Shown one piece after another: positions 1-64,000 of a DNA stretch of 64,000 nt. The DNA comes from Opitutaceae bacterium (GTDB lineage: Bacteria; Verrucomicrobiota; Verrucomicrobiia; Opitutales; Opitutaceae). The stretch is from the NCBI GenBank assembly GCA_028280945.1, contig JANQKV010000072.1, forward strand, positions 1 through 64,000. Reading direction: 5' to 3'. A model generated the notes under the pieces. The model searched no databases and was not told the DNA's origin. It saw only the letters and a program-made list of their open reading frames with translations. Every line of letters starts with the position of its first letter. Within the stretch, counting starts at the first letter, position 1. The translations under genes were made by a program, and so were the position numbers.

Positions 1-1
1 C

Positions 2-382
2 GATCAGGCGGAAGATGGCGAAATGACGCTGCGCTCCTCCACCGATGCGGTTTCGCAAGCGCTGCAGGTTGAGCTGCAGGAGCGGCTCGGCAAAGCGGGG
101 GTCGAGGTGCAGGAGGCTCGGTTGACCCACCTCGCTTACGCCCCGGAGATTGCCCAGGCCATGCTTCGGCGCCAGCAGGCCGAAGCGATCATCGCGGCGC
201 GGACCAAGATCGTGCAGGGTGCGGTCAGCATGGTCGAAATGGCGCTCACCGAACTTGAGTCCGCGAACGTGGTCGATCTCGATGCCGAACGCAAAGCGTC
301 GATGATCTCCAATCTGTTGGTTGTGCTCTGCGGTGAATCGGAGGTTCACCCCGTGGTGAACACCGGCACCCTCTACAGTTGA
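2..382 (+). CDS. SPFH/band 7 domain protein, C-terminal part (5' end outside window)
   Basis: The reading frame is open from base 2, so only the C-terminal ~126 residues are present. The visible part has the long amphipathic helix typical of stomatin/prohibitin-like proteins, with an Ala/Glu/Gln-rich stretch around the residues [20 protein letters not shown], followed by a short hydrophobic tail ending VNTGTLYS. Family members are membrane-associated scaffolds that oligomerise into rings. It is the first gene of a same-strand group with a DUF1737 protein, an Arc-like regulator and a membrane-anchored jelly-roll protein. The family call is firm; the specific partner or substrate is unknown. 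Confidence 0.85.
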
Positions 383-401
383 TAAGCGAAAGCCGTATCC
401 G

Positions 402-569
402 ATGGATAACTACAAAATCATTTCGGTCAGCATGGGCTTTTCGCTGAAGCGAGCCTTGGCTCAACTCACCACCGAGGTGAATGAGGCCATGGCCCGTGGG
501 TGGCGTCCGGCGGGTGGGGTCGCCGTCGGGGGCACGCACGTGATGCAGGCCCTGTTGCGCGACCGTTAA
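402..569 (+). CDS. DUF1737 small protein (55 aa)
   Basis: This is a 55-residue ORF starting MDNYKIISVSM and ending QALLRDR. The pattern matches DUF1737: an initial YKIISV strand, a helix with TTEVNEAMARGW, then RPAGGVAVGG and a final hydrophobic strand. Proteins of this family are small alpha/beta domains of unknown function. It begins 19 bases after the SPFH gene stop and is on the same strand, so the two are probably co-transcribed. The length fits the family. The start ATG is the only one upstream of the conserved motif. Confidence 0.8.
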   Translation: MDNYKIISVSMGFSLKRALAQLTTEVNEAMARGWRPAGGVAVGGTHVMQALLRDR

Positions 570-584
570 ACCTGATTCATCGCC

Positions 585-803
585 ATGTTTGCCTGCTGGC
601 ATCACCTTTGCATGTGTGCGCAACCGGCCCGGTGGTCGGCTCGCATGGTGGCGGGACTGTTGTTTCTCGTCACCCTGTCCACCTCCTGGCAGGTCGCTCT
701 CATCACGCCGGTTTCACCCAGTCATTGGTCGGTGGCCCATCCCCTGTTGGAGTTGGGGCCCATGCTGCCCATCGCCCTGGAGGGACTCACATCGCTGCTT
801 TGA
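585..803 (+). CDS. possible small membrane protein
   Basis: This is a 72-codon ORF lying between DUF1737 and the Arc-like gene and ending 3 bases before the latter's ATG. The second half has a hydrophobic segment around MVAGLLFLVTLSTSWQVALI. SPFH genes in other bacteria are often followed by a small membrane protein and an RHH protein (recollection, not checked here), and that is the main reason to keep it. Two other frames are also open here, and codon use does not decide between them. I do not recognise the sequence. Confidence 0.35.
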   Translation: MFACWHHLCMCAQPARWSARMVAGLLFLVTLSTSWQVALITPVSPSHWSVAHPLLELGPMLPIALEGLTSLL

Positions 804-806
804 TCC

Positions 807-992
807 ATGGCCAGTCCGGGAAAGAAGTCATTTTTGATGCGAATCGATCCCAAGCTTTGGGCGGAGATCCAAGGCTGGGCTGATCAGGAAATGCGCAGCG
901 TGAATGGACAAATAGAATATCTGCTGCGCGACGCCGTGCGTCGTCGCAAAGGCGGCAAAGGAAATTCAACCAAAGGAGAAAAAGAGCTATGA
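807..992 (+). CDS. Arc-like ribbon-helix-helix DNA-binding protein (61 aa)
   Basis: The sequence begins MASPGKKSFLMRIDPKLW and then reads WADQEMRSVNGQIEYLLRDAV. This is the Arc/MetJ fold: a short beta strand (FLMRIDP), a helix, and the conserved SVNGQIEYLL helix. It is followed by a basic tail. Arc-like proteins bind DNA as dimers through the paired strands. Its stop overlaps the start of the next gene (ATGA), so the two are translationally coupled. It may regulate the SPFH cluster, but no operator was identified. Only the C-terminal Lys-rich tail is unusual. Confidence 0.85.
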   Translation: MASPGKKSFLMRIDPKLWAEIQGWADQEMRSVNGQIEYLLRDAVRRRKGGKGNSTKGEKEL

Positions 993-2167
993 CTAAGGGT
1001 TCGCCATCGGAAGAGCCGAAATGCAAGACGGGCAACAAGATCGCAACCGCAGTGGGCGCGGTATCGGCCATTGTCGCCGGCCTGGTCGGCTTGGGTGTCA
1101 ATTTTTGGCAACAGGGTGAAGCGCATTCACCGGCATCGTGGGGGGACAATCGTTCCGCGTGGTATGCGGCGCACGATGGTTTTTTCCAGCGTGACCGGGC
1201 GACCAGGGTCATGTCGTTGGTGTCGGATTGGTCGATTGCTTTTGATGATCGGGCCGAACTCACCGAAGTGTTGGCCGACGCCGGGGTTTGGCAGGGCATC
1301 GATGGCAACGACAGTTGGGAGGGCCAGGGTTATGAAGATATCGATGGCTATGCGTGGTATCGAAAGTCGTTTGAGTGGAACGGAGACTCCGAGGGGGCAA
1401 ACTACCTGGTTCTGGGTCGGGTCGACGATACCGATGAGACCTATCTCAATGGCGTTTTGATCGGTCGCACGGGCAACCCGGAGGATCCGGCGGGAACCGC
1501 TTGGGATTGCGAACGGGCCTACTTGATCCCGGCTGGGTTGCTGCGGTCAGATTCTGAAAACGAGATTGCGGTGCGGGTGTATGACAGTGGCGGAGGTGGC
1601 GGCCTGGTGAGTGAAGACCTCGGCATCTATGCCAGCAGCCTGCCGGCCCCGTTGGTTGACCTGGCCGGGACGTGGCGGATTGCCTCGGCACCGGATGATT
1701 CCACGCGGCCCCCGCCGGCCCAGGCCGACTGGCGGCCCGTCGTGGCACCGGGGCAGTGGGACGTGCAGGGATGGCGGCATTTTGATGGCACTGCGTGGTA
1801 TCAAACAACCTTTGCCCTGCCTCCTGTTGAACTGCCGGCTGAAATGGAAATTTCACTCGGTCGCATCGATGACCGTGATGAAGTTTACCTCAATGGTCAG
1901 CTCATCGGGAAGACTTGGCGTAACGCCGAGGATCAAGAGCAATGGCGTGAGCTCCGGCGCTATCGGTTTTCGAGCAACGTTCTGAAGCGTGGTGGGGAGC
2001 CCAATGAGCTTTGGGTGAAGGTGAACGATGTGCGGCAAGGGGGCGGCATACATGCCGGCCCCTTGGGAATCATGACGGCCGCCACCGCTGACCGCTATTG
2101 GCAGGAACGTGAGACGTCCAAGCCGGCGTTGGTCGCCATTTGGGACTGGTTGCTGGGCCGGGGTTGA
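989..2167 (+). CDS. membrane-anchored protein with two tandem glycoside hydrolase 2-type sugar-binding jelly rolls
   Basis: This is a 392-aa protein. Residues ~15-42 form a single membrane anchor (ATAVGAVSAIVAGLVGLGVNF). Two related beta-sandwich repeats follow. Each has a WYRKSF/WYQTTF strand, then a DDTDETYLNG or DDRDEVYLNG turn with LIG(R/K)T, and an ending like NEIAVRVYDSGGGGG or NELWVKVNDVRQGGG. These are hallmarks of the GH2/beta-galactosidase sugar-binding domain. No catalytic TIM barrel is present, so a binding or sensing role is more likely than hydrolysis. Its ATG overlaps the Arc-like gene stop. It ends 7 bases from a convergent gene. Confidence 0.75.
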   Translation: MTKGSPSEEPKCKTGNKIATAVGAVSAIVAGLVGLGVNFWQQGEAHSPASWGDNRSAWYAAHDGFFQRDRATRVMSLVSDWSIAFDDRAELTEVLADAGVWQGIDGNDSWEGQGYEDIDGYAWYRKSFEWNGDSEGANYLVLGRVDDTDETYLNGVLIGRTGNPEDPAGTAWDCERAYLIPAGLLRSDSENEIAVRVYDSGGGGGLVSEDLGIYASSLPAPLVDLAGTWRIASAPDDSTRPPPAQADWRPVVAPGQWDVQGWRHFDGTAWYQTTFALPPVELPAEMEISLGRIDDRDEVYLNGQLIGKTWRNAEDQEQWRELRRYRFSSNVLKRGGEPNELWVKVNDVRQGGGIHAGPLGIMTAATADRYWQERETSKPALVAIWDWLLGRG

Positions 2168-2174
2168 TCTCCGG

Positions 2175-4205
2175 CTACGGCACTGCGTAAACCTCGACCA
2201 GCACCGTACCGGAAGAACCATCAACCCCGGTGACGTGCACGGTGTAGGCACCGGGCACAAGCGCGATGGTGAGGGCGGCGTCGGCGCTGTCGGGATCAAG
2301 GGCAAACGCGCCAACATTGCCGGCGGTGGTTTCGGTCTGGGCGGCGTTGCCCGAGTCCGACCAATTGTCATTCATCGAAACCAACACACCGTCGCGGTAG
2401 AGCGTGAGTTGCGGGTCGGGCATCGCGCTGGTGACCCCGAAGTCAGCCAGGGTCGGGCCAATGGCGCGGATGAGATAGGTGCGGGCGCCTTCGCCGACGA
2501 CCACAAAACCCGGGATCAAGGCATCGCCGCCGGGCGCGATTTCGGCACGGGCGGAGAGATTCACGAGGGTGGCCGACTCATCGCCGCCGGCATCATAAAT
2601 CTCAACCAACCCCGATCCGGTCTGATTGTCGGCGCTGGCAAGGTGCACGGTATAGGCTCCGGGGGAAACCGTCGCGAGCAGCGCACTGTCAGCACTGCCG
2701 GATCCGAAGGCGAAGGCACCAATGGTTTCGGCAGTGGAGGCGATCAACGCCGCGTCGGGTGAAGTGGTCCAACCCCGATTGGTAGCGATGGCGGTTCCGC
2801 CCTGGTAGAGTGTAAGCTCGGGAGAGGTGAGGGCATTGGTGACGCCGAAATCGGTAAGCGCGGGACCCACTCCACGAATGAGCAGCGTCTTGGAGCCCGT
2901 GCCATTGATCACAAATCCCGGGATCAATACGCCATCACCGGGCGACACCAGGGAACGCGTGGAAAGGTTGGTCGCCTGCACCTTCGGAGCATCTGGAGCC
3001 TCGTTGGCATTCACGAAGGGGTCGCTGAACTTGGCGTCGGACATGAAAGCCTCGTCTGAAAGGGTGCGGAGGAAGGCGACGATGTCGTTCCGTTCGCCCC
3101 CATTAAGATTGATTTGAATCGCCCGGTCATTGTTGCCCCTCAGCACATCGGAGAGTTGGGCATGATTCTCGATATCACCGTCATAGAAATTGAGCACCTG
3201 GTTTAACGTGTCGAAGCGACCATCGTGCATGTAGGGGGCGGTCTCAGCAATGTTGCGAAGGGACGGCACTTTAAATTTGCCGGTATCATCGATGTTGCCA
3301 GTGGCTTCCGCGATACCGAGATCGTCGGTGGAGACGGCGTCGAGTCCATTGTTGGTGGCGGCGGATGTGCCGCTATCATGCGACGTGCCGCGGAATGGGC
3401 TGATGAAGGCCTCCGTCACGTGGCAGTCGGCACACGTGACCGGCCCACCCGCACCGGCCCCTCCGTCACGATTCATGAACAGCTGTTTGCCGCGGTTTTC
3501 CTGATTGGAGAAGTTGGGAAAATCGTCGAGGGGGCCGTCTACCAAGGCGCGGCCCTGGTCGTAGCGGCTGTTCACGCTGACCATGGAGCGCACAAATTGA
3601 GCCAGTGCCTTCGCGATACGATCCGAATCGACGGCGGGGTCACCAAAGGCGTTGACGAACAATTGAGGATAATAGTCCTGTGCCGATACGATGGATACAA
3701 GTTGCTCAAGGGTCAGCCCCATTTCAACCTCGTCCTGGAACGGCATAAGCACCTGATCCTCCAGAGTGGCCGCACGTTCATCCCAAAAGAACTTACCGGG
3801 TTCGTAAAATCGTGCGTTGGCCAGGCCCATGGAATTGCGGCGCGTAAAGCCGCCGGCAAACCCTTCGCTGAAGGCATTGGGATCGGAAAAACCATCCTCC
3901 TGCAGGTGGCAGGAGGCGCAGGAAACCGTGCCGTTGGCACTCAGCTTGCGATCGTAGAACAGAACCCGGCCGAGCATGGCACCATCATCGGTCACCGGGT
4001 TGTCGGCGGGTGTGTTGTCGTTGTCGATGACGGCGTTTTGAAACGGATCGTTCGCGGGAAAGGCATTTTCGAGAAAATGCTGCGGGAGTTCGACGTTCGA
4101 GTAGTCGTCGGGCACGGCCGGCAGAACCGGCACACGGGTGTCTTGGGCAGTCGCGGTGGCGACAAGGATGAGGGGAAGGGCCAGAGGAAGGATACGCGAG
4201 GGCAT
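2175..4205 (-). CDS. secreted di-haem cytochrome c peroxidase family protein with two C-terminal repeats
   Basis: I start at the ATG that opens a signal peptide (MPSRILPLALPLILVATATA), not at an ATG 22 codons upstream; this gives 676 aa. Two CxxCH haem sites are visible: CASCH at ~96 and CADCH at ~258. YMHDGRF at ~325 and a HLQEDGFSD context match the CcpA/MauG family, periplasmic enzymes reducing H2O2 or oxidising substrates. After ~residue 400 come two repeats of about 130 residues (GxxxLIPGFVxxGxGxxTxLIRxxGPxLxDFGVT...), each ending in a VEIYDAG/VEVYAVP strand. Such repeats look like a secretion or surface-association module; this is inference. The gene converges on the preceding one. Confidence 0.88.
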   Translation of the reverse strand: MPSRILPLALPLILVATATAQDTRVPVLPAVPDDYSNVELPQHFLENAFPANDPFQNAVIDNDNTPADNPVTDDGAMLGRVLFYDRKLSANGTVSCASCHLQEDGFSDPNAFSEGFAGGFTRRNSMGLANARFYEPGKFFWDERAATLEDQVLMPFQDEVEMGLTLEQLVSIVSAQDYYPQLFVNAFGDPAVDSDRIAKALAQFVRSMVSVNSRYDQGRALVDGPLDDFPNFSNQENRGKQLFMNRDGGAGAGGPVTCADCHVTEAFISPFRGTSHDSGTSAATNNGLDAVSTDDLGIAEATGNIDDTGKFKVPSLRNIAETAPYMHDGRFDTLNQVLNFYDGDIENHAQLSDVLRGNNDRAIQINLNGGERNDIVAFLRTLSDEAFMSDAKFSDPFVNANEAPDAPKVQATNLSTRSLVSPGDGVLIPGFVINGTGSKTLLIRGVGPALTDFGVTNALTSPELTLYQGGTAIATNRGWTTSPDAALIASTAETIGAFAFGSGSADSALLATVSPGAYTVHLASADNQTGSGLVEIYDAGGDESATLVNLSARAEIAPGGDALIPGFVVVGEGARTYLIRAIGPTLADFGVTSAMPDPQLTLYRDGVLVSMNDNWSDSGNAAQTETTAGNVGAFALDPDSADAALTIALVPGAYTVHVTGVDGSSGTVLVEVYAVP

Positions 4206-4336
4206 AGCGGGGGTAGGACTTTGATCCGAAGCCTGGCCCGACTTCGCATCAGTTTTTGATGCCGGTGGCAATCACCGGTTATGTTGAAGATGGGACGCCA
4301 AAACCAACTCCGCGTTCCCAATAAATTGAGATTTTT

Positions 4337-5923
4337 TTATCGGAACCTAATGTCGCCGAGGTTTTTGGCGGAAAGCGGTTCCAGATCGTCAAGTGACTTT
4401 ATTCGCCGATCACCTACCACGACGTTTTCGAAAATGATGTTGTTCACGGTGCGTCCCCCGCGCAGGACGTTAACGACCTCGGTGGTATAGGCAGGGTCAG
4501 TGGCAAACCAGATGTCCTTCAGCCGGAAGTCCTCGTAACTCACAAGTTCGGTGCGGGAGCCAAGATAGATTAACCGGTTTACCTGGGCATCGACGCGGAT
4601 GTCCTCAAAATGCTTGTTGCGCACCGTGAAGGCCTGGCCTCCGCGGAAGGTGCCGACGATCACGCCGCGGTTGTGGGAAGCGTAACGAGGCGTGGGGGTG
4701 GGAGCATCAGCGGGGGACCCGAGCCGATCCTGCCCGGGATTGGGCAGATTGTCCCACTCGCCACGCAACACATCGAGCCGCTTGGCATGAGCCGGGCGAT
4801 TGTTGTCGCGACTCAGGCCCCAACCGAGCTGCAGGATCGCGCCGTTGACCAGATGCCAGTACACGCAGTCCTCCACCGAGCCACTGTTGATGTAAGTCGC
4901 GTCATCATTCACGCGCATGAAGGAGCCGCGTTTGTGCACGCCGTGAATGCCGTCGGAGGAGAAGCGCCAGCCGAAGGTTTTGAGGTTTTCATTCCAATAA
5001 GCCCAGCCGACGCAGAAGTGGTAAGGGTGCGCCACCAGGACTCCCTCGAACATGCTGCTTTGATCCTCGGGGGCATCGTCGGGATGGTCATAGGCCAGCA
5101 GCGGCCGCACCCATTTTCCGCTGGGACTGATCCACTCGGGGTAACGGTCGCGCCAGTTGGGCACGGCTTTCACAAAGGGCCAGCGCGAACCGACAATCAT
5201 GCCCCGGCCCATTACTTTGAAACCCGGCTTGCGCACTTCCACGCGGCCGTCGACCAGGGTGTTCGATGGAATGTAAAGTGCGTCGTAGGGCGAGTCTTCC
5301 GTGATCAGGATGCGGTTGAGATCGTCCATGTGGGGCGAGCTCGCATCGATGATTCCGGAGGGGAGTTCCAGCACATTGCCCTCCGGTTTTGCGGAAGGCG
5401 GGTTGAGAAAAAACATCAGCCCGTCCTGCAGGGCATCGGTGTCTTGCTCAGGCGCATTGATTTCGACGAGCACGCTGCGGGTGTAGCGGTAGGGCTCGAC
5501 CTCAAACTCGACCCTGCGAGCCGTCGCGGTTTTGGTTTCGTTGAGTTCGGTCAGGCGGGAGGGCTTAAGCCGTAGAGTTTTTATCTCCGGGCCATCGATG
5601 ATCTCGACGCGCACCCGCACCCGCACGTTGGCGTCGACTTGAGCCACGTGCACGGCGGTCTCCGCGTGTTTGGCGGGGAGGGTTTCGGGGTCGAGATAGT
5701 CCGGCCAGAGACGATAGGTGGTGGTGCGGTGTTTTGCTTCATCCCAGGGGGTGGAGTCACTCGCGGATTTGACCAGCACGGTGTAGCGGGAGGATATCTC
5801 GACGCCGCGAGGATAGCTTTCCGGTGAAGCGACCGGGGCAAAGCGCTCCAGATGAGATGACGCCCAGCAAATGCCGGAGATGAACAGCAGGGGGATGAGG
5901 TAACGGATCATAAGGCTGGGCAT
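4337..5923 (-). CDS. secreted right-handed beta-helix protein, GH49-like glycosidase or lyase
   Basis: A 528-aa protein with an N-terminal signal peptide (IRYLIPLLFISGICWA). An N-terminal beta-sandwich region (residues ~30-150) is followed by a DALYIPSNTLVDGRVEV segment. Beta-helix rungs come next, with GRGMIVGSRWPF, SSMFEGVLVAHPYHFCV, SSDGIHGVHKRGSFMRVNDD and GRTVNNIIFENVVV. The order of an N-terminal sandwich, a 'proof of display' strand and Asp-containing rungs resembles GH49 (dextranase/isopullulanase). I cannot identify the catalytic trio securely. It is probably periplasmic and fits polysaccharide breakdown beside the sulfatase operon. Polygalacturonase-like (GH28) is the main alternative. 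Confidence 0.6.
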   Translation of the reverse strand: MPSLMIRYLIPLLFISGICWASSHLERFAPVASPESYPRGVEISSRYTVLVKSASDSTPWDEAKHRTTTYRLWPDYLDPETLPAKHAETAVHVAQVDANVRVRVRVEIIDGPEIKTLRLKPSRLTELNETKTATARRVEFEVEPYRYTRSVLVEINAPEQDTDALQDGLMFFLNPPSAKPEGNVLELPSGIIDASSPHMDDLNRILITEDSPYDALYIPSNTLVDGRVEVRKPGFKVMGRGMIVGSRWPFVKAVPNWRDRYPEWISPSGKWVRPLLAYDHPDDAPEDQSSMFEGVLVAHPYHFCVGWAYWNENLKTFGWRFSSDGIHGVHKRGSFMRVNDDATYINSGSVEDCVYWHLVNGAILQLGWGLSRDNNRPAHAKRLDVLRGEWDNLPNPGQDRLGSPADAPTPTPRYASHNRGVIVGTFRGGQAFTVRNKHFEDIRVDAQVNRLIYLGSRTELVSYEDFRLKDIWFATDPAYTTEVVNVLRGGRTVNNIIFENVVVGDRRIKSLDDLEPLSAKNLGDIRFR

Positions 5924-5977
5924 ACCATGGTGCCCGGCCCAACCACTCCCAGTGCCGCCATACAGGACCGTAAGTTC

Positions 5978-6550
5978 TTAGGCGCCGCGCAATTCCGGCA
6001 CCTCCATGAAGGCGTAGCAGAGGAGGTGACAGATGGTCATGTGGCAGTCCTCAACCCGGCCGAAATGGCCGTCATCGATACGCACCACGTGCTGGGCAAG
6101 ATCAGCGAGCCTGGCCTTCCGGGTGCTGATGAGGGCAATGGTGGTGAGATCATGGGATTTGGCCCATTCGGCGGCCTGCACGAGGTTGGGGGAGTTCCCG
6201 CTCACACTCATGCAGAGCAGGACGTCACCGGGTTGGGCGTAGTTTTCCAACTGCCGCCGGAATACATCATCGTAGGTGTAGTCGTTGCCGAGGGCCGTGA
6301 TCCATGGTGTGTTGTCCGTGAGGGAAATGACCTTAAAGCGCCTGGAGAGCAGGTCGGATGCACCTTTGCCGAGATCCGTCGAAAAGTGCGAGGCATTCGC
6401 GGCGCTGCCACCATTGCCGATGGCAAACACCCGGCGGTCGTTGGCGTGGGCGTCCTGCAGGACCCGGATCAGGGATTCGATCTCGGTTGGGTCGATGGAG
6501 GCGATGGCAGCTTGATGAGCCGTGAGGTAGTCTTGGATCCAGTTTTTCAT
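5978..6550 (-). CDS. SIS-domain sugar-phosphate isomerase, GmhA-like
   Basis: A 190-aa protein starting MKNWIQDYLT; an upstream in-frame ATG would overlap the ROK gene and is not used. Motifs are AIGNGGSAANASHFSTDL (phosphosugar-binding loop), MSVSGNSPNLVQA and a C-terminal FMEVPELRG helix. GmhA and related SIS proteins isomerise or deprotect ketose/aldose phosphates. Here it follows a ROK kinase by 16 bases and a sulfatase further up, suggesting a pathway of desulfation, phosphorylation and isomerisation of a sugar. A true heptose isomerase role (LPS) is possible but less favoured by context. Confidence 0.8.
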   Translation of the reverse strand: MKNWIQDYLTAHQAAIASIDPTEIESLIRVLQDAHANDRRVFAIGNGGSAANASHFSTDLGKGASDLLSRRFKVISLTDNTPWITALGNDYTYDDVFRRQLENYAQPGDVLLCMSVSGNSPNLVQAAEWAKSHDLTTIALISTRKARLADLAQHVVRIDDGHFGRVEDCHMTICHLLCYAFMEVPELRGA

Positions 6551-6566
6551 GAGGGTAAATTCAGTT

Positions 6567-7499
6567 TCAGGTGCTATGGCCCTGGGCCGCCAGCAGGAGG
6601 GCACCAACGGGAACCGGGTCTTCTCCCAGCCCGGCGGCACACACGCGAGGGGCGGGTTGCAATGCTTTCATCACGTGGCGATCGAGTCCCGTTTGGATCG
6701 CGTTGACCAGCGGCTCACCGATCAACGAAAGGCCTCCACCGATCACGATGATATTCGGACTCAGCAATTGGGTTACGTGGGAGAGGGCCAAACCTAGATC
6801 CGCCCCCACTTCCTCGATGATGCGACGGGCGAGGTGATCCCGGGCGGCGAGGGCTGGCGCGAGGTGCACCGCAGGCGGAAGTTTGCTCGCGGCTACGCGT
6901 TGCGCCAGTTCCGCATCCGGGTACTCCGTCACCACTTCGCGGATACGCCGGTCCACGGCCCAGCCGGAGCAGCGTGATTCGACGATGGTGCCGTCCCGGT
7001 CCAGGCGCAGGTGGCCGATCTCGGTTTCGGTGGCGCCCCCGCCGTGCAGGATCCGGCCGCCCTGGATCAGCCCGCCTCCCACGCCGCTGCCCAGAGTCAC
7101 ATAAAAAACGGTGTGATGTCCTCGGCCGACCCCGCAGCAGGCCTCGCCGAGACCGGCAACATTGGCGTCGTTGTCGATGACGACGGGCAGGCCCGCGGTC
7201 ATGTCGGACAGCCAGGAGGCGAGGGGAAAGTCGTGCCATCCCTCGACATGATGCGACAATATGGTTTTGCCCGCTCGCCAGTCGGTTGGCCCGCCAAAGC
7301 CGACGCCAATGGCGACGGCCGAGTGTTCCTTTGCCAGGTCGGGAGCGGCCTCGGCAATCTTTTCCCGAATGCCCTCCGCCCCACGACCGCGATCCACCGC
7401 GAAACGAAGCCGTGTGTTGATTTCACCCAATGCAGAGCCTGCGACCAATTGCAATTTGGTGCCGCCAATTTCAATGCCGATGAAGGTGGACTGTGACAT
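6567..7499 (-). CDS. ROK-family sugar kinase lacking the usual zinc motif
   Basis: A 310-aa protein. GIEIGGTKLQL at the N terminus is the ATP-binding phosphate-1 motif, GVGFGGPTDW and VVIDNDANVAGLGEA are the sugar/catalytic motifs (Asp of DNDAN), and YVTLGSGVGGGLIQGG is phosphate-2. After EIGHLRLD, the canonical ROK GxCxCGxxGCxE zinc finger is replaced by RDGTIVESRCSGWAVDRRI, with only one cysteine. Zinc binding is therefore doubtful. It lies 14 bases after the sulfatase and 16 before the SIS gene. Substrate is probably a hexose or N-acetylhexosamine. Confidence 0.82.
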   Translation of the reverse strand: MSQSTFIGIEIGGTKLQLVAGSALGEINTRLRFAVDRGRGAEGIREKIAEAAPDLAKEHSAVAIGVGFGGPTDWRAGKTILSHHVEGWHDFPLASWLSDMTAGLPVVIDNDANVAGLGEACCGVGRGHHTVFYVTLGSGVGGGLIQGGRILHGGGATETEIGHLRLDRDGTIVESRCSGWAVDRRIREVVTEYPDAELAQRVAASKLPPAVHLAPALAARDHLARRIIEEVGADLGLALSHVTQLLSPNIIVIGGGLSLIGEPLVNAIQTGLDRHVMKALQPAPRVCAAGLGEDPVPVGALLLAAQGHST

Positions 7500-7513
7500 G
7501 GTCGGGAATGACC

Positions 7514-8992
7514 CTAGGCGACGGCCATGCGGGGGCGAACCACATCTTGGGCCGAATCCGGCAATGGGTAACGGTCGAGCATATCATCGCGCAGTTTCCG
7601 ATGGGACTTGGAGTCAAACAGATTTCGAGTCTGCCAGGGATCTGCCTCAAGATCGTAGAGTTCGCCGTAATCGCGGGTATTATAGAGGACGAGTTTGTAG
7701 CTGTTTTCGATGAAAGTCTGCTGCTTGAAGGGGCCCTGGGCGGGGCGGAACTCCAGTCGGCAGTGATCGCGTCGGCTGACCGTGGAATCGATCCAGGCGG
7801 CTTCCTGTGACACACCCTGATAGTTGTCCGGGACGTGAAGACCCGAGGCACCCAGACAGGTCGCGGGAATGTCGATGAGGGACTGCAGCGCGTGATTCAC
7901 GGACCCTGGATTTTGACAACTTGGGTGTGCCACGATGAAGGGCACGCGTTGCATGCTTTCGTAGGCAGGCAGACCTTTGCCCCAAAGGCCATGATCACCC
8001 AGGTAGTCGCCGTGGTCCGAAGTGAATACGATCAACGTGTCATCGATGGAGCCATCTGCCTCCAATTGATCCAACAGCCGACCGATCTGTTGGTCCATCA
8101 GGCTGATCATGCCGCAATAGACGGACCTCAGTCGGGCTATGTCGTTGTCGGAGAGCTCAGGGCGGACCTTGGCATCACCCCAGGCCCTTTCCTGAAGTTC
8201 AGGATCGTCGCCATAAAACTCGCCCCGGTTGAGGGCTGCGTAGAATTCAGGCCGGTCATCCACCTCACCGGCAGGAATGGGATCGGGCATGTTGGCAGGG
8301 TCATGCAGCGACGCCCAGGGTTCCGGCGTGACGTAGGGGTTGTGCGGGTCCTGAAAACTGGCCCAGACGAAAAACGGCTTTTCCGCAGTTCGAGCGCGAT
8401 CGATGGCGGCGAGCGTTCGGTCGGCCACCCAGGTTGAACCGTGGTGTTCAGGCGGGAGATCCCAGGGCCCGAAATGATCGTAATCGTGGATGTCGAAGTG
8501 GTCGGACAGGTTTACCCCCCGGGATCGCAGCCAGGCACCGTAGTGCATGCCGGCAGCGTGCGGTTCGGAGGTATGACCGATGACCAGCTCCGCGTGTTCA
8601 AATCCAAAATAAGGACCGTGCCAGTGGTCGAAATGGTCGAGGTCGTGCACGGCCGGGGCAGACTCGGGACTGGCGGGATCCTTGCAGGCTTGAAAGTGCG
8701 CCTTGCCGAGCAGGGCGGTGGCGTAGCCGGCCGCGGCAAACTCGCTGGCAACCGTGTGGGGATAGTCCTCGGGCAGGTTGGTGCCTACATGCCAGCAACC
8801 ATGGCGGGAGGGGTATTCGCCGGTCAGCATCGTGCAGCGTGAAGGAGTGCACACCGGGTTGACCGTATAGGCACGATCAAACGTGATGCCTCGCGCGGCC
8901 AATCGATCAAGGTTGGGTGTCTTGATCGCCGGATTGAGCCGGCCAATGCAATCCCACCGCTGTTGGTCGCTGGTGATCAGAAGGATGTTCAT
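7514..8992 (-). CDS. cytoplasmic sulfatase (type I, Cys)
   Basis: A 492-aa protein starting MNILLITSDQQRWDCIGRLN, with no signal peptide. The formylglycine motif is CTPSR (Cys48), within NPVCTPSRCTMLTGEYPSRHG. Metal ligands are visible as the N-terminal SDQ and the FTSDHGDYLGDHGLWGKG segment. Sulfatases remove sulfate esters from sugars or small molecules after maturation of this cysteine. It lies 16 bases downstream of tyrS and upstream of the ROK kinase. A cytoplasmic sulfatase beside a kinase and an isomerase suggests catabolism of an imported sulfated mono- or oligosaccharide. A maturase gene (anSME or FGE) is not in the window. Confidence 0.88.
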   Translation of the reverse strand: MNILLITSDQQRWDCIGRLNPAIKTPNLDRLAARGITFDRAYTVNPVCTPSRCTMLTGEYPSRHGCWHVGTNLPEDYPHTVASEFAAAGYATALLGKAHFQACKDPASPESAPAVHDLDHFDHWHGPYFGFEHAELVIGHTSEPHAAGMHYGAWLRSRGVNLSDHFDIHDYDHFGPWDLPPEHHGSTWVADRTLAAIDRARTAEKPFFVWASFQDPHNPYVTPEPWASLHDPANMPDPIPAGEVDDRPEFYAALNRGEFYGDDPELQERAWGDAKVRPELSDNDIARLRSVYCGMISLMDQQIGRLLDQLEADGSIDDTLIVFTSDHGDYLGDHGLWGKGLPAYESMQRVPFIVAHPSCQNPGSVNHALQSLIDIPATCLGASGLHVPDNYQGVSQEAAWIDSTVSRRDHCRLEFRPAQGPFKQQTFIENSYKLVLYNTRDYGELYDLEADPWQTRNLFDSKSHRKLRDDMLDRYPLPDSAQDVVRPRMAVA

Positions 8993-9008
8993 CGCGCGAC
9001 CAACAAGG

Positions 9009-10295
9009 TCAGGCGGGGATGCGCAGGACGGCGTAGTTGCGCTTGCCTTTGCGCAACAACAGATACTTGCCGAACAGTAGATCGGCGTTCGTCAGCTGAC
9101 GGGTGATGTCGTTGCTGCGTTCGTTGTTCACGTAGATGCCGCCCGCCGCGATATCCTTTCGCGCCTGGCCCTTGGAAGGGCAGAGGCCGGCCTGCACCAC
9201 CAGGTCGATGAGCCCGGTGCCTTCGCCGCTGAATTGTTTCAGGGTTGCATCCATGGTCGGCACCTCCCCGACGACATCGGCAAAAACAGCCTCACTGATG
9301 CCGTCGAGTCCGCCGCCAAACATGATCGTGCTCGCTTTTTGAGCGTCGGCACAGGCGGCGGCACCATGGACGATGGTGGTGACGGCCTCGGCCAGCGCCT
9401 TGTGAGCGACGCGGGCGCCGGGATTTGCCGCATGGCCTGCCTCCAGGGATTCAATCTCCTCGCGGCTCAGGAAGGTAAACTTGCGCAAGTATTCGCAGAC
9501 CTTGGCATCCTCGGTATTGATGAAGAATTGGTAGAACCGGTAAGGGCTGGTCTTGTTCGGATCCAGCCACACCGCGCCATCGGCGGTTTTGCCAAACTTG
9601 GTGCCGTCGGACTTGGTGATCAGCGGAAAGGTCCAGCCAAAGGTGGTCGTCTCCGGGCCCAGTTTCCGCCGGATCAGGTCGGTCCCCGCCACAAGATTGC
9701 CCCACTGATCGGAACCGCCGATCTGAAGTTCGCAGCCGTGGGTTCGATGCAGGTGCAGGAAATCGTAGGCTTGGAGCAGTTGGTAACTGAACTCGGTGTA
9801 ACTGATGCCGGTCTCGCTCCCGAGCCGCGACTTTACCGAGTCCTTCGCCAGCATGACATTGATTGAAAAGTGCTTTCCCACGTCACGAAGGAAATCGAGG
9901 AAGCTGATGGGGGAGATCCAATCGGCGTTATCAGCCAGTCGCGCCGGGTTTTCCGACGTCTCAAAATCGAGCAGGCGGGAAAGCTGGCCCTTGATCGACG
10001 CGATATTGTGTGAGAGCTGCTCGCGGGTGAGCAGGTTTCGCTCCGACGAACGGCCGGAAGGGTCGCCCACCATGCCGGTCGCCCCACCAGCGAGGGCAAT
10101 GGGGTGGTGGCCCGCGAGTTGGAACCGTCGCAAAGTGAGCTGCCCCATCAGGTGGCCCACGTGGAGGGAGTCGCCAGTCGGATCGAAGCCGCAATAGAGC
10201 GTGATGGGGCCTTGGGCGATGCGCTGCGAGAGGGCATCGAGATCAGTGCAATCGGCCAGCAGGCCGCGCCATTGGAGCTCTTCGAGGATTGTCAT
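9009..10295 (-). CDS. tyrS: tyrosyl-tRNA synthetase
   Basis: A 428-aa protein starting MTILEELQWRGL; a further upstream ATG is rejected because it lacks homology. It charges tRNA-Tyr. Motifs are YCGFDPTGDSLHVGHL (HIGH-like), QLLQAYDFLHL, GGSDQWGN, and KSDGTKFGKTADGAVWL (KMSKS equivalent KFGKT). The C-terminal S4 RNA-binding domain (GLCPSKGQARKDIAAGGIYVN) is present. It heads the run tyrS, sulfatase, ROK, SIS with gaps of 14-16 bases. An inverted repeat lies in the divergent region upstream, toward the peroxiredoxin gene. Confidence 0.97.
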   Translation of the reverse strand: MTILEELQWRGLLADCTDLDALSQRIAQGPITLYCGFDPTGDSLHVGHLMGQLTLRRFQLAGHHPIALAGGATGMVGDPSGRSSERNLLTREQLSHNIASIKGQLSRLLDFETSENPARLADNADWISPISFLDFLRDVGKHFSINVMLAKDSVKSRLGSETGISYTEFSYQLLQAYDFLHLHRTHGCELQIGGSDQWGNLVAGTDLIRRKLGPETTTFGWTFPLITKSDGTKFGKTADGAVWLDPNKTSPYRFYQFFINTEDAKVCEYLRKFTFLSREEIESLEAGHAANPGARVAHKALAEAVTTIVHGAAACADAQKASTIMFGGGLDGISEAVFADVVGEVPTMDATLKQFSGEGTGLIDLVVQAGLCPSKGQARKDIAAGGIYVNNERSNDITRQLTNADLLFGKYLLLRKGKRNYAVLRIPA

Positions 10296-10401
10296 GGTGA
10301 AAACGCAGAGCAAAGCGTCGCGGCTTTACCCGGGGCAAGGGGGAAGTGAGCAACTTGCGTTACCCTCGGACACAGCGCAGCTAATGCACGGACCTTTGCC
10401 A

Positions 10402-10447
10402 AAAATAAGCCGGCTTCTAAGTGTAAAAACGGATTGCGGCTTATTTT
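10402..10447. repeat. 11-bp inverted repeat between tyrS and the peroxiredoxin gene
   Basis: AAAATAAGCCG (10402-10412) and its exact complement CGGCTTATTTT (10437-10447) flank a 24-base spacer. The repeat is 78 bases upstream of the peroxiredoxin ATG and 107 upstream of tyrS on the other strand. It could be an operator or a stem in one leader. It is unlikely to be a terminator because both flanking genes run away from it. Confidence 0.5.
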
Positions 10448-10524
10448 GGGAGCGCGAAGAGTAAGAACTCCTTTTCGCCATACATTTTGGCGGATCAGCA
10501 ATTCATCAACCCATCCACTTCATC

Positions 10525-10995
10525 ATGCCCATCGCAGTAGGTTCCACCGCCCCTGATTTCACCCTCAAGAGCAAGAACGCCGACGGTCTCGTCGACGTGA
10601 AACTCAGCGACAACGGTGGCAAATCCACCGTGTTGCTTTTCTTCCCCCTGGCTTTCACGGGGGTCTGCACGCAGGAGTTCTGCGATGTTACCGCCGGTTT
10701 GTCCGCTTACGACGAGCTCAACGCCCGGGTGATTGGTATCAGTGTCGACAGTCCCTTTGCGCAAGAGGCCTGGGCGAGCGCCAACAACATTTCCATCACC
10801 CTCGCCAGCGACTTGAACAAAGAAGTCACCAAGGCCTACGACGTGGTGTTTCCGAATCTTGCCGATGTCGGTGATACCTCGGCCCGCGCCGCCTTTGTGA
10901 TCGGTCCCGATGGCGTGGTGAAATACGCGGAGCAGACGGCGGCCCCGACCGAGTTGCCGGACTTCGACGCCGTCAAGGCCGCGCTGGCCAGCTGA
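10525..10995 (+). CDS. peroxiredoxin, BCP/PrxQ- or AhpE-like
   Basis: A 156-aa thioredoxin-fold peroxidase. The peroxidatic cysteine is Cys48 in PLAFTGVCTQEFC, and a second cysteine at 53 has the five-residue spacing seen in PrxQ/BCP proteins, consistent with an intramolecular disulfide. Arg in SARAAFVIGPDG completes the usual active-site set. It reduces hydrogen peroxide or organic peroxides using thioredoxin. It is transcribed away from tyrS and precedes acnA by about 100 bases. The full length is present. Confidence 0.92.
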   Translation: MPIAVGSTAPDFTLKSKNADGLVDVKLSDNGGKSTVLLFFPLAFTGVCTQEFCDVTAGLSAYDELNARVIGISVDSPFAQEAWASANNISITLASDLNKEVTKAYDVVFPNLADVGDTSARAAFVIGPDGVVKYAEQTAAPTELPDFDAVKAALAS

Positions 10996-11000
10996 GTGGA

Positions 11001-11051
11001 GTGGCGCGACAGCGCCACCTGCGTGGGCGATCCGGGGGCTGCGGCTCCCGG
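11001..11051. repeat. two GC-rich stem-loops between the peroxiredoxin gene and acnA
   Basis: GTGGCGC (11001-11007) pairs with GCGCCAC (11012-11018) around the loop GACA. A second stem, CCGGG near 11032 with CCCGG ending 11051, has a GC-rich loop. No T run follows, so these are weaker candidates for termination than the acnA terminator. They may instead act as REP-like or mRNA-stability elements. Confidence 0.4.
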
Positions 11052-11093
11052 CACCGGACCACTGATTAATTTACCCAACCCAAAATCCTACCG

Positions 11094-13784
11094 ATGAGTC
11101 TTCCCAACCCGTTTAACACCCGAGGCACCTTTGAAGCGAATGGTGCCTCGCACGCCCTCTACTCGTTGCCGGCGCTGAAGGATGCCGGTTACGTGATCGA
11201 TCGTCTGCCGGTTTCCATTCGCATTGTGCTCGAATCGCTGCTGCGCAATTGTGACGGCAAGCGGGTCACGGAGGAGGCGGTGGCTTCATTGGCGGGTTGG
11301 CAGGCCAAGGCGAACCGCACGGCGGAAGTGCCATTTGTGGTCGCCCGCATCGTGCTGCAGGATTTCACCGGCGTGCCCCTCTTGGTTGATCTTGCGGCCA
11401 TGCGTTCCGCGGTCGATCGACTGGGCAAGGACCCGAAGATCATCGAGCCGCTGGTGCCGGTGGACCTGGTGGTGGACCACTCGGTGCAGGTGGATTTTGC
11501 GGGCTCGGCCGAAGCCCTGCAGCGCAACCTGGAGCTCGAGTTCAAACGCAACCGCGAGCGTTACCAATTCGTGAAGTGGGGCATGCAGGCCTTTGACACG
11601 TTTAAGGTCGTGCCTCCGGGCATTGGCATCGTGCACCAAGTCAACCTTGAGTATCTCGCCCAAGGCGTGCTCAAGGACGAAAACGGCACCTACTACCCGG
11701 ACACCTTGGTTGGCACCGACTCCCACACCACCATGATCAACGGCCTCGGCGTAGTCGGCTGGGGCGTGGGCGGTATCGAGGCTGAGGCCGGCATGCTGGG
11801 TCAACCGGTCTATTTCCTCACGCCAGACGTTGTGGGGGTGTACCTCACCGGCGAGCTTCAGGAGGGCGTGACGGCAACCGATTTGGCTCTCACCATCACC
11901 CAGATTCTGCGCGAGCGGAAAGTGGTGGGCAAGTTCGTGGAGTTCTACGGCCCGGGCGCGAAGGCCTTGCCCTTGGTTGATCGCGCCACCATCGCCAACA
12001 TGGCGCCCGAATACGGTGCCACGATGGGCTTCTTCCCCATTGATGAAGAAACCTCGCTGTATCTGCGCGGAACCGGCCGTTCGGAGGAACACGTCACCCT
12101 CTATGAATCTTATTATAAGGCGCAGGGTCTGTGGGGCATACCCGAAAAGGGAGATGTCGATTACTCGATCGATGTGGAGCTTGATCTCACGACGGTTGTG
12201 CCGAGTGTCGCCGGTCCGAAGCGCCCGCAGGACCGCATTGAACTTCCCGCCCTGAAGGAGTCTTTCACCCAAACCTTCTCGAAGCCCGTTCCTGAAGGTG
12301 GATTTGGCAAGGATGCCGATCAACTCGGCGCAGTTGCGACCGAGGTCAAGGAGACCAAGCTGGGCCACGGCAATGTGTTGATCGCTGCCATCACGAGCTG
12401 CACGAACACGTCCAACCCGTCCGTGATGCTTGCGGCTGGTTTGCTGGCCAAAAAAGCGGTGGAGCGGGGCATGACCGTGAATTCGTTGGTGAAGAGCTCA
12501 CTCGCTCCCGGTTCCCGGGTGGTGACCGACTATCTCAACAAGACCGGCCTGACTCCGTATCTCGACCAACTCGGGTTCCAGACGGTCGGCTATGGCTGCA
12601 CCACCTGTATCGGCAACTCCGGCCCGCTGGATGGTGAAATCGAAGGCGCCGTAACCGAAAACGATCTGGTGGCGGCTTCGGTACTCTCCGGCAACCGCAA
12701 TTTCGAGGCCCGCGTCCACCAGAACATTAAGGCAAACTTCCTCATGTCACCGCCCCTCGTGGTGGCCTTCGCGCTCGCGGGCAAGGTGGACCTCGACATG
12801 TCAGCCGAGCCGATTGGCCGGGACAAGGACGGCAACGATGTTTACCTCAAGGATCTCTGGCCGTCGCTGCAGGAAATTCGCGACGAGATGTCGGCGGCGC
12901 TCAAACCCGAGGTGTTCAAAGAGCTCTACAGCGATTTCACCGGGCAGAATCCGAAGTGGAACGAGATTCCTTCATCCGTTGGCAATGTCTACGAGTGGGA
13001 CCGGGACTCCACCTACATTCAGGAGCCGCCGTTCTTCGAAAACTTCAGTCTCGAGCCGGGCACCATCGCCGAGATCAAGGGCGCTCGCCCCATGGGCATC
13101 TTCGGCCACTCGGTCACGACCGACCACATCTCGCCGGCCGGCGCCATCAAGAAGGATGCTCCCGCCGGACGCTACCTCACCGACAACGGTGTCGAATGGG
13201 TGGATTTCAACTCCTACGGCTCCCGCCGCGGCAACGACCGCATCATGACTCGGGGCACCTTCGCCAATGTGCGGATCAAGAACCTCATGGTCGCACCGAA
13301 GGAGGGTGGTTACACCATGCTGCAGCCGGACGGCGAAGAGATGTCCATTTACGATGCCGCCATGACCTACAAGGAGCGGGGGACTCCGCTCATTGTCATC
13401 GCAGGTCAGGAATACGGCACCGGTTCCTCCCGCGATTGGGCGGCCAAAGGCACCAACCTGCTGGGCGTGAAAGCCGTTGTGGCGGAGTCTTTTGAACGCA
13501 TCCATCGCAGCAATCTGGTCGGCATGGGTGTGCTGCCTCTGCAGTTCAAGGACGGCCAGACCGCTCAGAGTTTGGGCCTGGATGGCACGGAAACCTTCGA
13601 CGTGCTCGGCTTGTCCCCGGACATTCAGCCGCAGCAGGATCTGACGCTCCGGATCACGCGTGCTTCGGGAGAGTCCGAAGACACCACCGTGGCCTGTAGG
13701 ATCGATACGCCAATCGAGGTGGATTACTATCAACACGGCGGAATCTTGTCCTACGTGCTCCGACAAATCATCGCTCGCAGCTGA
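11094..13784 (+). CDS. acnA: aconitate hydratase A
   Basis: An 896-aa TCA-cycle enzyme interconverting citrate and isocitrate through cis-aconitate with a [4Fe-4S] cluster. The cluster ligands are visible in [13 protein letters not shown] and [14 protein letters not shown]. Other aconitase A signatures are [22 protein letters not shown], the swivel-domain region [18 protein letters not shown], and the Arg motif [17 protein letters not shown]. Length matches the AcnA/IRP1 class. A strong terminator follows directly, so it is the end of its transcript. Confidence 0.97.
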
Positions 13785-13797
13785 CGCTCACTTTCGT

Positions 13798-13832
13798 CCC
13801 GAGAACATATTGCGCGTTCTCGGGTCTTTTTT
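13798..13832 (+). terminator. rho-independent terminator after acnA
   Basis: CCCGAGAAC (13798-13806) and GTTCTCGGG (13816-13824) form a perfect 9-bp stem around a 9-base loop and are followed directly by TCTTTTTT. It starts 13 bases after the acnA stop. The following STAS gene begins 7 bases after the T run, so it must have its own promoter or rely on read-through. Confidence 0.9.
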
Positions 13833-13838
13833 AGAATC

Positions 13839-14348
13839 GTGCCCACTATTCCACAAACCCAGTTCCTGGTAAATCCGGACAGCAATCCCGTTGCCATCCG
13901 GATCGAAGGGAAAGCTACGTTTCAAAACTGCGGCACGATGAAAAGCTTTCTCGATCGCATGCTCGAAGTGGGGAAACGCCGCTTTGTGATGGATTTTGAG
14001 GCCTGCACCGGCATGGACAGCACATTCCTCGGCGTCATGGCCGGCACCGCACTAAAGCTGCGCAAGGCTCAACCCAAGGGGTCGTTGGTCATCAGCCACT
14101 TGAACGAACGCAATCTTGAGCTCGTGAACAATCTGGGGCTCAACCGCCTGCTCACCGTTGATGACGGCCGCTCGGTCTCGCGGGACGACACCGCGTTTCT
14201 GCAACAGACCCAGGCCAGCGATGAAATCGCGGCCGCCCGGGAGGTTTTGGAAGCCCACCGCAATCTCGTTGCGGCCGATCACCACAACGAAAGCAAATTC
14301 CGCGACGTGATGAGCTATTGCCAAAAGCAGATCGACGACGGTTGCTGA
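13839..14348 (+). CDS. STAS-domain protein (anti-sigma factor antagonist-like)
   Basis: A 169-aa protein with a GTG start. Residues ~18-110 form a STAS domain: VAIRIEGKATFQNCGTMKSF, RRFVMDFEACTGMDSTFLGVMAG, then SLVISHLNERNLELVNNLGL. Ser61 in MDST is at the usual phosphorylated position. A C-terminal helical extension (~60 aa) is outside the fold. STAS proteins act in partner-switching with anti-sigma kinases or phosphatases, but no partner is adjacent. Converges with the HDOD gene. Confidence 0.85.
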   Translation: MPTIPQTQFLVNPDSNPVAIRIEGKATFQNCGTMKSFLDRMLEVGKRRFVMDFEACTGMDSTFLGVMAGTALKLRKAQPKGSLVISHLNERNLELVNNLGLNRLLTVDDGRSVSRDDTAFLQQTQASDEIAAAREVLEAHRNLVAADHHNESKFRDVMSYCQKQIDDGC

Positions 14349-14381
14349 CCCGGAAAGCCCGAGGCCTGACCGGGTCCGCAA

Positions 14382-15224
14382 TCAGTCGATCGCGACGCGC
14401 AGCTTGCGATATCTTTCAGCCGCCCGGTCACAGGCCTGATCCAATTCCTCGATGGTCAGGCCGTTTCGCTCGAGCACCACTTCATCCGTGCTCCAGTAGT
14501 TTTCCTCTCCCGCGATGCACTCGTAGCGTTGGGCGGCACAACTGGCGGCGAGGTGTAACAGATGGGTCCGCGGGTTCTCGTCCTGCTCCGGATTGCAGTG
14601 TCCCCGGATGGCGGCCGATGTTTTGGTCGGCAACTGCCAGTGGGTAAGAATGATTTCGGCCGCCTCGACGTTGGTGATGCCCCACTGCTCGCGCTCCCAA
14701 TGATGAAGTTCGGTTTGAGGACTGCACTCAAACGGCAGAATGGCGTCGATGGCCGGAACCATGCGTTCAAGGGCCATCATTCCCATCGTGCGAAGCAATC
14801 CCACGATATAGCATTCCTGGGGATTGAGCTGGGTGGTGTTGCCGAGGGTTTCCATCAGGATGGCCACAAACAGGGTGTGCCGTCGCAGCCGGTTGGCATC
14901 GACGGGATAGTAACGTATCTTCCCCTCGGCGAGTTGCTCGGATGCGACGGCCCCGACCAAGCAATGGATTTCATCGAATCCGACGAAGGAAATCGCGTGC
15001 TCAAGGTCGTTGATTTTTTCCGCCGGCGCGTAGGCCGCGCTGTTGGCCATGCGCAGGATTTGAGCCACCAGAGTCGGGTCCTGTTTCAGCAAATCCACCA
15101 CGGCTTCGCCGGAGCAGGAAGGCTGTTGCATGACGGTGCCCAATTCCACGAGCAGCCGTGGGGCGGTCGGCAATTTCTCCGCCACACTGATCAGATCGAA
15201 TTCGAGGGCGCTCGCTGCTAGCAT
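14382..15224 (-). CDS. HDOD-domain protein
   Basis: A 280-aa protein starting MLAASALEFDLISVAEKLP. The frame stays open another 336 codons upstream, but that part is antisense to the MFS gene and shows no protein-like sequence. The HDOD domain spans residues ~20-230: QPSCSGEAVVDLLKQDPTLVAQILRMANSA, the conserved DLEHAISFVGFDE, and MALERMVPAI. HDOD proteins are non-catalytic relatives of HD phosphodiesterases often found in signalling. Transcribed divergently from the MFS carrier. Confidence 0.85.
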   Translation of the reverse strand: MLAASALEFDLISVAEKLPTAPRLLVELGTVMQQPSCSGEAVVDLLKQDPTLVAQILRMANSAAYAPAEKINDLEHAISFVGFDEIHCLVGAVASEQLAEGKIRYYPVDANRLRRHTLFVAILMETLGNTTQLNPQECYIVGLLRTMGMMALERMVPAIDAILPFECSPQTELHHWEREQWGITNVEAAEIILTHWQLPTKTSAAIRGHCNPEQDENPRTHLLHLAASCAAQRYECIAGEENYWSTDEVVLERNGLTIEELDQACDRAAERYRKLRVAID

Positions 15225-15371
15225 TATTGTCGCGTAAAACGGCCATTTTGGGTCAAACTTTAGCCATTGTCGGAAGTCAGCCGGCGTAGGCCGGGCAAAG
15301 GATTCTCTGGCAGGTGTTTTTTGATGGCTTGGGCATTGCCAGCGGCCCCGTTGCCGTGACATCAGCAGCTC

Positions 15372-16697
15372 GTGTCCCCTGCTTCTCCTGCCAGCAGTTC
15401 GAATCCTGATCGCCGCAACTACTTTGTCTTTCTGTTCGAAGGAGGCTTCTTTGTTTTTGGCATGGGTTTTGTCAACGTGCAGAGCCTGTTGCCGGCATTG
15501 ATCCTGGAGGAAGGCGGGCCGAGTTGGGTGGCCGCCTACATGCCCACCGTCATGGTGATCGGACTGTTTGGCATCCCTATGCTTAATGCCGGATGGGTGG
15601 ATCGCCTGACACAGTTGCGGCCATATGTCACCTGGACGGGCTTCTTTCAGCGCATGCCGTATTTGGTGATTGGCTTGGTGCTTTTGTGGGGCGGGATTCA
15701 AGGTGACGCCGTGTGGATGTTGCTGGCGGCGGCCCCGTTGTTTTCCGGCATTCTGGGTGGGTTGGGTTTTGCGGCTTGGCAACGGCTTTACATGAACGCG
15801 GTGCCCGCCAGAAAACGGGCCTCCAATTTGGCGTTCCGTTTTCTGTTTGGCGGAGTCACCGGCATCATCGCGGGGGCCATGATCCAGAACGTCTTGTCGA
15901 CTTATCCGGGGGTGCACGGCTATGGGATACTGCATCTGTTGGCGGCACTGTTTTTCATGGCTTCGTGGGGCCTGCTTTTTGCCGTCAAGGAAAAGGTCCA
16001 AGCTGCGCCCCCGGCAGAGCCGGACAAACCGGTCGAAGCGGAGAAACCCGGCGCCATCAAAGCGTTGAAGTTCTACTACCGGGCCGGTCCGATGCGCCGA
16101 TCCCGATACAGTTTTCTGGGCGGACTCATGCTCATGCATGGCTTTTGCCTGGTGGTGCCATTCTATGCGGTGACGCTGCTGGACCGTCTTGATCAGCCGA
16201 AGAGTTTCCTTGGAGTCCTGGCGATGTGGCAAATGGGGGGGCAGTCGGCGGGCAACTTGATTGCCGCGGCCATTGGTGACCGCTGGGGTGGCCGGGCCAC
16301 CTTCATCATCGGATTGGGTGCGCTGGTGGTGAGCCTGATTCCGGCGTTGTTCGTGAGCGATTTGCTTTGGGCGCAGGTGGCTTATGCTGCGTTCGCGATG
16401 AGCATGATGATCATGATCATCGGTAAGGATACCCTCCTGATGGAGCTCAGCCCGAATGACAATCAGTCCAGCTACTTGGCGCGGATGGCGTTGTTTACCA
16501 TGGTCGCCCTAGTGTTCTACAGCGGTCTGGCGCAGGTGCTTTGGACATCCGCCGGTGGTTTCACTGCCCTGGTTGGGGTGACGGCGATCTCATCCTTGAT
16601 TTCCCTCGGCTTCGCCACGCAGGTGAATGATCCGCGAGGCGTGCAGCTCAATCCCTTGCGTGTCATCCGCCGCGGCATTCTGCGCTTCTTGCGGTAG
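15372..16697 (+). CDS. major facilitator superfamily transporter
   Basis: A 441-aa integral membrane protein with a GTG start, and about twelve hydrophobic segments in two halves split near residue 220 by a charged linker (PAEPDKPVEAEKPG). The first begins FVFLFEGGFFVFGMGFVNV. Its substrate cannot be deduced. The upstream 147 bases, shared with the divergent HDOD gene, must hold both promoters; I see no convincing -35/-10 pair. The trpB gene follows by 62 bases. Confidence 0.85.
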   Translation: MSPASPASSSNPDRRNYFVFLFEGGFFVFGMGFVNVQSLLPALILEEGGPSWVAAYMPTVMVIGLFGIPMLNAGWVDRLTQLRPYVTWTGFFQRMPYLVIGLVLLWGGIQGDAVWMLLAAAPLFSGILGGLGFAAWQRLYMNAVPARKRASNLAFRFLFGGVTGIIAGAMIQNVLSTYPGVHGYGILHLLAALFFMASWGLLFAVKEKVQAAPPAEPDKPVEAEKPGAIKALKFYYRAGPMRRSRYSFLGGLMLMHGFCLVVPFYAVTLLDRLDQPKSFLGVLAMWQMGGQSAGNLIAAAIGDRWGGRATFIIGLGALVVSLIPALFVSDLLWAQVAYAAFAMSMMIMIIGKDTLLMELSPNDNQSSYLARMALFTMVALVFYSGLAQVLWTSAGGFTALVGVTAISSLISLGFATQVNDPRGVQLNPLRVIRRGILRFLR

Positions 16698-16759
16698 ACC
16701 GTACCATCAACAGATCCGGTTTGCCAGCGGAGGCATGATCGCGTCAGTTTGGCCGACCC

Positions 16760-17998
16760 ATGGCTGACACCGCTGCACTCGAAACCCTCACGCAAGACCG
16801 GTTCTCGCTGCCCGACGAGGGCGGCCACTTTGGCCGCTACGGCGGCGTTTTTGTGCCGGAAACCCTGATGACCGCTCTCAAAGAGCTGGGCGAAGTCTAC
16901 GAAGAGGCCCGCCAGGACGAGGCTTACCTCGGCGAACTCAAAGGCCACCTCAAGGAGTTTGCCGGCCGACCGACCGAGCTCTATTTTGCCGAGCGTCTCA
17001 CCGAATATTGCGGCGGGGCCAGGATTTACCTGAAGCGGGAGGATTTGCTCCATACCGGCGCGCATAAAATCAACAATGCAATCGGGCAGGTGCTCTTGGC
17101 GAAGCGCATGGGCAAGGAGCGGGTCATCGCGGAAACGGGAGCGGGTCAGCATGGCGTCGCAACCGCCGCGGTGTGCGCCAAGTTTGGCCTCAAGTGCCGG
17201 GTCTACATGGGGGCCGTCGACATGGAGCGCCAAGCCCTGAACGTGTTTCGGATGCGCCTGATGGGGGCCGAATGCATCGGCGTTGAGGCCGGTCAAAAGA
17301 CGCTGAAGGAAGCGATCAATGAAGCCATGCGTGACTGGGTGACTAACGTGCGTTCCACCCATTACATTCTGGGCTCCGCGCTGGGGTCACACCCGTATCC
17401 CATGATGGTGCGCGACTTCCACCGGGTGATCGGTCAGGAGACCAAAGCCCAGTTGTTGGAGCGGGAGGGTCGATTGCCCGACGAGATGGTTGCGTGCGTG
17501 GGTGGCGGCTCCAATGCGATCGGATTCTTCTTTGATTTCCTCGACGATGAGTCGGTGCGGCTGGTGGGGGTCGAGGCGGGAGGTCGTGGCATCAAACGGG
17601 GCGACCACGCGGCGCGGTTCGAAGGAGGCAAGCTCGGTGTATTGCAGGGGTGCAAGACCTACATCCTGCAGGATACCGATGGTCAGATCGAACTGACCCA
17701 CTCCGTCAGCGCCGGCTTGGACTATGCCGCGATCGGCCCGGAGCATGCCTACTACCGTGATCGCGGTCGCATCGAGTTTGCCTATGCGCAAGACGAAGAA
17801 GTGATGGAGGTTTTCCAGCTTTTCTCCCGCCTCGAAGGCATCCTGCCCGCCCTGGAATCCACCCATGCCCTGGTGCACGCGATCAAGCGGGCCAAGGAAA
17901 TGAGTTCCAACGAAATTCTGGTCATCAATTTGAGCGGCCGCGGCGACAAGGACGTCGCTCAAGTCCAGCAGTTGCTGGACTTGGAAAGTTCCAAGTAG
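16760..17998 (+). CDS. trpB: tryptophan synthase beta chain
   Basis: A 412-aa PLP enzyme that condenses indole and serine to tryptophan. Lys103 in [10 protein letters not shown] is the cofactor-binding lysine, GGGSNAIG the phosphate-binding loop, and [12 protein letters not shown] and [14 protein letters not shown] the usual signatures. The length is normal for TrpB1. trpA is not adjacent; the gene is followed instead by a four-helix-bundle cassette whose inverted repeat begins 7 bases after the stop. Confidence 0.96.
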
Positions 17999-18005
17999 CA
18001 AAGAC

Positions 18006-18014
18006 CAAGTATCA
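18006..18014 (+). repeat. left arm of the inverted repeat flanking the four-helix-bundle gene
   Basis: CAAGTATCA, inside the longer CAAGTAGCAAAGACCAAGTATCAAG (17992-18016, 25 bases), begins 7 bases after the trpB stop. Its exact complement is the right arm at 18386-18394, with imperfect matching further outward. Together they bracket the small gene. Confidence 0.55.
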
Positions 18015-18016
18015 AG

Positions 18017-18379
18017 ATGACCGCGGTGGGTTCAGAGTTGAGCGAGCGCACCTATTGGTTTGCTCGGGATGTGAGGAGGTGGATCAACACCCTTGAGCTT
18101 TCAGTGGCTTCGCGAGAGGACGCAAAACAGCTTGTTCGTTCGTCGGGGTCCGTGGCAGCGAATTATCTCGAAGCCCAGGAAGGTAGCAGCCGAAAGGACT
18201 TTTTTTATCGGATAAAGGTGTGCCGCAAAGAGGCTCGAGAGTCTCAACTTTGGTTGGAGCTGTTGGCGGAATCGGAAGCTGCGAGTGTATCGGATGAATT
18301 GGACCGACTGATCGATGAAGCCAATCAGTTGACGCGGATATTTTCCTCGATCGCGAAGCAGCAGGACAAAGACGATTGA
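18017..18379 (+). CDS. four-helix-bundle protein (23S rRNA intervening-sequence protein family)
   Basis: A 120-aa all-helical protein with the family motifs WFARDVRRWINTL, LVRSSGSVAANYLEAQ and RKDFFYRIKVCRKEARESQLWLELL. These small proteins were first seen in 23S rRNA intervening sequences and also occur as stand-alone genes. Function is unknown; pentameric ring structures are reported for relatives. The gene is flanked by short inverted repeats (18006-18014 and 18386-18394), so it looks like a small inserted cassette between trpB and yicC. Confidence 0.88.
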   Translation: MTAVGSELSERTYWFARDVRRWINTLELSVASREDAKQLVRSSGSVAANYLEAQEGSSRKDFFYRIKVCRKEARESQLWLELLAESEAASVSDELDRLIDEANQLTRIFSSIAKQQDKDD

Positions 18380-18385
18380 ATCACC

Positions 18386-18394
18386 TGATACTTG
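18386..18394 (-). repeat. right arm of the inverted repeat flanking the four-helix-bundle gene
   Basis: TGATACTTG is the exact complement of the arm at 18006-18014. It lies 6 bases after the gene stop and continues into the tandem-like ACTTGTTACTTGTTACC. On the other strand this outer part resembles the outer sequence of the left arm with a few mismatches. Confidence 0.55.
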
Positions 18395-18434
18395 TTACTT
18401 GTTACCTGCCACTTTGGGGCGAGATACTCTCCCC

Positions 18435-19289
18435 ATGAAGAGCATGACAGGATTTGGCCGCGCCACTGCTGATGTGGGAGAAACGATGGTCGTGGTTCAG
18501 GTCAATTCGGTGAATCGAAAGACCCTCGATCTGACGGTGCGGTTGCCGGAGGCATGGTTGCCGATGGAGCCGAAGATTATCGAAAAGGTCCGGGAGGTCG
18601 CGGCCCGCGGTAAGATTTACCTGAACGTGGGATCGGAGGCGCAAGGGGGATCGGAAGGACAAACCTCAGCGCATCTGGCCCGGTTGGCGGACTTGGCGGA
18701 GAAGAACAACATCACCTTTGAACCCGACGCCCAGCTGCTGTGGGAGATTTCCAATGATCGCCGGGCGATGACTGAACCGGAACTCAGCGAAGCCATTGAG
18801 GTGGCGATTCTTGATGCGACGGAGGAGGCCCTGCGCGGTTTCGCGGCGATGCGGGCAAAAGAGGGAGAGGCGCTGATGATCGATTTCCTGACCCGGGTCG
18901 ATGCGTTGCGGAAGCATGTCACCTCCGTGGCCAAGCGCGCCCCCGAAGTGGTTTCGGGATATCGCGAACAGCTGTTCAAGCGCCTCGGTGATGCCGACCT
19001 TGAACTCGATTTGGGGGATGAGCGCGTCCTGCGTGAAGTGGCGCTGTTTGCCGACCGTTGTGATATTTCCGAGGAACTCACGCGTTTGCAGAGTCACCTG
19101 GCGCAGTTCGAGGAACACATTCGGGGCGAAGGGGAAATTGGCCGCAAGGCGGAGTTTATCCTCCAGGAAATCAGCCGGGAGATTCACACCATCGGCAGCA
19201 AGGCCAATGACCTTGAGATCTCGAAACGGGTCATCGAGTTGAAGAATGAACTCGAGCGCATCCGCGAACAAATCGCCAACGTGGAGTAG
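18435..19289 (+). CDS. YicC family endoribonuclease-like protein
   Basis: A 284-aa protein starting MKSMTGFGRA, the hallmark of YicC/YloC proteins; an upstream TTG/ATG frame is not needed. The C terminus has the second signature, GRKAEFILQEISREIHTIGSKAND. Family members are reported to act as RNases in stationary phase. It begins about 40 bases after the right inverted repeat of the preceding cassette and is followed by a sulfatase gene after 3 bases, suggesting co-transcription. Confidence 0.93.
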   Translation: MKSMTGFGRATADVGETMVVVQVNSVNRKTLDLTVRLPEAWLPMEPKIIEKVREVAARGKIYLNVGSEAQGGSEGQTSAHLARLADLAEKNNITFEPDAQLLWEISNDRRAMTEPELSEAIEVAILDATEEALRGFAAMRAKEGEALMIDFLTRVDALRKHVTSVAKRAPEVVSGYREQLFKRLGDADLELDLGDERVLREVALFADRCDISEELTRLQSHLAQFEEHIRGEGEIGRKAEFILQEISREIHTIGSKANDLEISKRVIELKNELERIREQIANVE

Positions 19290-19292
19290 CTG

Positions 19293-20681
19293 ATGTTGCA
19301 ACGGCTGCTATTTGCCGGGGTCTTGGGTTGTGTGGCTGTCTTGGCGTCGGCCCGTTTGCCCAATGTCGTGATCTTCTACACGGATGACCAGGGCGCCCTG
19401 GATGTGAACAGTTTTGGTTCGAGCGACCTGATAACGCCAAACATGGATCGGTTGGCTCGCGAGGGCGTGCGTTTTACGCAAGCCTACGGCCACTCCGTAT
19501 GTTGCCCGGCGCGGGCGGCATTGCTCACCGGCAAGCACCCCCAGCGTGTGAACTTCAACCAATGGGGGCAGGGGGCTCATGATCGCGGCAAGTTGCGTAA
19601 TCTGCCTCTGGAGGAAGTCACCCTGGCGGAGGCGTTGCAGGCCCACGGCTACGCCTCGGCCTTGTTCGGCAAGTGGCATCTCGGCGGCCATTCCGACCAC
19701 CGGCCGTTGGCCCATGGCTTCGACGAATTCTTTGGTATCCTCAAGGGTTACATCGACAACTATCACCACTTTGGCGGACACCGCCAGCCGGCGCACGATC
19801 TCTACGAAGGGGATGCCGAGGTATGGCACCGCGGGGAGTATTTCCCCGATCTCATCACCGATCGGGCCACCAGCTTCATCGCCCGGCATCGGGACGAACC
19901 GTTTTTTCTCTTTCTAAGCCTGAACCTGCCGCATTACCCGGAGCAACCGGGGGAGGTTTACGCGAACGCCTACGCCGATCTGCACGAGCCCCGCCGTTCC
20001 TACGCCCGCGTGGTCTCCACCTGCGACCACTACCTGGGGCGAATTCTGGGTACCCTGGACCAATTCGGACTGACGGACGAGACCATCATCCTGTTTACCA
20101 GCGACAATGGGTATTCAGAGGAGGACTACAGCGTCCAGATCGACAACCATCCGGCCGGCATGCTGCGGGGCGAAAACTACGGGGCCAATGGCGGCGGAGG
20201 TAATGCCGGCCGGTGGATCGGGGCCAAAGGGAGTTTCCTGGAGGGCGGCATCCGGGTGCCGGCCATCCTGCGCTATCCTCCTGCGGTGCCGGCCAATGCG
20301 GTGCGCAACCAGGCGGTGGTGACGCATGACTGGTATCCGACAATCCTGGACCTGGCCGGGTTGCCGGCCCCGGCGGGAGTGGAGTTCGATGGTCGGTCGA
20401 CCGTTTCCTTGATGGCCGATGCGACGGCTCCCTCCGAACACCATTTCCTCTATTGGCAGTGGCAACACACTTGGGCGGTTCGGGCGGGTGATTGGAAACT
20501 CATCCATGGCGGCAATCGTGGATTTGGCACGCGTCCGCTCGACGAATTTCACTTGGCCAATCTCACCGACGACGTGCCCGAGCAAATCAACCACGCCGCC
20601 GATCAACCGGCCCTGCTGGAGCGACTGAAGTCAGCCTATGCCAGGTGGGCGGCGGATGTGTTCAGTGAATACCCGCCCTAG
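19293..20681 (+). CDS. secreted sulfatase (type I, Cys)
   Basis: A 462-aa protein with a signal peptide of about 20 residues (MLQRLLFAGVLGCVAVLASA). The formylglycine motif is CCPAR with Cys70 as the modified residue, after FYTDDQG at the N terminus. KWHLGGHSDHRP and LFTSDNGYSEEDY carry other conserved active-site positions. It is likely periplasmic and removes sulfate from a polysaccharide; the exact class (S1 subfamily) cannot be assigned by eye. The stop overlaps a possible frameshifted gene on the other strand at a shared CTAG. Confidence 0.92.
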   Translation: MLQRLLFAGVLGCVAVLASARLPNVVIFYTDDQGALDVNSFGSSDLITPNMDRLAREGVRFTQAYGHSVCCPARAALLTGKHPQRVNFNQWGQGAHDRGKLRNLPLEEVTLAEALQAHGYASALFGKWHLGGHSDHRPLAHGFDEFFGILKGYIDNYHHFGGHRQPAHDLYEGDAEVWHRGEYFPDLITDRATSFIARHRDEPFFLFLSLNLPHYPEQPGEVYANAYADLHEPRRSYARVVSTCDHYLGRILGTLDQFGLTDETIILFTSDNGYSEEDYSVQIDNHPAGMLRGENYGANGGGGNAGRWIGAKGSFLEGGIRVPAILRYPPAVPANAVRNQAVVTHDWYPTILDLAGLPAPAGVEFDGRSTVSLMADATAPSEHHFLYWQWQHTWAVRAGDWKLIHGGNRGFGTRPLDEFHLANLTDDVPEQINHAADQPALLERLKSAYARWAADVFSEYPP

Positions 20682-20837
20682 AAGGGCCCCTGCAGTTCGG
20701 TGCGGAGTTGTGCGACGATTTTGGCCGTTTTCACGACCGGCTGCCCACATTTGGCACGCCATTTACCTCATGGAGATCCCCTGCCTGCTCAGGAAGTGCT
20801 CGAATGGCACCCCCTGATGAGCCATCTTGAGGCCCAT
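20678..20837 (-). pseudogene. possible small frameshifted gene between the sulfatase and the SMP-30-like gene
   Basis: On the minus strand an ORF from an ATG at 20837 reads MGLKMAHQGVPFEHFLSRQ and stops after 24 codons at 20763. One frame over, the sequence continues to a stop at 20678 as AKCGQPVVKTAKIVAQL...GPF. Both parts have GC-rich third positions. A one-base shift at the boundary would join them into a ~53-residue protein. The end shares the CTAG of the sulfatase stop, as two other convergent pairs here do. I do not recognise it; a sequencing error or an inactive gene both fit. Confidence 0.35.
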
Positions 20838-20853
20838 CACTAGGGCGGCGAAG

Positions 20854-21879
20854 TCAGAATCCGTCGCCCGTCACCAATGTCTGGATACGGACCAGATACA
20901 TGTCGGCCGTGATGTAGAGCACGGAACCGTCGTCGCCGAAGGCACAGTTGGCGGTGTTTTGACCCACCACGATCGAGCCGAGATGCACCCCATCCGGGCT
21001 GACAACTTGCACTCCGCCGCGACCGGTGATCCAGAGGTTGCCGTGCCGGTCGACCTTGAGGCCGTCCGGATTGCCGCCGCGGCCCGGTCCACTCTCGATT
21101 GAGCTCAGGTCGAAGATGACCGCACCTTGGCCCAGAGTCAGGTCGCCCTCGACCGGATAGGCCATGACGATGGGTTCGGAACGGGAGGACTGGGCCACGT
21201 AGAGGGTCTTTTCATCAGGCGAAAGCGCGATCCCGTTGGGCCATTGCAGCTCCTTGGTGAGAAGTTCGGTTTTCCCGGTGCTGGCGCGATGCAGGTAGAC
21301 CCCGGCGAAGTCCAACTCGCGGCGCGGGTCATTGGCCCCTTCGGGCAAGCCGTAGGGAGGATCGGTGAACCAAATGTTGCCGGCGTCATCGATCGCCAGG
21401 TCGTTGGGACTGTTAAAACGTTTGCCGTCCACGTGGTCGGTAATGGTGCGTTTGCCGCCCCCGGCGGTCAGCACGGAGACTCGGCGATCGCCGTGCTCGC
21501 ACAGGACCAGTTGTCCTGCGGCATCAAAAGTGAGCCCGTTGCTGCCTTTGCCGCGCGGGTGATCAAACACTCCCGTGTAACCCGATGGTTCCATGTAGGT
21601 GGTCAGGCCATTCTCCACGCTCCACGCATGGATGCGATTTTCCGGCACGTCGGAAAACAGCAGTTGATTGTCGGCCCGGTCCCAGACCGGGCCTTCCGAC
21701 CACGTGAAACCCGAAGTGAGCACCTCAATCTTGGCGTCCGGGGCGATCAGTTTGTCGAGGCCGGGATGATGGCGCTCAACCACGCCGATGGTCGGGAAGT
21801 TGGTGGTGCCTTGACCGGTGGCAATGCCGCAGACCGCGATGAATCCGAGCAGGTAAAGAGAGCGGGGCAGTGTCTTCAT
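20854..21879 (-). CDS. SMP-30/gluconolactonase-like beta-propeller protein, secreted
   Basis: A 341-aa protein starting at MKTLPRSLYLLGF, which opens a signal peptide (to about residue 25). Motifs FTWSEGPVWDR, GSNGLTFDAAG, SPNDLAIDDAGNIWFTDPPYG and WPNGIALSPDEKTLYV are typical of the SMP-30/gluconolaconase/LRE family. These metal-dependent six-bladed propellers hydrolyse lactones such as gluconolactone. It is exported here, so it probably works on extracellular sugar lactones. No neighbour fixes the substrate. Confidence 0.9.
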   Translation of the reverse strand: MKTLPRSLYLLGFIAVCGIATGQGTTNFPTIGVVERHHPGLDKLIAPDAKIEVLTSGFTWSEGPVWDRADNQLLFSDVPENRIHAWSVENGLTTYMEPSGYTGVFDHPRGKGSNGLTFDAAGQLVLCEHGDRRVSVLTAGGGKRTITDHVDGKRFNSPNDLAIDDAGNIWFTDPPYGLPEGANDPRRELDFAGVYLHRASTGKTELLTKELQWPNGIALSPDEKTLYVAQSSRSEPIVMAYPVEGDLTLGQGAVIFDLSSIESGPGRGGNPDGLKVDRHGNLWITGRGGVQVVSPDGVHLGSIVVGQNTANCAFGDDGSVLYITADMYLVRIQTLVTGDGF

Positions 21880-21954
21880 AGGCTGGAATTCAAATCCATG
21901 ACGCAATCTGGCTGAATGTCCATCGGTGAACGCCGGATTAGTGGCGGCGGAAAA

Positions 21955-22509
21955 TTATTTTTCGACCGAAGGGGTTTCGGTGGGTTGGCGGAGCGTGAGG
22001 ATGAAGTAGATTACCACGCCGACGACGATGCCTGAATCGGCGATGTTAAAGGTGGGGTAGATGTAGTCGCCGAAGTGAAAGTCGAGAAAGTCCACCACGT
22101 GCTTGTAGGCCAAACGGTCGATGAGATTTCCGACAATGCCTCCGCACAGCAAACCGAAGCTCAGTTGCATCCAACGTTCCTTCAGGCCTAGCGTTCTGCG
22201 CCAGTAATAGATCGCGCCCAGGGTCACAAAGGCCAAGCCCGCCAACAGGGTGCTTTTCCCGGTGAAAAGACTCCACGCAGCCCCGGTATTGCCCACGTGC
22301 ACGAGGTGGAAAAATCCATCGATCACGGGAATCCACTGGCCCGGTCCGTAGGACGGAAACGGCAAGGTATGCACGATCCAGAATTTCGTGAGCTGATCGA
22401 CGGTGAGCGTGATGATCGCAAACCACCAAAACAACCGATACGCGCCGATCCGCTGCCGTATCGTCTTGCCCGCCGGGGCGGGAGGTGAGGCTGGTAGCGG
22501 TTGCTCCAT
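21955..22509 (-). CDS. lspA: lipoprotein signal peptidase
   Basis: A 184-aa membrane aspartyl protease that removes lipoprotein signal peptides. Conserved parts are TVDQLTKFW, GNTGAAWS, GGIVGNLIDRL, and the catalytic aspartates in VVDFLDF (Asp140) and FNIADSGIV (Asp158). Four hydrophobic segments fit the family. It lies 30 bases downstream of dksA, and ileS precedes both, as in many bacteria where ileS and lspA are linked. A lipobox protein likely to be its substrate lies at 49419. Confidence 0.96.
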   Translation of the reverse strand: MEQPLPASPPAPAGKTIRQRIGAYRLFWWFAIITLTVDQLTKFWIVHTLPFPSYGPGQWIPVIDGFFHLVHVGNTGAAWSLFTGKSTLLAGLAFVTLGAIYYWRRTLGLKERWMQLSFGLLCGGIVGNLIDRLAYKHVVDFLDFHFGDYIYPTFNIADSGIVVGVVIYFILTLRQPTETPSVEK

Positions 22510-22539
22510 GAGACGGCGAGGCGCCCCCTGGGTTCGGGT

Positions 22540-23757
22540 TTACTCGTCGGCGTTGGGATCGGCGATCGCGACCGTATCGCCGGCTTCGGCGCCGAGTCCG
22601 GCCTGGGTGCGGACGCGATGACGGTTGCGTTCGAGTTCTTTTTGGGCCGCAGCAGAGTAGCGGGTGAACGGGACGGCGGCGAGTCGGTCCTTGTCGATCG
22701 GTTCACCGGTCACCTCACACACGCCGTAGGTGCCGTTTTTGATGCGGGTGATCGCGGCCTCGATCTCTGCCAGCGCCTCCTGTTCGTTGGCAACAAGCGA
22801 GAGTGCGAAATCCCGGTCAAACGTATCGGTCCCCGCGTCGGCCATGTGCTGGCCGTAGGAGGACAGGTCGCCGGCATCATCCTTGGAGGAGCGCTTCAGG
22901 GTTTCCTCGGAATGCTGGTCGATTTGCCCCGTAAGGTGGGTCCGCAGTTCGATCAGGAGCTTGAAGTATTTGCGCCACTTCGCCGGAACCTCGGAAGGAT
23001 CATCGTAAGCCGATTTCTTTTTGGAACCGGCCGGATTGAACCCGAGGATGTCGGCCAGCGACGCCGCGGCGACTTTGGAGGGTTTGGCCGCCTTGAGCTG
23101 AGCTTCCAGGGCGGCGGCCTTTTCCTTGGCGTTGTCCGCCTTCTTCTTGGCCACGGCGGCCTCGTCGGCCGCACTTTGCTTCGCAATTTCCTTCACCTCA
23201 TCGAGACTGAAACCGATCGAGGCGGATTTGCTCGCTTTGCCTTTCGTGGACAGGCGGCCCTTCAGAAGACCGCGGGTGGCGGTCTTCTTGGCGGCGGGTT
23301 TGCCGGCTTTGGCCGTTGCCTTGGGAGCAGCGGATTTCTTGGCCGTGGTTTTCTTGGCGGCGGCTGGTTTGGCCGCTGTCTTTTTGGAGGGAGTTTTCTT
23401 CACAGATTTTTTGGTGGCAGCAGGTGGTGCTGCGGTTTTCTTGCCTCGAGTGGTCGCGGCTTTTTTCGCCGCTGTCTTTTTAACCGGAGTGGCTTTTTTC
23501 GCGACTTTCTTGGGCGTTTTTTTGGTCGAAACTTTTTTGGCCGGAGTCTTTTTCACTGCAGCCTTCTTTTTGGGAGCGGCCTTCCTGGTCGTTTTCTTGG
23601 CCGCAGCTTTCTTGGTCACAGCTTTCTTGGTCGTCTTCTTGGTGGCGGTTTTTTTGACTGGTGCCTTTTTCTTGGCGACGACGGTCTTCTTTTTGACGGG
23701 CGCTTTCTTGCGGGCAGCTTTGGACTTGGTGGAGCGGGTGGGGGTTTTCTTAGCCAT
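22540..23757 (-). CDS. DksA/TraR family protein with long Lys/Ala-rich N-terminal domain
   Basis: A 405-aa protein. Residues 1-~190 are KKxxAKK-like, resembling histone H1 and AlgP tails. The C terminus (~280-400) is DksA-like: the helix MADAGTDTFDRDFALSL, then EIEAAITRIKNGTYGVCEVTGEPIDKDRLAAVPFTRY. Only one of the four usual zinc cysteines (GVC) is present, so zinc binding is unlikely. DksA-like proteins act on RNA polymerase. The basic tail probably binds nucleic acid. Long antisense ORFs here are compositional artefacts. Located between lspA and ileS. Confidence 0.88.
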   Translation of the reverse strand: MAKKTPTRSTKSKAARKKAPVKKKTVVAKKKAPVKKTATKKTTKKAVTKKAAAKKTTRKAAPKKKAAVKKTPAKKVSTKKTPKKVAKKATPVKKTAAKKAATTRGKKTAAPPAATKKSVKKTPSKKTAAKPAAAKKTTAKKSAAPKATAKAGKPAAKKTATRGLLKGRLSTKGKASKSASIGFSLDEVKEIAKQSAADEAAVAKKKADNAKEKAAALEAQLKAAKPSKVAAASLADILGFNPAGSKKKSAYDDPSEVPAKWRKYFKLLIELRTHLTGQIDQHSEETLKRSSKDDAGDLSSYGQHMADAGTDTFDRDFALSLVANEQEALAEIEAAITRIKNGTYGVCEVTGEPIDKDRLAAVPFTRYSAAAQKELERNRHRVRTQAGLGAEAGDTVAIADPNADE

Positions 23758-23775
23758 GTTTCGGGGAAGTGAGGA

Positions 23776-26607
23776 TCAATCGAGCGCGTCGGCGCAGCGG
23801 GCGCAGATTTCTCCTTGAGGGGTCGGGGAAAGACTCGGCACCCACCGCCAGCAGCGCGGGCAGCGTTGGTAGCCAAGTTCTTGGCAGTGTTGCACGGTTA
23901 CCGCCAGATCTCCGGGGCCGGAGGTCAGGGCGACATGGGAAACGATGAAGAGCTCCGGCAGGAAATCGCGGTGCTTGCTTAAAACAGCATGCCGCGGGTC
24001 GTCATCGGAAAGAACGAGGGTGACAGCAGCATCCAGGGATTTGCCAATCTGTCCGGCTTGGCGGGCGGGCTCGATGGCCTCCGTCACCTGGCTGCGAATC
24101 TGCAGCAGGGTGGCAATCTCGGCGGCGACATCGGGAGCGGTCCACTCGGCGGGAATCTCCGGCCAATCCTGCAAGTGAATCGGATCGTCAGTGAAGTCGT
24201 TCCCGGCAGTGGCATGGGCCCACGCTTCGTCAGCAGTGAAAGCCAAGATTGGCGCGAGAAGGCGCACCAAGGTTTGGAAAATGTAGTGGATGGCGGTCTG
24301 CGAAGACCGGCGCAACGGGTGGTCGGCTGCGAGGGTGTAGAGCCGGTCCTTGAGGATGTCGTGGTAGATCGATGAGAGCGTGACTGAGCAGAAGTTATTG
24401 CACAGCTGAAATACTCGATGGAGTTCGCAGGCATCGTAGGCATCAGTGCAGGCTTGGGCAAGGACCGCAGTCTGGTGCAGCGCCCAGCGGTCCAAGGTGT
24501 CGAGCTCGGTGAGGGCGACGCCATCCTGGGCCAGATCGAAGTCAAACTGGGTCGAGAGCTGGTAGCGGAAGGTGTTGCGGAAAAGTCGATAGGCTTCCCC
24601 GGCGTTGCCCAGAATCTTGTCGGACAGCGTGATGTCCTGGGTGAAGTCCTGCGAGGCGATCCACAGGCGGATCACGTCGGCTCCGTGTTCACTGATGTAG
24701 CGATCGGACGTCGGGGGTTTTTCATACTCGCCGCTCTTGGAGATCTTCTTGCCGTCTTCGCCAACGATGAATCCATGGGTCAGCACGGCCTTGTAGGGAG
24801 CGGCCCCGCGGCTGATGATGCTGGTCCAGAGCGACGACTGGAACCAACCGCGGTGCTGATCGCTGCCTTCCAGATAGAGGTCGGCCGGCCAGATGGTGGA
24901 TCCTTGGGAATTGCGCAGGACGGCGTTGTGACTCGATCCGGAATCGATCCACACATCGAGGGTATCCCGACCCGGGGTGAGATCGGCTGCCGGAGGCCAT
25001 GAGTCGGGTAGGGTTACGCCATCGAGGAGTTCGGCCACATCGGCGTCATACCAATAGTTGGTCCCTTTTTCGGCGATCTTGAGAGCCACCTGGCGAATGA
25101 CTTCCGCATCGATGTAGGCGGTTTTATCCGGTCCGTAAAAGGCGATGATGGGCACACCCCAGGAGCGTTGCCGGCTGATGCACCAATCGGGTCGGGCCTC
25201 GACCGCGCCGCGAATGCGGGCTTCACCCCAGTTGGGCACCCAGCGGACCCGGCGGATGGCTTCGAGGGCGTGAGTCCGGTGTTGTGCCTTGTCCAACGAG
25301 ACAAACCACTGGTCGACCGCCCGAAAGATGATCGGTGTCTTTGACCGCCAACAGTGCGGATAGCTGTGGGCGTATTTCTTTTTTGCCATCAGCGCGCCGT
25401 TGGCCGCCAGCAATTTGAGCACGCCGATGTTGGCGGGGGACGTTTTCTTGGCAGCGAGGTCTTCGACCGATTCGAGGGTGGTGAGGCCCACCAGTTCGGC
25501 CGGCATCTGCCCATCGTCCAGGTAGCGTCCGTCGTCGCCGACCGGGCAGTATATGTCCAGCTGGTAATTGAGGCCGGTGATATAGTCCTCAGCGCCGTGT
25601 CCGGGAGCCGTGTGCACGCAGCCTGTGCCGCTCTCGGTGGTCACGTAATCGGCCAATACGATGGGTGAGGGGCGCTCTACGAAAGGATGACGGGTGGCCA
25701 TTCCTTCGAGCTTCTCTCCCGCGATGGACTGATCGATTGTCGGAGCGCCGTCTTGTCCGATGGCTTCCACGACGGAATCCAGTAACTCCTGGGCGACGAT
25801 GATGCGTTCACTACCGAGATCCGCCACCGCGTAATCAACCCTGGGGTGAAGCGCGATGGCGAGGTTGGCCGGAATGGTCCACGGCGTCGTGGTCCAGATC
25901 ACCATCGACAGAGGTTTGTCGGACGGCAGGCCAAACTTCGCGGCCTCGCCGGCCGGCACTGCGAACTTCACCCAGATGGCGATCGATGTATGATCCTTGT
26001 ATTCGATCTCGGCTTCAGCCAACGCGGTTTCGAAGGGGATGGACCAGTAAACGGGTTTTTTACTGCGGTAAACGATGCCCTGTTCCACAAACGAAGCGAA
26101 GGTGCGGATAATGTCGGCTTCGTAGACGGGATCCTTGGTCTTGTATTGGTTGGCCCAATCAGCCTGCACCCCAAGGCGTTTGAACTGACTGGTCTGGGTC
26201 CTGATCCAAGCTTCGGAAAAAGCATCGCAGCGGGCCCGTCTCTCGGCCGTTGTAACCTCTTCGCCGGATTCCTGGATCTCGCGAGTGACCTTCTGTTCGA
26301 TCGGCAGACCGTGGCAGTCCCAACCGGGCACGTAGGGCGTCCGAAACCCCCGCATGGTCTTGTAATGGCAGAAGGTGTCCTTGAGGACCTTGTTGAGGGC
26401 CGTGCCGATGTGCACGTCGCCGTTGGTGAACGGCGGACCGTCGTGCAGCACCCAGGTCGGAGCCTCCGCGCGCAAGCTCTGCATGCGGGCATAGAGATCC
26501 AGGCGGTCCCAATGCGCGAGACGTTCGGGTTCGCGCTTCACGAGATTGGCCCGCATTGGGAAATCGGTCTTGGGCAGTAGCAGCGTGTTTTTCAGGTCTT
26601 GCGCCAT
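23776..26607 (-). CDS. ileS: isoleucyl-tRNA synthetase
   Basis: A 943-aa class I synthetase charging tRNA-Ile with editing. Motifs are GPPFTNGDVHIGTALNKVLKD (HIGH), GWDCHGLPIE, the editing region TTTPWTIPANLA, GSDQHRGWFQSS, and KKISKSGEYEK (KMSKS). The C-terminal zinc ribbon CPRCWRW...CARCADAL is intact. It is the first gene of the ileS-dksA-lspA group, and its ATG is 18 bases past the divergent intergenic region to the LysE-type exporter at 26788. Confidence 0.97.
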   Translation of the reverse strand: MAQDLKNTLLLPKTDFPMRANLVKREPERLAHWDRLDLYARMQSLRAEAPTWVLHDGPPFTNGDVHIGTALNKVLKDTFCHYKTMRGFRTPYVPGWDCHGLPIEQKVTREIQESGEEVTTAERRARCDAFSEAWIRTQTSQFKRLGVQADWANQYKTKDPVYEADIIRTFASFVEQGIVYRSKKPVYWSIPFETALAEAEIEYKDHTSIAIWVKFAVPAGEAAKFGLPSDKPLSMVIWTTTPWTIPANLAIALHPRVDYAVADLGSERIIVAQELLDSVVEAIGQDGAPTIDQSIAGEKLEGMATRHPFVERPSPIVLADYVTTESGTGCVHTAPGHGAEDYITGLNYQLDIYCPVGDDGRYLDDGQMPAELVGLTTLESVEDLAAKKTSPANIGVLKLLAANGALMAKKKYAHSYPHCWRSKTPIIFRAVDQWFVSLDKAQHRTHALEAIRRVRWVPNWGEARIRGAVEARPDWCISRQRSWGVPIIAFYGPDKTAYIDAEVIRQVALKIAEKGTNYWYDADVAELLDGVTLPDSWPPAADLTPGRDTLDVWIDSGSSHNAVLRNSQGSTIWPADLYLEGSDQHRGWFQSSLWTSIISRGAAPYKAVLTHGFIVGEDGKKISKSGEYEKPPTSDRYISEHGADVIRLWIASQDFTQDITLSDKILGNAGEAYRLFRNTFRYQLSTQFDFDLAQDGVALTELDTLDRWALHQTAVLAQACTDAYDACELHRVFQLCNNFCSVTLSSIYHDILKDRLYTLAADHPLRRSSQTAIHYIFQTLVRLLAPILAFTADEAWAHATAGNDFTDDPIHLQDWPEIPAEWTAPDVAAEIATLLQIRSQVTEAIEPARQAGQIGKSLDAAVTLVLSDDDPRHAVLSKHRDFLPELFIVSHVALTSGPGDLAVTVQHCQELGYQRCPRCWRWVPSLSPTPQGEICARCADALD

Positions 26608-26787
26608 CCGGAATGAAAGGGCGCGGAGCCTACGGTGGTGGTGGGGCGAGTCAAGGACCGTAGGCGCCTAAATTCAGGGTGGCCGGAGCGGCCTGATGGG
26701 GGTGGTTCAACGCTGATAAATCCGAGGTTAAGAGGGAGTTGACTCCGAGTCTGGCGTTGAGCACCTGAGTGGCTAAAACCTTGCCGC

Positions 26788-27423
26788 ATGTCGCATAATC
26801 TTTGGCTCGAATTTGGTGCGGTGGCATTGGCGCATGGTCTGGCTGTCGCGAGTCCGGGGCCGGATTTTGCCCTGATGGTGCGGCAGAGCCTGCGCCACGG
26901 ACGAGCTACCGCGATCCGGACCGCAATTGGCATCGGCTGCGGCATTACCGTGCATGTTGCCCTCGCGCTCCTCGGCCTCACCTTGTTGATCCGAAACTCT
27001 CCGACGGCGTTTGCCGTGCTGAAGGTTTGCGGAGGGGCTTATCTGATTTGGCTTGGTTGGCTGGCGTTGCGCTCCGGCGGGTCCAGTGAGCTGACCCCGG
27101 AGCCGGAAGTTCGCGGGAAAAGTGCCCAACGAGGATCCTGGCGACGGGGTTTTTTGACCAATGTGCTCAATCCCAAGGCGGCCCTGTTCTTTGTGACGCT
27201 TTATACCGTCCTGGTCAGCCCTGAGACCCCGCGCTCGGTGCAGGCGGGCTACGGCCTGTGGATGGTCGTTTGGACGGCGGCCTGGTTCTCGTTGGTGGCG
27301 GTATTGTTCACCCAGGCTGCGTTGCGGCAGTCCTACCTGCGCGCCAGCAAGTGGATTGATCGCGCGCTCGGTTTGGTCTTTTGGGGTTTTGCGGTGAACC
27401 TGTTTTTCGCGAAGCTTGGCTGA
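26788..27423 (+). CDS. LysE/RhtB family amino acid exporter
   Basis: A 211-aa membrane protein with about six hydrophobic segments. The N-terminal ASPGPDFALMVRQSLRHGR matches the LysE/RhtB signature (PGPDF...), and LTNVLNPKAALFFVTLY is the second conserved element. These proteins export amino acids such as threonine, homoserine or lysine. The substrate is unclear here. It is transcribed divergently from ileS and converges with the DJ-1-like gene. Confidence 0.9.
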   Translation: MSHNLWLEFGAVALAHGLAVASPGPDFALMVRQSLRHGRATAIRTAIGIGCGITVHVALALLGLTLLIRNSPTAFAVLKVCGGAYLIWLGWLALRSGGSSELTPEPEVRGKSAQRGSWRRGFLTNVLNPKAALFFVTLYTVLVSPETPRSVQAGYGLWMVVWTAAWFSLVAVLFTQAALRQSYLRASKWIDRALGLVFWGFAVNLFFAKLG

Positions 27424-27430
27424 GGGCGAA

Positions 27431-28036
27431 TCAGTCGATGGCAAACGGATCGTGGTCGGCGTCTTCGTTCCAAACATATTCCGCCTGCTCGGCCGCGAAA
27501 AGAGCGGTGGGGCGGTCGAAGACTTCGGCGATGAGGGCGAGGGCCATGTCCATCCCGGCGGAAACCCCGGAGGCGGTGTAGATGTTGCCATCGCGCACCC
27601 AGCGGGCTCGCTTCAGCCACGTCGTTTTCGGCCCGTGTCGGACCGGGAAATCAAAGGCGATCTTGTTGGTCGTGGCTTGCCGGCCGTCCAGCAGTCCCGC
27701 CTTTGCCAGCAGGGCGGCTCCGGTGCAGATGCTGGCGGTGAATGACGTGGTGGCATGAAGCCGTCGCAGGTGCTCAAGGAAAACGTTGTCGTCCATCAAC
27801 GCCCGTGTTCCCACCCCGCCCGGGACCAGCAGCACGTCGACATGCTTGGTGGCCGACAGGGTTTGCTCGATGACCGCAGAGGGACCTTGTGCGCTGATGA
27901 CCGGCCCCACATCGGATCCGAGCATGACGATCTCCACCCGGTCCGGCAGCATGCCAAACAACTCCAAAGGTCCGAAAATATCGAGCAGCTCAAATCGCGG
28001 AAACAGCAGTCCGCCTACGGTGAGTTTTTCGGCCAT
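27431..28036 (-). CDS. DJ-1/PfpI family protein, isonitrile hydratase-like
   Basis: A 201-aa protein with the glutamine-amidotransferase-like fold. The nucleophile elbow is SICTGAALLAKAGLLDG (Cys), and N-terminal GGLLFPRFELLDIFGPLE and ASGVSAGMDMALALI match the isonitrile hydratase/GlxA-core group. It lacks the AraC DNA-binding domain seen in GlxA regulators. Enzymatic activity is plausible (hydratase or glyoxalase-type); not proven by sequence. It ends 7 bases from the exporter stop. Confidence 0.85.
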   Translation of the reverse strand: MAEKLTVGGLLFPRFELLDIFGPLELFGMLPDRVEIVMLGSDVGPVISAQGPSAVIEQTLSATKHVDVLLVPGGVGTRALMDDNVFLEHLRRLHATTSFTASICTGAALLAKAGLLDGRQATTNKIAFDFPVRHGPKTTWLKRARWVRDGNIYTASGVSAGMDMALALIAEVFDRPTALFAAEQAEYVWNEDADHDPFAID

Positions 28037-28057
28037 TTTACGGAAATGTGCCGCGAC

Positions 28058-28636
28058 TTAGCCGACGGGAAATGGCGGACGCGTGGCGTTGGCCCAATAC
28101 GAATTGTCGTCCACCCATTTCACCGCGTGGCGGTAAAGCGCAGCCGTGATCATCGGAAACACACCCAGGAGTCCGAGCGGATTGAAATATGCCAGCCCCA
28201 ATGAAACGACTCCGAGAATGACCGATAGCCACATGTAGCGTAGTGCGGTCTTGCGTGTACTGACGCCCCACAAGGTCCAAAACACAATCCGGGGCATGTT
28301 GGCCGGTCGCGTCACAAACAACTTGTCCCGCATGCTTTGGCCGGTGTAGGCCGCAAGGGGCAGCGACATCAGGACCGCAAACCACACGTAAAGGGAATTC
28401 ATCCGAGCACGCTCCGCCGCCATCTTTTCGCCCATCTCAACCAAGGTAATGTAGCGGTTGATGTTGTCGTGGGCAGACTTGAGATCGGTCGTATAAAGCA
28501 CGGCTTCGCGCATCCGATCAAAGCTTCCGGGGGCAAACTGCGTGGAGCGCACCAATGAGTTGGAGTAGATCAAAAAGCTGAACGATCCCACCACGAAAAT
28601 CAGGTAGATAACCAGCAGGGGTTTTTGGATGTTCAT
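28058..28636 (-). CDS. membrane protein of unknown function, paralogue A
   Basis: A 192-aa protein with an N-terminal membrane segment (LLVIYLIFVVGSFSFLIYS), a variable soluble stretch, a second segment (FAVLMSLPLAAYTGQSM) and two C-terminal segments. A conserved core GQSMRDKLFVTRPxNMPRI, GVSTR and RYMWLSVIL, and an ending YWANxTRPPFP, is shared with the gene at 28736. I do not know the family. The two genes are adjacent on the same strand, so a tandem duplication is likely. Confidence 0.75.
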   Translation of the reverse strand: MNIQKPLLVIYLIFVVGSFSFLIYSNSLVRSTQFAPGSFDRMREAVLYTTDLKSAHDNINRYITLVEMGEKMAAERARMNSLYVWFAVLMSLPLAAYTGQSMRDKLFVTRPANMPRIVFWTLWGVSTRKTALRYMWLSVILGVVSLGLAYFNPLGLLGVFPMITAALYRHAVKWVDDNSYWANATRPPFPVG

Positions 28637-28735
28637 AACGAACAGGGATAAGGAGAGTGAGTGGCGATGAACTCAGCCAAGCGTTTTGCGGCCGAAGTGC
28701 AAAGTCCGATTGTGCAGTCGATTGGTGGGCCGCCC

Positions 28736-29317
28736 TCAACGACCGAAGGGAAAAGGAGCCATGGTCTGGTTCGCCCAGTAGGCGTTTTTGTCCACCCACT
28801 CGATGGCGTTTTGGTAGAGGTAGGCGGTGACGAGGGAAAACAGTCCCAAGAACCCGATCGGAGTAACCAGTGCCACCGCACTCGAGCAAAGGGCGAGGAT
28901 GACGGAAAGCCACATGTAGCGCACCGCCATGCGCCGGGTGGACACGCCAAACAAGGTCCAATAAACAATCCGGGGCATGTTCACCGGTCGGGTGACGAAG
29001 AGCTTGTCGCGCATGCTTTGGCCTGCATAGGCGGCCAATGGCAGCGTCGCCAGCAGGGCAAAAACCAGATAGGTGTGCAGCAATCGGGCTGATGCAACGG
29101 TGTGGGTTTCACGTCGTTCCAAGGTGTCGACCACTTCCACCGTCAGGCGGTTGAGGTCCTCCACGTCACTGGTCGACTGAATCTGCTGTTGCCAGTCGGC
29201 CACGAGTTCCGGTTCGAGCCGTTGATTGTTCTGTGACTGAATTTCGAAGGCCCAGTAGCTGAGCGAGAGCGCGACGAACATCGCGTAGCCTAGCAACAAC
29301 AGGTATTGGGTCTTCAC
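28736..29317 (-). CDS. membrane protein of unknown function, paralogue B
   Basis: I start at a GTG (MKTQYLLLLGYAM), giving 193 aa like the neighbouring paralogue. An ATG 59 codons upstream would overlap mnmA and adds non-homologous sequence. The first membrane segment is LLLLGYAMFVALSLSYWAF. It shares GQSMRDKLFVTRPVNMPRIV, GVSTRR, RYMWLSVIL and WVDKNAYWANQTMAPFP with paralogue A. The soluble loop is longer and differs most. Function unknown. Confidence 0.75.
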   Translation of the reverse strand: MKTQYLLLLGYAMFVALSLSYWAFEIQSQNNQRLEPELVADWQQQIQSTSDVEDLNRLTVEVVDTLERRETHTVASARLLHTYLVFALLATLPLAAYAGQSMRDKLFVTRPVNMPRIVYWTLFGVSTRRMAVRYMWLSVILALCSSAVALVTPIGFLGLFSLVTAYLYQNAIEWVDKNAYWANQTMAPFPFGR

Positions 29318-29405
29318 GATGCGAGTCGAATGGTCTGCTGCTCGATGCGCAAGTTTCGCGTGGAGCGTTGCAGTTCGACTGTTCGGATGGTTTCGTGCGT
29401 TGGCC

Positions 29406-30503
29406 CTACAGGTAGACTCCCCCGCCCAATAGCCGGGGACCGTCGTAGATAGCCAGGATTTGGCCGGTGGCCAAGCCGCGTTGCGATTGGTCAAACTCGA
29501 CCAAGGCCGATGCAGGATCGCCGGGATCGGGGGTCAATGTCAGCGAAACCCGCGGATCGCGGTAACGCACCTTGCCCTCCAGTGCGACCCCTGTGGCTGG
29601 CGGGTTGGGGGTGTTCCAGCGCAGCGAATGGATTTTGACCCGGGTCGTGAAGAGACCGGGCGCATCCGGTCCGTCGAACGCGACCAACAATGCGCGGTCT
29701 TCCGCCCGTTTGCCGACCACCACGTAGGCTTTCCCATCGGTGTTCGATGGGATGCCGATGCCTTTGCGTTGGCCGAGGGTGTAATAGTGCAGGCCGGCAT
29801 GTTCGCCCAATGTGACCCCGTCGGCGGCGCGCACGATCGGCCCCGGCGCATCAGGAACGTAAGTACGCAGAAAATCGGCCATCTTGATCTTGCCGATGAA
29901 GCAGATGCCTTGGCTGTCTTTCTTGGCCGCGTTGGGCAATCCAACTTGGGTCGCGATCCGCCGCAGATCAGGTTTGGTCAGATGCCCGGTCGGAAAACGG
30001 GCGGCCGCCAACTGGGCCTGATCAAGCAGGGCCAGGAAATAGGTCTGGTCCTTGTTGGGATCCGCGCCTTCGTGCATTTCCCAGCTCGTGGGATCGTCGG
30101 CGAGCGGCCGGCGCTGGGCATAGTGCCCGGTGGCGACGGCGTCGAATCCATGATCACGGGCCCAGGCCAGGAACACGCCAAACTTGATGTCGCGATTGCA
30201 CATCACATCCGGATTGGGCGTGTGGCCGCGTTTGTATCCGTCCAATAGATACGATACCACGCGTTCCCGGTATTCAGTCATGAGGTTCACCACGCGGAAG
30301 GGAAGGTCCAGGTGCCCGGCCACGGCGCGGGCGTCCTCGATGTCCTGCTGCCACGGACAGTCGCCGATGATGTTGTCCTCGTTGATCCAGTTTTTCATGT
30401 AGGCCGCCTCGACCTGCATGCCTTGCTCACGCAGTTGCCAGGCGGCGACGGCGCTGTCGACGCCACCGGACAGGGCAACGAGGACGCGTTCAGGTGAACT
30501 CAT
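29406..30503 (-). CDS. mnmA: tRNA-specific 2-thiouridylase MnmA
   Basis: A 365-aa enzyme that puts sulfur on U34 of tRNA Glu, Gln and Lys. SGGVDS at residues 12-17 is the PP-loop. Cys102 (MCNRDIKFG) and Cys201 (GICFIGK) are the catalytic pair, and the ATGHYA and [10 protein letters not shown] motifs are also present. The C-terminal beta-barrel domain is complete. It precedes the small unknown gene at 30541 by 37 bases on the same strand. Confidence 0.97.
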
Positions 30504-30540
30504 GCGGGAAGCGGTGAGGAGGAATGAAAAGTCTCCGGCA

Positions 30541-30807
30541 TCAGAGTCGGGCGGCCCTCTCGCGGGCAGTCGCCACGATTTGTTCGATCAGTTTCATTTG
30601 TTGCGGAGAGATCAAACGGCGGGGCACCCGACGTTCGGCGTCGGCCAGTAAGCGATCAAAATCTTCGGTGGAGGGTTGGTGGGGCTCCCATCGGGTGTGG
30701 TGACCCTGGTGCCGGGTGAAGGTCAGCACGTTGCCGTGGATTTTGGCCTTCACCTGGTACTTCCCTTCCTCGGGGTCGCGATTCCACCAATTGAATTCCT
30801 TTGTCAT
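30541..30807 (-). CDS. conserved-looking small protein, 88 aa
   Basis: The protein starts [20 protein letters not shown], then [25 protein letters not shown], and ends in a long helix ([21 protein letters not shown]). It looks like a small alpha/beta protein with a His-rich stretch. I cannot name it. Its ATG overlaps the phosphoesterase stop (4-base overlap), so it is probably translated with the upstream gene. It is followed downstream by mnmA. Confidence 0.7.
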
Positions 30808-31631
30808 TGCGTCAGAGGTTCACGGTTTGGGTGAGGCTCGGCCAGTGGAATCTCGGCCAGCACTTTTCCGGCATGCCAGGCTCCCGCTTTTGCGTGGATG
30901 CGACGGACGACGACGTTGTCATCTGACATCTCCACGGTCGCTGCACCGAGTGGACCGGTAAACGCGCCGGTATTGATGATCGTCAGGTCATCCCGCCGCC
31001 AAACTCGCGGAAAGTGAATATGGCCGGTGGTAATGACTCGAGCCTGCGGTTGCCATTGTCGGGAGGCCCTGGCGATGCGGGTGGCGAAGGTCGCCCACGA
31101 ATGCACCATGGCCCACGGCTGGCGTGGTGGAAAAAACTCCGTCCTGAGCCGCCTGAGCCGATGCAACAGATCCACCCGTTTGGGATCACATTCACGACGG
31201 AATCCGATGCAGGCATCCCGCAGGCACGCCATGCGCCCGTCGAATGATTCGAAGTCCCGTTCGGGATGCCGGCGGCGAGCGGCTTCGACTCGGGCCACCA
31301 TTTTGGATCGAACGCGGCTCCATGGCACGACATCGGGAAAAATAACGTCGCCATGGAAAGCCCACAGTCGACCGTTTGCGGCCGTGGCGGCATGATCAGA
31401 TGAAATGTCGGGATCGTGGTTTCCCGTGATAAACCGTACTCGAGGCACACGGTTGGTGAAGAACCGGGTCACCTCGGCCGTTTCCTCTACCGTCATGCCG
31501 GACTGATTGTCGCACGTGTCTCCGTTGAGCCACAGCTCCTTCACCCCTGCCAGCAGCGGATCGAGATCCTCCAGCTGCTTGAGCTTGGAGGATGCATCGC
31601 GGAAATGCAGGTCTGACAGGATGCGCAACAT
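30804..31631 (-). CDS. calcineurin-like metallophosphoesterase
   Basis: A 275-aa protein starting MLRILSDLHFRDASS; an upstream ATG is 70 codons away without homology. Metal-binding motifs are SDLHF, ELWLNGDTCDNQ, FITGNHDPD, VHSWATF and TTGHIHFPRVW, i.e. the D-x-H, GD-x-x-D, GNHD/E and G-H-x-H pattern. It hydrolyses a phosphodiester or monoester; the substrate (UDP-diacylglucosamine pyrophosphatase-like or other) cannot be read from the sequence. The stop overlaps the next gene's ATG. Confidence 0.88.
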   Translation of the reverse strand: MLRILSDLHFRDASSKLKQLEDLDPLLAGVKELWLNGDTCDNQSGMTVEETAEVTRFFTNRVPRVRFITGNHDPDISSDHAATAANGRLWAFHGDVIFPDVVPWSRVRSKMVARVEAARRRHPERDFESFDGRMACLRDACIGFRRECDPKRVDLLHRLRRLRTEFFPPRQPWAMVHSWATFATRIARASRQWQPQARVITTGHIHFPRVWRRDDLTIINTGAFTGPLGAATVEMSDDNVVVRRIHAKAGAWHAGKVLAEIPLAEPHPNREPLTQ

Positions 31632-31728
31632 GGGAGGAATCAGCGGCCAATGAGTCAGTTGCGCCCTCGTGCGCCAACCTTTAAGCAACAGGCTTGTGGC
31701 GACCTGCGGGATTCGCTGGGGTGAGGCA

Positions 31729-32532
31729 ATGCAGCTTTTGGCCCGCGCAGGTTTGGTGATTGCTTTACTGGTTGGTTCGCTGTCGACGGTGTCGGCCGAC
31801 GACATCGCGGCGGACATTGCGCGAATACATATTGAGGCCATCGGTGGGATGGAACGGGTGAAACGGCTGCACAGTTTCCGGGCGGCCGGACAATCGCGGG
31901 TGGGGGACGTTGCGTTGGATTTTCAAATGTGGGCGGCTCGCCCCAGTTTCATTCGCATCGAGGTCCAGACGGGGCGGCAGATGCTCATTCAAGGTTGGAA
32001 CGGCGAGGAAGAACCATGGATTCGGGGCGGCCCGAGCGGTCCGGTGCAACCGATGCCCGCCAACGTGCGGGAACGTTTCAAATCGGAATCGGACTTCGAC
32101 TCCCCGCTGTTTCAGCCCATGGAGCGCGGCTTTTCTTTGGAATACGCCGGCGAAGGTGAAGTGAACTCGCGCCCGGTGGTAAAGCTGCTCGCCACCCGCA
32201 ACCTCACGGACCAGTCCACGCTCCATCTGGCGGCCGACACCTACTTCATTGTGCGGCAGGACAAGTTTCGTATCAACCCGGATGGCAGCCGGGTGGACAC
32301 GCGCACGTTTTACGATGATTTTCGGCCCATCTTGGGGGTGATTTTGCCTCATCGCATTTTGGTGTATGAAAATGACCAGCTGATGAGTGACGTGGTTTTG
32401 AATTGGATGGAACCCAATCCCCCGGTCGAAGAAGGTTGGTTTGATTCTCCGGTGGCGGAGCCCGCGGTGCCGGGGGATTTGAAGGCTCCGGCTGCCAGTT
32501 CAGCGGAATCCATCAACGAATTGGTGGAATAG
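31729..32532 (+). CDS. secreted LolA-like outer membrane lipoprotein-sorting family protein
   Basis: A 267-aa protein with a signal peptide (MQLLARAGLVIALLVGSLSTVSA). The start is preceded by GGGGTGAGG. Strands such as HIEAIGGMERVKRLHSFRAAG, PSFIRIEVQTGRQMLIQGWNGEEEPWI, YFIVRQDKFRINPDG and DFRPILGVILPHRILVYEND fit the LolA/LolB-like beta fold that binds a hydrophobic ligand. It lacks the canonical LolA length and context, so the lipoprotein role is only a family guess. The two genes that follow are transcribed in the same direction for 32600 only. Confidence 0.65.
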   Translation: MQLLARAGLVIALLVGSLSTVSADDIAADIARIHIEAIGGMERVKRLHSFRAAGQSRVGDVALDFQMWAARPSFIRIEVQTGRQMLIQGWNGEEEPWIRGGPSGPVQPMPANVRERFKSESDFDSPLFQPMERGFSLEYAGEGEVNSRPVVKLLATRNLTDQSTLHLAADTYFIVRQDKFRINPDGSRVDTRTFYDDFRPILGVILPHRILVYENDQLMSDVVLNWMEPNPPVEEGWFDSPVAEPAVPGDLKAPAASSAESINELVE

Positions 32533-32599
32533 CGGGAGCCCGTCGATTGCGGTGGAATCCGACCTTGCTCTTGGGGGGCGGGTTTCGAACCCTGCAGGT

Positions 32600-33091
32600 A
32601 TGGCTCTCTGGGGAAACACGACCGCCCTTTGCGAACAACTTATTGCCACTCCGCGATTTGGGATGGCCCTCGATTATTTGGAGCGGGTGTTTACGGTCGG
32701 CACGAAGGAAAACCAACGTGTCCTGGCGGTGCCGGTCGGGGAGATGGACCGTATTGATTTGGGCGAAGGAGTATTTGCGCTCGAACAGGCCTATGTGGGG
32801 AAGGCAGTCGAGGCGGGACGCTGGGAGGCACACGATCGCCACATCGATCTGCAGGCCATCGTGGCGGGTCTGGAGAAAATGGAAGTGTGTCCGCGGGCGC
32901 AACTGACGGTCGAAGAGGATCGCCTGACCAAGGACGACGTTTGTTTCCTCACCGACGCGGGCGAACGCTCCACGTGGACGGTGCAGGCGGGCGAGATCGC
33001 CGTGTTTTTCCCCCGTGACGCTCACAAGCCGTCTCTTGCCGCCGGGGAGCCGGTGGTGATCCGGAAGACCTGTGTGAAGGTGGAGGTTTGA
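32600..33091 (+). CDS. YhcH/YjgK/YiaL family (DUF386) protein
   Basis: A 163-aa protein starting MALWGNTTALCEQL; an alternative GTG at 32552 adds 16 non-homologous residues. The cupin-like core shows EAGRWEAHDRHIDLQAIVAG, EMEV-like strands, and FLTDAGERSTWTVQAGEIAVFFPRDAHKPSL, with two His/Glu metal ligands. Members include EbgC/YhcH and are tied to sugar metabolism (YhcH with sialic acid). The reaction here is unknown. It ends 8 bases before the convergent hsp20 stop. Confidence 0.88.
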   Translation: MALWGNTTALCEQLIATPRFGMALDYLERVFTVGTKENQRVLAVPVGEMDRIDLGEGVFALEQAYVGKAVEAGRWEAHDRHIDLQAIVAGLEKMEVCPRAQLTVEEDRLTKDDVCFLTDAGERSTWTVQAGEIAVFFPRDAHKPSLAAGEPVVIRKTCVKVEV

Positions 33092-33098
33092 GCAACGC

Positions 33099-33509
33099 CT
33101 AGGCGGCCGAGGCGCGAACGGCGCCCCGCAGTGTATCCGAGTTTTGATTACGATGCGCAGGCAGGTCGATGGTAAGGATGCCGTCCTCAAGCTTTGCGGC
33201 CAGCTGGTTGAAATCCCAGCTGCGGCCGAGCCGCAGGTTCAACTGGTAATTGCGCTGGGCGGACTCGAGGTGGAGCGTGCGCCAGTTTGAGCGCAGGACC
33301 TGGGACTTGGTGGCATTGACGGTAAGGTCGCCACCCCGCGTTGTGATTTCGATGCCGGAGGACTGCACGCCCGGGACCCATACCGTGATGCGAAGGGCGT
33401 CAGGCTGAGGTTGGGTGTCGAAGTGAGGCGTGAGAAAAGAGCTGCTCGGAGGGTTGGTCGCGATGGAGGATTGGGCGCGACGGGAGGAGGAAATTTGAGT
33501 GGTATTCAT
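33099..33509 (-). CDS. Hsp20/alpha-crystallin family small heat-shock protein
   Basis: A 136-aa protein with a short N-terminal arm and an alpha-crystallin domain from about residue 35: ALRITVWVPGVQSSGIEITTRGGDLTVNATK, RTLHLESAQRNYQLNLRLGRSWDFNQLAAKLEDGILTIDLPA. The strand and loop order, and GILTIDLP, are diagnostic. Small heat-shock proteins hold denatured proteins as oligomers. The leader has a nested inverted repeat (33555-33617) and no Shine-Dalgarno-like purine stretch near the ATG. Confidence 0.8.
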   Translation of the reverse strand: MNTTQISSSRRAQSSIATNPPSSSFLTPHFDTQPQPDALRITVWVPGVQSSGIEITTRGGDLTVNATKSQVLRSNWRTLHLESAQRNYQLNLRLGRSWDFNQLAAKLEDGILTIDLPAHRNQNSDTLRGAVRASAA

Positions 33510-33811
33510 GACAAGCAGAGGAGGACGGAGACGGAGGATCCCGAGAGACCGGAAGCGGGCTTTCGCGAGGGTTAAACGGGATCCGTTGAGACGGAGAGTT
33601 TAAGCCTGAAAGCCCGCGCTCGGTTGGTGTTTCTGCCAACGTCGCACGGAGACCTGCTCATTCTGCGCGTGCTCCTGACCGGCGTTCGCGAAGAGGACGA
33701 ACGATGCGGCGGAGCAGGGCTGATGTTGAGAGCGGGTCATATTGCTTGGATATATACGGCAAGTGCATACGTCGTGCCAAGTGATCAGAATGTTTTTGAG
33801 GTGAAGATTGC
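33510..33811. other. 302-base gene-free region between hsp20 and the BASS transporter
   Basis: This is the only gap of more than 300 bases in the window. It contains the divergent start regions of hsp20 (-) and the transporter (+). The visible structure is the nested inverted repeat at 33555-33617. A Shine-Dalgarno-like GAGGTGAAG is at 33799-33807, just before the transporter GTG. Nothing else stands out. Several short ORFs here are not protein-like. Confidence 0.6.
33555..33617 (-). repeat. nested inverted repeat in the hsp20 leader
   Basis: Outer arms GCGGGCTTTC (33555-33564) and GAAAGCCCGC (33608-33617) are a perfect 10-bp pair. Inner arms TTAAAC (33572-33577) and GTTTAA (33598-33603) also pair. 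The structure sits 46 bases upstream of the hsp20 ATG on the minus strand. It could be a leader RNA hairpin or a palindromic operator. Confidence 0.55.
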
Positions 33812-34795
33812 GTGACGGCAATCCGCGCCCCAGCGTCCGGCCCCATGTCGCTTCCCCGTCTTTTAAGTCAGCTCACCAGCGCCTTCCCCATCTGGGTGGT
33901 GGTGCTGTGTGCCTGGGCGTTGATCCAACCCTCCGCGTTCACGTGGTTCGCGCCCTGGATCACTCCCGGTCTCGCGATCATCATGCTGGGCATGGGAGTC
34001 ACCCTGACGTGGGAGGATTTCAAGGCGGTCCGCACGATGCCCAAGCCTGTTGCGATTGGGTTCGTCGGACAATACACCATCATGCCCCTGCTCGGCTGGT
34101 CGCTGGGCGTGGCATTCAACCTGCCCACGGAGTATGCGGTGGGTTTGGTTTTGGTTGCATGCTGTCCCGGCGGCACGGCGTCCAACGTCGTGACCTTCAT
34201 TGCCCGGGCCGATGTCTGCCTTTCGGTGGTGATGACCGCCTGCTCCACCCTGGCGGCCATCGCGATGACCCCGTTGTTGACCGCGGCTTTGGTGGGGGAA
34301 CGGGTCCCGGTTGATGCATTTGGATTGTTCAAGAGCACGGTCCAAGTGGTTCTGATTCCCGTGGCACTTGGCGTGGTCTTGAACCGGTTTTTTCCCCGGG
34401 CGGTGAAGCGGGTGTTGCCGGTGGCGCCCTTGGTCTCGGTCATTGTCATCGCGTTGATTTGTGCGTGTATCATTGGCCTGCGGGTCGACGAAGTGAAGGC
34501 GAGTGCCGGCAAACTCATTGTTGCCGTTGCGCTCCTGCATGTGGGTGGCTTCGCCTTGGGCTACACACTGTCGCGATTGTTGAAACTGCCGTCGAAACGG
34601 GCTCGCACGGTTTCCATCGAAGTGGGCATGCAGAATTCCGGACTCGGGGTGGTGCTGGCCAACAAGCACTTTGTAAACCCCGCCACCGGGGTGGCGTTGG
34701 CCGCGGTTCCATGCGCGATCTCCGCGGTGATGCATTCAATCATCGGCAGCATTTGTGCCGGCTATTGGCGCTGGCGGAACGAGCAATCGAGGTGA
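33812..34795 (+). CDS. bile acid:sodium symporter (BASS) family transporter
   Basis: A 327-aa membrane protein with about ten hydrophobic segments. Signatures are LAIIMLGMGVTLTWEDF, GQYTIMPLLGW, LVACCPGGTASNVVTFIARAD and the late EVGMQNSGLGVVLANKHF. The start chosen is GTG at 33812, because GAGGTGAAG lies 5 bases upstream; an ATG at 33845 is possible but has no ribosome-binding site. Sodium-coupled uptake of organic acids is the family role; the substrate is unknown. Confidence 0.88.
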   Translation: MTAIRAPASGPMSLPRLLSQLTSAFPIWVVVLCAWALIQPSAFTWFAPWITPGLAIIMLGMGVTLTWEDFKAVRTMPKPVAIGFVGQYTIMPLLGWSLGVAFNLPTEYAVGLVLVACCPGGTASNVVTFIARADVCLSVVMTACSTLAAIAMTPLLTAALVGERVPVDAFGLFKSTVQVVLIPVALGVVLNRFFPRAVKRVLPVAPLVSVIVIALICACIIGLRVDEVKASAGKLIVAVALLHVGGFALGYTLSRLLKLPSKRARTVSIEVGMQNSGLGVVLANKHFVNPATGVALAAVPCAISAVMHSIIGSICAGYWRWRNEQSR

Positions 34796-34840
34796 CCCTT
34801 TCGCGTTGCCCCGGCGCGGGGGCTGCCGGACAACTGCCGC

Positions 34841-35089
34841 ATGACGCCGCAAGAGCAGAATTTTGCCGACTACAAACGCGCTGAGGCCAAGGCCCTGGAA
34901 ATCGTGTCCGCCATGAAGGCGACCAGTCCTAAGAAAGTGGACATCGAGCTCGCGCTGTTGGTGGCATTGTTCGAGTTGCACAAAGGCGCAACCGAACCCA
35001 CCACAATTGGCAAGATCGTGCAGAGTCACCTCGAAACCCTGGTGCCCTACTATGTAAAGAAGACCACTCCGAACAACGGCTCGGGTTAG
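34841..35089 (+). CDS. small hypothetical protein, 82 aa
   Basis: The sequence starts MTPQEQNFADYKRAEAKALE and has mostly helical, charged character with AMKATSPKKVDIELALLVALFEL and SHLETLVPYYVKK. I do not recognise the family. It overlaps the convergent sulfatase gene by 4 bases (TTAG shared by both stops). Codon use is similar to its neighbours, so it is probably a real gene. Confidence 0.65.
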   Translation: MTPQEQNFADYKRAEAKALEIVSAMKATSPKKVDIELALLVALFELHKGATEPTTIGKIVQSHLETLVPYYVKKTTPNNGSG

Positions 35090-36999
35090 TTGCGCTCGAG
35101 ATTCCGGCTGACTCCGCAGTTCACCAAAACCTGGTCCAGGGACATGCCGATAAACATGTGATAGCCCCAATTGCGGTAGTGGTTCCACACCGGCCCCTTG
35201 ATTTGCTCAAGCAGTGTCCGCACCTGTGGAATGGCCGGCTGAGCGGCTTCACCGATTTCACTCAGGGAACGCGCCGCCCGGAGGGTGATGGTGGGCTCGG
35301 TTTCGATAAAGGTCTCCACGATTTTGACCAATGTTCGCAGGGCGTCTTCTCGTCGGGGGTCGCGTCGCAAAACTGCCTCCGCCGCGATCGATGCGACCAT
35401 CGGGTTCGAATCGGTCAGCAGACGGTCGGCCAAGGTGCTGACTTTACCGGCGGGGGCGTTGAGTAGTCCCAGCGCAGCCCAGTAGCGCACGGCAGCATCA
35501 GGTGATTGCGCGAGCATCGTGAGGTCGGCCACGGCCGGTTGTGGTTTACTCGCGATCTCGGCGGCGGCAAGCACGGCCGCGATGTCAAATCGGTTGGGGT
35601 CGCGCGCCATGTCGAAAACCGAGTCGTGGGCGGCTCGGCGCATCATTTCTCCCTCCGGCAAAAAACCGGTGTCGCGGATGCCAAGGATGTGCTCGCGCAA
35701 CGCGGAGGAAAGCCGCGCCTTGTCGATGGCGAATGCCGGTTCGTCCGCCAGGTTGTGCAACTCGTCGGGATCGGCCTTGAGGTCGTAAAGTTCCTCATGC
35801 GGGAGGGGAGCAAACATCCTGGCCACCTGCGGGTGGTCTTGTGCTCGGTCAGCGAGCTCCCACAGGGGAACGAACATGCCCTTGTTGATCGGATGAAATA
35901 CCAAGGCCGGTCGAATGTAGGGGCGAAAAGGCTGGTAGTGCCGAATGTAGTGGAAACGTTCGTCGCGCACGCTGCGGGAGACTGCCTCGATGTCGTCAGC
36001 GCGATCGCGGGAGCCGAACAAGTAACGGCTGTTGCGCAGCTTGACCTTGGCCGGGTCCCCCATGATGGGTCGGCCGGCCATCACGTCGGGTATGGGCACA
36101 TCGGCCAGTGCCAGCACCGTGGCCGGCAGGTCCACGAACCCCACCGGTTCATCCGTGACGGAACCATTGGGCCAGCGGGACAGGTCGGCAAAACGTTCGG
36201 GCACGTGCACCAGCAACGGCACCTTCAATCCGGTCTCGTAAAGCCAACGCTTGTAGCGCGGGAGCCCCGAGCCGTGATCGGAGAAGAAAAAGACGATCGT
36301 ATCGCCGGCCAGACCGTCGGCTTCGAGCTGATCGAGCACGCGCTGCACCAATCGATCCATTTGCCCGATCAAATCATAGTGATGCGCCATGACTTCACGC
36401 ATCTTGGGATGATCGGGAAAGTAGGGCGGCAAAGGGACTTCGGCCGGATTGAGGTGGTTGGTATGATCCTCGAATTCCTCGTGGCGCAACGCCTGCGTGC
36501 GGCCCTCATGGGTGAGCATGATGTTGTGCACGTGAAAAAACGGCGTCTCCGGATCGGGTCGATTGCGCCAATGGGCGATGGTGCTCAAGTCATCCCACAT
36601 TCCTGCCGGACTGAAATTGTAGTCAGTTTTGACATTGTTCGTGCAGTAGTAACCCACCTCGCGCAGGAGCACGGGGAGGGGGCGCACGTGGGAGGACTGG
36701 GGCACCTGCGAACGCAGATTCATGGTGCCCAGGGAGGTCGCGTAGTGCCCGGTGATCAGCGTTGAACGCGCCGGCGCGCAGATAGGCATGTTGGACCATG
36801 CGCGGGTGAAGCGCACTGCGCGCTCGGCGAAGGCATCCAGGTTCGGCGTATCGGCGACCGGGTCCCCGTAAGCACCGATGAACGGGCTCATGTCCTCGCA
36901 CGTGATCCACAAAATGTTGGGCCGGTCAGCGGCCGTGGTGAAAGATCCAAGGCCAACCAGCAAGGCCAGGAAGCAGGGGGAAAGTGAGCAAAGTCTCAT
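35086..36999 (-). CDS. secreted sulfatase, heparan N-sulfatase-like, with HEAT-like C-terminal region
   Basis: A 637-aa protein with a signal peptide from MRLCSLSPCFLALLVGLG. An upstream ATG is 14 codons away and not needed. The formylglycine motif is CAPAR (Cys74) in SNMPICAPARSTLITGHYATS, and NILWITCEDMSP is the N-terminal metal-binding strand. FFFSDHGSGLPRYKRWLYETGLKVPL resembles N-sulfoglucosamine sulfohydrolases. From about residue 480 there are HEAT-like helical repeats (VRYWAALGLLNA, VASIAAEAVLRRD, LRAARSLSEIGEAAQPAI). The C terminus ends at the TTAG shared with the preceding convergent gene. Confidence 0.9.
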   Translation of the reverse strand: MRLCSLSPCFLALLVGLGSFTTAADRPNILWITCEDMSPFIGAYGDPVADTPNLDAFAERAVRFTRAWSNMPICAPARSTLITGHYATSLGTMNLRSQVPQSSHVRPLPVLLREVGYYCTNNVKTDYNFSPAGMWDDLSTIAHWRNRPDPETPFFHVHNIMLTHEGRTQALRHEEFEDHTNHLNPAEVPLPPYFPDHPKMREVMAHHYDLIGQMDRLVQRVLDQLEADGLAGDTIVFFFSDHGSGLPRYKRWLYETGLKVPLLVHVPERFADLSRWPNGSVTDEPVGFVDLPATVLALADVPIPDVMAGRPIMGDPAKVKLRNSRYLFGSRDRADDIEAVSRSVRDERFHYIRHYQPFRPYIRPALVFHPINKGMFVPLWELADRAQDHPQVARMFAPLPHEELYDLKADPDELHNLADEPAFAIDKARLSSALREHILGIRDTGFLPEGEMMRRAAHDSVFDMARDPNRFDIAAVLAAAEIASKPQPAVADLTMLAQSPDAAVRYWAALGLLNAPAGKVSTLADRLLTDSNPMVASIAAEAVLRRDPRREDALRTLVKIVETFIETEPTITLRAARSLSEIGEAAQPAIPQVRTLLEQIKGPVWNHYRNWGYHMFIGMSLDQVLVNCGVSRNLERN

Positions 37000-37127
37000 G
37001 GCGGGGTAGCTCAGACCGTCCCGTTCGTGCAGCGCGTTCAATGGTTAACCGGTGTGAAGTGTTTGAGCGTTCAGCGTCGGCACGCTCGGTCGTTGCCTTG
37101 CCGCCGCGTCGTGCTCAGGTTTCCAGC

Positions 37128-37499
37128 ATGAGTTCGATGAGTGATCGGCAGACGACCCTGGCGGAGATCAAAGAACGGGTGCTGGCATTTGCCCGGGAGC
37201 GCGACTGGGAGCAGTTTCACGCTCCCAAGAACCTCAGCATGGCACTCGCCGCGGAAGCCGGTGAGCTCATGGAGCATTTCTTGTGGGGATCTTCCGAGTC
37301 CTCCCGGGAGATCGCGCGTGGTCCCAAGCGGGCCAAAATCGAAGAGGAACTCGCCGACGTGGTTATCTACGCCATCGAGTTTGCCAACATGACGGGCATC
37401 GATGTGGCTGACGCGGTCGATCGCAAGATGGCCGCCAATGCCGCCAAGTATCCGGTCGAAAAGGCCAAGGGCCGGTCCGACAAATACACCGAGCTCTAG
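37128..37499 (+). CDS. MazG-like nucleotide pyrophosphohydrolase
   Basis: A 123-aa protein with a start at MSSMSDRQTT (a second ATG at 37137 is as likely). FHAPKNLSMALAAEAGELMEHF and KIEEELADVVIYAIEFANMTGIDVADAVDRKM hold the EAxEL and ExxD motifs that bind magnesium in the MazG/dCTP pyrophosphatase (RS21-C6) group. It likely clears non-canonical dNTPs. It and the convergent mogA share a CTAG as both stops. Confidence 0.9.
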   Translation: MSSMSDRQTTLAEIKERVLAFARERDWEQFHAPKNLSMALAAEAGELMEHFLWGSSESSREIARGPKRAKIEEELADVVIYAIEFANMTGIDVADAVDRKMAANAAKYPVEKAKGRSDKYTEL

Positions 37500-38023
37500 G
37501 CGCCCTTGGGTCGGAAAACCGGCATTTTTCGGGGATCGGACTCCAGACGCGGCCCGTCGATCAGATCGATGCAATAGGGGATCGCCGGAAAAACGGCTTC
37601 CAGGTTCTCACGAATGGCTTTGGGGCGTCCGGGTAAATTCACGATCAAAGTGGACCCGCGGGTGCCGGCAGTCTGGCGAGAAAGGATGGCGGTGGGCACG
37701 TACTGCAGGGAAGTGCTCCGCATCAGCTCGCCAAATCCGGGCAGCATTTTCTCGCACACTGCTGCGGTGGCTTCCGGGGTGACGTCCCGCTTTGCCGGGC
37801 CCGTGCCTCCGGTGGTAACGACGAGGGCGCAGTTTTCCTCGTCAGCCATCCGCTTGAGTTCGGTTTCAAGTTGGGGCTGCTCGTCTGGAATGATGGCGTA
37901 AACGGGCTCAAATTCCGTGGTAAGCCATTCCCGCAGCAGGGCCACACAGGCCTGGCCCGGTTCGTCGGCGTAGACTCCTGCGGCGGCGCGGTCGGATACG
38001 TTGATGACACCGATTTTGATCAT
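37496..38023 (-). CDS. mogA: molybdopterin adenylyltransferase-like protein (MogA/MoaB)
   Basis: A 175-aa protein with motifs IKIGVINVSDRAAAGVYADEPG, VVTTGGTGPAKRDVTPEAT, and AGTRGSTLIVNLPGRPKAIRENL, characteristic of the MoCF biosynthesis family. It adenylates molybdopterin before molybdate insertion. No other moa/moe gene is seen here. The stop (37496-37498) overlaps the MazG-like stop at CTAG. Confidence 0.92.
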   Translation of the reverse strand: MIKIGVINVSDRAAAGVYADEPGQACVALLREWLTTEFEPVYAIIPDEQPQLETELKRMADEENCALVVTTGGTGPAKRDVTPEATAAVCEKMLPGFGELMRSTSLQYVPTAILSRQTAGTRGSTLIVNLPGRPKAIRENLEAVFPAIPYCIDLIDGPRLESDPRKMPVFRPKGA

Positions 38024-38062
38024 GATTTTTTATAGGAGGAAGCAGAGAGAAGAGGAGAATGT

Positions 38063-38905
38063 CTACCATTCCGATTTCTCGAATCGTGAGATGATTTGGT
38101 CGGGTGTCATGCCTTGATCGCGCAGCGCCCGCAGGCTGAGGGAGTCGTGGCGCTTGGCGAGGCGTTCGCCGGAATCGTTCGTCAGGAGCGGCGCGTGGTA
38201 ATAGCCTGGCAGAACCGCACCGAGCGCCCGCAGGATGAGGAGCTGGCGAAAGGTCGACTTGATGAGATCGGCGCCGCGCACGACTTCGGTGATGCCCATG
38301 GTGGCATCGTCCGCGGCACAGGCCAGCTGATAGCTCGGCACGCCGTCTTTTCGCCATACCAAAAAATCGCCGAAGTCGCGGCCGGCCACCGCGGACTGCG
38401 TCCCGGCTGCAGCATCGTCGAACGTGATGTGTTCACCATCAGGCACGCGAAACCGCCAGTTGATGTTGAGGTGTTCATCCAGTTTGGCCGGCACGTCCTC
38501 CTGCGCGACCCGCCAGGCAGTCGGAAACAGGGGCTCGTCGTTCAACCCGTCTTCGTGTGGGGCGGAGGCGGCGGCAGCCACCTCTTTGCGGCTGCGATGG
38601 CAGGGGTAAATCAGTCCCTCGCGATGCAACTGGCGCATTGCGCCCAGATAGACGTCACGACGTTCGCTTTGATGAAAGATGGACTCATCCCAGCCGAGCC
38701 CCAACCAGCGCAGATCCTCTTGAAAGGCATCGATGAACTCCGGCCGGCACCGAGCGGTGTCCAGGTCGTCATTGCGCAGAAGCAGTCGGCCATCGGCCGT
38801 CCGAGCCCGCCCTGCCGCGATCCAAAACGTGCGCGCATGACCGAGATGGAGCAGCCCGGTGGGTGAAGGCGCCAATCGACCGACGTAATCTCTTTTTTTA
38901 ATCAC
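38063..38905 (-). CDS. gluQ: glutamyl-Q tRNA(Asp) synthetase
   Basis: A 280-aa class I synthetase fragment-type enzyme lacking the anticodon domain. It attaches glutamate to queuosine in tRNA-Asp. Motifs are GRLAPSPTGLLHLGHART (HIGH), DDLDTARCRPEF, DATMGITEVVRGADL, and GERLAKRHDSLSLR (KMSKS-like). The start is GTG (MIKKRDYVG). The zinc-site cysteines are partly lost, with YPCHRSRKEV retaining one. The start lies within an inverted-repeat element at 38900-38992. Confidence 0.9.
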   Translation of the reverse strand: MIKKRDYVGRLAPSPTGLLHLGHARTFWIAAGRARTADGRLLLRNDDLDTARCRPEFIDAFQEDLRWLGLGWDESIFHQSERRDVYLGAMRQLHREGLIYPCHRSRKEVAAAASAPHEDGLNDEPLFPTAWRVAQEDVPAKLDEHLNINWRFRVPDGEHITFDDAAAGTQSAVAGRDFGDFLVWRKDGVPSYQLACAADDATMGITEVVRGADLIKSTFRQLLILRALGAVLPGYYHAPLLTNDSGERLAKRHDSLSLRALRDQGMTPDQIISRFEKSEW

Positions 38906-38992
38906 GGTGGGACACGGATGAGCACAGAACGACCAGGTGATAATTCAAGCACTTGATACTTTATCCGTGTCTATCCGTGTTCATCTGTGATT
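38900..38992. repeat. imperfect inverted-repeat element with ATCCGTGT motifs
   Basis: The left arm at 38900-38928 (AATCACGGTGGGACACGGAT followed by GAGCACAGA) and the complement of the right arm at 38961-38992 (TTATCCGTGTCTATCCGTGT...) match at about 21 of 29 positions. The inner part includes CTTGATACTT (38952-38961), also present in complementary form next to the four-helix-bundle cassette at 18007-18016. Such ATCCGTGT repeats are familiar from other Verrucomicrobiota and Planctomycetota genomes as repeats flanking small inserted genes; that is recollection, not a search. Confidence 0.5.
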
Positions 38993-39001
38993 TAGAAAAC
39001 A

Positions 39002-39595
39002 ATGCCCAAACTGATCTGTGTCTATTGCTCGTCCAGTCGGGACCTGGATTCAAAATACTATACGGCCGGCGAGGCTGTGGGGCGAGGTTTGGCCCGGCGA
39101 GGCTGGGGCCTGATCTACGGCGGGGGAAATGCCGGCACGATGGGAGCGGTGGCTCGTGGCACCAAGGCGGCCGGCGGCCCGGTGGTGGGTGTTATCCCGG
39201 AATTCATGAAGGAGCGGGAGTTGGCGTTCCATGAAGCCGATGAACTGGTGACCGTGGACTCGATGCGAGAACGCAAGCGGATCATGGCGGAGCGAGCGGA
39301 CGCATTTATCACTCTGCCCGGAGGCATTGGCACGCTGGAAGAGGTGAGTGAGATCATGGTGGAGCGCGGCCTCGCGCTGCACGCGAAACCGTTGGTGCTG
39401 CTCAACCAGGATGGTTATTACGATGGTCTGCTCGCGTTTCTCGAGCGCATGGTCGCTGACCGCTTTAAATCGGCGGGCTTTCGGTCGCTGATGGGAGTGG
39501 CTGACGAGGTCGATGAGATCTGGCCGTTGCTGGACAGTCCGGCCGAATTTGAGGCCGACCCACTTTGGCGCACGGTATCGGAGAATCCCGCATGA
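39002..39595 (+). CDS. LOG family protein (cytokinin riboside 5'-monophosphate phosphoribohydrolase-like)
   Basis: A 197-aa Rossmann-fold protein. YGGGNAGTMGAVARGTKAAGG and the key PGGIGTLEEVSEIM motif (PGGxGTxxE) are present, with EADELVTVDSMRERKRIM. Members hydrolyse N6-modified AMP to release the base; some release nucleobases from other nucleotides. The stop overlaps the NUDIX start by 4 bases, indicating co-translation. Confidence 0.92.
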   Translation: MPKLICVYCSSSRDLDSKYYTAGEAVGRGLARRGWGLIYGGGNAGTMGAVARGTKAAGGPVVGVIPEFMKERELAFHEADELVTVDSMRERKRIMAERADAFITLPGGIGTLEEVSEIMVERGLALHAKPLVLLNQDGYYDGLLAFLERMVADRFKSAGFRSLMGVADEVDEIWPLLDSPAEFEADPLWRTVSENPA

Positions 39596-40155
39596 CGGCT
39601 GATCCCCGTGCTTCCGTTTTGGCGTTGTTGCGGCGCCACGCCGAGTTGCCTCTCGATGCCCATGAGGCAGCGATGACGTCTGCTATGATCGCCTTTGTGA
39701 GGGAACATGCCGATTGCGCCGAGCGCAGCTTGGCCGTTGGCCATCTGACCGGCTCAGCTTGGATCGTCGACGCCGGGCGAAAACGCACCCTGCTCACCCA
39801 CCACCGTAAGTTGGACAAGTGGCTCCAGCTCGGCGGGCACGCCGACGGCAATCTGGATCTTCGATCCGTGGCGATGTTGGAGGCGGAGGAGGAAAGCGGA
39901 TTGACGCGTTTGCATCCGGTCAGTGCGGCGTTGTTCGACGTGGACCGCCATCGCATTCCCGCGCGGAAATCGGACCCGGAACACTGGCACTACGATTTGC
40001 GATTCATGATCGAGGCGGACCTTGATGATCCGTTCGCCATTTCGGAAGAGTCCAACGATCTGGCTTGGGTGGAAATCGAGCGAATGGCCGATTACAACCC
40101 GGAGGAGTCCATGATGCGCATGGCCCGCAAGACGTTGGCGGGATTTCAGTTCTGA
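39592..40155 (+). CDS. NUDIX hydrolase
   Basis: A 187-aa protein starting MTADPRASVL at the ATGA overlap with the LOG gene. The Nudix box lies in GGHADGNLDLRSVAMLEAEEESGL; the usual REUxEE core is AEEESGL here, so the Arg is replaced. Still, the Glu residues that bind magnesium remain. Substrate is a nucleoside diphosphate linked to another group. It converges with batD, and the ORFs overlap by 10 bases. Confidence 0.82.
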   Translation: MTADPRASVLALLRRHAELPLDAHEAAMTSAMIAFVREHADCAERSLAVGHLTGSAWIVDAGRKRTLLTHHRKLDKWLQLGGHADGNLDLRSVAMLEAEEESGLTRLHPVSAALFDVDRHRIPARKSDPEHWHYDLRFMIEADLDDPFAISEESNDLAWVEIERMADYNPEESMMRMARKTLAGFQF

Positions 40156-42665
40156 GGCCGCCAAAGCGGCACCAGCGCCTCTTCCCGCACCCAGCCTACC
40201 TGGCCGTTGGGAAACGCGATTTGTCGCCAACCCAGGAACGCCTTTTCGACCCGACAAAGCGACCCGGCGGCGAGGAGGGTGGTTTGCTGATCCGAATTCA
40301 GGTCGGTCGGAATCGATCGCAGTTCACCCGGTTGCCACGTCATGGCCGTGTCACGGTCGGCTACCATTCCCCAGACTTGGAGACTGAAGACGGCACCGGC
40401 CATGGTGAGGACTCCGAGGATGCCACCACCCCAGCTCACAAAACGCCATGCGGGTAGGCGTTTTCCGTAGGCGTTGAGCAGGACGATGGTGAGCGAGAGA
40501 AGAGCCAGCCCCAATCCAACCAGAATCAGTCGCTGCCATTCCGCCACGGAGGCGATCTGAGCGATCCGTTCCGGCCATTGCGGGACGAGAAAACGTCCGA
40601 CAACCGGCGGTGTATAACCCCCTCGCTCCAGCGTGTAGGTGAGGTGCCATCGTGTGGAAGGATGGCGTGGGTTTTGTACAAACGCGACCGTGGCATGAGC
40701 GGCGGCTTCATCGAACCGACTTTGCTGGGCCAAGGCGAGGGCAAGGTTGTGATGTGCAATCCAATCGCCGTTGTCCCGGGTGACCGCCTCACGCCAAGCC
40801 GATTCCGCGGCAGCGAAATCCCCCTCCTGATAAGCCGCCGTTCCCTCGGCCAAGGTCGGGGAAGGCAGACCGGCGAGGGCGAGGGTGACTAGCAATACGG
40901 GAAAAAGGTGTCTTGGAGCCAATACGCTGAGCCACGGGAAGGCCGGAGCCCGTTTCGATTCCAATGCCTTTTGCGCCCGACTGCCCCAATCGTCTGGCAG
41001 GTTGCCCACTTCGGCGTAGAGTGCGCGTTCCGTATCCTGCCAGAGATCGATCCAGTTTTGGTTGGCCTCAAACAGTTCACGCAGGGGAATGCCCGGAGTG
41101 CCGTGCCAAAGCACCGCGGCATCTGCCTGCCAGGCACGCAGCAGGTTGTCGCGCTCGGCCGCAGCCGTGTGATCGAACCGACTGAGCGTGCGAGTCAGAC
41201 GGCGCCGAGCCAATCGGGCGGGACGACCAGGGTCGAGGAGCCGGGCGCGTTGGCTGCTGAGCCCCACCCACAGCAAGGGGAAAAGACCGGCCAGCACGGC
41301 GGCAATCACCACAATTTGGCGAACAGGCCATGGCTGAGCGCTGGAACCGGCTCCCGGCAAGGTCTCCAGTGGAATCATGCCGGGCGAATCCGGCGCTGGT
41401 GCCGCGGTGATCGTTGGCGGGACGTCCGTCACCGGAGCCATCGGCGCATCATCTGTTCCCGGTGCGGTTGTGGGCAGCGTTGGGCCGGCGGAGCCTGGGG
41501 TCACCACCAGGTTGGTCGCATCTGTCTGGATCGTCCGATACTGGCCGGCGATGGGATCAAAATAGGTCCATTCGACCGGCCCCAGGGGAAACTCGCCGGC
41601 TTGTGTGGGGATCAGCACCACATCCTCGCTGATCGAACCGTCGAATAACTTGCCTTCGGCAATTTCGCGGCGGGCATCGGGTTGAACGACCCGGAACGTG
41701 TTGGAGGCCTGACGGGCGGGCAGTCCGGGAATGTCCGGCCAGTTGCCGGTGCCAGTCAGCTCCAGCGTCCACGTGACCGGTTCGCCGACTCCTGCTTTCT
41801 CCGGCACGATTTTGGAAGTGAGTTCAAACTGTCCGACAGCCCCGGCAAACGAAGCCGGTGCCGGGCTTGGCAGGGGTTTCACTTGAAGTTGGGGTGAATC
41901 GCTGGTGATCGCGTATTGTTCGGCGCGAAAGCTGGAAAAGAGGCCGGCCGAGGGAATGCCGATGTTCACCAGCTGCTGGATCGAAGGAATGACGTAGTTG
42001 CCCGGTCGATTCACGTAACCACGCGTTGAATACGTGATGCGGTTGCGAGCGTCTCCGCCCGTGCCCACGGTGGTGCGGCCGGGCTCCGCCCATTCCTCCA
42101 CCACGAGGGGCGTGGGGTCCCACAGGGGGTTGCCGCCCAGTGAAGCCCGAAATCGCGCCGAAACCTCCAGGTGGTAGTTGATCGGCAAAACCTCGCCTGC
42201 CCAGATTTCGGTGGTTGGCAAGTCGATCACCGATTGCGAAACCTGCGAAACCGGAATGGACGTCTCTCCGACCGTCGCTTCGCGCACTTCGTAGCGCACC
42301 GCCGGCACGCCGAAGGAACCCTCGTCGGTTTCGACCGTGAAGGTGGGAATTTCAATCGGCGCATCACCGGTGGGAATGATGCTGAACGAGTAATAGACCA
42401 ATCGGGTCGTGCTGACGCGCCCATTAATGACGTTGCTCGAGGTCTGTTGACCCCGTTGCGGGACGGGCCAGCTGAAGTTCGGCACCAAGGGCAGGCGGAG
42501 ATCGCCCTCGGGTTCGCAGTTTTCAAAAATCAAAACCAGCTCCGAAGCCTGGCCGCGCTCCAGCACACCACCGGCGGGCTGCCAACGCACCGATTGGGCG
42601 GAGGCAAGTGTCACCAGCGCGGCGAAAACGAGAGAAAGTCGAAGGGATGGGAAACGCATGGTCAC
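40146..42665 (-). CDS. batD: BatD-like protein with TPR and SH3-like C-terminal region
   Basis: An 839-aa protein, GTG start in the GTGA overlap with the previous stop; ATG 6 bases later is possible. A signal peptide and Ig-like strands (VRWQPAGGVLERGQASELVLIF, PFTVETDEGSFGVPAVRYEV) match BatD/oxygen-tolerance proteins. Two transmembrane segments near residue 460 and 700 flank a soluble region with AQxxxxEGDFAAAESAWREAV TPR helices. The last ~60 residues are SH3-like (LLAAGSLCRVEKAFLGWRQI). This layout differs from short BatD proteins by the added C-terminal modules. Last gene of the Bat operon. Confidence 0.85.
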   Translation of the reverse strand: MTMRFPSLRLSLVFAALVTLASAQSVRWQPAGGVLERGQASELVLIFENCEPEGDLRLPLVPNFSWPVPQRGQQTSSNVINGRVSTTRLVYYSFSIIPTGDAPIEIPTFTVETDEGSFGVPAVRYEVREATVGETSIPVSQVSQSVIDLPTTEIWAGEVLPINYHLEVSARFRASLGGNPLWDPTPLVVEEWAEPGRTTVGTGGDARNRITYSTRGYVNRPGNYVIPSIQQLVNIGIPSAGLFSSFRAEQYAITSDSPQLQVKPLPSPAPASFAGAVGQFELTSKIVPEKAGVGEPVTWTLELTGTGNWPDIPGLPARQASNTFRVVQPDARREIAEGKLFDGSISEDVVLIPTQAGEFPLGPVEWTYFDPIAGQYRTIQTDATNLVVTPGSAGPTLPTTAPGTDDAPMAPVTDVPPTITAAPAPDSPGMIPLETLPGAGSSAQPWPVRQIVVIAAVLAGLFPLLWVGLSSQRARLLDPGRPARLARRRLTRTLSRFDHTAAAERDNLLRAWQADAAVLWHGTPGIPLRELFEANQNWIDLWQDTERALYAEVGNLPDDWGSRAQKALESKRAPAFPWLSVLAPRHLFPVLLVTLALAGLPSPTLAEGTAAYQEGDFAAAESAWREAVTRDNGDWIAHHNLALALAQQSRFDEAAAHATVAFVQNPRHPSTRWHLTYTLERGGYTPPVVGRFLVPQWPERIAQIASVAEWQRLILVGLGLALLSLTIVLLNAYGKRLPAWRFVSWGGGILGVLTMAGAVFSLQVWGMVADRDTAMTWQPGELRSIPTDLNSDQQTTLLAAGSLCRVEKAFLGWRQIAFPNGQVGWVREEALVPLWRPQN

Positions 42666-44662
42666 CAGTCGCGGCCCGAATCGGGCGGTTGGGCATTGGG
42701 ATCTTGCATGAGCTGATGCAGACGAGCGGGAGAGTCGCCGTCTTTGATTTGGTCTAGTTTTTGCAGCGGCACCACCAACTCGGGATTGTTGGCCGCTTCC
42801 TGGTCCTGCACCTGTTGGCCACCAACGGATTGATTGCCGGGATTCGGCTGGGGCTGAGGTTGAGGCTCCGGCTGGTTTTGCTCTGGCGCAGGGGAATCTT
42901 CGTCGAAAGCGCGTTGGGCGTTTTGGCGCTCTTGTTCGGTGGGGTCCTGTTGTTCGGGCGAACCGGAGGACTCTCCCTCCTGATCCTTGTTTGGGTCTTG
43001 GTCCGAGGACTGATCACCGTTTTCGCCGGACTGATTTTCCGAATCCTGGTTCTCGCCGGATTCTCCGTTCTCGGAGTTTTCTCCCTGTTCGCCTTGTTCG
43101 CCGTTCTCTCCCTGCTCACCGGACTGGTCCTGCTCGTTTTCGCCTTCGCCGGATTGATCTTGGTTTTCAGATTGGTCTTCGGATTCCTGTTCCTCGTTTT
43201 CGGATTCATCCTGCTGATCCTGGTTCTGTTGCTGCTGTTGCTCGGACTGTTCGAGCAGTTTCTCCAACTCCTTGCGCAGCAAGGGCCAGTCGGCGGCCTC
43301 AACGTCGATGGATTCGCCCAGCGTTACCGCATCGAGAGCATCGTAGACGACCGTCTCGGTTACCGGTTGCCCGGTTTGCAGGACTTGATTGCCCCAGTTG
43401 ATGGTAGCTTTGGCGAGCTCGGCAAATTCGGTCGCTGCCACGTTTTCCTGCTGGGACAGCTGGTTAACCAAGGCCGCCACCGGCGCCCCGGGGTCGGGGG
43501 CCGCTTCCGCGGGAATCTCCGGCAAGGCAGTGGGGTCCGGCACGGCTGCCTTTTTCACCGCGGCTGAATCCGGCGGAGAGAGGATCAGAAAAATCGTTAC
43601 AGCGGCCGTCGCCGTGCCGGTGGCCTTGGGTGGGGTGGGCCGAATGGTGACGGCCCGCTGACGAGGGCGCACCGGGAATTCCCGCCAAAGACTCCACAGC
43701 ATCAGAAACAACGCGGGGCCGAGCAGCCATTGGAAGCGCTCGATGCGCCGGGCTTGCCGGGTCTCGGCAAATTCGCCGGCCCGACCCATCTCAACGGTCT
43801 GACCAATTAATTCCGCCAAATCGACCCAGGCACTGGCATCGCGGTAGACACCGCTGGTGGACCGAGCCAGCTCCTCCAGGGTGGTTGGGTTGAGGCGCGA
43901 CATTACCACAGCGCCGCGTTCGTCCTTGATGAAGCTTCCCGTGCCGTCCGGCAGCATTGAGCCAGCGGTTGTGCCCACCCCCAAACTGATGACACGAATA
44001 CCGCGATCACGTAGTGTCGCCAGTCGGTCGCGCCAGGCCTCCGTTTGGGATTCGCCATCGCTTAGAACGATCAGGAACCGATCCGCATTCGAATCGGTGC
44101 TGAAGGCCTCCAGTGCGGTGTCCAAGAGAGCGGCATATTCCGTTCCACCCTCGGGCAAAAACGCGGGATCCAGCGCCGGCAAAAACTCTTGGAGAATCTC
44201 GTAATCCGCGCTCATCGGACTCTGCAAAAACGCCGTGCCCGCAAACACCGCGAGGCCGACCCGCTCCCCCTCCAGTTGGTCGAGGAGTCCGGTGATCAGC
44301 AATTTGGCGCGATCCAGCCGCGAGGGTGCCACGTCCGGAGCCAGCATTGATTTCGACAGATCCACCCCGATCAGAATTTCGCGGGCCTGCTCGAAAACCG
44401 GTTCCTCGATCTCACCCCATTGGGGTCGTGCGAGGGCCGTTACCACCAAGGCCAATCCCAGCCACAGGCGCCAGCGGACCTTGGGCATTGCCGCTACGGG
44501 ATTGCCGCCCTCTGCCAGCGTCAAACCCCTAGGAGAGGCTTCGGCCCGCAGGATCTTCGGATGACGCGCTGCTGCCGCCCGAACCCGTCGGGTCAATTCC
44601 GCGACCAGCAACCCCAGCGGCAGCAGCAACAACCAAAGTGCGTGAGGCCAGAAGAAACTCAT
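42662..44662 (-). CDS. BatB/BatC-like fusion: von Willebrand A domain plus long acidic/Gln-rich C terminus
   Basis: A 666-aa protein starting MSFFWPHALW at the ATGA overlap with batA. An N-terminal membrane segment pair is followed by a vWA domain with the MIDAS motif LIGVDLSKSMLAPD. A third membrane segment is near residue 335 (FQWLLGPALFLMLWSLW). Past ~400 comes a helical part (LAKATINWGNQVLQ) and then a Glu/Gln/Asn/Ser/Gly-rich stretch (about 42800-43260) with repeats such as GENGEQGEQGEN. BatC-like function in the C terminus is inferred from position. Low-complexity DNA here has long antisense ORFs. Confidence 0.85.
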   Translation of the reverse strand: MSFFWPHALWLLLLPLGLLVAELTRRVRAAAARHPKILRAEASPRGLTLAEGGNPVAAMPKVRWRLWLGLALVVTALARPQWGEIEEPVFEQAREILIGVDLSKSMLAPDVAPSRLDRAKLLITGLLDQLEGERVGLAVFAGTAFLQSPMSADYEILQEFLPALDPAFLPEGGTEYAALLDTALEAFSTDSNADRFLIVLSDGESQTEAWRDRLATLRDRGIRVISLGVGTTAGSMLPDGTGSFIKDERGAVVMSRLNPTTLEELARSTSGVYRDASAWVDLAELIGQTVEMGRAGEFAETRQARRIERFQWLLGPALFLMLWSLWREFPVRPRQRAVTIRPTPPKATGTATAAVTIFLILSPPDSAAVKKAAVPDPTALPEIPAEAAPDPGAPVAALVNQLSQQENVAATEFAELAKATINWGNQVLQTGQPVTETVVYDALDAVTLGESIDVEAADWPLLRKELEKLLEQSEQQQQQNQDQQDESENEEQESEDQSENQDQSGEGENEQDQSGEQGENGEQGEQGENSENGESGENQDSENQSGENGDQSSDQDPNKDQEGESSGSPEQQDPTEQERQNAQRAFDEDSPAPEQNQPEPQPQPQPNPGNQSVGGQQVQDQEAANNPELVVPLQKLDQIKDGDSPARLHQLMQDPNAQPPDSGRDW

Positions 44663-45705
44663 GCTGGGGGGGAAAGGATGTCGTGCACGGTGCGTTTGCC
44701 CGAGCCTTGGCGATGGGCCAGGCCCGCACCGAGCAACAGCAACAAGGCGCCGGGAACGGCTAACCACATGAAGAGTTCTTCGCTGAGCAAATAGGACTGG
44801 GCGCTGAACTCGATTTTCTGAGCTTCGTCGATCGCCGCGAACGCCCCCCGAATGGTGTCGCCCTCGTCGGCGCGAAAGTAGGCTCCGCCCGTGGCTTGAG
44901 CGATTTCCTGCAAGGTCCCCTCGTCGAGATCCGAGCGGGCGCGGGTGTAGCGCACGACTTCGCCGGTTTGTGGATCCATCAACGGCATCCGCACCCAGCC
45001 CGAGCGCCCGGCCCCGATTGTATAAACGGGAATGCCGCGCGACTGGGCGATTTTCGCCGCATCCACTGGCGGCAACGCGCCGGCGTTGTTGGCCCCGTCG
45101 GTGAGCAGGATCACAAACGCGCCTTGCCGCTGATTGCCCACGGTGCGGTCGCTTTGTTCCAGCCGGGAGAGCGCCACGCCTAGACCGTCGCCCAGGGCGG
45201 TGCCATCCTCGATCAATCCCGGTTTAAGGCGGTCGATTTGTCGGTCCAGCCAGGCGTGATCGAAGGTCAACGGGGCCAACGTGTAGGCCCGTCCCGAAAA
45301 TACCACGATGCCGATGCGGTCACCACGACGCTCGCGAATGAACGCCCGAATCACCGGCTGAATCGCTTGCAGTCGATTGATGGGGTCGCCGCGGATTTCA
45401 TAGTCCTCAGCCAACATCGAGCCCGACAAGTCGATCGCCAGAATCAGATCGTAGCCTTCTTGTCGCACTTCCCGCTTGTCCTCCACTTTCTGCGGGCGGG
45501 CGAGGGCCATGACGAGCAAGGCGATGCCTGCAACCGCCAGGGCGATGGGCAGGCGGGAAACGTTGACCGAAGACGGGCGATGCCAAGCGGCGGCGAACGG
45601 CACGATTCGGACCGGCAGTTTGCGCCGCGATCGCAGCCAGAACACCATCGGCAACACCAGGAGAGCGAGCAACCAAAGCGGATCGTGAAACGTGTAGTTG
45701 ATCAT
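44659..45705 (-). CDS. batA: BatA-like von Willebrand A domain membrane protein
   Basis: A 348-aa protein. Two N-terminal membrane segments (LWLLALLVLPMVFWL and LPIALAVAGIALLVMALARP) precede a vWA domain with MIDAS motif ILAIDLSGSMLAEDYE and ILLTDGANNAGALPP. A C-terminal membrane helix is LFMWLAVPGALLLLLGAGLA. Bat proteins form a periplasm-facing complex linked to aerotolerance in Bacteroides; the present role is unknown. It is linked by 4-base overlaps to both neighbours in the operon downstream of DUF58. Confidence 0.9.
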   Translation of the reverse strand: MINYTFHDPLWLLALLVLPMVFWLRSRRKLPVRIVPFAAAWHRPSSVNVSRLPIALAVAGIALLVMALARPQKVEDKREVRQEGYDLILAIDLSGSMLAEDYEIRGDPINRLQAIQPVIRAFIRERRGDRIGIVVFSGRAYTLAPLTFDHAWLDRQIDRLKPGLIEDGTALGDGLGVALSRLEQSDRTVGNQRQGAFVILLTDGANNAGALPPVDAAKIAQSRGIPVYTIGAGRSGWVRMPLMDPQTGEVVRYTRARSDLDEGTLQEIAQATGGAYFRADEGDTIRGAFAAIDEAQKIEFSAQSYLLSEELFMWLAVPGALLLLLGAGLAHRQGSGKRTVHDILSPPA

Positions 45706-45708
45706 GTG

Positions 45709-46605
45709 TCAGCGAGCCGCCAGCCGGGCGTGGAAAAAGCGCACGAGGGCTTCCAGTCGATTGTCCTCAGTGGTGAGAGTAAGGCGGGAGAGCGGGTCGG
45801 GGATGAGGCGTTGCCAGGCCTCGTCGCGGGCGGCCTGCCACCGTGCGTGAGCCTCGCGCTCACCGCGATTGCCTTCGAGGGTGATGAGTTGGCCGCGCGT
45901 CGGATCATACGCTGCGAAACGTTCGCCGGTGGGGAGACTGCGCTCCCACGGATCATCAATGCGAAAACCCATGGTCTGATAGCGACGCGCCAGGACCGTC
46001 CAACCCTCCGGTTGTTTGCGCGGCGGGTGGTCGCCCAACCAAATCAGAATGGAATGCTTGGGCGCCGCCTTGGCCAGCAGTCGCCAGGGGATCTCGACGG
46101 GCTCGGACGCGGTGAGTTCGGGCGCGGTGCTGCCCACCAGGCCAGCCGCGGTGTGCATGATGGCCCCGCGGCCCCGCATGGGCTCATGAAACTGATAGCC
46201 GGTAGGGGTTGCGTGGATACATCCAACCCGGTCGCGATTGATCGCCCCCAGCATCATCACCAGGCCCGCCAGTTCCAGGAGGGATTCGCGCTTGGAAGCA
46301 TCCGCCGAGCCAAACTGGAGGCTGGGCGAGTCCTCGAAAAGCACGAGGAACGTGATCTCCCGCTCTTCCACGAACTTCTTGCGGTAAGGTTCGCCGAGCC
46401 GGGCTGTTACGTTCCAATCGATGTCGCGCACGTCGTCGCCGAACTCGTAGCGCACCACCTGGTCGAACTCCATTCCGCGACCCCGGAAGGCCGATCGGTA
46501 TTCCCCGCTGAGCACGGTTTCCACGGCGTGGCGCACCCGCCACTCCAAGCGCCGCAGCAGCGCGAGGGCGGAAGTCGAAACGAGGTCGGCGGCGTCTTGA
46601 GCCAT
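45709..46605 (-). CDS. DUF58 domain protein
   Basis: A 298-aa protein. The DUF58 signature is GRGMEFDQVVRYEFGDDVRDIDWNVTARLGEPYRKKFVEERE, with FLVLFEDSPSLQFG next. The C-terminal part is a vWA-like fold. DUF58 proteins nearly always occur with MoxR ATPases and Bat/vWA proteins; the molecular role is not settled. It ends 4 bases before batA. Confidence 0.92.
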   Translation of the reverse strand: MAQDAADLVSTSALALLRRLEWRVRHAVETVLSGEYRSAFRGRGMEFDQVVRYEFGDDVRDIDWNVTARLGEPYRKKFVEEREITFLVLFEDSPSLQFGSADASKRESLLELAGLVMMLGAINRDRVGCIHATPTGYQFHEPMRGRGAIMHTAAGLVGSTAPELTASEPVEIPWRLLAKAAPKHSILIWLGDHPPRKQPEGWTVLARRYQTMGFRIDDPWERSLPTGERFAAYDPTRGQLITLEGNRGEREAHARWQAARDEAWQRLIPDPLSRLTLTTEDNRLEALVRFFHARLAAR

Positions 46606-46632
46606 GAGGAGTTAAACCGGCTACGGCGCGAC

Positions 46633-47598
46633 TTATTCAGTGTTGGGCACCGGCGTCTTTTCCAACAGCTCGGAAATGATCTGGTCGGAGGTTTTGTCCG
46701 CTGCTTCCGCCTCATAAGTGAGACCGACGCGATGGCGGAGGACGTCGTGGGCGACTTCCTGAATCAGACTGGGCGCCACAAAATCCTGTCCCCGCAGCCA
46801 AGCCAGCGCTCGGGCCGCTTGATACAGGGCCAGGGATGCTCGCGGTGAGGCGCCGAAGCTGAGCAATCGATAACCCTTGGCATCAGGCACGGTCAGAGTG
46901 CGGGTGCCGCGCACCAAGTTGAGAATGTATCCCTGCACCTCTTCGGAGACGTGGATGCTATCCACGGCTTCTCGCAGGGAAAGCAATTCCTCCCCGGATG
47001 ACGATGCCTTGAGTTCAGGAGCCTGGGTGACTTGTCCCCAGCGGCGCATCATCTCGGCCTCTTCATCCTGTTCAGGATAGTCGACGATAAGCTTGAATAG
47101 GAAGCGGTCCACCTGGGCCTCGGGAAGAGGGTAGGTGCCCTCCTGTTCGACCGGATTTTGCGTGGCCATGACAAAGAACGGTTTCGGCAGGGGGTGGGTG
47201 CCGCCACCGATCGTCACCTGTCGCTCCTGCATGGCCTCAAGCAAAGCGCTTTGCACCTTGGCGGGTGCCCGGTTGATTTCATCGGCCAGAACCAGATTGG
47301 CGAAGATCGGACCCCGATGAGCGGTGAATTCCCCCGTCTTGGGCTGGAAGATCATGGTCCCGACAACGTCACTGGGCAGAAGGTCAGGGGTGAACTGGAT
47401 GCGCTCAAACTGCACGCCGAGAGCGGTCCCCAGCGATTTGACCAGCAATGTCTTGGCTAGACCGGGCATGCCTTCGAGGAGCACGTGACCATTGGCAAGC
47501 AGGGCAACGAGCAACCGTTCGATCACGTCTTCTTGGCCGATCACGGCTTTGCCGATTTCAGCGCGGATGTTTTGGGACCAAGTGGAACCGTCTGTCAT
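46633..47598 (-). CDS. MoxR family AAA+ ATPase
   Basis: A 321-aa protein. Walker A is LLEGMPGLAKTLLVKS, Walker B VLADEINRAPAKVQSALLEAMQE, and sensor I/II regions include FVMATQNPVEQEGTYPLPEAQVDRF and SFGASPRASLALYQAARAL. MoxR ATPases act as chaperones that assemble or activate vWA-containing complexes. It is the first gene of the Bat operon here. The short region upstream is shared with the divergent release-factor-like gene. Confidence 0.95.
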   Translation of the reverse strand: MTDGSTWSQNIRAEIGKAVIGQEDVIERLLVALLANGHVLLEGMPGLAKTLLVKSLGTALGVQFERIQFTPDLLPSDVVGTMIFQPKTGEFTAHRGPIFANLVLADEINRAPAKVQSALLEAMQERQVTIGGGTHPLPKPFFVMATQNPVEQEGTYPLPEAQVDRFLFKLIVDYPEQDEEAEMMRRWGQVTQAPELKASSSGEELLSLREAVDSIHVSEEVQGYILNLVRGTRTLTVPDAKGYRLLSFGASPRASLALYQAARALAWLRGQDFVAPSLIQEVAHDVLRHRVGLTYEAEAADKTSDQIISELLEKTPVPNTE

Positions 47599-47679
47599 GA
47601 GGATATTGAGAGTGGGTATGCTATGCGGGCCTTTGACTCGCCAAAAGGCGATAGGTTCGCGCAGAAAAAGGGTGGTCTC

Positions 47680-48072
47680 ATGGATTTACCAACTCAAATC
47701 GAGCAGCGGCTTAGGAACCTCGGTGTGCGGTCGACGGAAGTCCGCGAGCGGTTTGTGCTCGGAGGGGGGCCGGGGGGACAGAAGATCAACCGCACGGCGT
47801 CGGCGGTGGAGCTTTGGCATGCACCGAGTGGACTGTCCATTCGCTGTCAGGAAAGCCGGTCGCGTGAAAAAAACCGCCAGCGGGCCTGGGAACGATTGAC
47901 GGAGAAACTCGAACAGCGCCGGATCCAGCAACGCGCCGCGGCTCGCCAAGCCCGCGAAAAAAACCGCCGCCGCAACCGCCCGAAATCAGCCGCCCAGAAA
48001 CGCCGGCAAGTTGCCGACAAACGCCATCGAAGTCAGATCAAAGCAACCCGCGGTCGCGTCCGCCCCGAGTAA
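47680..48072 (+). CDS. peptide chain release factor-like protein (GGQ domain only)
   Basis: A 130-aa protein starting MDLPTQIEQRLRNL, with AGGGTGGT upstream; an in-frame ATG at 47623 is an alternative. GGPGGQ at residues 29-34 is the peptidyl-tRNA hydrolysis motif, followed by NRTASAVELWHAPSGLSIRC and a long basic tail (KRRQVADKRHRSQIKATRGR). It resembles ArfB/YaeJ- or RF-H-type rescue factors rather than RF1/RF2 because stop-codon-reading domains are absent. It is downstream of a short divergent region to moxR. Confidence 0.85.
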   Translation: MDLPTQIEQRLRNLGVRSTEVRERFVLGGGPGGQKINRTASAVELWHAPSGLSIRCQESRSREKNRQRAWERLTEKLEQRRIQQRAAARQAREKNRRRNRPKSAAQKRRQVADKRHRSQIKATRGRVRPE

Positions 48073-48120
48073 CCTCGGCTCGCCTCGACGCCCCATTCCG
48101 CGGCCAATCTTCCCTGAGTT

Positions 48121-48139
48121 TGTCACGTATTAAGTGACA
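48121..48139 (-). repeat. palindromic repeat copy A
   Basis: TGTCACGTATTAAGTGACA is the complement of the TGTCACTTAATACGTGACA consensus. The flanks extend the symmetry (GAGTT before, AACTC after), making a near-palindrome of about 29 bases. It is 95 bases past the end of the HTH gene in its transcription direction. Confidence 0.9.
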
Positions 48140-48165
48140 AACTCCGCGAATTTCAGGTTCGATAG

Positions 48166-48184
48166 TGTCACTTAATACGTGACA
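48166..48184 (+). repeat. palindromic repeat copy B
   Basis: TGTCACTTAATACGTGACA, 27 bases from copy A in the opposite orientation and 50 bases from the HTH gene stop. Identical to copy D. Confidence 0.9.
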
Positions 48185-48233
48185 GTTATAGCCAGCTTTC
48201 AATTGGTGGCAGCAGGTGGTGTTTCGAACAGAG

Positions 48234-48608
48234 CTAGAGTGGTAACTTTTTGCCCGCCTCTTTGGCCTCTACCCAGGCAAGCAGCCAAAGGGTTCGCTCG
48301 GCGTCGGGCATGCTCGATCCGCTGGCGAGAAAATCGCCGACCCGCTGTCTCGGCAGACCAAGGTGGCGCGCCAGAATCGCTTTTGCGCCGTAGTCCCGAG
48401 TGTGAATGATGAGTCGCCGACGAAGTTCGTTCCAAAGAGGAGAATCTTCTCCGGGTCGACGAGTGAGCCCCTGGGGGGCCTTTGGGCGTGGCGCTCGTTT
48501 GGCTTTGGCCCGTCGGTGATTTCGCGCTGCTTCAGCGGCGACCTCGATGATGTCCCAGAAGGTAGCAACCAAGGGCTCCATCGTGGGATGGACGTATTTG
48601 AGACTCAT
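48234..48608 (-). CDS. putative helix-turn-helix DNA-binding protein (124 aa), palindrome-associated
   Basis: The ORF could begin at a GTG inside palindrome copy C, but the ATG at 48608 is preferred. The N-terminal ~20 residues are helical, then comes a Lys/Arg/Pro linker (HRRAKAKRAPRPKAPQGLTR). Residues ~74-97 look like a helix-turn-helix: GAKAILARHLGLPRQRVGDF, followed by SGSSMPDAERTLWLLAWVEAKEAG. The linker and HTH fit a small regulator. Four copies of one 19-bp palindrome surround the gene: two downstream, one at the start and one further upstream. Binding to them is inferred, not shown. No named family is recognised. Confidence 0.7.
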   Translation of the reverse strand: MSLKYVHPTMEPLVATFWDIIEVAAEAARNHRRAKAKRAPRPKAPQGLTRRPGEDSPLWNELRRRLIIHTRDYGAKAILARHLGLPRQRVGDFLASGSSMPDAERTLWLLAWVEAKEAGKKLPL

Positions 48609-48623
48609 GGAATGACTTCTAAG

Positions 48624-48642
48624 TGTCACTTAATAAGTGACA
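48624..48642 (+). promoter_or_regulatory. palindromic repeat copy C at the start of the HTH gene (candidate operator)
   Basis: TGTCACTTAATAAGTGACA has 9-base arms in exact symmetry with a central A. It ends 16 bases upstream of the HTH gene ATG and 9 bases upstream of a 19-codon ORF on the opposite strand. The near-perfect symmetry and position fit an autoregulatory operator. The other copies differ at one arm position. Confidence 0.75.
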
Positions 48643-48650
48643 ATCCGGGA

Positions 48651-48710
48651 ATGAAGCCCGTGATGACATGCGGGGAGTTTTGGGAATGGCTCGGCTCCTT
48701 GGGCGTGTGA
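48651..48710 (+). CDS. possible 19-aa leader or gene remnant
   Basis: ATG at 48651 to TGA at 48710 codes MKPVMTCGEFWEWLGSLGV. It lies between palindromes C and D and divergently from the HTH gene. Trp/Phe content is unusual for random sequence, so a truncated gene or short peptide is conceivable. I see no ribosome-binding site of note. Treat as tentative. Confidence 0.25.
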   Translation: MKPVMTCGEFWEWLGSLGV

Positions 48711-48735
48711 TGGAAGCGTCTTTGGCGCATGAAAC

Positions 48736-48754
48736 TGTCACTTAATACGTGACA
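48736..48754 (+). repeat. palindromic repeat copy D
   Basis: TGTCACTTAATACGTGACA, identical to copy B. It lies 94 bases beyond copy C on the upstream side of the HTH gene, and 46 bases before the convergent end of the DUF1697 gene. Confidence 0.9.
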
Positions 48755-48799
48755 CTGGTCTGGGTCTCATTGAGGTGGGGTGGGGAATTGGTGGCCGCC

Positions 48800-49345
48800 C
48801 TATGACGTCATTTTGGCGAGAATCTTCTGCAAGGTCTGCAAGTTACGGGTGGTGCCGGCGGGGTCGCTATGAGGGTTGGCCTTTGCATTGGTCCACAGTG
48901 GTGATTCGCTGAGTTTGGTGCCGCAGCGCCAGTAGAGCTCACGCCCGATGACTTGAAGCCGGTCGGTTGCCGTCGATAGATCCTGCAGACGTTTCGCTTC
49001 CGTGGTGGTTGGAGGTTGGCGAAAAAAGGTGATCTGGGTGCTGGCGTGCTTGTGATCGGTGAAGAGATCACCAAAGGGGGCTTGATTGATGGTGGTTTGG
49101 ATCTCGCCCACGGTTCGCAACTGGGTTGGCACCGAATAGCCGAGACATCCTTCCAGATGTTGTTCAATCGCCTGTTCCAAGGCAGCGAGATCGGTTTGAT
49201 CGGATTCGAACACCACGTTTCCGGAGGCCAGAACCGTGGCCACTTTGGTCAGCCCGAGTTCTTGGAAAAATGATGCAAGCACCGACATTTTTACGCGTCG
49301 TTTTCCGAGATTGAGACCGCGGTGGAAGGCAACCAAGTGGGGCAT
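48800..49345 (-). CDS. DUF1697 family protein
   Basis: A 181-aa protein starting MPHLVAFHRGLNLGKRRVKM, where the family pattern (LRGINVGG-like) is seen; an upstream ATG extends into non-homologous sequence. SVLASFFQELGLTKVATVLASGNVVFES matches the central strand and helix. Residues further on include TDHKHASTQITFF. The function of the family is unknown. The 3' end lies 46 bases from palindrome D. Confidence 0.85.
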   Translation of the reverse strand: MPHLVAFHRGLNLGKRRVKMSVLASFFQELGLTKVATVLASGNVVFESDQTDLAALEQAIEQHLEGCLGYSVPTQLRTVGEIQTTINQAPFGDLFTDHKHASTQITFFRQPPTTTEAKRLQDLSTATDRLQVIGRELYWRCGTKLSESPLWTNAKANPHSDPAGTTRNLQTLQKILAKMTS

Positions 49346-49418
49346 GCGTGGAGGTTTGGAGGTGGCGGGATCGCATGCAATGGCGGAACTGAAACGTCCC
49401 CGAGTTGTCTCGACCGAA

Positions 49419-49832
49419 ATGGGCCGGTTTCGATGTGTTGCCAGTTTCGGGTTGGGATTTCTGGCGTTGGTGGTGGGAGGATGTGAATCGACCACATCAA
49501 TGGGGAGCACATCCTCCCAGCTCGAGCCGGCAACCGCCGTGATTGGTGGACCGCAGACTGGGATGACAGCTCAGGTGCGCGTGGTCTCGGATCCCCGGGA
49601 TGCGATGGTCGTGATCAACCGCCGCCCCGTCGGACTCACGCCCCGCACCATCGAGCTGCCCGTAACCAACCAGGGTTATCTGGCGGAGCAGGTGACCGTT
49701 GCGGTCCGTTTTGTTGCTCGCGATGTTGAGGAGGCTTCCCTGACCAGTTCGGTTACTTTGTATCCGACGGATCGCGCCCCTGCCCAGCTCGACTTCGCCC
49801 GTGAACAACCGGTCAAAAGGTCATTCGATTGA
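49419..49832 (+). CDS. lipoprotein with PEGA-like domain
   Basis: A 137-aa protein from ATG MGRFRCVASFG, giving a signal peptide with lipobox LVVGGC (Cys22). An ATG 13 codons upstream is an alternative start. The following region reads TAQVRVVSDPRDAMVVINRRPVGLTPRTIELPV, as in PEGA domains, a short beta fold found on many secreted or lipid-anchored proteins. Probably membrane-anchored; the role is unknown. It converges with the MOSC gene. Confidence 0.78.
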   Translation: MGRFRCVASFGLGFLALVVGGCESTTSMGSTSSQLEPATAVIGGPQTGMTAQVRVVSDPRDAMVVINRRPVGLTPRTIELPVTNQGYLAEQVTVAVRFVARDVEEASLTSSVTLYPTDRAPAQLDFAREQPVKRSFD

Positions 49833-49846
49833 ACCGGAGGTGGTGC

Positions 49847-50662
49847 TCAGCTCAATGGCATCACCGAGGCGCCGACTTTGAGGGAACCGCGGTTTGACTG
49901 GTGCACGAGGTTTTGTCCGAAAATGACCCCATTCCCACCGGGGTCGCGTCGGTATCCCGCCAGTGTGGCCAGGGGTTCGGGACCGGTCTTTTCCCCGGTC
50001 AGCGGGTCGATCGTCGTCATGATACACCGTTCGCAAGGCCCGGCCGCGGCGAATTTGAGGCCTTCGATTTCGAGGCCCGACCATTGGTCCTCCGCGTAGG
50101 CTTCGCACTCGGTGAGGACAAGATTGGGACGAAATCGCTCCATCTCGAGGCACTCAGTTCCCCGTTCGACCAAGCGATCATTCAGATCCTGCAGGGAAGC
50201 CTCACTGATAACAAGCAAAGGAAAGGCATCGGCGAAACCGACGCGTTGGTTGGGGTGTCTTTTGACCGGACGGGAGAAGGCCGTTCCGGTTTGTATCAAC
50301 CGCGCCCGCTCGTCCAGCAACTCACTGAAGAACTCATCCGCCGCCGGCAGGGTCGGGTCGGCCTGCAGCCCTCCTGTGCTCCATACTTCTGTGGTAATCG
50401 TGCGGGTGGGGACCGTCCGTGACAGGGGCACGACACACGCGCCCAGACCGGCGCAATTGATTTCGAGCGAGTCAGCATGCAAGTGAGCATCCACCCGGGC
50501 CAGTTTTGCGTGGGTCCGCTGGGTGAAGGGTTTGCCAACGGGAGAGATTACTTGGAAGCGGCGATCACCGGCCAAACCCATTTCATCCAGGTCCGCCGCG
50601 GGGACATCGTAACCCCGGCAGCTTTTGATCGGGTAGAGGCGAATGCGGGCAAGACGAGGCAT
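49847..50662 (-). CDS. MOSC domain-containing protein (YcbX/mARC-like)
   Basis: A 271-aa protein. The N-terminal beta-barrel domain is seen in LARIRLYPIKSCRGYDVPAADL and GLAGDRRFQVI. The MOSC core has FADAFPLLVISEASLQDLN, ERFRPNLVLTE and a cysteine-containing segment FAAAGPCERCIMTTIDPLTG. Such proteins bind molybdenum cofactor and reduce N-hydroxylated compounds, or pass electrons to partners. It starts at a TGATG overlap with the rmuC stop. A reductase partner is not adjacent. Confidence 0.88.
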   Translation of the reverse strand: MPRLARIRLYPIKSCRGYDVPAADLDEMGLAGDRRFQVISPVGKPFTQRTHAKLARVDAHLHADSLEINCAGLGACVVPLSRTVPTRTITTEVWSTGGLQADPTLPAADEFFSELLDERARLIQTGTAFSRPVKRHPNQRVGFADAFPLLVISEASLQDLNDRLVERGTECLEMERFRPNLVLTECEAYAEDQWSGLEIEGLKFAAAGPCERCIMTTIDPLTGEKTGPEPLATLAGYRRDPGGNGVIFGQNLVHQSNRGSLKVGASVMPLS

Positions 50663-51993
50663 CAGCCGACCTCCTCGTCGTCTGCCGCCGGCAAGGTCTT
50701 TTTTGCCTTGGCCCCGAGTTTTTTAAGGTCGGCGACTTGTTTGATGAGATTGCCGCGTCCGTCCTTGAGCTTGTTCATCGCCGCGTTGTAGCCATCGCGG
50801 GTGCGCTGCAATTGTTGGCCGATGCCCTCCAGGTCGGCCAGCAAACCAACGAACTTGTCGTGCAAGGCGCCGCCGCGCTCGGCGATGGCCTGCACGTTCT
50901 TGGACTGGCGATCCTGCGTCCACAACATGGCGACGGTCTTCAAGGTCACCAAAAGAGTGGGGGCCGTGCAGAGCACGACCCGCCGGGCGAAGGCCCATTC
51001 GTAGAGTTCCGGATCGCTTTCCAGCGCGGCCGTGAATGCGGGTTCGAGCGGCACAAACATCATCACGTAGTCCGGCGAATTCAGTTGGCCGAGCTCTTCG
51101 TACTGTTTGCCGGCGAGTTCCTCGACGTGGCGCCGAACGGCCGCGGCATGGGATTTCAGGGCGGCCGACCGCGCTTCAGGTTCGTTCGCGCTGACGGCCT
51201 GCTCGTAGGCGATGAGGGAGACCTTGGAATCGATCACGAGGTGCCGTTGGTCGGGCAGACGCACGATGACATCCGGGCGAAGGCGGGAGCCGTCCTCGTT
51301 GGTGAAGGACTCCTGGGTGGAGTAGTCCTCCCCGGCCCGGAGTCCCGAGCTCTGCAACAGTCTTTCCAATACAAGCTCACCCCACGCCCCGCGGGCCTGG
51401 GCCTGGCCCTTGAGGGCGCGAGTCAATTGTTGGGCTTCGTCGGTGATGCGGCTGTTGAGCTGGCGCAATTGCTCCAGCTGAGTCTTCAACGACGCCCGGT
51501 CCGCAACGTCGTCCTTGTGCACGTGATCAACCCGTTCCCGAAAGTCGGTGAGTTGCTGACGCAGGGGCTGCAGCAAGCCGTCGACTTGTTGCCGATTGTG
51601 CTCGGTGAATTTCTTGGATTTTTCGTCAAGCAGCTTGGCGGCAACCGCTTCGAATTCTGTTTTCATGGTCGCACGCAGTTTTTCGAGATCTTCGAGGTAT
51701 TTTTGAGCGCGGGCTTCCTGAGCGGCGACACGCTCCCGCTCGGCCTTGAGTTCAGCGGTGGAAGCAGCGACGAGGGCGGTGAGCTTTTTCTCGGACTCGT
51801 TCAGCGCGATTCGAGTAGCGTCGAGTTGCGCCGCAAGGTCAGCCCCATGGGCTTCGCTTTTGGCCAGGTCATTGGCCAATTGTTGGCGTTTGGACTCAAC
51901 GAGCTGGTTTTGCGACCGCCAGTGAATTGCAAATCCGGCCGCAGCCAAGAAAAGCAGACCGAGGATAACGAGAGCCAAGGTTGTAAAATCCAT
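50662..51993 (-). CDS. rmuC: DNA recombination protein RmuC
   Basis: A 443-aa protein. A single N-terminal membrane segment (LALVILGLLFLAAAGFAIHW) is followed by a coiled coil to about residue 200. The nuclease-like domain shows GAWGELVLERLLQSSGLRAGEDY, RPDVIVRLPDQRHLVIDSKVSLIAYEQAV and VMMFVPLEPAFTAALE. The motif of the second line is typical of RmuC, which limits inversions at short repeats. It overlaps the MOSC gene start by one base. Confidence 0.95.
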   Translation of the reverse strand: MDFTTLALVILGLLFLAAAGFAIHWRSQNQLVESKRQQLANDLAKSEAHGADLAAQLDATRIALNESEKKLTALVAASTAELKAERERVAAQEARAQKYLEDLEKLRATMKTEFEAVAAKLLDEKSKKFTEHNRQQVDGLLQPLRQQLTDFRERVDHVHKDDVADRASLKTQLEQLRQLNSRITDEAQQLTRALKGQAQARGAWGELVLERLLQSSGLRAGEDYSTQESFTNEDGSRLRPDVIVRLPDQRHLVIDSKVSLIAYEQAVSANEPEARSAALKSHAAAVRRHVEELAGKQYEELGQLNSPDYVMMFVPLEPAFTAALESDPELYEWAFARRVVLCTAPTLLVTLKTVAMLWTQDRQSKNVQAIAERGGALHDKFVGLLADLEGIGQQLQRTRDGYNAAMNKLKDGRGNLIKQVADLKKLGAKAKKTLPAADDEEVG

Positions 51994-52086
51994 GTAAAGG
52001 TGACGTTAAAAAGCCAGATGCAAACCACTGCCAGCTGCGTTCCTTGACACGGTAATTCCATACTCGCAAACACTTCTGCGCTCGAG

Positions 52087-52128
52087 CTCGGCTGGTTCGT
52101 TTCCGAAAAGTTTCCGAAACTCGGCTGG
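52087..52128. repeat. short direct repeats upstream of the sensory operon
   Basis: CTCGGCTGG occurs at 52087-52095 and 52120-52128. Between these, GTTTCCGAAA is repeated in tandem (52099-52108 and 52110-52119; period 11). This lies 35-76 bases before the first gene of the sensory operon. It may be a regulator-binding region; no promoter box could be assigned. Confidence 0.4.
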
Positions 52129-52162
52129 GTGGCAGCGAGACCTACCGACTCACACCCTAATC

Positions 52163-53302
52163 ATGACTGCTGAGACAGTTAATTCCCCTACTACTTCACT
52201 GGATCGCCCGAAGGTTCTGGTGGTTGATGATGAGTATGGCCCCCGGGAATCCATTGCATTCACCCTGGGCACCGAGTTCGACGTGGATACCGCCGAACGG
52301 GCCAAGGAAGCGCTGGAGAAAGTAGCGCGCGAAGAATTCTCGGTCATCATCCTGGATATCCGCATGCCGGAAATGGATGGCATAAAGGCATTGGATCGCA
52401 TCCGGGAGATCGATCCGGAGGTCGCGGTGGTGATGTTGACGGGCTACGGCACGTTGACCACGGCTCAGCAGGCCATGCTGGGCGGTGCCAACCAGTATTT
52501 GCGCAAGCCGCCCGACATAGAGGAACTAATCGACTCAGTGCGCCGCCAAGCGGCGGGAACCGAGGTGCGTCGCCGGGAAGCGCGGGTAAATTCTCAAACC
52601 CGGGGCATGCTGGAACAATTGAAACACGAGATGGCCGAAGTTGAAACGGATGTGTGGCAGGGGCGCGCGTCGGTGGAGTTGGTTCACGATTTAGCCAATC
52701 CGCTAACCGTGATGATTGGTTATGCCGGTCTTTTGCAGGAAGAGGCGGCTCGCTTGGCGGGAGAGAATCCTGACAAAGCAGCCAAGTTCATGGAGTATGC
52801 CCAGATCGTAGAACGTTCAGCAGAGTATTGCCACCACCTGGCCGAGAACTGGCGCAAGGCGTCGCGACGGGCGGCTGAGTTTGTGGAAGTGGACATCGTG
52901 GACCTGGCCCGGGAGATGCACCGTGTCATTTTCTTCAGCAACTCCTCCATCGTTTTTTCAGGGTTGAGTAAAATGAAGGTGAAAGGTTCGCGGCTCGAAT
53001 TGGCGCGGGTGTTTCAGAATCTGTTTCGCAACGCCCTGGAGGCCAATGCACGCAAGGTGATGGTTGAATTCTCGGTGGAAGAGAAACAACCGATCGTCAT
53101 TTTGGCTGATGACGGCTCGGGGATGAACCCCGAGACGATGCAAAAGGCCCTTAAGGGGGGATACACGACCAAGGAGCATGGCACGGGTCTGGGCTTGAGC
53201 ATCTGTCGTCACCTGTTGGGTTCCCACGGGGCGGCCCTCGGAGTGGAATCAGTTGAAGGAGAGGGCACGACGATTCAAATTTCGTTCCCGGCGCAAAAGT
53301 GA
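52163..53302 (+). CDS. response regulator-histidine kinase hybrid
   Basis: A 379-aa cytoplasmic protein. The receiver domain spans residues ~17-130: DDE near 22, phosphoacceptor Asp65 in ILDIRMPEMDG, and the conserved Lys in YLRKPPDIEEL. The kinase part follows: His175 in LVHDLANPLTVMIGYAGLL, an N box in VFQNLFRNALEAN, then DDGSGMNPE and GTGLGLSICRHLLG. Unlike a classical response regulator there is no DNA-binding output. It is the first gene of a five-gene run; its stop overlaps the next GTG start by 4 bases. Confidence 0.9.
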   Translation: MTAETVNSPTTSLDRPKVLVVDDEYGPRESIAFTLGTEFDVDTAERAKEALEKVAREEFSVIILDIRMPEMDGIKALDRIREIDPEVAVVMLTGYGTLTTAQQAMLGGANQYLRKPPDIEELIDSVRRQAAGTEVRRREARVNSQTRGMLEQLKHEMAEVETDVWQGRASVELVHDLANPLTVMIGYAGLLQEEAARLAGENPDKAAKFMEYAQIVERSAEYCHHLAENWRKASRRAAEFVEVDIVDLAREMHRVIFFSNSSIVFSGLSKMKVKGSRLELARVFQNLFRNALEANARKVMVEFSVEEKQPIVILADDGSGMNPETMQKALKGGYTTKEHGTGLGLSICRHLLGSHGAALGVESVEGEGTTIQISFPAQK

Positions 53303-54501
53303 ATGGCAAGCGCGTCAAGATCACCGGAATTGGTCCGGTGACACCCGCCGGCATTGGTCGGGAGGCATTCTGGCAGGGAATCCAGGAGCCGATCAGCCGT
53401 GTGACGGCGGTAAGCGGTTTCCCGAAGGATGCAGGGCCGTTTATTTCGGCTGACGTGACCGACTTTGATCCGGGACCGGAAATTCACGGCATTCCGACCA
53501 AACGCATGCCACGGCATACGCAGATGGCTCTCCATGGTGCCCTTTTGGCCATCCGAGACGCCGGGCTCGAGCCCAACGATCTGAAAGGCGAGGCCACCAT
53601 CATATCGGTAGGGGCGGCGTTGATGGATTTTGGGGTGATTAATCGCAGCGTGGAGATCATCCGCCGCCGGGGTCCCAACTTCGGACTGCCAACCGCGGTG
53701 ACCACGGCGTCGGTCAGTTCGATTGGAGGAACGATCGCGCAGATCGTGGACGGACCGACGCGGTCGATGGCGTTTCAGAGTGCCTGCTGCTCCGGGGTGG
53801 ATGCCATCGGACACGCCGCCGGGGCGGTTAGTCGAGGTGAGGCTAATTTTGCAATTTGTGGAGGCACGGAAGCGCCGTTGTATTTTCACCCCATGATCGA
53901 GCTCAAAAAAGCCGGTCTTGCCCCGGGCAATCCAGAGCATCCCCAGAAGCAGTGTCGACCCTTTGATTTGTGGCGAACAACCGGAGTTATCGGAGAGGGC
54001 GCTTGCATAGCCATTTTGGAGCCTGAGGAAAGTCCGCGCCCTGCCTTGGGGTGGGTGAGGGGCTACTCATACGCTTCAGATACCGAGTCGGGCATGGGCA
54101 AAGGACTACGGGGCGCCATTGAAATGGCTTTGGCGAACGCCGGCCTGCGGCGCAACGAGATCGATGCCATCAATGCGTGGGGGCCGGGGCACCGGGAACT
54201 GGATGCGGCGGAAACACAATGCATTCGGGCGGTTTTTGGAGAACAGACCGACTCAGTGCCGGCTTTTTCGATCAAGGGAGCGGTGGGTAATCCCTTGGGT
54301 GCGGCGGGAGCCATGCAGGTGGCCGCCACCTTGATGGGTTTTGATCGAGGCATCCTGCCGCCAACCGTGAACTGGAGTCACCCCGATCCGAACTGCGCCC
54401 TTCATCTCAGTGCGGAACCCATGTTTGTCTCCACTCGTAATGTGATCATCAATACGCACGGTATCTCAGGTTCCAACGCGTGTTTGGTCCTGAGCAAATG
54501 A
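53299..54501 (+). CDS. divergent beta-ketoacyl synthase (FabF-like fold) lacking both active-site histidines
   Basis: A 400-aa thiolase-fold protein, GTG start. The nucleophile region FQSACCSGVDAIG keeps Cys163. In the first His motif (usually NAHGTST) the sequence is INAWGPGHREL, so residue 294 is Trp. In the second (usually KSxxGHxLGAAG) it reads SIKGAVGNPLGAAGAM, so Lys326 is kept but His is Asn331. A normal condensation triad is therefore absent. It sits between two kinases in the operon, sharing 4-base overlaps with both. A role in the signal pathway or as a chain-length or acyl-binding factor is a guess. Confidence 0.85.
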   Translation: MNGKRVKITGIGPVTPAGIGREAFWQGIQEPISRVTAVSGFPKDAGPFISADVTDFDPGPEIHGIPTKRMPRHTQMALHGALLAIRDAGLEPNDLKGEATIISVGAALMDFGVINRSVEIIRRRGPNFGLPTAVTTASVSSIGGTIAQIVDGPTRSMAFQSACCSGVDAIGHAAGAVSRGEANFAICGGTEAPLYFHPMIELKKAGLAPGNPEHPQKQCRPFDLWRTTGVIGEGACIAILEPEESPRPALGWVRGYSYASDTESGMGKGLRGAIEMALANAGLRRNEIDAINAWGPGHRELDAAETQCIRAVFGEQTDSVPAFSIKGAVGNPLGAAGAMQVAATLMGFDRGILPPTVNWSHPDPNCALHLSAEPMFVSTRNVIINTHGISGSNACLVLSK

Positions 54502-56489
54502 TCACGCTGCCATCATTTTACGTGGCGATTGCCGTCGCGGTCGTGGGCGGGCTGGCGCTTTGGGCGAATCCACGGCGGCGGATCAACCAACTGTTTTTCT
54601 CCGCATCGTTACACGCCGCCATTTGGTTGATTTGCGTGTCCACCGCCCGGCTGGAGGAGAGTCTGCTGTGGTTGAGAATCAGTGCGTCGGTGGGGGCGGC
54701 AATGCCCTTCCATCTGTGGCTGTTGAAGGAGGCGATTGTCCGTGGCCCCCACTCGCTTCTGCGGCAAAAGGCCATTGTTTGGTGGGCTTTGCTGGTTCCC
54801 TTCCTGGCGGTGCTTCCACTGACGGAATGGTTCATTCCCGGCTCCTCGACCTCGGCGGATCCGAGCTACAGCTGGGGGTATCCCACTTTTGTAGGCGGCG
54901 TGGCGTTGATGTTTTTGCTGCTGAGCAGGGATACGGTCGTGAAAGCAAGAACGGTTTCGGGGGTCGCGAAATTGGAGCTTCAGATCATCATGTTGGGCGG
55001 TAGCGCCGCGGGATTGATTATCATGGCGCTCATGGGGTTGAGGCCGTTGGTCGACAACATTCCGGCATATGTGCAACCGTTAGTGATTTTGGTGCTCTAC
55101 TCGTTCACCGCCATCGCGATCACGACGCACCGCATTTTTGATGCGCGACATCTATTGCTTTTGATCACCCAGCGCGGGTTGCTGGTGGCGGTGGTTTCGG
55201 CGCTCACCTTGTTGGTTTGGCAACCGTTGACATCGATTGTGTCGGTGCCGGTGTCGCTGGTAGTCGTGGTGGTGCTGGCTTTATGGGTCGCAGCCTCGCT
55301 GAACCAGAGACTGGACCGTTGGTTGCTGCGCTATCCCAAAGCGATGCAGGCTCGCTTGGCGGCATTCAACGCGGCCCACAGCGAGGTGCGCACCGATGAG
55401 CTGCGCCAGGCCTTTGCCAAGGTGTTGCAGGGATGGGGGCAAACCGACCGGGCGTTTCTTCTGATGGAGGAAGACGACCAGATGGAGCATGATGACGTGA
55501 GTCTTTCGAAAGACAGCCCCGCATTCCGGGCTTTGTGCGAGATCCACTGGGCGACGCCCGAGCGATTGTCGCGGGAGCGCGATACGCAAGAACGGGAGGC
55601 ATTGAAGAACTTCTTACGGAAGCACGAACTGGGGGTCGTGGTGTACGACGATGGCCCGACCATGAAGATGGTCGTGGCGCTGGGGGTGCGCCCTTCGCGC
55701 AGCCCGTTTACCTTTCCGGAGGTCATTCAACTGCGGGAGCTGGTCTCCATTTTCGATAGCTCGCTTTCTCGCACTCAGCTTTTGGCGAAGGCCCAGCGCG
55801 CCGAACAACTCGCGACCGTGGGGTTGTTGGGTGCAAGCGTGGCGCACGAGATCCGCAATCCGCTTGTTTCGATCAAGGCGTTCGCCCAGCTGCTGCCCCG
55901 GCACTACGATGATCCAACTTTCCGGGAGCGTTTTTCGCGACTGATTGGCGATGAGGTTGCTCGGATCGACCGGCTCACCGAGCAGCTTCTCGATCTCGCC
56001 GCTCCGCGTTCGGTTGATAAGGCCAACGTGATGCTGAATGACTTGGTGCGCACGTGCATTGACCTGGTGGCGGCACGGGTAGCGTCGAAGAATATTCAGA
56101 TATCCACGGATCTGGCAGCGCAGCCTGACATTGTTTTTTCCGACGCCCACGGCCTCAAGCAGGTGATCCTCAATTTATGTTTCAACGCGGTCCAAGCCCA
56201 GGAGTCCCGCAACAACGATAAGCCCATTCGATTGGAGGTTTCCACGAAACGACTCGACGACGGCATTGAGCTTGCCGTCAAAGACCATGGCCCCGGCATT
56301 CCTGATGCGGCTCGTTTGCATCTGTTCGAACCTTTTCATTCCACGAAATCAAATGGGTTTGGACTTGGCCTTACCGTTTGTGGCGAGATTCTTTCAGAAC
56401 TCGATTCAAGCATCACTCTCGATCCCTACCAAGAGGGCGAGGGAGCGTTGTTCCGTATCCACCTCCCGTGTCCGCCTCGTTCCTCCTAG
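54498..56489 (+). CDS. PrsK-like membrane histidine kinase with GAF domain
   Basis: A 663-aa protein starting MITLPSFYVA at the ATGA overlap. About eight hydrophobic segments fill residues ~5-270. A GAF-like stretch follows (~300-430; RAFLLMEEDDQMEHDD). His in LGASVAHEIRNPLVSIKAFAQLL is the phosphoacceptor; N box VILNLCFNAVQAQ, then VKDHGPGIP and GFGLGLTVCGEIL form an intact ATPase domain. The layout matches PrsK, a kinase linked to exopolysaccharide regulation via PEP-CTERM systems. No PEP-CTERM genes are seen here. Confidence 0.9.
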   Translation: MITLPSFYVAIAVAVVGGLALWANPRRRINQLFFSASLHAAIWLICVSTARLEESLLWLRISASVGAAMPFHLWLLKEAIVRGPHSLLRQKAIVWWALLVPFLAVLPLTEWFIPGSSTSADPSYSWGYPTFVGGVALMFLLLSRDTVVKARTVSGVAKLELQIIMLGGSAAGLIIMALMGLRPLVDNIPAYVQPLVILVLYSFTAIAITTHRIFDARHLLLLITQRGLLVAVVSALTLLVWQPLTSIVSVPVSLVVVVVLALWVAASLNQRLDRWLLRYPKAMQARLAAFNAAHSEVRTDELRQAFAKVLQGWGQTDRAFLLMEEDDQMEHDDVSLSKDSPAFRALCEIHWATPERLSRERDTQEREALKNFLRKHELGVVVYDDGPTMKMVVALGVRPSRSPFTFPEVIQLRELVSIFDSSLSRTQLLAKAQRAEQLATVGLLGASVAHEIRNPLVSIKAFAQLLPRHYDDPTFRERFSRLIGDEVARIDRLTEQLLDLAAPRSVDKANVMLNDLVRTCIDLVAARVASKNIQISTDLAAQPDIVFSDAHGLKQVILNLCFNAVQAQESRNNDKPIRLEVSTKRLDDGIELAVKDHGPGIPDAARLHLFEPFHSTKSNGFGLGLTVCGEILSELDSSITLDPYQEGEGALFRIHLPCPPRSS

Positions 56490-58249
56490 CTACCGAAGAC
56501 TCCGAATTAATCACTGCTTGGCAGGCTCAACTGCCGGCGGAGGCGACGACTCTCACGCTGGATGAAGTCTCGGGCTATCCCCAACTGCCCTCGGGATTAC
56601 CCATCGTGGTGATCCTGGATGCGTTGGTAGGCGATCGTTTACCGGAGGCTTTGGCGCGAAGTCCGCTCCTGGTGGTGGGCAAACCCCACAGTGGTTTGTA
56701 TGAGCAACTTCGCATGTCGGGCCGAGCCCTGCGCTGCATGGATTACGAGGAAAGTCGGACCCGGTTGGAGGAGTTTGCGCCGCTGTTCGCCGAGATTGCC
56801 GAACGTCGGGCCGCGCTGGATCTCGTGGCGGAGAATAATCGCCGCACTCAAAACAGCCGGCCGCCGATACCCGTTGCTCCCGCCAACAACAATGCGGACA
56901 TGTGGGATTTTTTGGAAGGAGCGGTGGAGAGCATGAACTCAAAGGAGCGATTGTTGGCTGAGTTCAGGCGCGCCTCACGGCACGTTTTGAATGCCTCGCA
57001 CATCGTCTTTTTCCTACGAGAAGAGGGCGAGTTTCGCGCCGATCGGGGATCGTCCCAGTGTCCGGTTAGCGATCCGTTGATTCGTTATCTGTCTTCCCGT
57101 CCGGTTGTTCTCGACGGGAACGAATGGCCGGGTCCGCCGGATCCGGTGGCGGAAATGGCGGCCCGCAATCGCATGGCGTTGTGGGGGGCGCGGCTTTTGG
57201 TGCCGTTGCACGACAATGGTCACCTCACCGGGATTATCGCCTGCGGAGTGCGGAATGACGGACAGGCGTATGATGAAAACGACAAGACCCAGGCAGTTTC
57301 TTTCGCCCGTTTGCTGAGGGAGTTTCTCCGGCAAAACCAGCAGAGCACCCGACTGAATCGCATCTACGAAAGCACGCTGATGGGGGATCGTTACTTTCCG
57401 CGCACGTTATTGCTCAAGCCGGGGGAAGAGCCCACGGCGGAGGTGCCGGTGGCCGTGCGCGCGTTGATCGGGCGAGTGCGATTGCAGAAGATTTCCCGGC
57501 GATTGCGACCTCGCCCGGGCCAACCCTTCCGCGCCTCTGCGGGGATTGTGGGTGAGACCGGTGGTGTCTGGGCTTATTGGGAAAATGCCGGCTCGGACAT
57601 CGAGGATATTCGCCAGGATCTCCGCCGCAAGCGTTTGGCGTTGCTGCGGGATCTTGCTCTTACCCTGAATCACGAGGTTGGGAATTCCTTGGTGTCTTTC
57701 AGCACACTTGATTCCGAAAGCACCCGCCAAAAGATTCCCTCCGCATTGCGCAAGACGGTGCGCTCCGACATCGATCGTCTCCAGCGGCTGAATGTCGATT
57801 TGGTCAAGCTGGCGGAGTTCTCTTATGCCTCGCCGGACGAGTTTGATCTGGGCGAGATTTTGGAGGAGGTGGGCGAAGCCTTGAAGATGCGGGTTGAGGT
57901 TCCGCCGGACCCGGTCGTGATGACCGTGGCGGGGGATCTCGTTCAGTTTGCCATTGAGTCGCTTGTTAAAACGGTCGCGGAGAATCAACCCGATGATGCC
58001 GAGCGGGAACTCAAGGTTCAATTGCGCTCAACCGGCGAAGGCGAAGAGATCACTGCCCTGGTTTCGATTCAAGGCAGCGGCTTGGAACTGGAAGGTATCC
58101 TGCCGGAATCGAGTCCAGAGGAGGTGCCCAACCAGGGTCGACTGGCCGTGTTCATTGCCAAGGAGATCATTCGCTTGCATGGCGGCAAGATTCACGCCGG
58201 ACCAGGCATGGAAGGCACGGAGATCCTGATCTCGTTGCGCCAATGGTAA
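56468..58249 (+). CDS. GAF-containing histidine-kinase-like protein with degenerate catalytic motifs
   Basis: A 593-aa soluble protein. I use the GTG at 56468 (SASFLLATEDSELITAW), overlapping the previous gene by 22 bases. An N-terminal receiver-like part (~1-130) lacks a clear Asp. A GAF-like region follows (RHVLNASHIVFFLREEGEF). The H box LALTLNHEVGNSLVSFSTL keeps a His but not the usual RNPL. The N box is FAIESLVKTVAEN without the asparagine, and the DxGxG box reads IQGSGLELEG. ATP binding is therefore doubtful, so it is probably a pseudokinase. Its stop overlaps the nucleotidyltransferase by 7 bases. Confidence 0.8.
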   Translation: MSASFLLATEDSELITAWQAQLPAEATTLTLDEVSGYPQLPSGLPIVVILDALVGDRLPEALARSPLLVVGKPHSGLYEQLRMSGRALRCMDYEESRTRLEEFAPLFAEIAERRAALDLVAENNRRTQNSRPPIPVAPANNNADMWDFLEGAVESMNSKERLLAEFRRASRHVLNASHIVFFLREEGEFRADRGSSQCPVSDPLIRYLSSRPVVLDGNEWPGPPDPVAEMAARNRMALWGARLLVPLHDNGHLTGIIACGVRNDGQAYDENDKTQAVSFARLLREFLRQNQQSTRLNRIYESTLMGDRYFPRTLLLKPGEEPTAEVPVAVRALIGRVRLQKISRRLRPRPGQPFRASAGIVGETGGVWAYWENAGSDIEDIRQDLRRKRLALLRDLALTLNHEVGNSLVSFSTLDSESTRQKIPSALRKTVRSDIDRLQRLNVDLVKLAEFSYASPDEFDLGEILEEVGEALKMRVEVPPDPVVMTVAGDLVQFAIESLVKTVAENQPDDAERELKVQLRSTGEGEEITALVSIQGSGLELEGILPESSPEEVPNQGRLAVFIAKEIIRLHGGKIHAGPGMEGTEILISLRQW

Positions 58250-59091
58250 CCGAATCGCGCACCGGTGCCCACGCCCTCGTGGAAGCGCTTCAGCGTCGTC
58301 CTGATGTTGTCGCGCTGACTTTGTTTGGCTCGTTTGCCCGCGAGGACCGGGCGACGACCGCGGACGGTGACTCGGACATGGACCTGCAGGTGATCTGTCA
58401 TTGGCCTGAAGTATTGTCACAGCGGGACTGGGCCGAGTCGGTCTTGGGCGAAGGCGAATTGCTGGCTTGGAGTCCCCGGGCCGCTCTTGGTGGTGTCACC
58501 AAAGTATCGATACTGCTGGCTAAGGAGGAAGTTGACCTGGTGTTGGTGTCGGTCGGCCGAATCCGATGGGCCCGATGGGGAATGGCTCTGGGCCTGCACC
58601 ATCGCTTCAGCTGGGCGCGCCGGCTGTTGGGGCCGTTGGTCCTGGTTATGGGGCCGGGGTATCGTGTGTTGAAAGGAGGTTCGCACTGGGAGAAGTTTTG
58701 GCATCAATTGGTTCACGAAGTGTCGGAACCCAGCATCGGTGACCGAAAGATACAGTCGGCGGAGGACGCGGCACTCGTGGACCTGCGCTCCATCCAGCGC
58801 AAGCTGGCGCGTGGTGAGTTGCGGGCCGCCCAGCGCTGGTTGCACAACGAAATGGCCGCCCGAAATTTCGAACTTATGCACGAACTGCGACGTCGTCGCG
58901 GCGAGGTTTCGTTTTTCGACGGCCGTCGCGTGGAGACCATTTTGTCCGAAGAAGATATTTCACTGGTCACGATCGACGCGTCGCTGGACCGGGATTCATT
59001 GAGTGCGGCGGCGGAGCAGGCAGCGGCCGCGACCCGAATCCTGGTGGCGCGGGTGTTGGCGGAGTCGCGTGAACGCAGGGCGCGTTCCTAG
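58243..59091 (+). CDS. nucleotidyltransferase domain protein
   Basis: A 282-aa protein. The N-terminal nucleotidyltransferase motif is LFGSFARED (Gly29-Ser30) followed by DSDMDLQVI with Asp45 and Asp47 as metal ligands. The C-terminal part is helical (LRSIQRKLARGELRAAQRWLHNEM), as in aminoglycoside adenylyltransferases and related enzymes. Its substrate is unknown. It is the last gene of the operon and shares a CTAG stop with the convergent ABC ATPase gene. A role in modifying a neighbour in the operon is possible but unproven. Confidence 0.82.
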   Translation: MVTESRTGAHALVEALQRRPDVVALTLFGSFAREDRATTADGDSDMDLQVICHWPEVLSQRDWAESVLGEGELLAWSPRAALGGVTKVSILLAKEEVDLVLVSVGRIRWARWGMALGLHHRFSWARRLLGPLVLVMGPGYRVLKGGSHWEKFWHQLVHEVSEPSIGDRKIQSAEDAALVDLRSIQRKLARGELRAAQRWLHNEMAARNFELMHELRRRRGEVSFFDGRRVETILSEEDISLVTIDASLDRDSLSAAAEQAAAATRILVARVLAESRERRARS

Positions 59092-60065
59092 TTTTTCGCG
59101 AAAAGGTCGGCGATGATGTCCTCGAGGGGAATGTCCTCGATGGTGATGTCGGCCACGGGTCCCTTCGTTAAAATCTCCTGGGAAACCTTCACGATTTCCT
59201 TGCCGGGAGCGCGCACCTCAATCTTTCCGCTTTCACAACGGTGCGTGACGCCGTAAGCCGAACTCCAGCCGTCGTCGAAGGAGTGGTCCTCGGGTTCGAA
59301 CGTCACAATTTTTTGGCGGGTTCCGGCGGAACCGGTCTCGAGCCGATCAAGGTCCCCGTCGTAGATTTTCTGCCCCTGGTGGATCACAATGACGCGTTCG
59401 CAGAGTTCCTGAATATCCGCCATGTAGTGGCTGGTCAGCAAAATGGTGACACGATGGCGTCGATTGTATTCCCGCAGGAAGTCTCTCACGGTGCGTTGCG
59501 AGACCACGTCGAGCCCGATGGTGGGCTCATCAAGAAACAAGACCTTGGGGCGGTGCAGCAAGGCGGCGATGAGCTCCATCTTCATTCGTTCGCCCAAGGA
59601 GAGCTCCCGCACCATGACGTTGAGCTTGTGCTTCACATCGAGAAGTTCGACCAGCTCGTCCAGAGTCTCCTGCCACTGCTCGGCGGCGATGCCATAAATA
59701 TGCCGCAGGAGGAGGAATGATTCGATGGCGGGCAGATCCCACCAGAGCTGGTTCTTTTGCCCGAGCACCAAGGCGAAGATTCGGCGGTAGGCGTTCTCGC
59801 GTTTGGTGGGATCGAAACCCGCCACGCGGGCGGTGCCTCCCGTCGGATAGATGAGGCCCGACAGCATTTTCAGGGTGGTGGTTTTTCCGGCACCGTTGGG
59901 TCCCAGGAACCCGACAAATTCACCCTCTTTGATTTGGAAAGAAACGTCCTTGGCCGCGGCAATTTCTTCAAACTCGCGTTTGAACAGGCCCTTCACGCCA
60001 CCCCAAAAGCCAGGTTGCTTTTTGTAGGTGCGAAAGATCCGCGTCAGGTTGTCAGCTTCTATCAT
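59088..60065 (-). CDS. ABC transporter ATP-binding protein (ABC-2 type)
   Basis: A 325-aa protein. Walker A is GPNGAGKTTTLKML, the signature is ELSLGERMKMELIAALL, Walker B VLFLDEPTIGLDVVSQ and the switch His is in LTSHYMAD. The C-terminal part (~230-325) matches the extra domain of NatA/DrrA-like ATPases. An ABC-2 permease is expected as a partner but is not in the adjacent genes. The gene follows the methyltransferase by 45 bases on the minus strand and shares CTAG with the gene across it. Confidence 0.9.
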   Translation of the reverse strand: MIEADNLTRIFRTYKKQPGFWGGVKGLFKREFEEIAAAKDVSFQIKEGEFVGFLGPNGAGKTTTLKMLSGLIYPTGGTARVAGFDPTKRENAYRRIFALVLGQKNQLWWDLPAIESFLLLRHIYGIAAEQWQETLDELVELLDVKHKLNVMVRELSLGERMKMELIAALLHRPKVLFLDEPTIGLDVVSQRTVRDFLREYNRRHRVTILLTSHYMADIQELCERVIVIHQGQKIYDGDLDRLETGSAGTRQKIVTFEPEDHSFDDGWSSAYGVTHRCESGKIEVRAPGKEIVKVSQEILTKGPVADITIEDIPLEDIIADLFAKN

Positions 60066-60110
60066 GCGAAACGTCGATTTGGCAGCAGTGGATCACGGCA
60101 AGACAACCGC

Positions 60111-60872
60111 TTATTTCCACAAAACGACAAACGACTGATCTTCACGTTGGAAAAAGAAGCGGCGGAAGGCCCTTAGCACACCCAAGACGAACTTTCCACG
60201 AACCTCGCCGGAAGAACGGGCCTGGCGATAGGAGGACCGGTAGACGGTGCGCAGAAAATCCCATGGTTCCGGCAGTTTCAGGTGTCGGGAAAACCCAGCG
60301 ACATGGCCCAGCTCCACGATCTTGGCAATGGGCATGTCTTTTTCGTGCACCCCAAACTCCTTGACGGCTTGGCGGGAGGTCTCCGTGCCTCCGTGCCCTT
60401 GGCCAGGCTCAAATGCGATCAACACGCCGTCGGGTTTGAGGATGCGGTGGGCGTTGCGCAGTGCAGCCGCTTCGTCCTCCGCGTGGTGGAGGGAGGAAAA
60501 GAAGATCGCTGCATCGAACGACCCCTCCTCGGCGGCGAGGTTCTCGTAGTCCGCCACCTGAAACTCGAGATGCTCCAAGCCCAACGCATCCCGCTGGGTG
60601 GTTCCGGCTGCGATGGCCTCAGGGGAGATATCGACCCCCAGCACGTCGTAGCCCCGCCGAGCAAGCATGATGGAGAGCCACCCCACACCGCAGCCCAGTT
60701 CCACGATTCTTGCCGGTGGCGGTCCGAGCAGGTGGAAGATGGCAGTGATGTTCCCAAGGTCCCAGTCGCACTTTCGATCCGTGAAGGGTTTGCCCAGAGC
60801 ACGTTGAATCTCCTCCGGCCCCACTCGCGCAAAATACTCACGCTCTCCTTGCTTCGGGTCCGGTGCGGTCAT
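60111..60872 (-). CDS. class I SAM-dependent methyltransferase
   Basis: A 253-aa protein. SAM-binding motif I is RIVELGCGVGWLSIMLARRG, motif II VLGVDISPEA, and motif IV DAAIFFSSLHHAED. The N terminus is EREYFARVGPEEIQRALGKPF. The acceptor is unknown. It sits between the acyl carrier protein and the ABC ATPase on the minus strand, which suggests a biosynthetic or export link. Confidence 0.85.
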   Translation of the reverse strand: MTAPDPKQGEREYFARVGPEEIQRALGKPFTDRKCDWDLGNITAIFHLLGPPPARIVELGCGVGWLSIMLARRGYDVLGVDISPEAIAAGTTQRDALGLEHLEFQVADYENLAAEEGSFDAAIFFSSLHHAEDEAAALRNAHRILKPDGVLIAFEPGQGHGGTETSRQAVKEFGVHEKDMPIAKIVELGHVAGFSRHLKLPEPWDFLRTVYRSSYRQARSSGEVRGKFVLGVLRAFRRFFFQREDQSFVVLWK

Positions 60873-60922
60873 TTGCGGTCAACAGCAGCGTTGGCCGATT
60901 GCACCGTCAATCCTCCAGCGGA

Positions 60923-61309
60923 TCAAGGCAGAGCTTTCGTCACGACAAAACTCTTGATCTCCCCCAGCGTGCACAGGTGGCGCATTTCCTCGGCGGAGAC
61001 GGTGATGTGAAAAACCTCTTCAGTCAGCAGCACGATTTCCATCAGCGTAAGGGAGTCGAGACCGAGGTCTTCGCTCAGTTTGAGCCGATCATTGCCCGTG
61101 CGTAACAGGTGGCGGTTTTCCGGTTCCACGAACCGCTCGATCACGCCGATGACAATCAAGGGGAGCAGCACCGGGTTGCGTGTTGCCCGAAATTCGATGG
61201 CGGCTACCACAACTTCCGGACGGCAGCGCTTGAGTTTTTGGCGGAGTTCTTCGGCGGTAGCAGGAGTAGGGATGGACTCGGGTGAGGTCATGTTCATTGG
61301 CAATGACAC
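60923..61309 (-). CDS. acyl carrier protein-like protein with N-terminal extension
   Basis: A 128-aa protein. The carrier domain is the last ~80 residues. Ser86 in LSEDLGLDSLTLMEIVLL is the phosphopantetheine site. Residues 1-~45 are an extension absent from the normal 78-aa ACP; internal Met5 or Met7 are alternative starts. Such stand-alone ACPs often serve secondary metabolites or lipid A-like pathways. It lies just upstream of the methyltransferase and ABC ATPase on the same strand. Confidence 0.85.
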   Translation of the reverse strand: MSLPMNMTSPESIPTPATAEELRQKLKRCRPEVVVAAIEFRATRNPVLLPLIVIGVIERFVEPENRHLLRTGNDRLKLSEDLGLDSLTLMEIVLLTEEVFHITVSAEEMRHLCTLGEIKSFVVTKALP

Positions 61310-61341
61310 GGACGGGGCTCGAACCCGCTATCGGGTTGACC

Positions 61342-64000
61342 TTAAAACTCGGCAGTTAAGGAGAGGGAGTAGGTGCGCCCGCGCCAGTCGCCATAGGGCC
61401 GAATGCCGCTGCGATTCTCGGCATTTCCATAGCGCGGATAGGCGTTCTTGAATACGTTATTGATCCGTAGCTGTCCCTTGAGTCCCAGCCGGGAGTTTTC
61501 GGGCAACAACCAGTGACCCAAATCAGCTTGGACAAACACGTCAGCCTGCCAAAACGGGTCTATCGTCCTGGCGCCATGGCCGGCCCATTGGGTGCGAGGA
61601 AGCCGCTGGGAGTGGAAGTATTGCCCATCAAAACCCAGTCCGAGGTGGGCGTTGGACCAGCCTCCACCAAAGGTGGCGCGGTATTCCAGCAGGCTTGCCG
61701 ATGAGCCACTGGGATCGCGAATTTCGTCAAACGTGCGGCCGTCGGCGACGATCTGCGCCTCATATTTTTGGAAATACATAATGCGAGCGCGCAGGTCGAT
61801 GGTGCCGCCCCAAATGTCCCGTCGGGCGAAGTCGAACGATCCCATCCAACTCTGCGCGTGGCGCTCGGAGAGATTGGCTGAAGTGGTGTAGAAAACGGAA
61901 ACCCGGCCGGGTAGATCTGGTGTGTCCGGGTCTGAGACTTCCCGTTCGACAAGCTCCGGAAAAAACTCCTCAAGATCGAGCAACTCGGTTGGGCCCAGGC
62001 CAAAGATTTCATTGGTCTTGCGAGTATCGAAAAAATCAAGCGACATCCGGAAACGGTTGCGGTCGCCCCGCTCGTAGATGAGACCCGCGGTTTGCGTGAC
62101 CGCGTTCTCACTGGCCAAGGACGTGTTGATCACGAGGCGAGATTCGGCTAGATAACTTTCGTTGCGTCGAGGATCGGTAATCGATACCAGAAATGCGCCA
62201 CCACCGCCACCAATGCCGGTTGAAATCCGGCTGCTCATAAAGGGCGTGGGAAAGCGGTTGGAGGTCGTGAAACTACCTCGCACACTGAGGCCGTTCTGCA
62301 GCCCGAGCTTCAGGGCCACCGTGGGCGCCAAATTGGTTTCAGCCGACGTGTCCGCCATGATGTAGCGGGCCGCAAGGTCAGTTTCCAAGGATTTGATCCA
62401 TGCTGGGAGCTTGTCGCGAGGAAGCAGAGGGGCCTGAAGCTCGGAGAAAAAACTCACTCGCTCGAGGGTGCGTCCGGCCCAGCGGGCGGGTGGTTTGGCT
62501 TCCGTGCCGTCGCCAAATCGCAGGGGACTGTCCACTCCGGCCAACGTCGAGATACGATAATCCGCGCCGAGATTCAGCACACCTTGGCCGGTCGGCAGCG
62601 GGAGCGACTCATGGGTGAGGCGGAAAGCACCATCAAACGTCTCGTAGTCGCCGAGGGTGGCAAACTCCCCGCGGCCCTGAGTGTAGACGATCACCTCCTC
62701 GTAGAATTCGGGAGGAGGTGCATACACCTGAGTGTCACGAAACGGATCGTAAAGACCGCGGTCGATAAGCGACTGCCAGCGACGCTTGTCGACGGAATCG
62801 ATGCCCCGGTATTTGGTCTCGCTAAATGCGTATTGGGTATCGAGTGCAAGTTGCATGCCCCAAGGCAGGTCCAGGAGCGCGCTGCCGACCAGAGTGTAAA
62901 AATCCAACGTAGCCTCGTCGTAGTTTTCTCCCAGCGCGATGGGAGTGTCGTAGAGCGAGACCAGCACATCACGGTCGAACGGATTGAAAGGGTTGTCTGC
63001 CCTCACCACCAGGTCTGCGTTTTGCACTTGGTGGCCACGATTGATGACCGTTTTTGAGTAAGCGGCGTCGAAGCCAACTTCCAGCGCAGGAAACGCTTCC
63101 AACACGGACGACACGTAGAACAGACTGCGGTTTTGGCGGCGACCATAGGGATAATCCAGACCGCCGAGTGCGTTGGCCACCAGTCCCGGACTGTCGTAAC
63201 CATCGTAATTGCGGATACCCAGCCGATCAATCAGCGAAGCCGCCGCATCGGTGCCACGGGTGCCGGGAGCCGTGGAGGTCACCCGGTTGGGCTGGCCTGC
63301 GACCAACGGCGCTCCGTTGGTTGATCGCACGTTGGGAGTGGCGGCGAAAAGCGCCTCATTGTCGGCCACTGGATCGTCCGTCACGTTGCGGCGATGATTG
63401 AGCTCCGATTCGTTGGCCGGCTCGGATGTGGTGAAGTTGGCGTTAAACCGGACACTCAGGCGACCATCGAGCAACACCTGGTTGTGCAGGAGCGAAACAT
63501 AGGACGTCGACGCATCAAAGTTCTCGGTGGCGTTTGTGTAGGTGGTGGTGACTTCGGTGTGGTTGCCGAAGTCATCGGGGCGAAGCAGGATGTTGATGAC
63601 GCCGCCCACGGCATTGCCGCTGTAGAGGGCGGAGGCGGAAGCGGGCAGAACCTGAATCTGTTGTACCAGCGACAAGGGGATGAAGTTTACGTCCGGGGCT
63701 TGGGGCGGAGAACCCACGGTGAGGATTTCCGGCAGGCGCCGACCGTTGACCAGCACCACGGTTTCCTCCGTGGAGAAACCGCGCAGCGAAAGATTGCTGC
63801 TGCCCACGCTGGTGGCCTCGCCGCCGACCTGTTGTTCCGGTGGCAGCGATGTGGCGTCCGTATCCAAGAGTTCGCGCCGCAGGAATTCGTTGAGATTCAC
63901 CGCACCGCTGCGCATGATGCGGTCGCGGTCGTAGACGATAAAGGGCAGGGCGTCGTTCATCGAGCGGGTGATGTCCAGGTTTCCGCCGGCGCGCCGCGGT
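61342..64000 (-). CDS. TonB-dependent receptor, 5' end outside window
   Basis: The frame is open through the window edge; 63961-64000 reads ...NLDITRS before the first ATG, so the true start is beyond 64000. The plug domain is visible (LRRELLDTDATSL, LSLRGFSTEETVVLVNGRRLPEI, ASALYSGNAVGGVINILLRPD). A large beta-barrel follows and ends with YSLSLTAEF. The missing part would include the signal peptide and possibly an STN or carboxypeptidase-like domain. It takes up a ligand through the outer membrane. The nearest sulfatase gene is far away, so the substrate is open. Confidence 0.92.
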   Translation of the reverse strand, partial: PRRAGGNLDITRSMNDALPFIVYDRDRIMRSGAVNLNEFLRRELLDTDATSLPPEQQVGGEATSVGSSNLSLRGFSTEETVVLVNGRRLPEILTVGSPPQAPDVNFIPLSLVQQIQVLPASASALYSGNAVGGVINILLRPDDFGNHTEVTTTYTNATENFDASTSYVSLLHNQVLLDGRLSVRFNANFTTSEPANESELNHRRNVTDDPVADNEALFAATPNVRSTNGAPLVAGQPNRVTSTAPGTRGTDAAASLIDRLGIRNYDGYDSPGLVANALGGLDYPYGRRQNRSLFYVSSVLEAFPALEVGFDAAYSKTVINRGHQVQNADLVVRADNPFNPFDRDVLVSLYDTPIALGENYDEATLDFYTLVGSALLDLPWGMQLALDTQYAFSETKYRGIDSVDKRRWQSLIDRGLYDPFRDTQVYAPPPEFYEEVIVYTQGRGEFATLGDYETFDGAFRLTHESLPLPTGQGVLNLGADYRISTLAGVDSPLRFGDGTEAKPPARWAGRTLERVSFFSELQAPLLPRDKLPAWIKSLETDLAARYIMADTSAETNLAPTVALKLGLQNGLSVRGSFTTSNRFPTPFMSSRISTGIGGGGGAFLVSITDPRRNESYLAESRLVINTSLASENAVTQTAGLIYERGDRNRFRMSLDFFDTRKTNEIFGLGPTELLDLEEFFPELVEREVSDPDTPDLPGRVSVFYTTSANLSERHAQSWMGSFDFARRDIWGGTIDLRARIMYFQKYEAQIVADGRTFDEIRDPSGSSASLLEYRATFGGGWSNAHLGLGFDGQYFHSQRLPRTQWAGHGARTIDPFWQADVFVQADLGHWLLPENSRLGLKGQLRINNVFKNAYPRYGNAENRSGIRPYGDWRGRTYSLSLTAEF

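Follow-up and report, generated by a model that had tools for sequence, protein, structure and literature searches.

Dispersed REP-like palindromes in Opitutaceae and a small helix-turn-helix protein as their probable partner

Many genomes of the bacterial family Opitutaceae contain a small XRE-type helix-turn-helix (HTH) protein and a dispersed type of palindrome that also brackets its gene, and we consider, with a probability of roughly 0.7, that the two form a two-part REP-like system. Palindromes of the REP kind occur widely among bacteria, and the protein best known to go with them is a transposase. In the mechanism that we propose, a vertically inherited XRE-type HTH protein would bind as a dimer to a site of 17-19 bp, mostly with a central TA-N-TA. 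The palindrome next to the HTH gene would most likely serve to repress that gene; the same palindrome is present at about 10-50 further places, mostly intergenic and often near the 3' ends of genes. For each HTH paralogue there is a private palindrome type, which changes in evolution along with the protein. Binding, dimerisation and autorepression by the HTH protein are steps that we infer.

The analysis started from a stretch of 64,000 nucleotides of an Opitutaceae genome, hereafter referred to as the window. Its HTH gene, an open reading frame of 124 amino acids, lies on the minus strand at 48234-48608, with the stop codon at 48234-48236 and the ATG at 48606-48608. The four 19-bp palindromes that a preliminary description had placed around it, between 48121 and 48754, were confirmed, three of them as exact matches and one with one mismatch. 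Given this orientation, copies 3 (48624-48642) and 4 (48736-48754, exact) are upstream of it, and copies 1 (48121-48139, exact, on the reverse strand) and 2 (48166-48184, exact) are downstream. Copies 1 and 2 form an inverted doublet past the stop codon, spaced 45 bp from start to start. Copy 3, which has the single mismatch, is indeed the most symmetric of the four, as first described; 15 bases separate it from the ATG at 48608, and it is the probable autoregulatory site of the HTH gene. The earlier statement that no copy occurs elsewhere is correct for the window, where up to 3 mismatches were allowed and 100 shuffles gave no match, but it does not extend to the genome. The 5.44 Mb genome has 36 sites of TGTCACNTANTANGTGACA and none of the reversed control pattern, which bears out the suggestion that the copies are part of a dispersed palindrome family. 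The 32 copies beyond the window are mostly intergenic, with no special placement upstream of genes. Altogether this genome has three gene/palindrome pairs, with 36, 16 and 24 sites, and the reversed controls gave 0.

The HTH assigned to the gene product in the preliminary description was recovered by modelling. The AF2 model (pLDDT 88) has a long N-terminal helix, followed by a Cro-like HTH at residues 57-117, with a helix at residues 87-96. The recognition-helix codons, placed by covariation and by the helix of the model (centre of the region of about residues 74-97), are at approximately 48351-48389 on the minus strand; within it, residues 86-92 are those that covary with the half-site of the palindrome. 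All Pfam matches of the protein are to HTH models, and the window protein alone stays under the cut-offs. Over the members of the family, HTH_3 is matched down to 1.9e-5 and YdaS in 43 of 53 members at E up to 0.1. The Pfam search of the HTH protein gave no match to a transposase or nuclease domain. In a fold comparison, C proteins, lambda repressor and YdaS scored Z 5-7, as did HNF1 and POU domains; this is compatible with the HTH assignment, though not strong on its own. A PDB search with a profile of 53 members gave homeodomain and Cro, and PHROGs and NCBIfam gave regulator-like proteins, in all cases as weak matches. Foldseek returned nothing at E below 0.001, and Rfam gave no match.

Homologues were found in 31 of 95 relatives, with 1-5 per carrying genome; these are 31 of the 61 Opitutaceae genomes and none of the 34 genomes from other families of the order. 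Identity to the window protein reaches 52%, within the same bacterial family. With the window protein as query, no named relative was found. The named members obtained by alignment search come mostly from Opitutaceae MAGs, and also from other Verrucomicrobiota MAGs. A profile run over 388 genomes of the phylum gave strong matches in Opitutaceae only and four weak ones elsewhere. Among the genomes searched, the protein family is thus essentially restricted to Opitutaceae. The dN/dS of the HTH gene is about 0.12 among three close species, which indicates purifying selection in close relatives.

A repeated palindrome is found close to the gene in 54 of 82 homologue loci, and on both sides of it in 48. 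The other 28 lack one under the strict criteria used, in part owing to contig ends or degenerate copies. The median gap between the start codon and the nearest upstream palindrome is 9 bases, and a palindrome that abuts the start codon fits autoregulation. The sequence of the type varies between genes (TGTCACGTATTACGTGACA, TGTAACCTAATAGGTTACA, TGTCATCTATTAGATGACA, ATGTTCGTATTACGAACAT, TTTAACCATATTGGTTAAA and others), in most cases with TA-N-TA at the centre. In the genomes looked at, about 10-50 scattered copies of the gene's own type are present as well. In contig C1 of genome G002, the listed sites are mostly TGTCACGTATTACGTGACA, and the sole HTH gene detected has TGTCACCTATTAGGTGACA as its bracketing palindrome. 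The preliminary description had expected gene and palindrome to occur together if the pairing is real, and apart if it is accidental. At least 3 matches to a generic palindrome pattern are present in 26 of the 31 Opitutaceae genomes with the gene, compared with 7 of the 30 without it (Fisher p 2e-6). Co-occurrence therefore stands for most genomes, and separation applies in small part, to some Opitutaceae genomes that have palindromes and no detectable gene: in 6 of the 7 gene-less genomes, rechecked by profile, there was still no HTH gene, with 3-19 palindromes each.

The residues of the protein covary with the palindrome. Half-sites were aligned on their centre and compared with the protein columns of 53 non-redundant members. 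The strongest covariation is at residues 86, 87, 88 and 92, in helix 3, and at residue 76; for instance, K87 goes with AGT, P87 often with TTT, R87 mostly with TGT, and HRAR with TGTTC. Members that differ more in helix 3 also differ more in the half-site (r 0.58 between the two distances, against a maximum of 0.24 in 500 permutations), and the partial r, after accounting for the rest of the protein, is hardly lower at 0.56. These values are inflated by relatedness of the members, for which the control is partial. The N-terminal helix gave no signal (0.10). Each homologue thus comes with a palindrome of its own, to which its recognition helix is matched by covariation; this strongly supports a pairing of the two, and binding of each protein to its own type is strongly inferred. 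Of the earlier reading, a self-regulating protein with its own operators, the pairing is upheld by these two lines of evidence, and the operator set is too narrow a description.

A prediction made beforehand agrees with the pairing. We compared three close species (G453, G454 and G455), whose identity at one HTH locus is 92-94%. At two places, G453 carries a TTTCACTTAATAAGTGAAA-like palindrome in positions that hold the TGTAACC type in a sister species. We predicted for G453 a second HTH gene, bracketed by the TTTCACTTAATAAGTGAAA-like type and with an xPQR helix. Exactly one extra HTH gene was found, in G453 only; it has GTCGT-TTTCACTTAWTARGTGAAA-ACGAC on both sides and the helix VPPQRVHDYF, as predicted. 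A further site of this kind has an orthologue in G455, where the extra HTH gene is absent, and that orthologue has a one-base deletion in the core.

The HTH genes have kept their places. The order at the window locus, with neighbour names assigned from sequences, is MoxR, ArfB-like, HTH, DUF1697-like, lipoprotein-like and MOSC-like, and the locus from MoxR to MOSC-like is syntenic in 8 of 8 congeners within the stretches fetched. The HTH gene is there in five of these congeners, whose palindromes fall into four clear types and one degenerate set, and is absent from three. A second HTH locus, which adjoins a dus-like gene, is kept across genera with differing palindrome types, and in most species has the same type on both sides of the HTH gene. 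The comparison shows vertical inheritance of the HTH genes, with the palindrome type changing between species.

The change of type can be followed at single places in coding sequence. At one codon position of an epimerase-like gene, in-frame palindromes of five types are found in five species: type A in G000, D in G003, B in G007, TGTAACC in G455 and a degenerate TTTCAC-like palindrome in G453, while G454 has none. Each of these is the type of an HTH gene that resides in the same genome. The loci of the epimerase-like gene are L095:1541 (G000:C70), L131, L154, L220 and L301. Likewise, type A in G000 and type D in G007 occupy one and the same place of a DNA-glycosylase-like gene. Among 10 sampled D sites, 3 are at places of A sites of G000, when about 0.07 would be expected. 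Type D at places of type A, together with several types at one codon, indicates that positions persist and the type changes. In-frame palindromes within protein genes are also tolerated in the case of the Rickettsia palindromic elements, which are longer than the elements here, and we know of no cognate DNA-binding protein for them.

Among the three close species, many sites are found again at the orthologous position. Of 19 places in G455, 15 are intact in at least one sister species, for an expected survival of about 4% (13-base pattern, 77% flank identity); we used this retention count in place of a test of core versus flank identity, which is biased by the choice of loci. Bases outside the core pair across the site in 0.82, 0.67 and 0.60 of cases for the first three pairs, far above shifted controls, and there are 14 compensatory changes in the flanks versus 0-3 in the shifted controls. 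Such complementary flanks point to hairpins being selected for, or else to template switching as a means of correction. Four sites (L006:1570, L090:1543, L126:2573 and L132:1501) have 9-16 extra complementary bases beyond the core, specific to the site, which give long hairpins. Because this complementarity is specific to each site, we considered that the palindromes might have inserted into terminator hairpins already in place; no clean empty site that showed the stem came to light, and the idea was rejected. Most sites are single, and doublets 45-77 bp apart are present, many but not all of them inverted. Two type A sites at the ends of contigs C3 and C75 (L003:1501 and L097:1546) have near-identical flanks, so that a longer, assembly-breaking repeat carries the palindrome there. 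In contig C1 of G001, type C sites form a cluster at 4.7-5.5 Mb, and the cognate gene is at 5.17 Mb. The same contig has palindrome pairs at 470691/471036 and 2177997/2178341 with a near-equal spacing of 344-345 bp, which are perhaps remnants of bracketed units.

The position of the sites bears on whether the HTH protein is an ordinary autoregulated transcription factor, with the dispersed palindromes as operators of the promoters of its regulon. Simple codon-model gene calling placed 71 of 81 sites between genes (23 convergent, 11 divergent and 37 tandem) and 10 inside genes. The palindrome that abuts the HTH start codon, the conservation of many sites between species, and the sites between divergent genes, several of them of type B, are what a regulon would give. 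The sites are not preferentially upstream of genes, divergent gaps being rarer than convergent ones; several sites are inside genes or close to gene 3' ends, and the HTH gene is bracketed on its 3' side too, all of which makes a regulon unlikely. Our preference over ordinary promoter control is that the dispersed sites mark or insulate gene ends, perhaps aided by the hairpin that a core can form with its complementary flanks, which is a guess that is itself rather doubtful. A chromosome organiser of the MatP, SlmA or Noc kind, whose sites would mark regions of the chromosome, could account for dispersed conserved sites, and for the 12 of 18 type C sites of G001 that are within 500 kb of their own gene (p 4e-6, for an interval chosen post hoc). 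In the same genome, type A-like sites show no such concentration (3 of 21 within 500 kb). A housekeeping organiser would not be expected to have a private type for each paralogue or to be present so patchily, and we regard an organiser as quite improbable here.

Two other explanations involve transposition. The preliminary description had allowed that the outer copies could be the ends of a small mobile unit, in which case gene and bracketing palindromes would move as a transposon and leave the dispersed palindromes as remnants. Palindromes at both ends, the missing gene at the syntenic place of three congeners, and the second G453 gene, whose surrounding stretch is not the same in G454, are in line with it. 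The syntenic places of the HTH genes across species and genera, including five of eight congeners for the gene of the window, leave this proposal unsupported, as do the single gene copy per type and the lack of a transposase or nuclease match, and its chances appear very slim. Equally improbable is that a RAYT transposase of the genome copies the palindromes as true REPs, with the HTH protein binding them only secondarily. Y1 transposase genes are indeed present in 8 of 8 genomes tested, and site placement and doublets are REP-like. Yet none of the 20 Y1 loci inspected, out of 57 Y1 matches, has a palindrome within about 1.5 kb, while HTH loci usually have one, and the palindrome type follows the HTH helix.

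The two-part system that we favour resembles REP/REPIN and RAYT (TnpA-REP) 'REPtrons' (PMC3733652, PMC8266576, PMC8049555) in its short, extragenic, dispersed palindromes, the cognate palindrome that flanks the gene, the vertical inheritance of the partner gene, and the greater frequency of repeats where that gene is present, and to some extent in its doublets, of which many but not all are inverted. REPs are extragenic palindromes that favour convergent and tandem gaps (PMC3733652), and the distribution of sites here is much alike. Unlike in REPtrons, the partner is an HTH protein without a Y1/HUH domain, copies are counted in tens and not in hundreds, several private types share a genome, and the flanks of 36 type A sites have no constant GTAG or CGTC tag. 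The architecture is that of REP/RAYT and the partner is an HTH protein, so we call the palindromes REP-like in population features and do not file them as REPs. With XRE/Cro-type regulators (C proteins, the lambda and P22 repressors, YdaS) the HTH protein shares the fold and a palindrome of about 17-19 bp that adjoins the start codon, and it differs by its long extra N-terminal helix, tens of genome-wide sites and a site also 3' of the gene. MatP, SlmA and Noc are likewise proteins with many conserved palindromic sites in the chromosome; rapid change of type and a gene bracketed by its own sites set the present system apart from them.

The population features are thus REP-like while the partner, judged from its sequence, is an HTH protein, and we found no description of REPs with an HTH partner in the literature searched, in which subscription journals are sparsely covered. 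With a small DNA-binding protein as partner, binding and not transposition may be what maintains a REP-like population. These elements could constitute a new, transposase-free class of bacterial repeats, in which vertically inherited HTH proteins have private, genome-wide palindrome populations that are maintained, and re-specified in place when the helix changes, although we hold this wider proposal to be somewhat less probable than its opposite. Because gene and palindrome have changed together, repeat family and protein partner can be read as a pair. The scores of natural protein/palindrome pairs offer a table, already at hand, of which helix goes with which DNA sequence, and allow one to test directly how the sites of a genome respond as a set when their protein shifts in preference.
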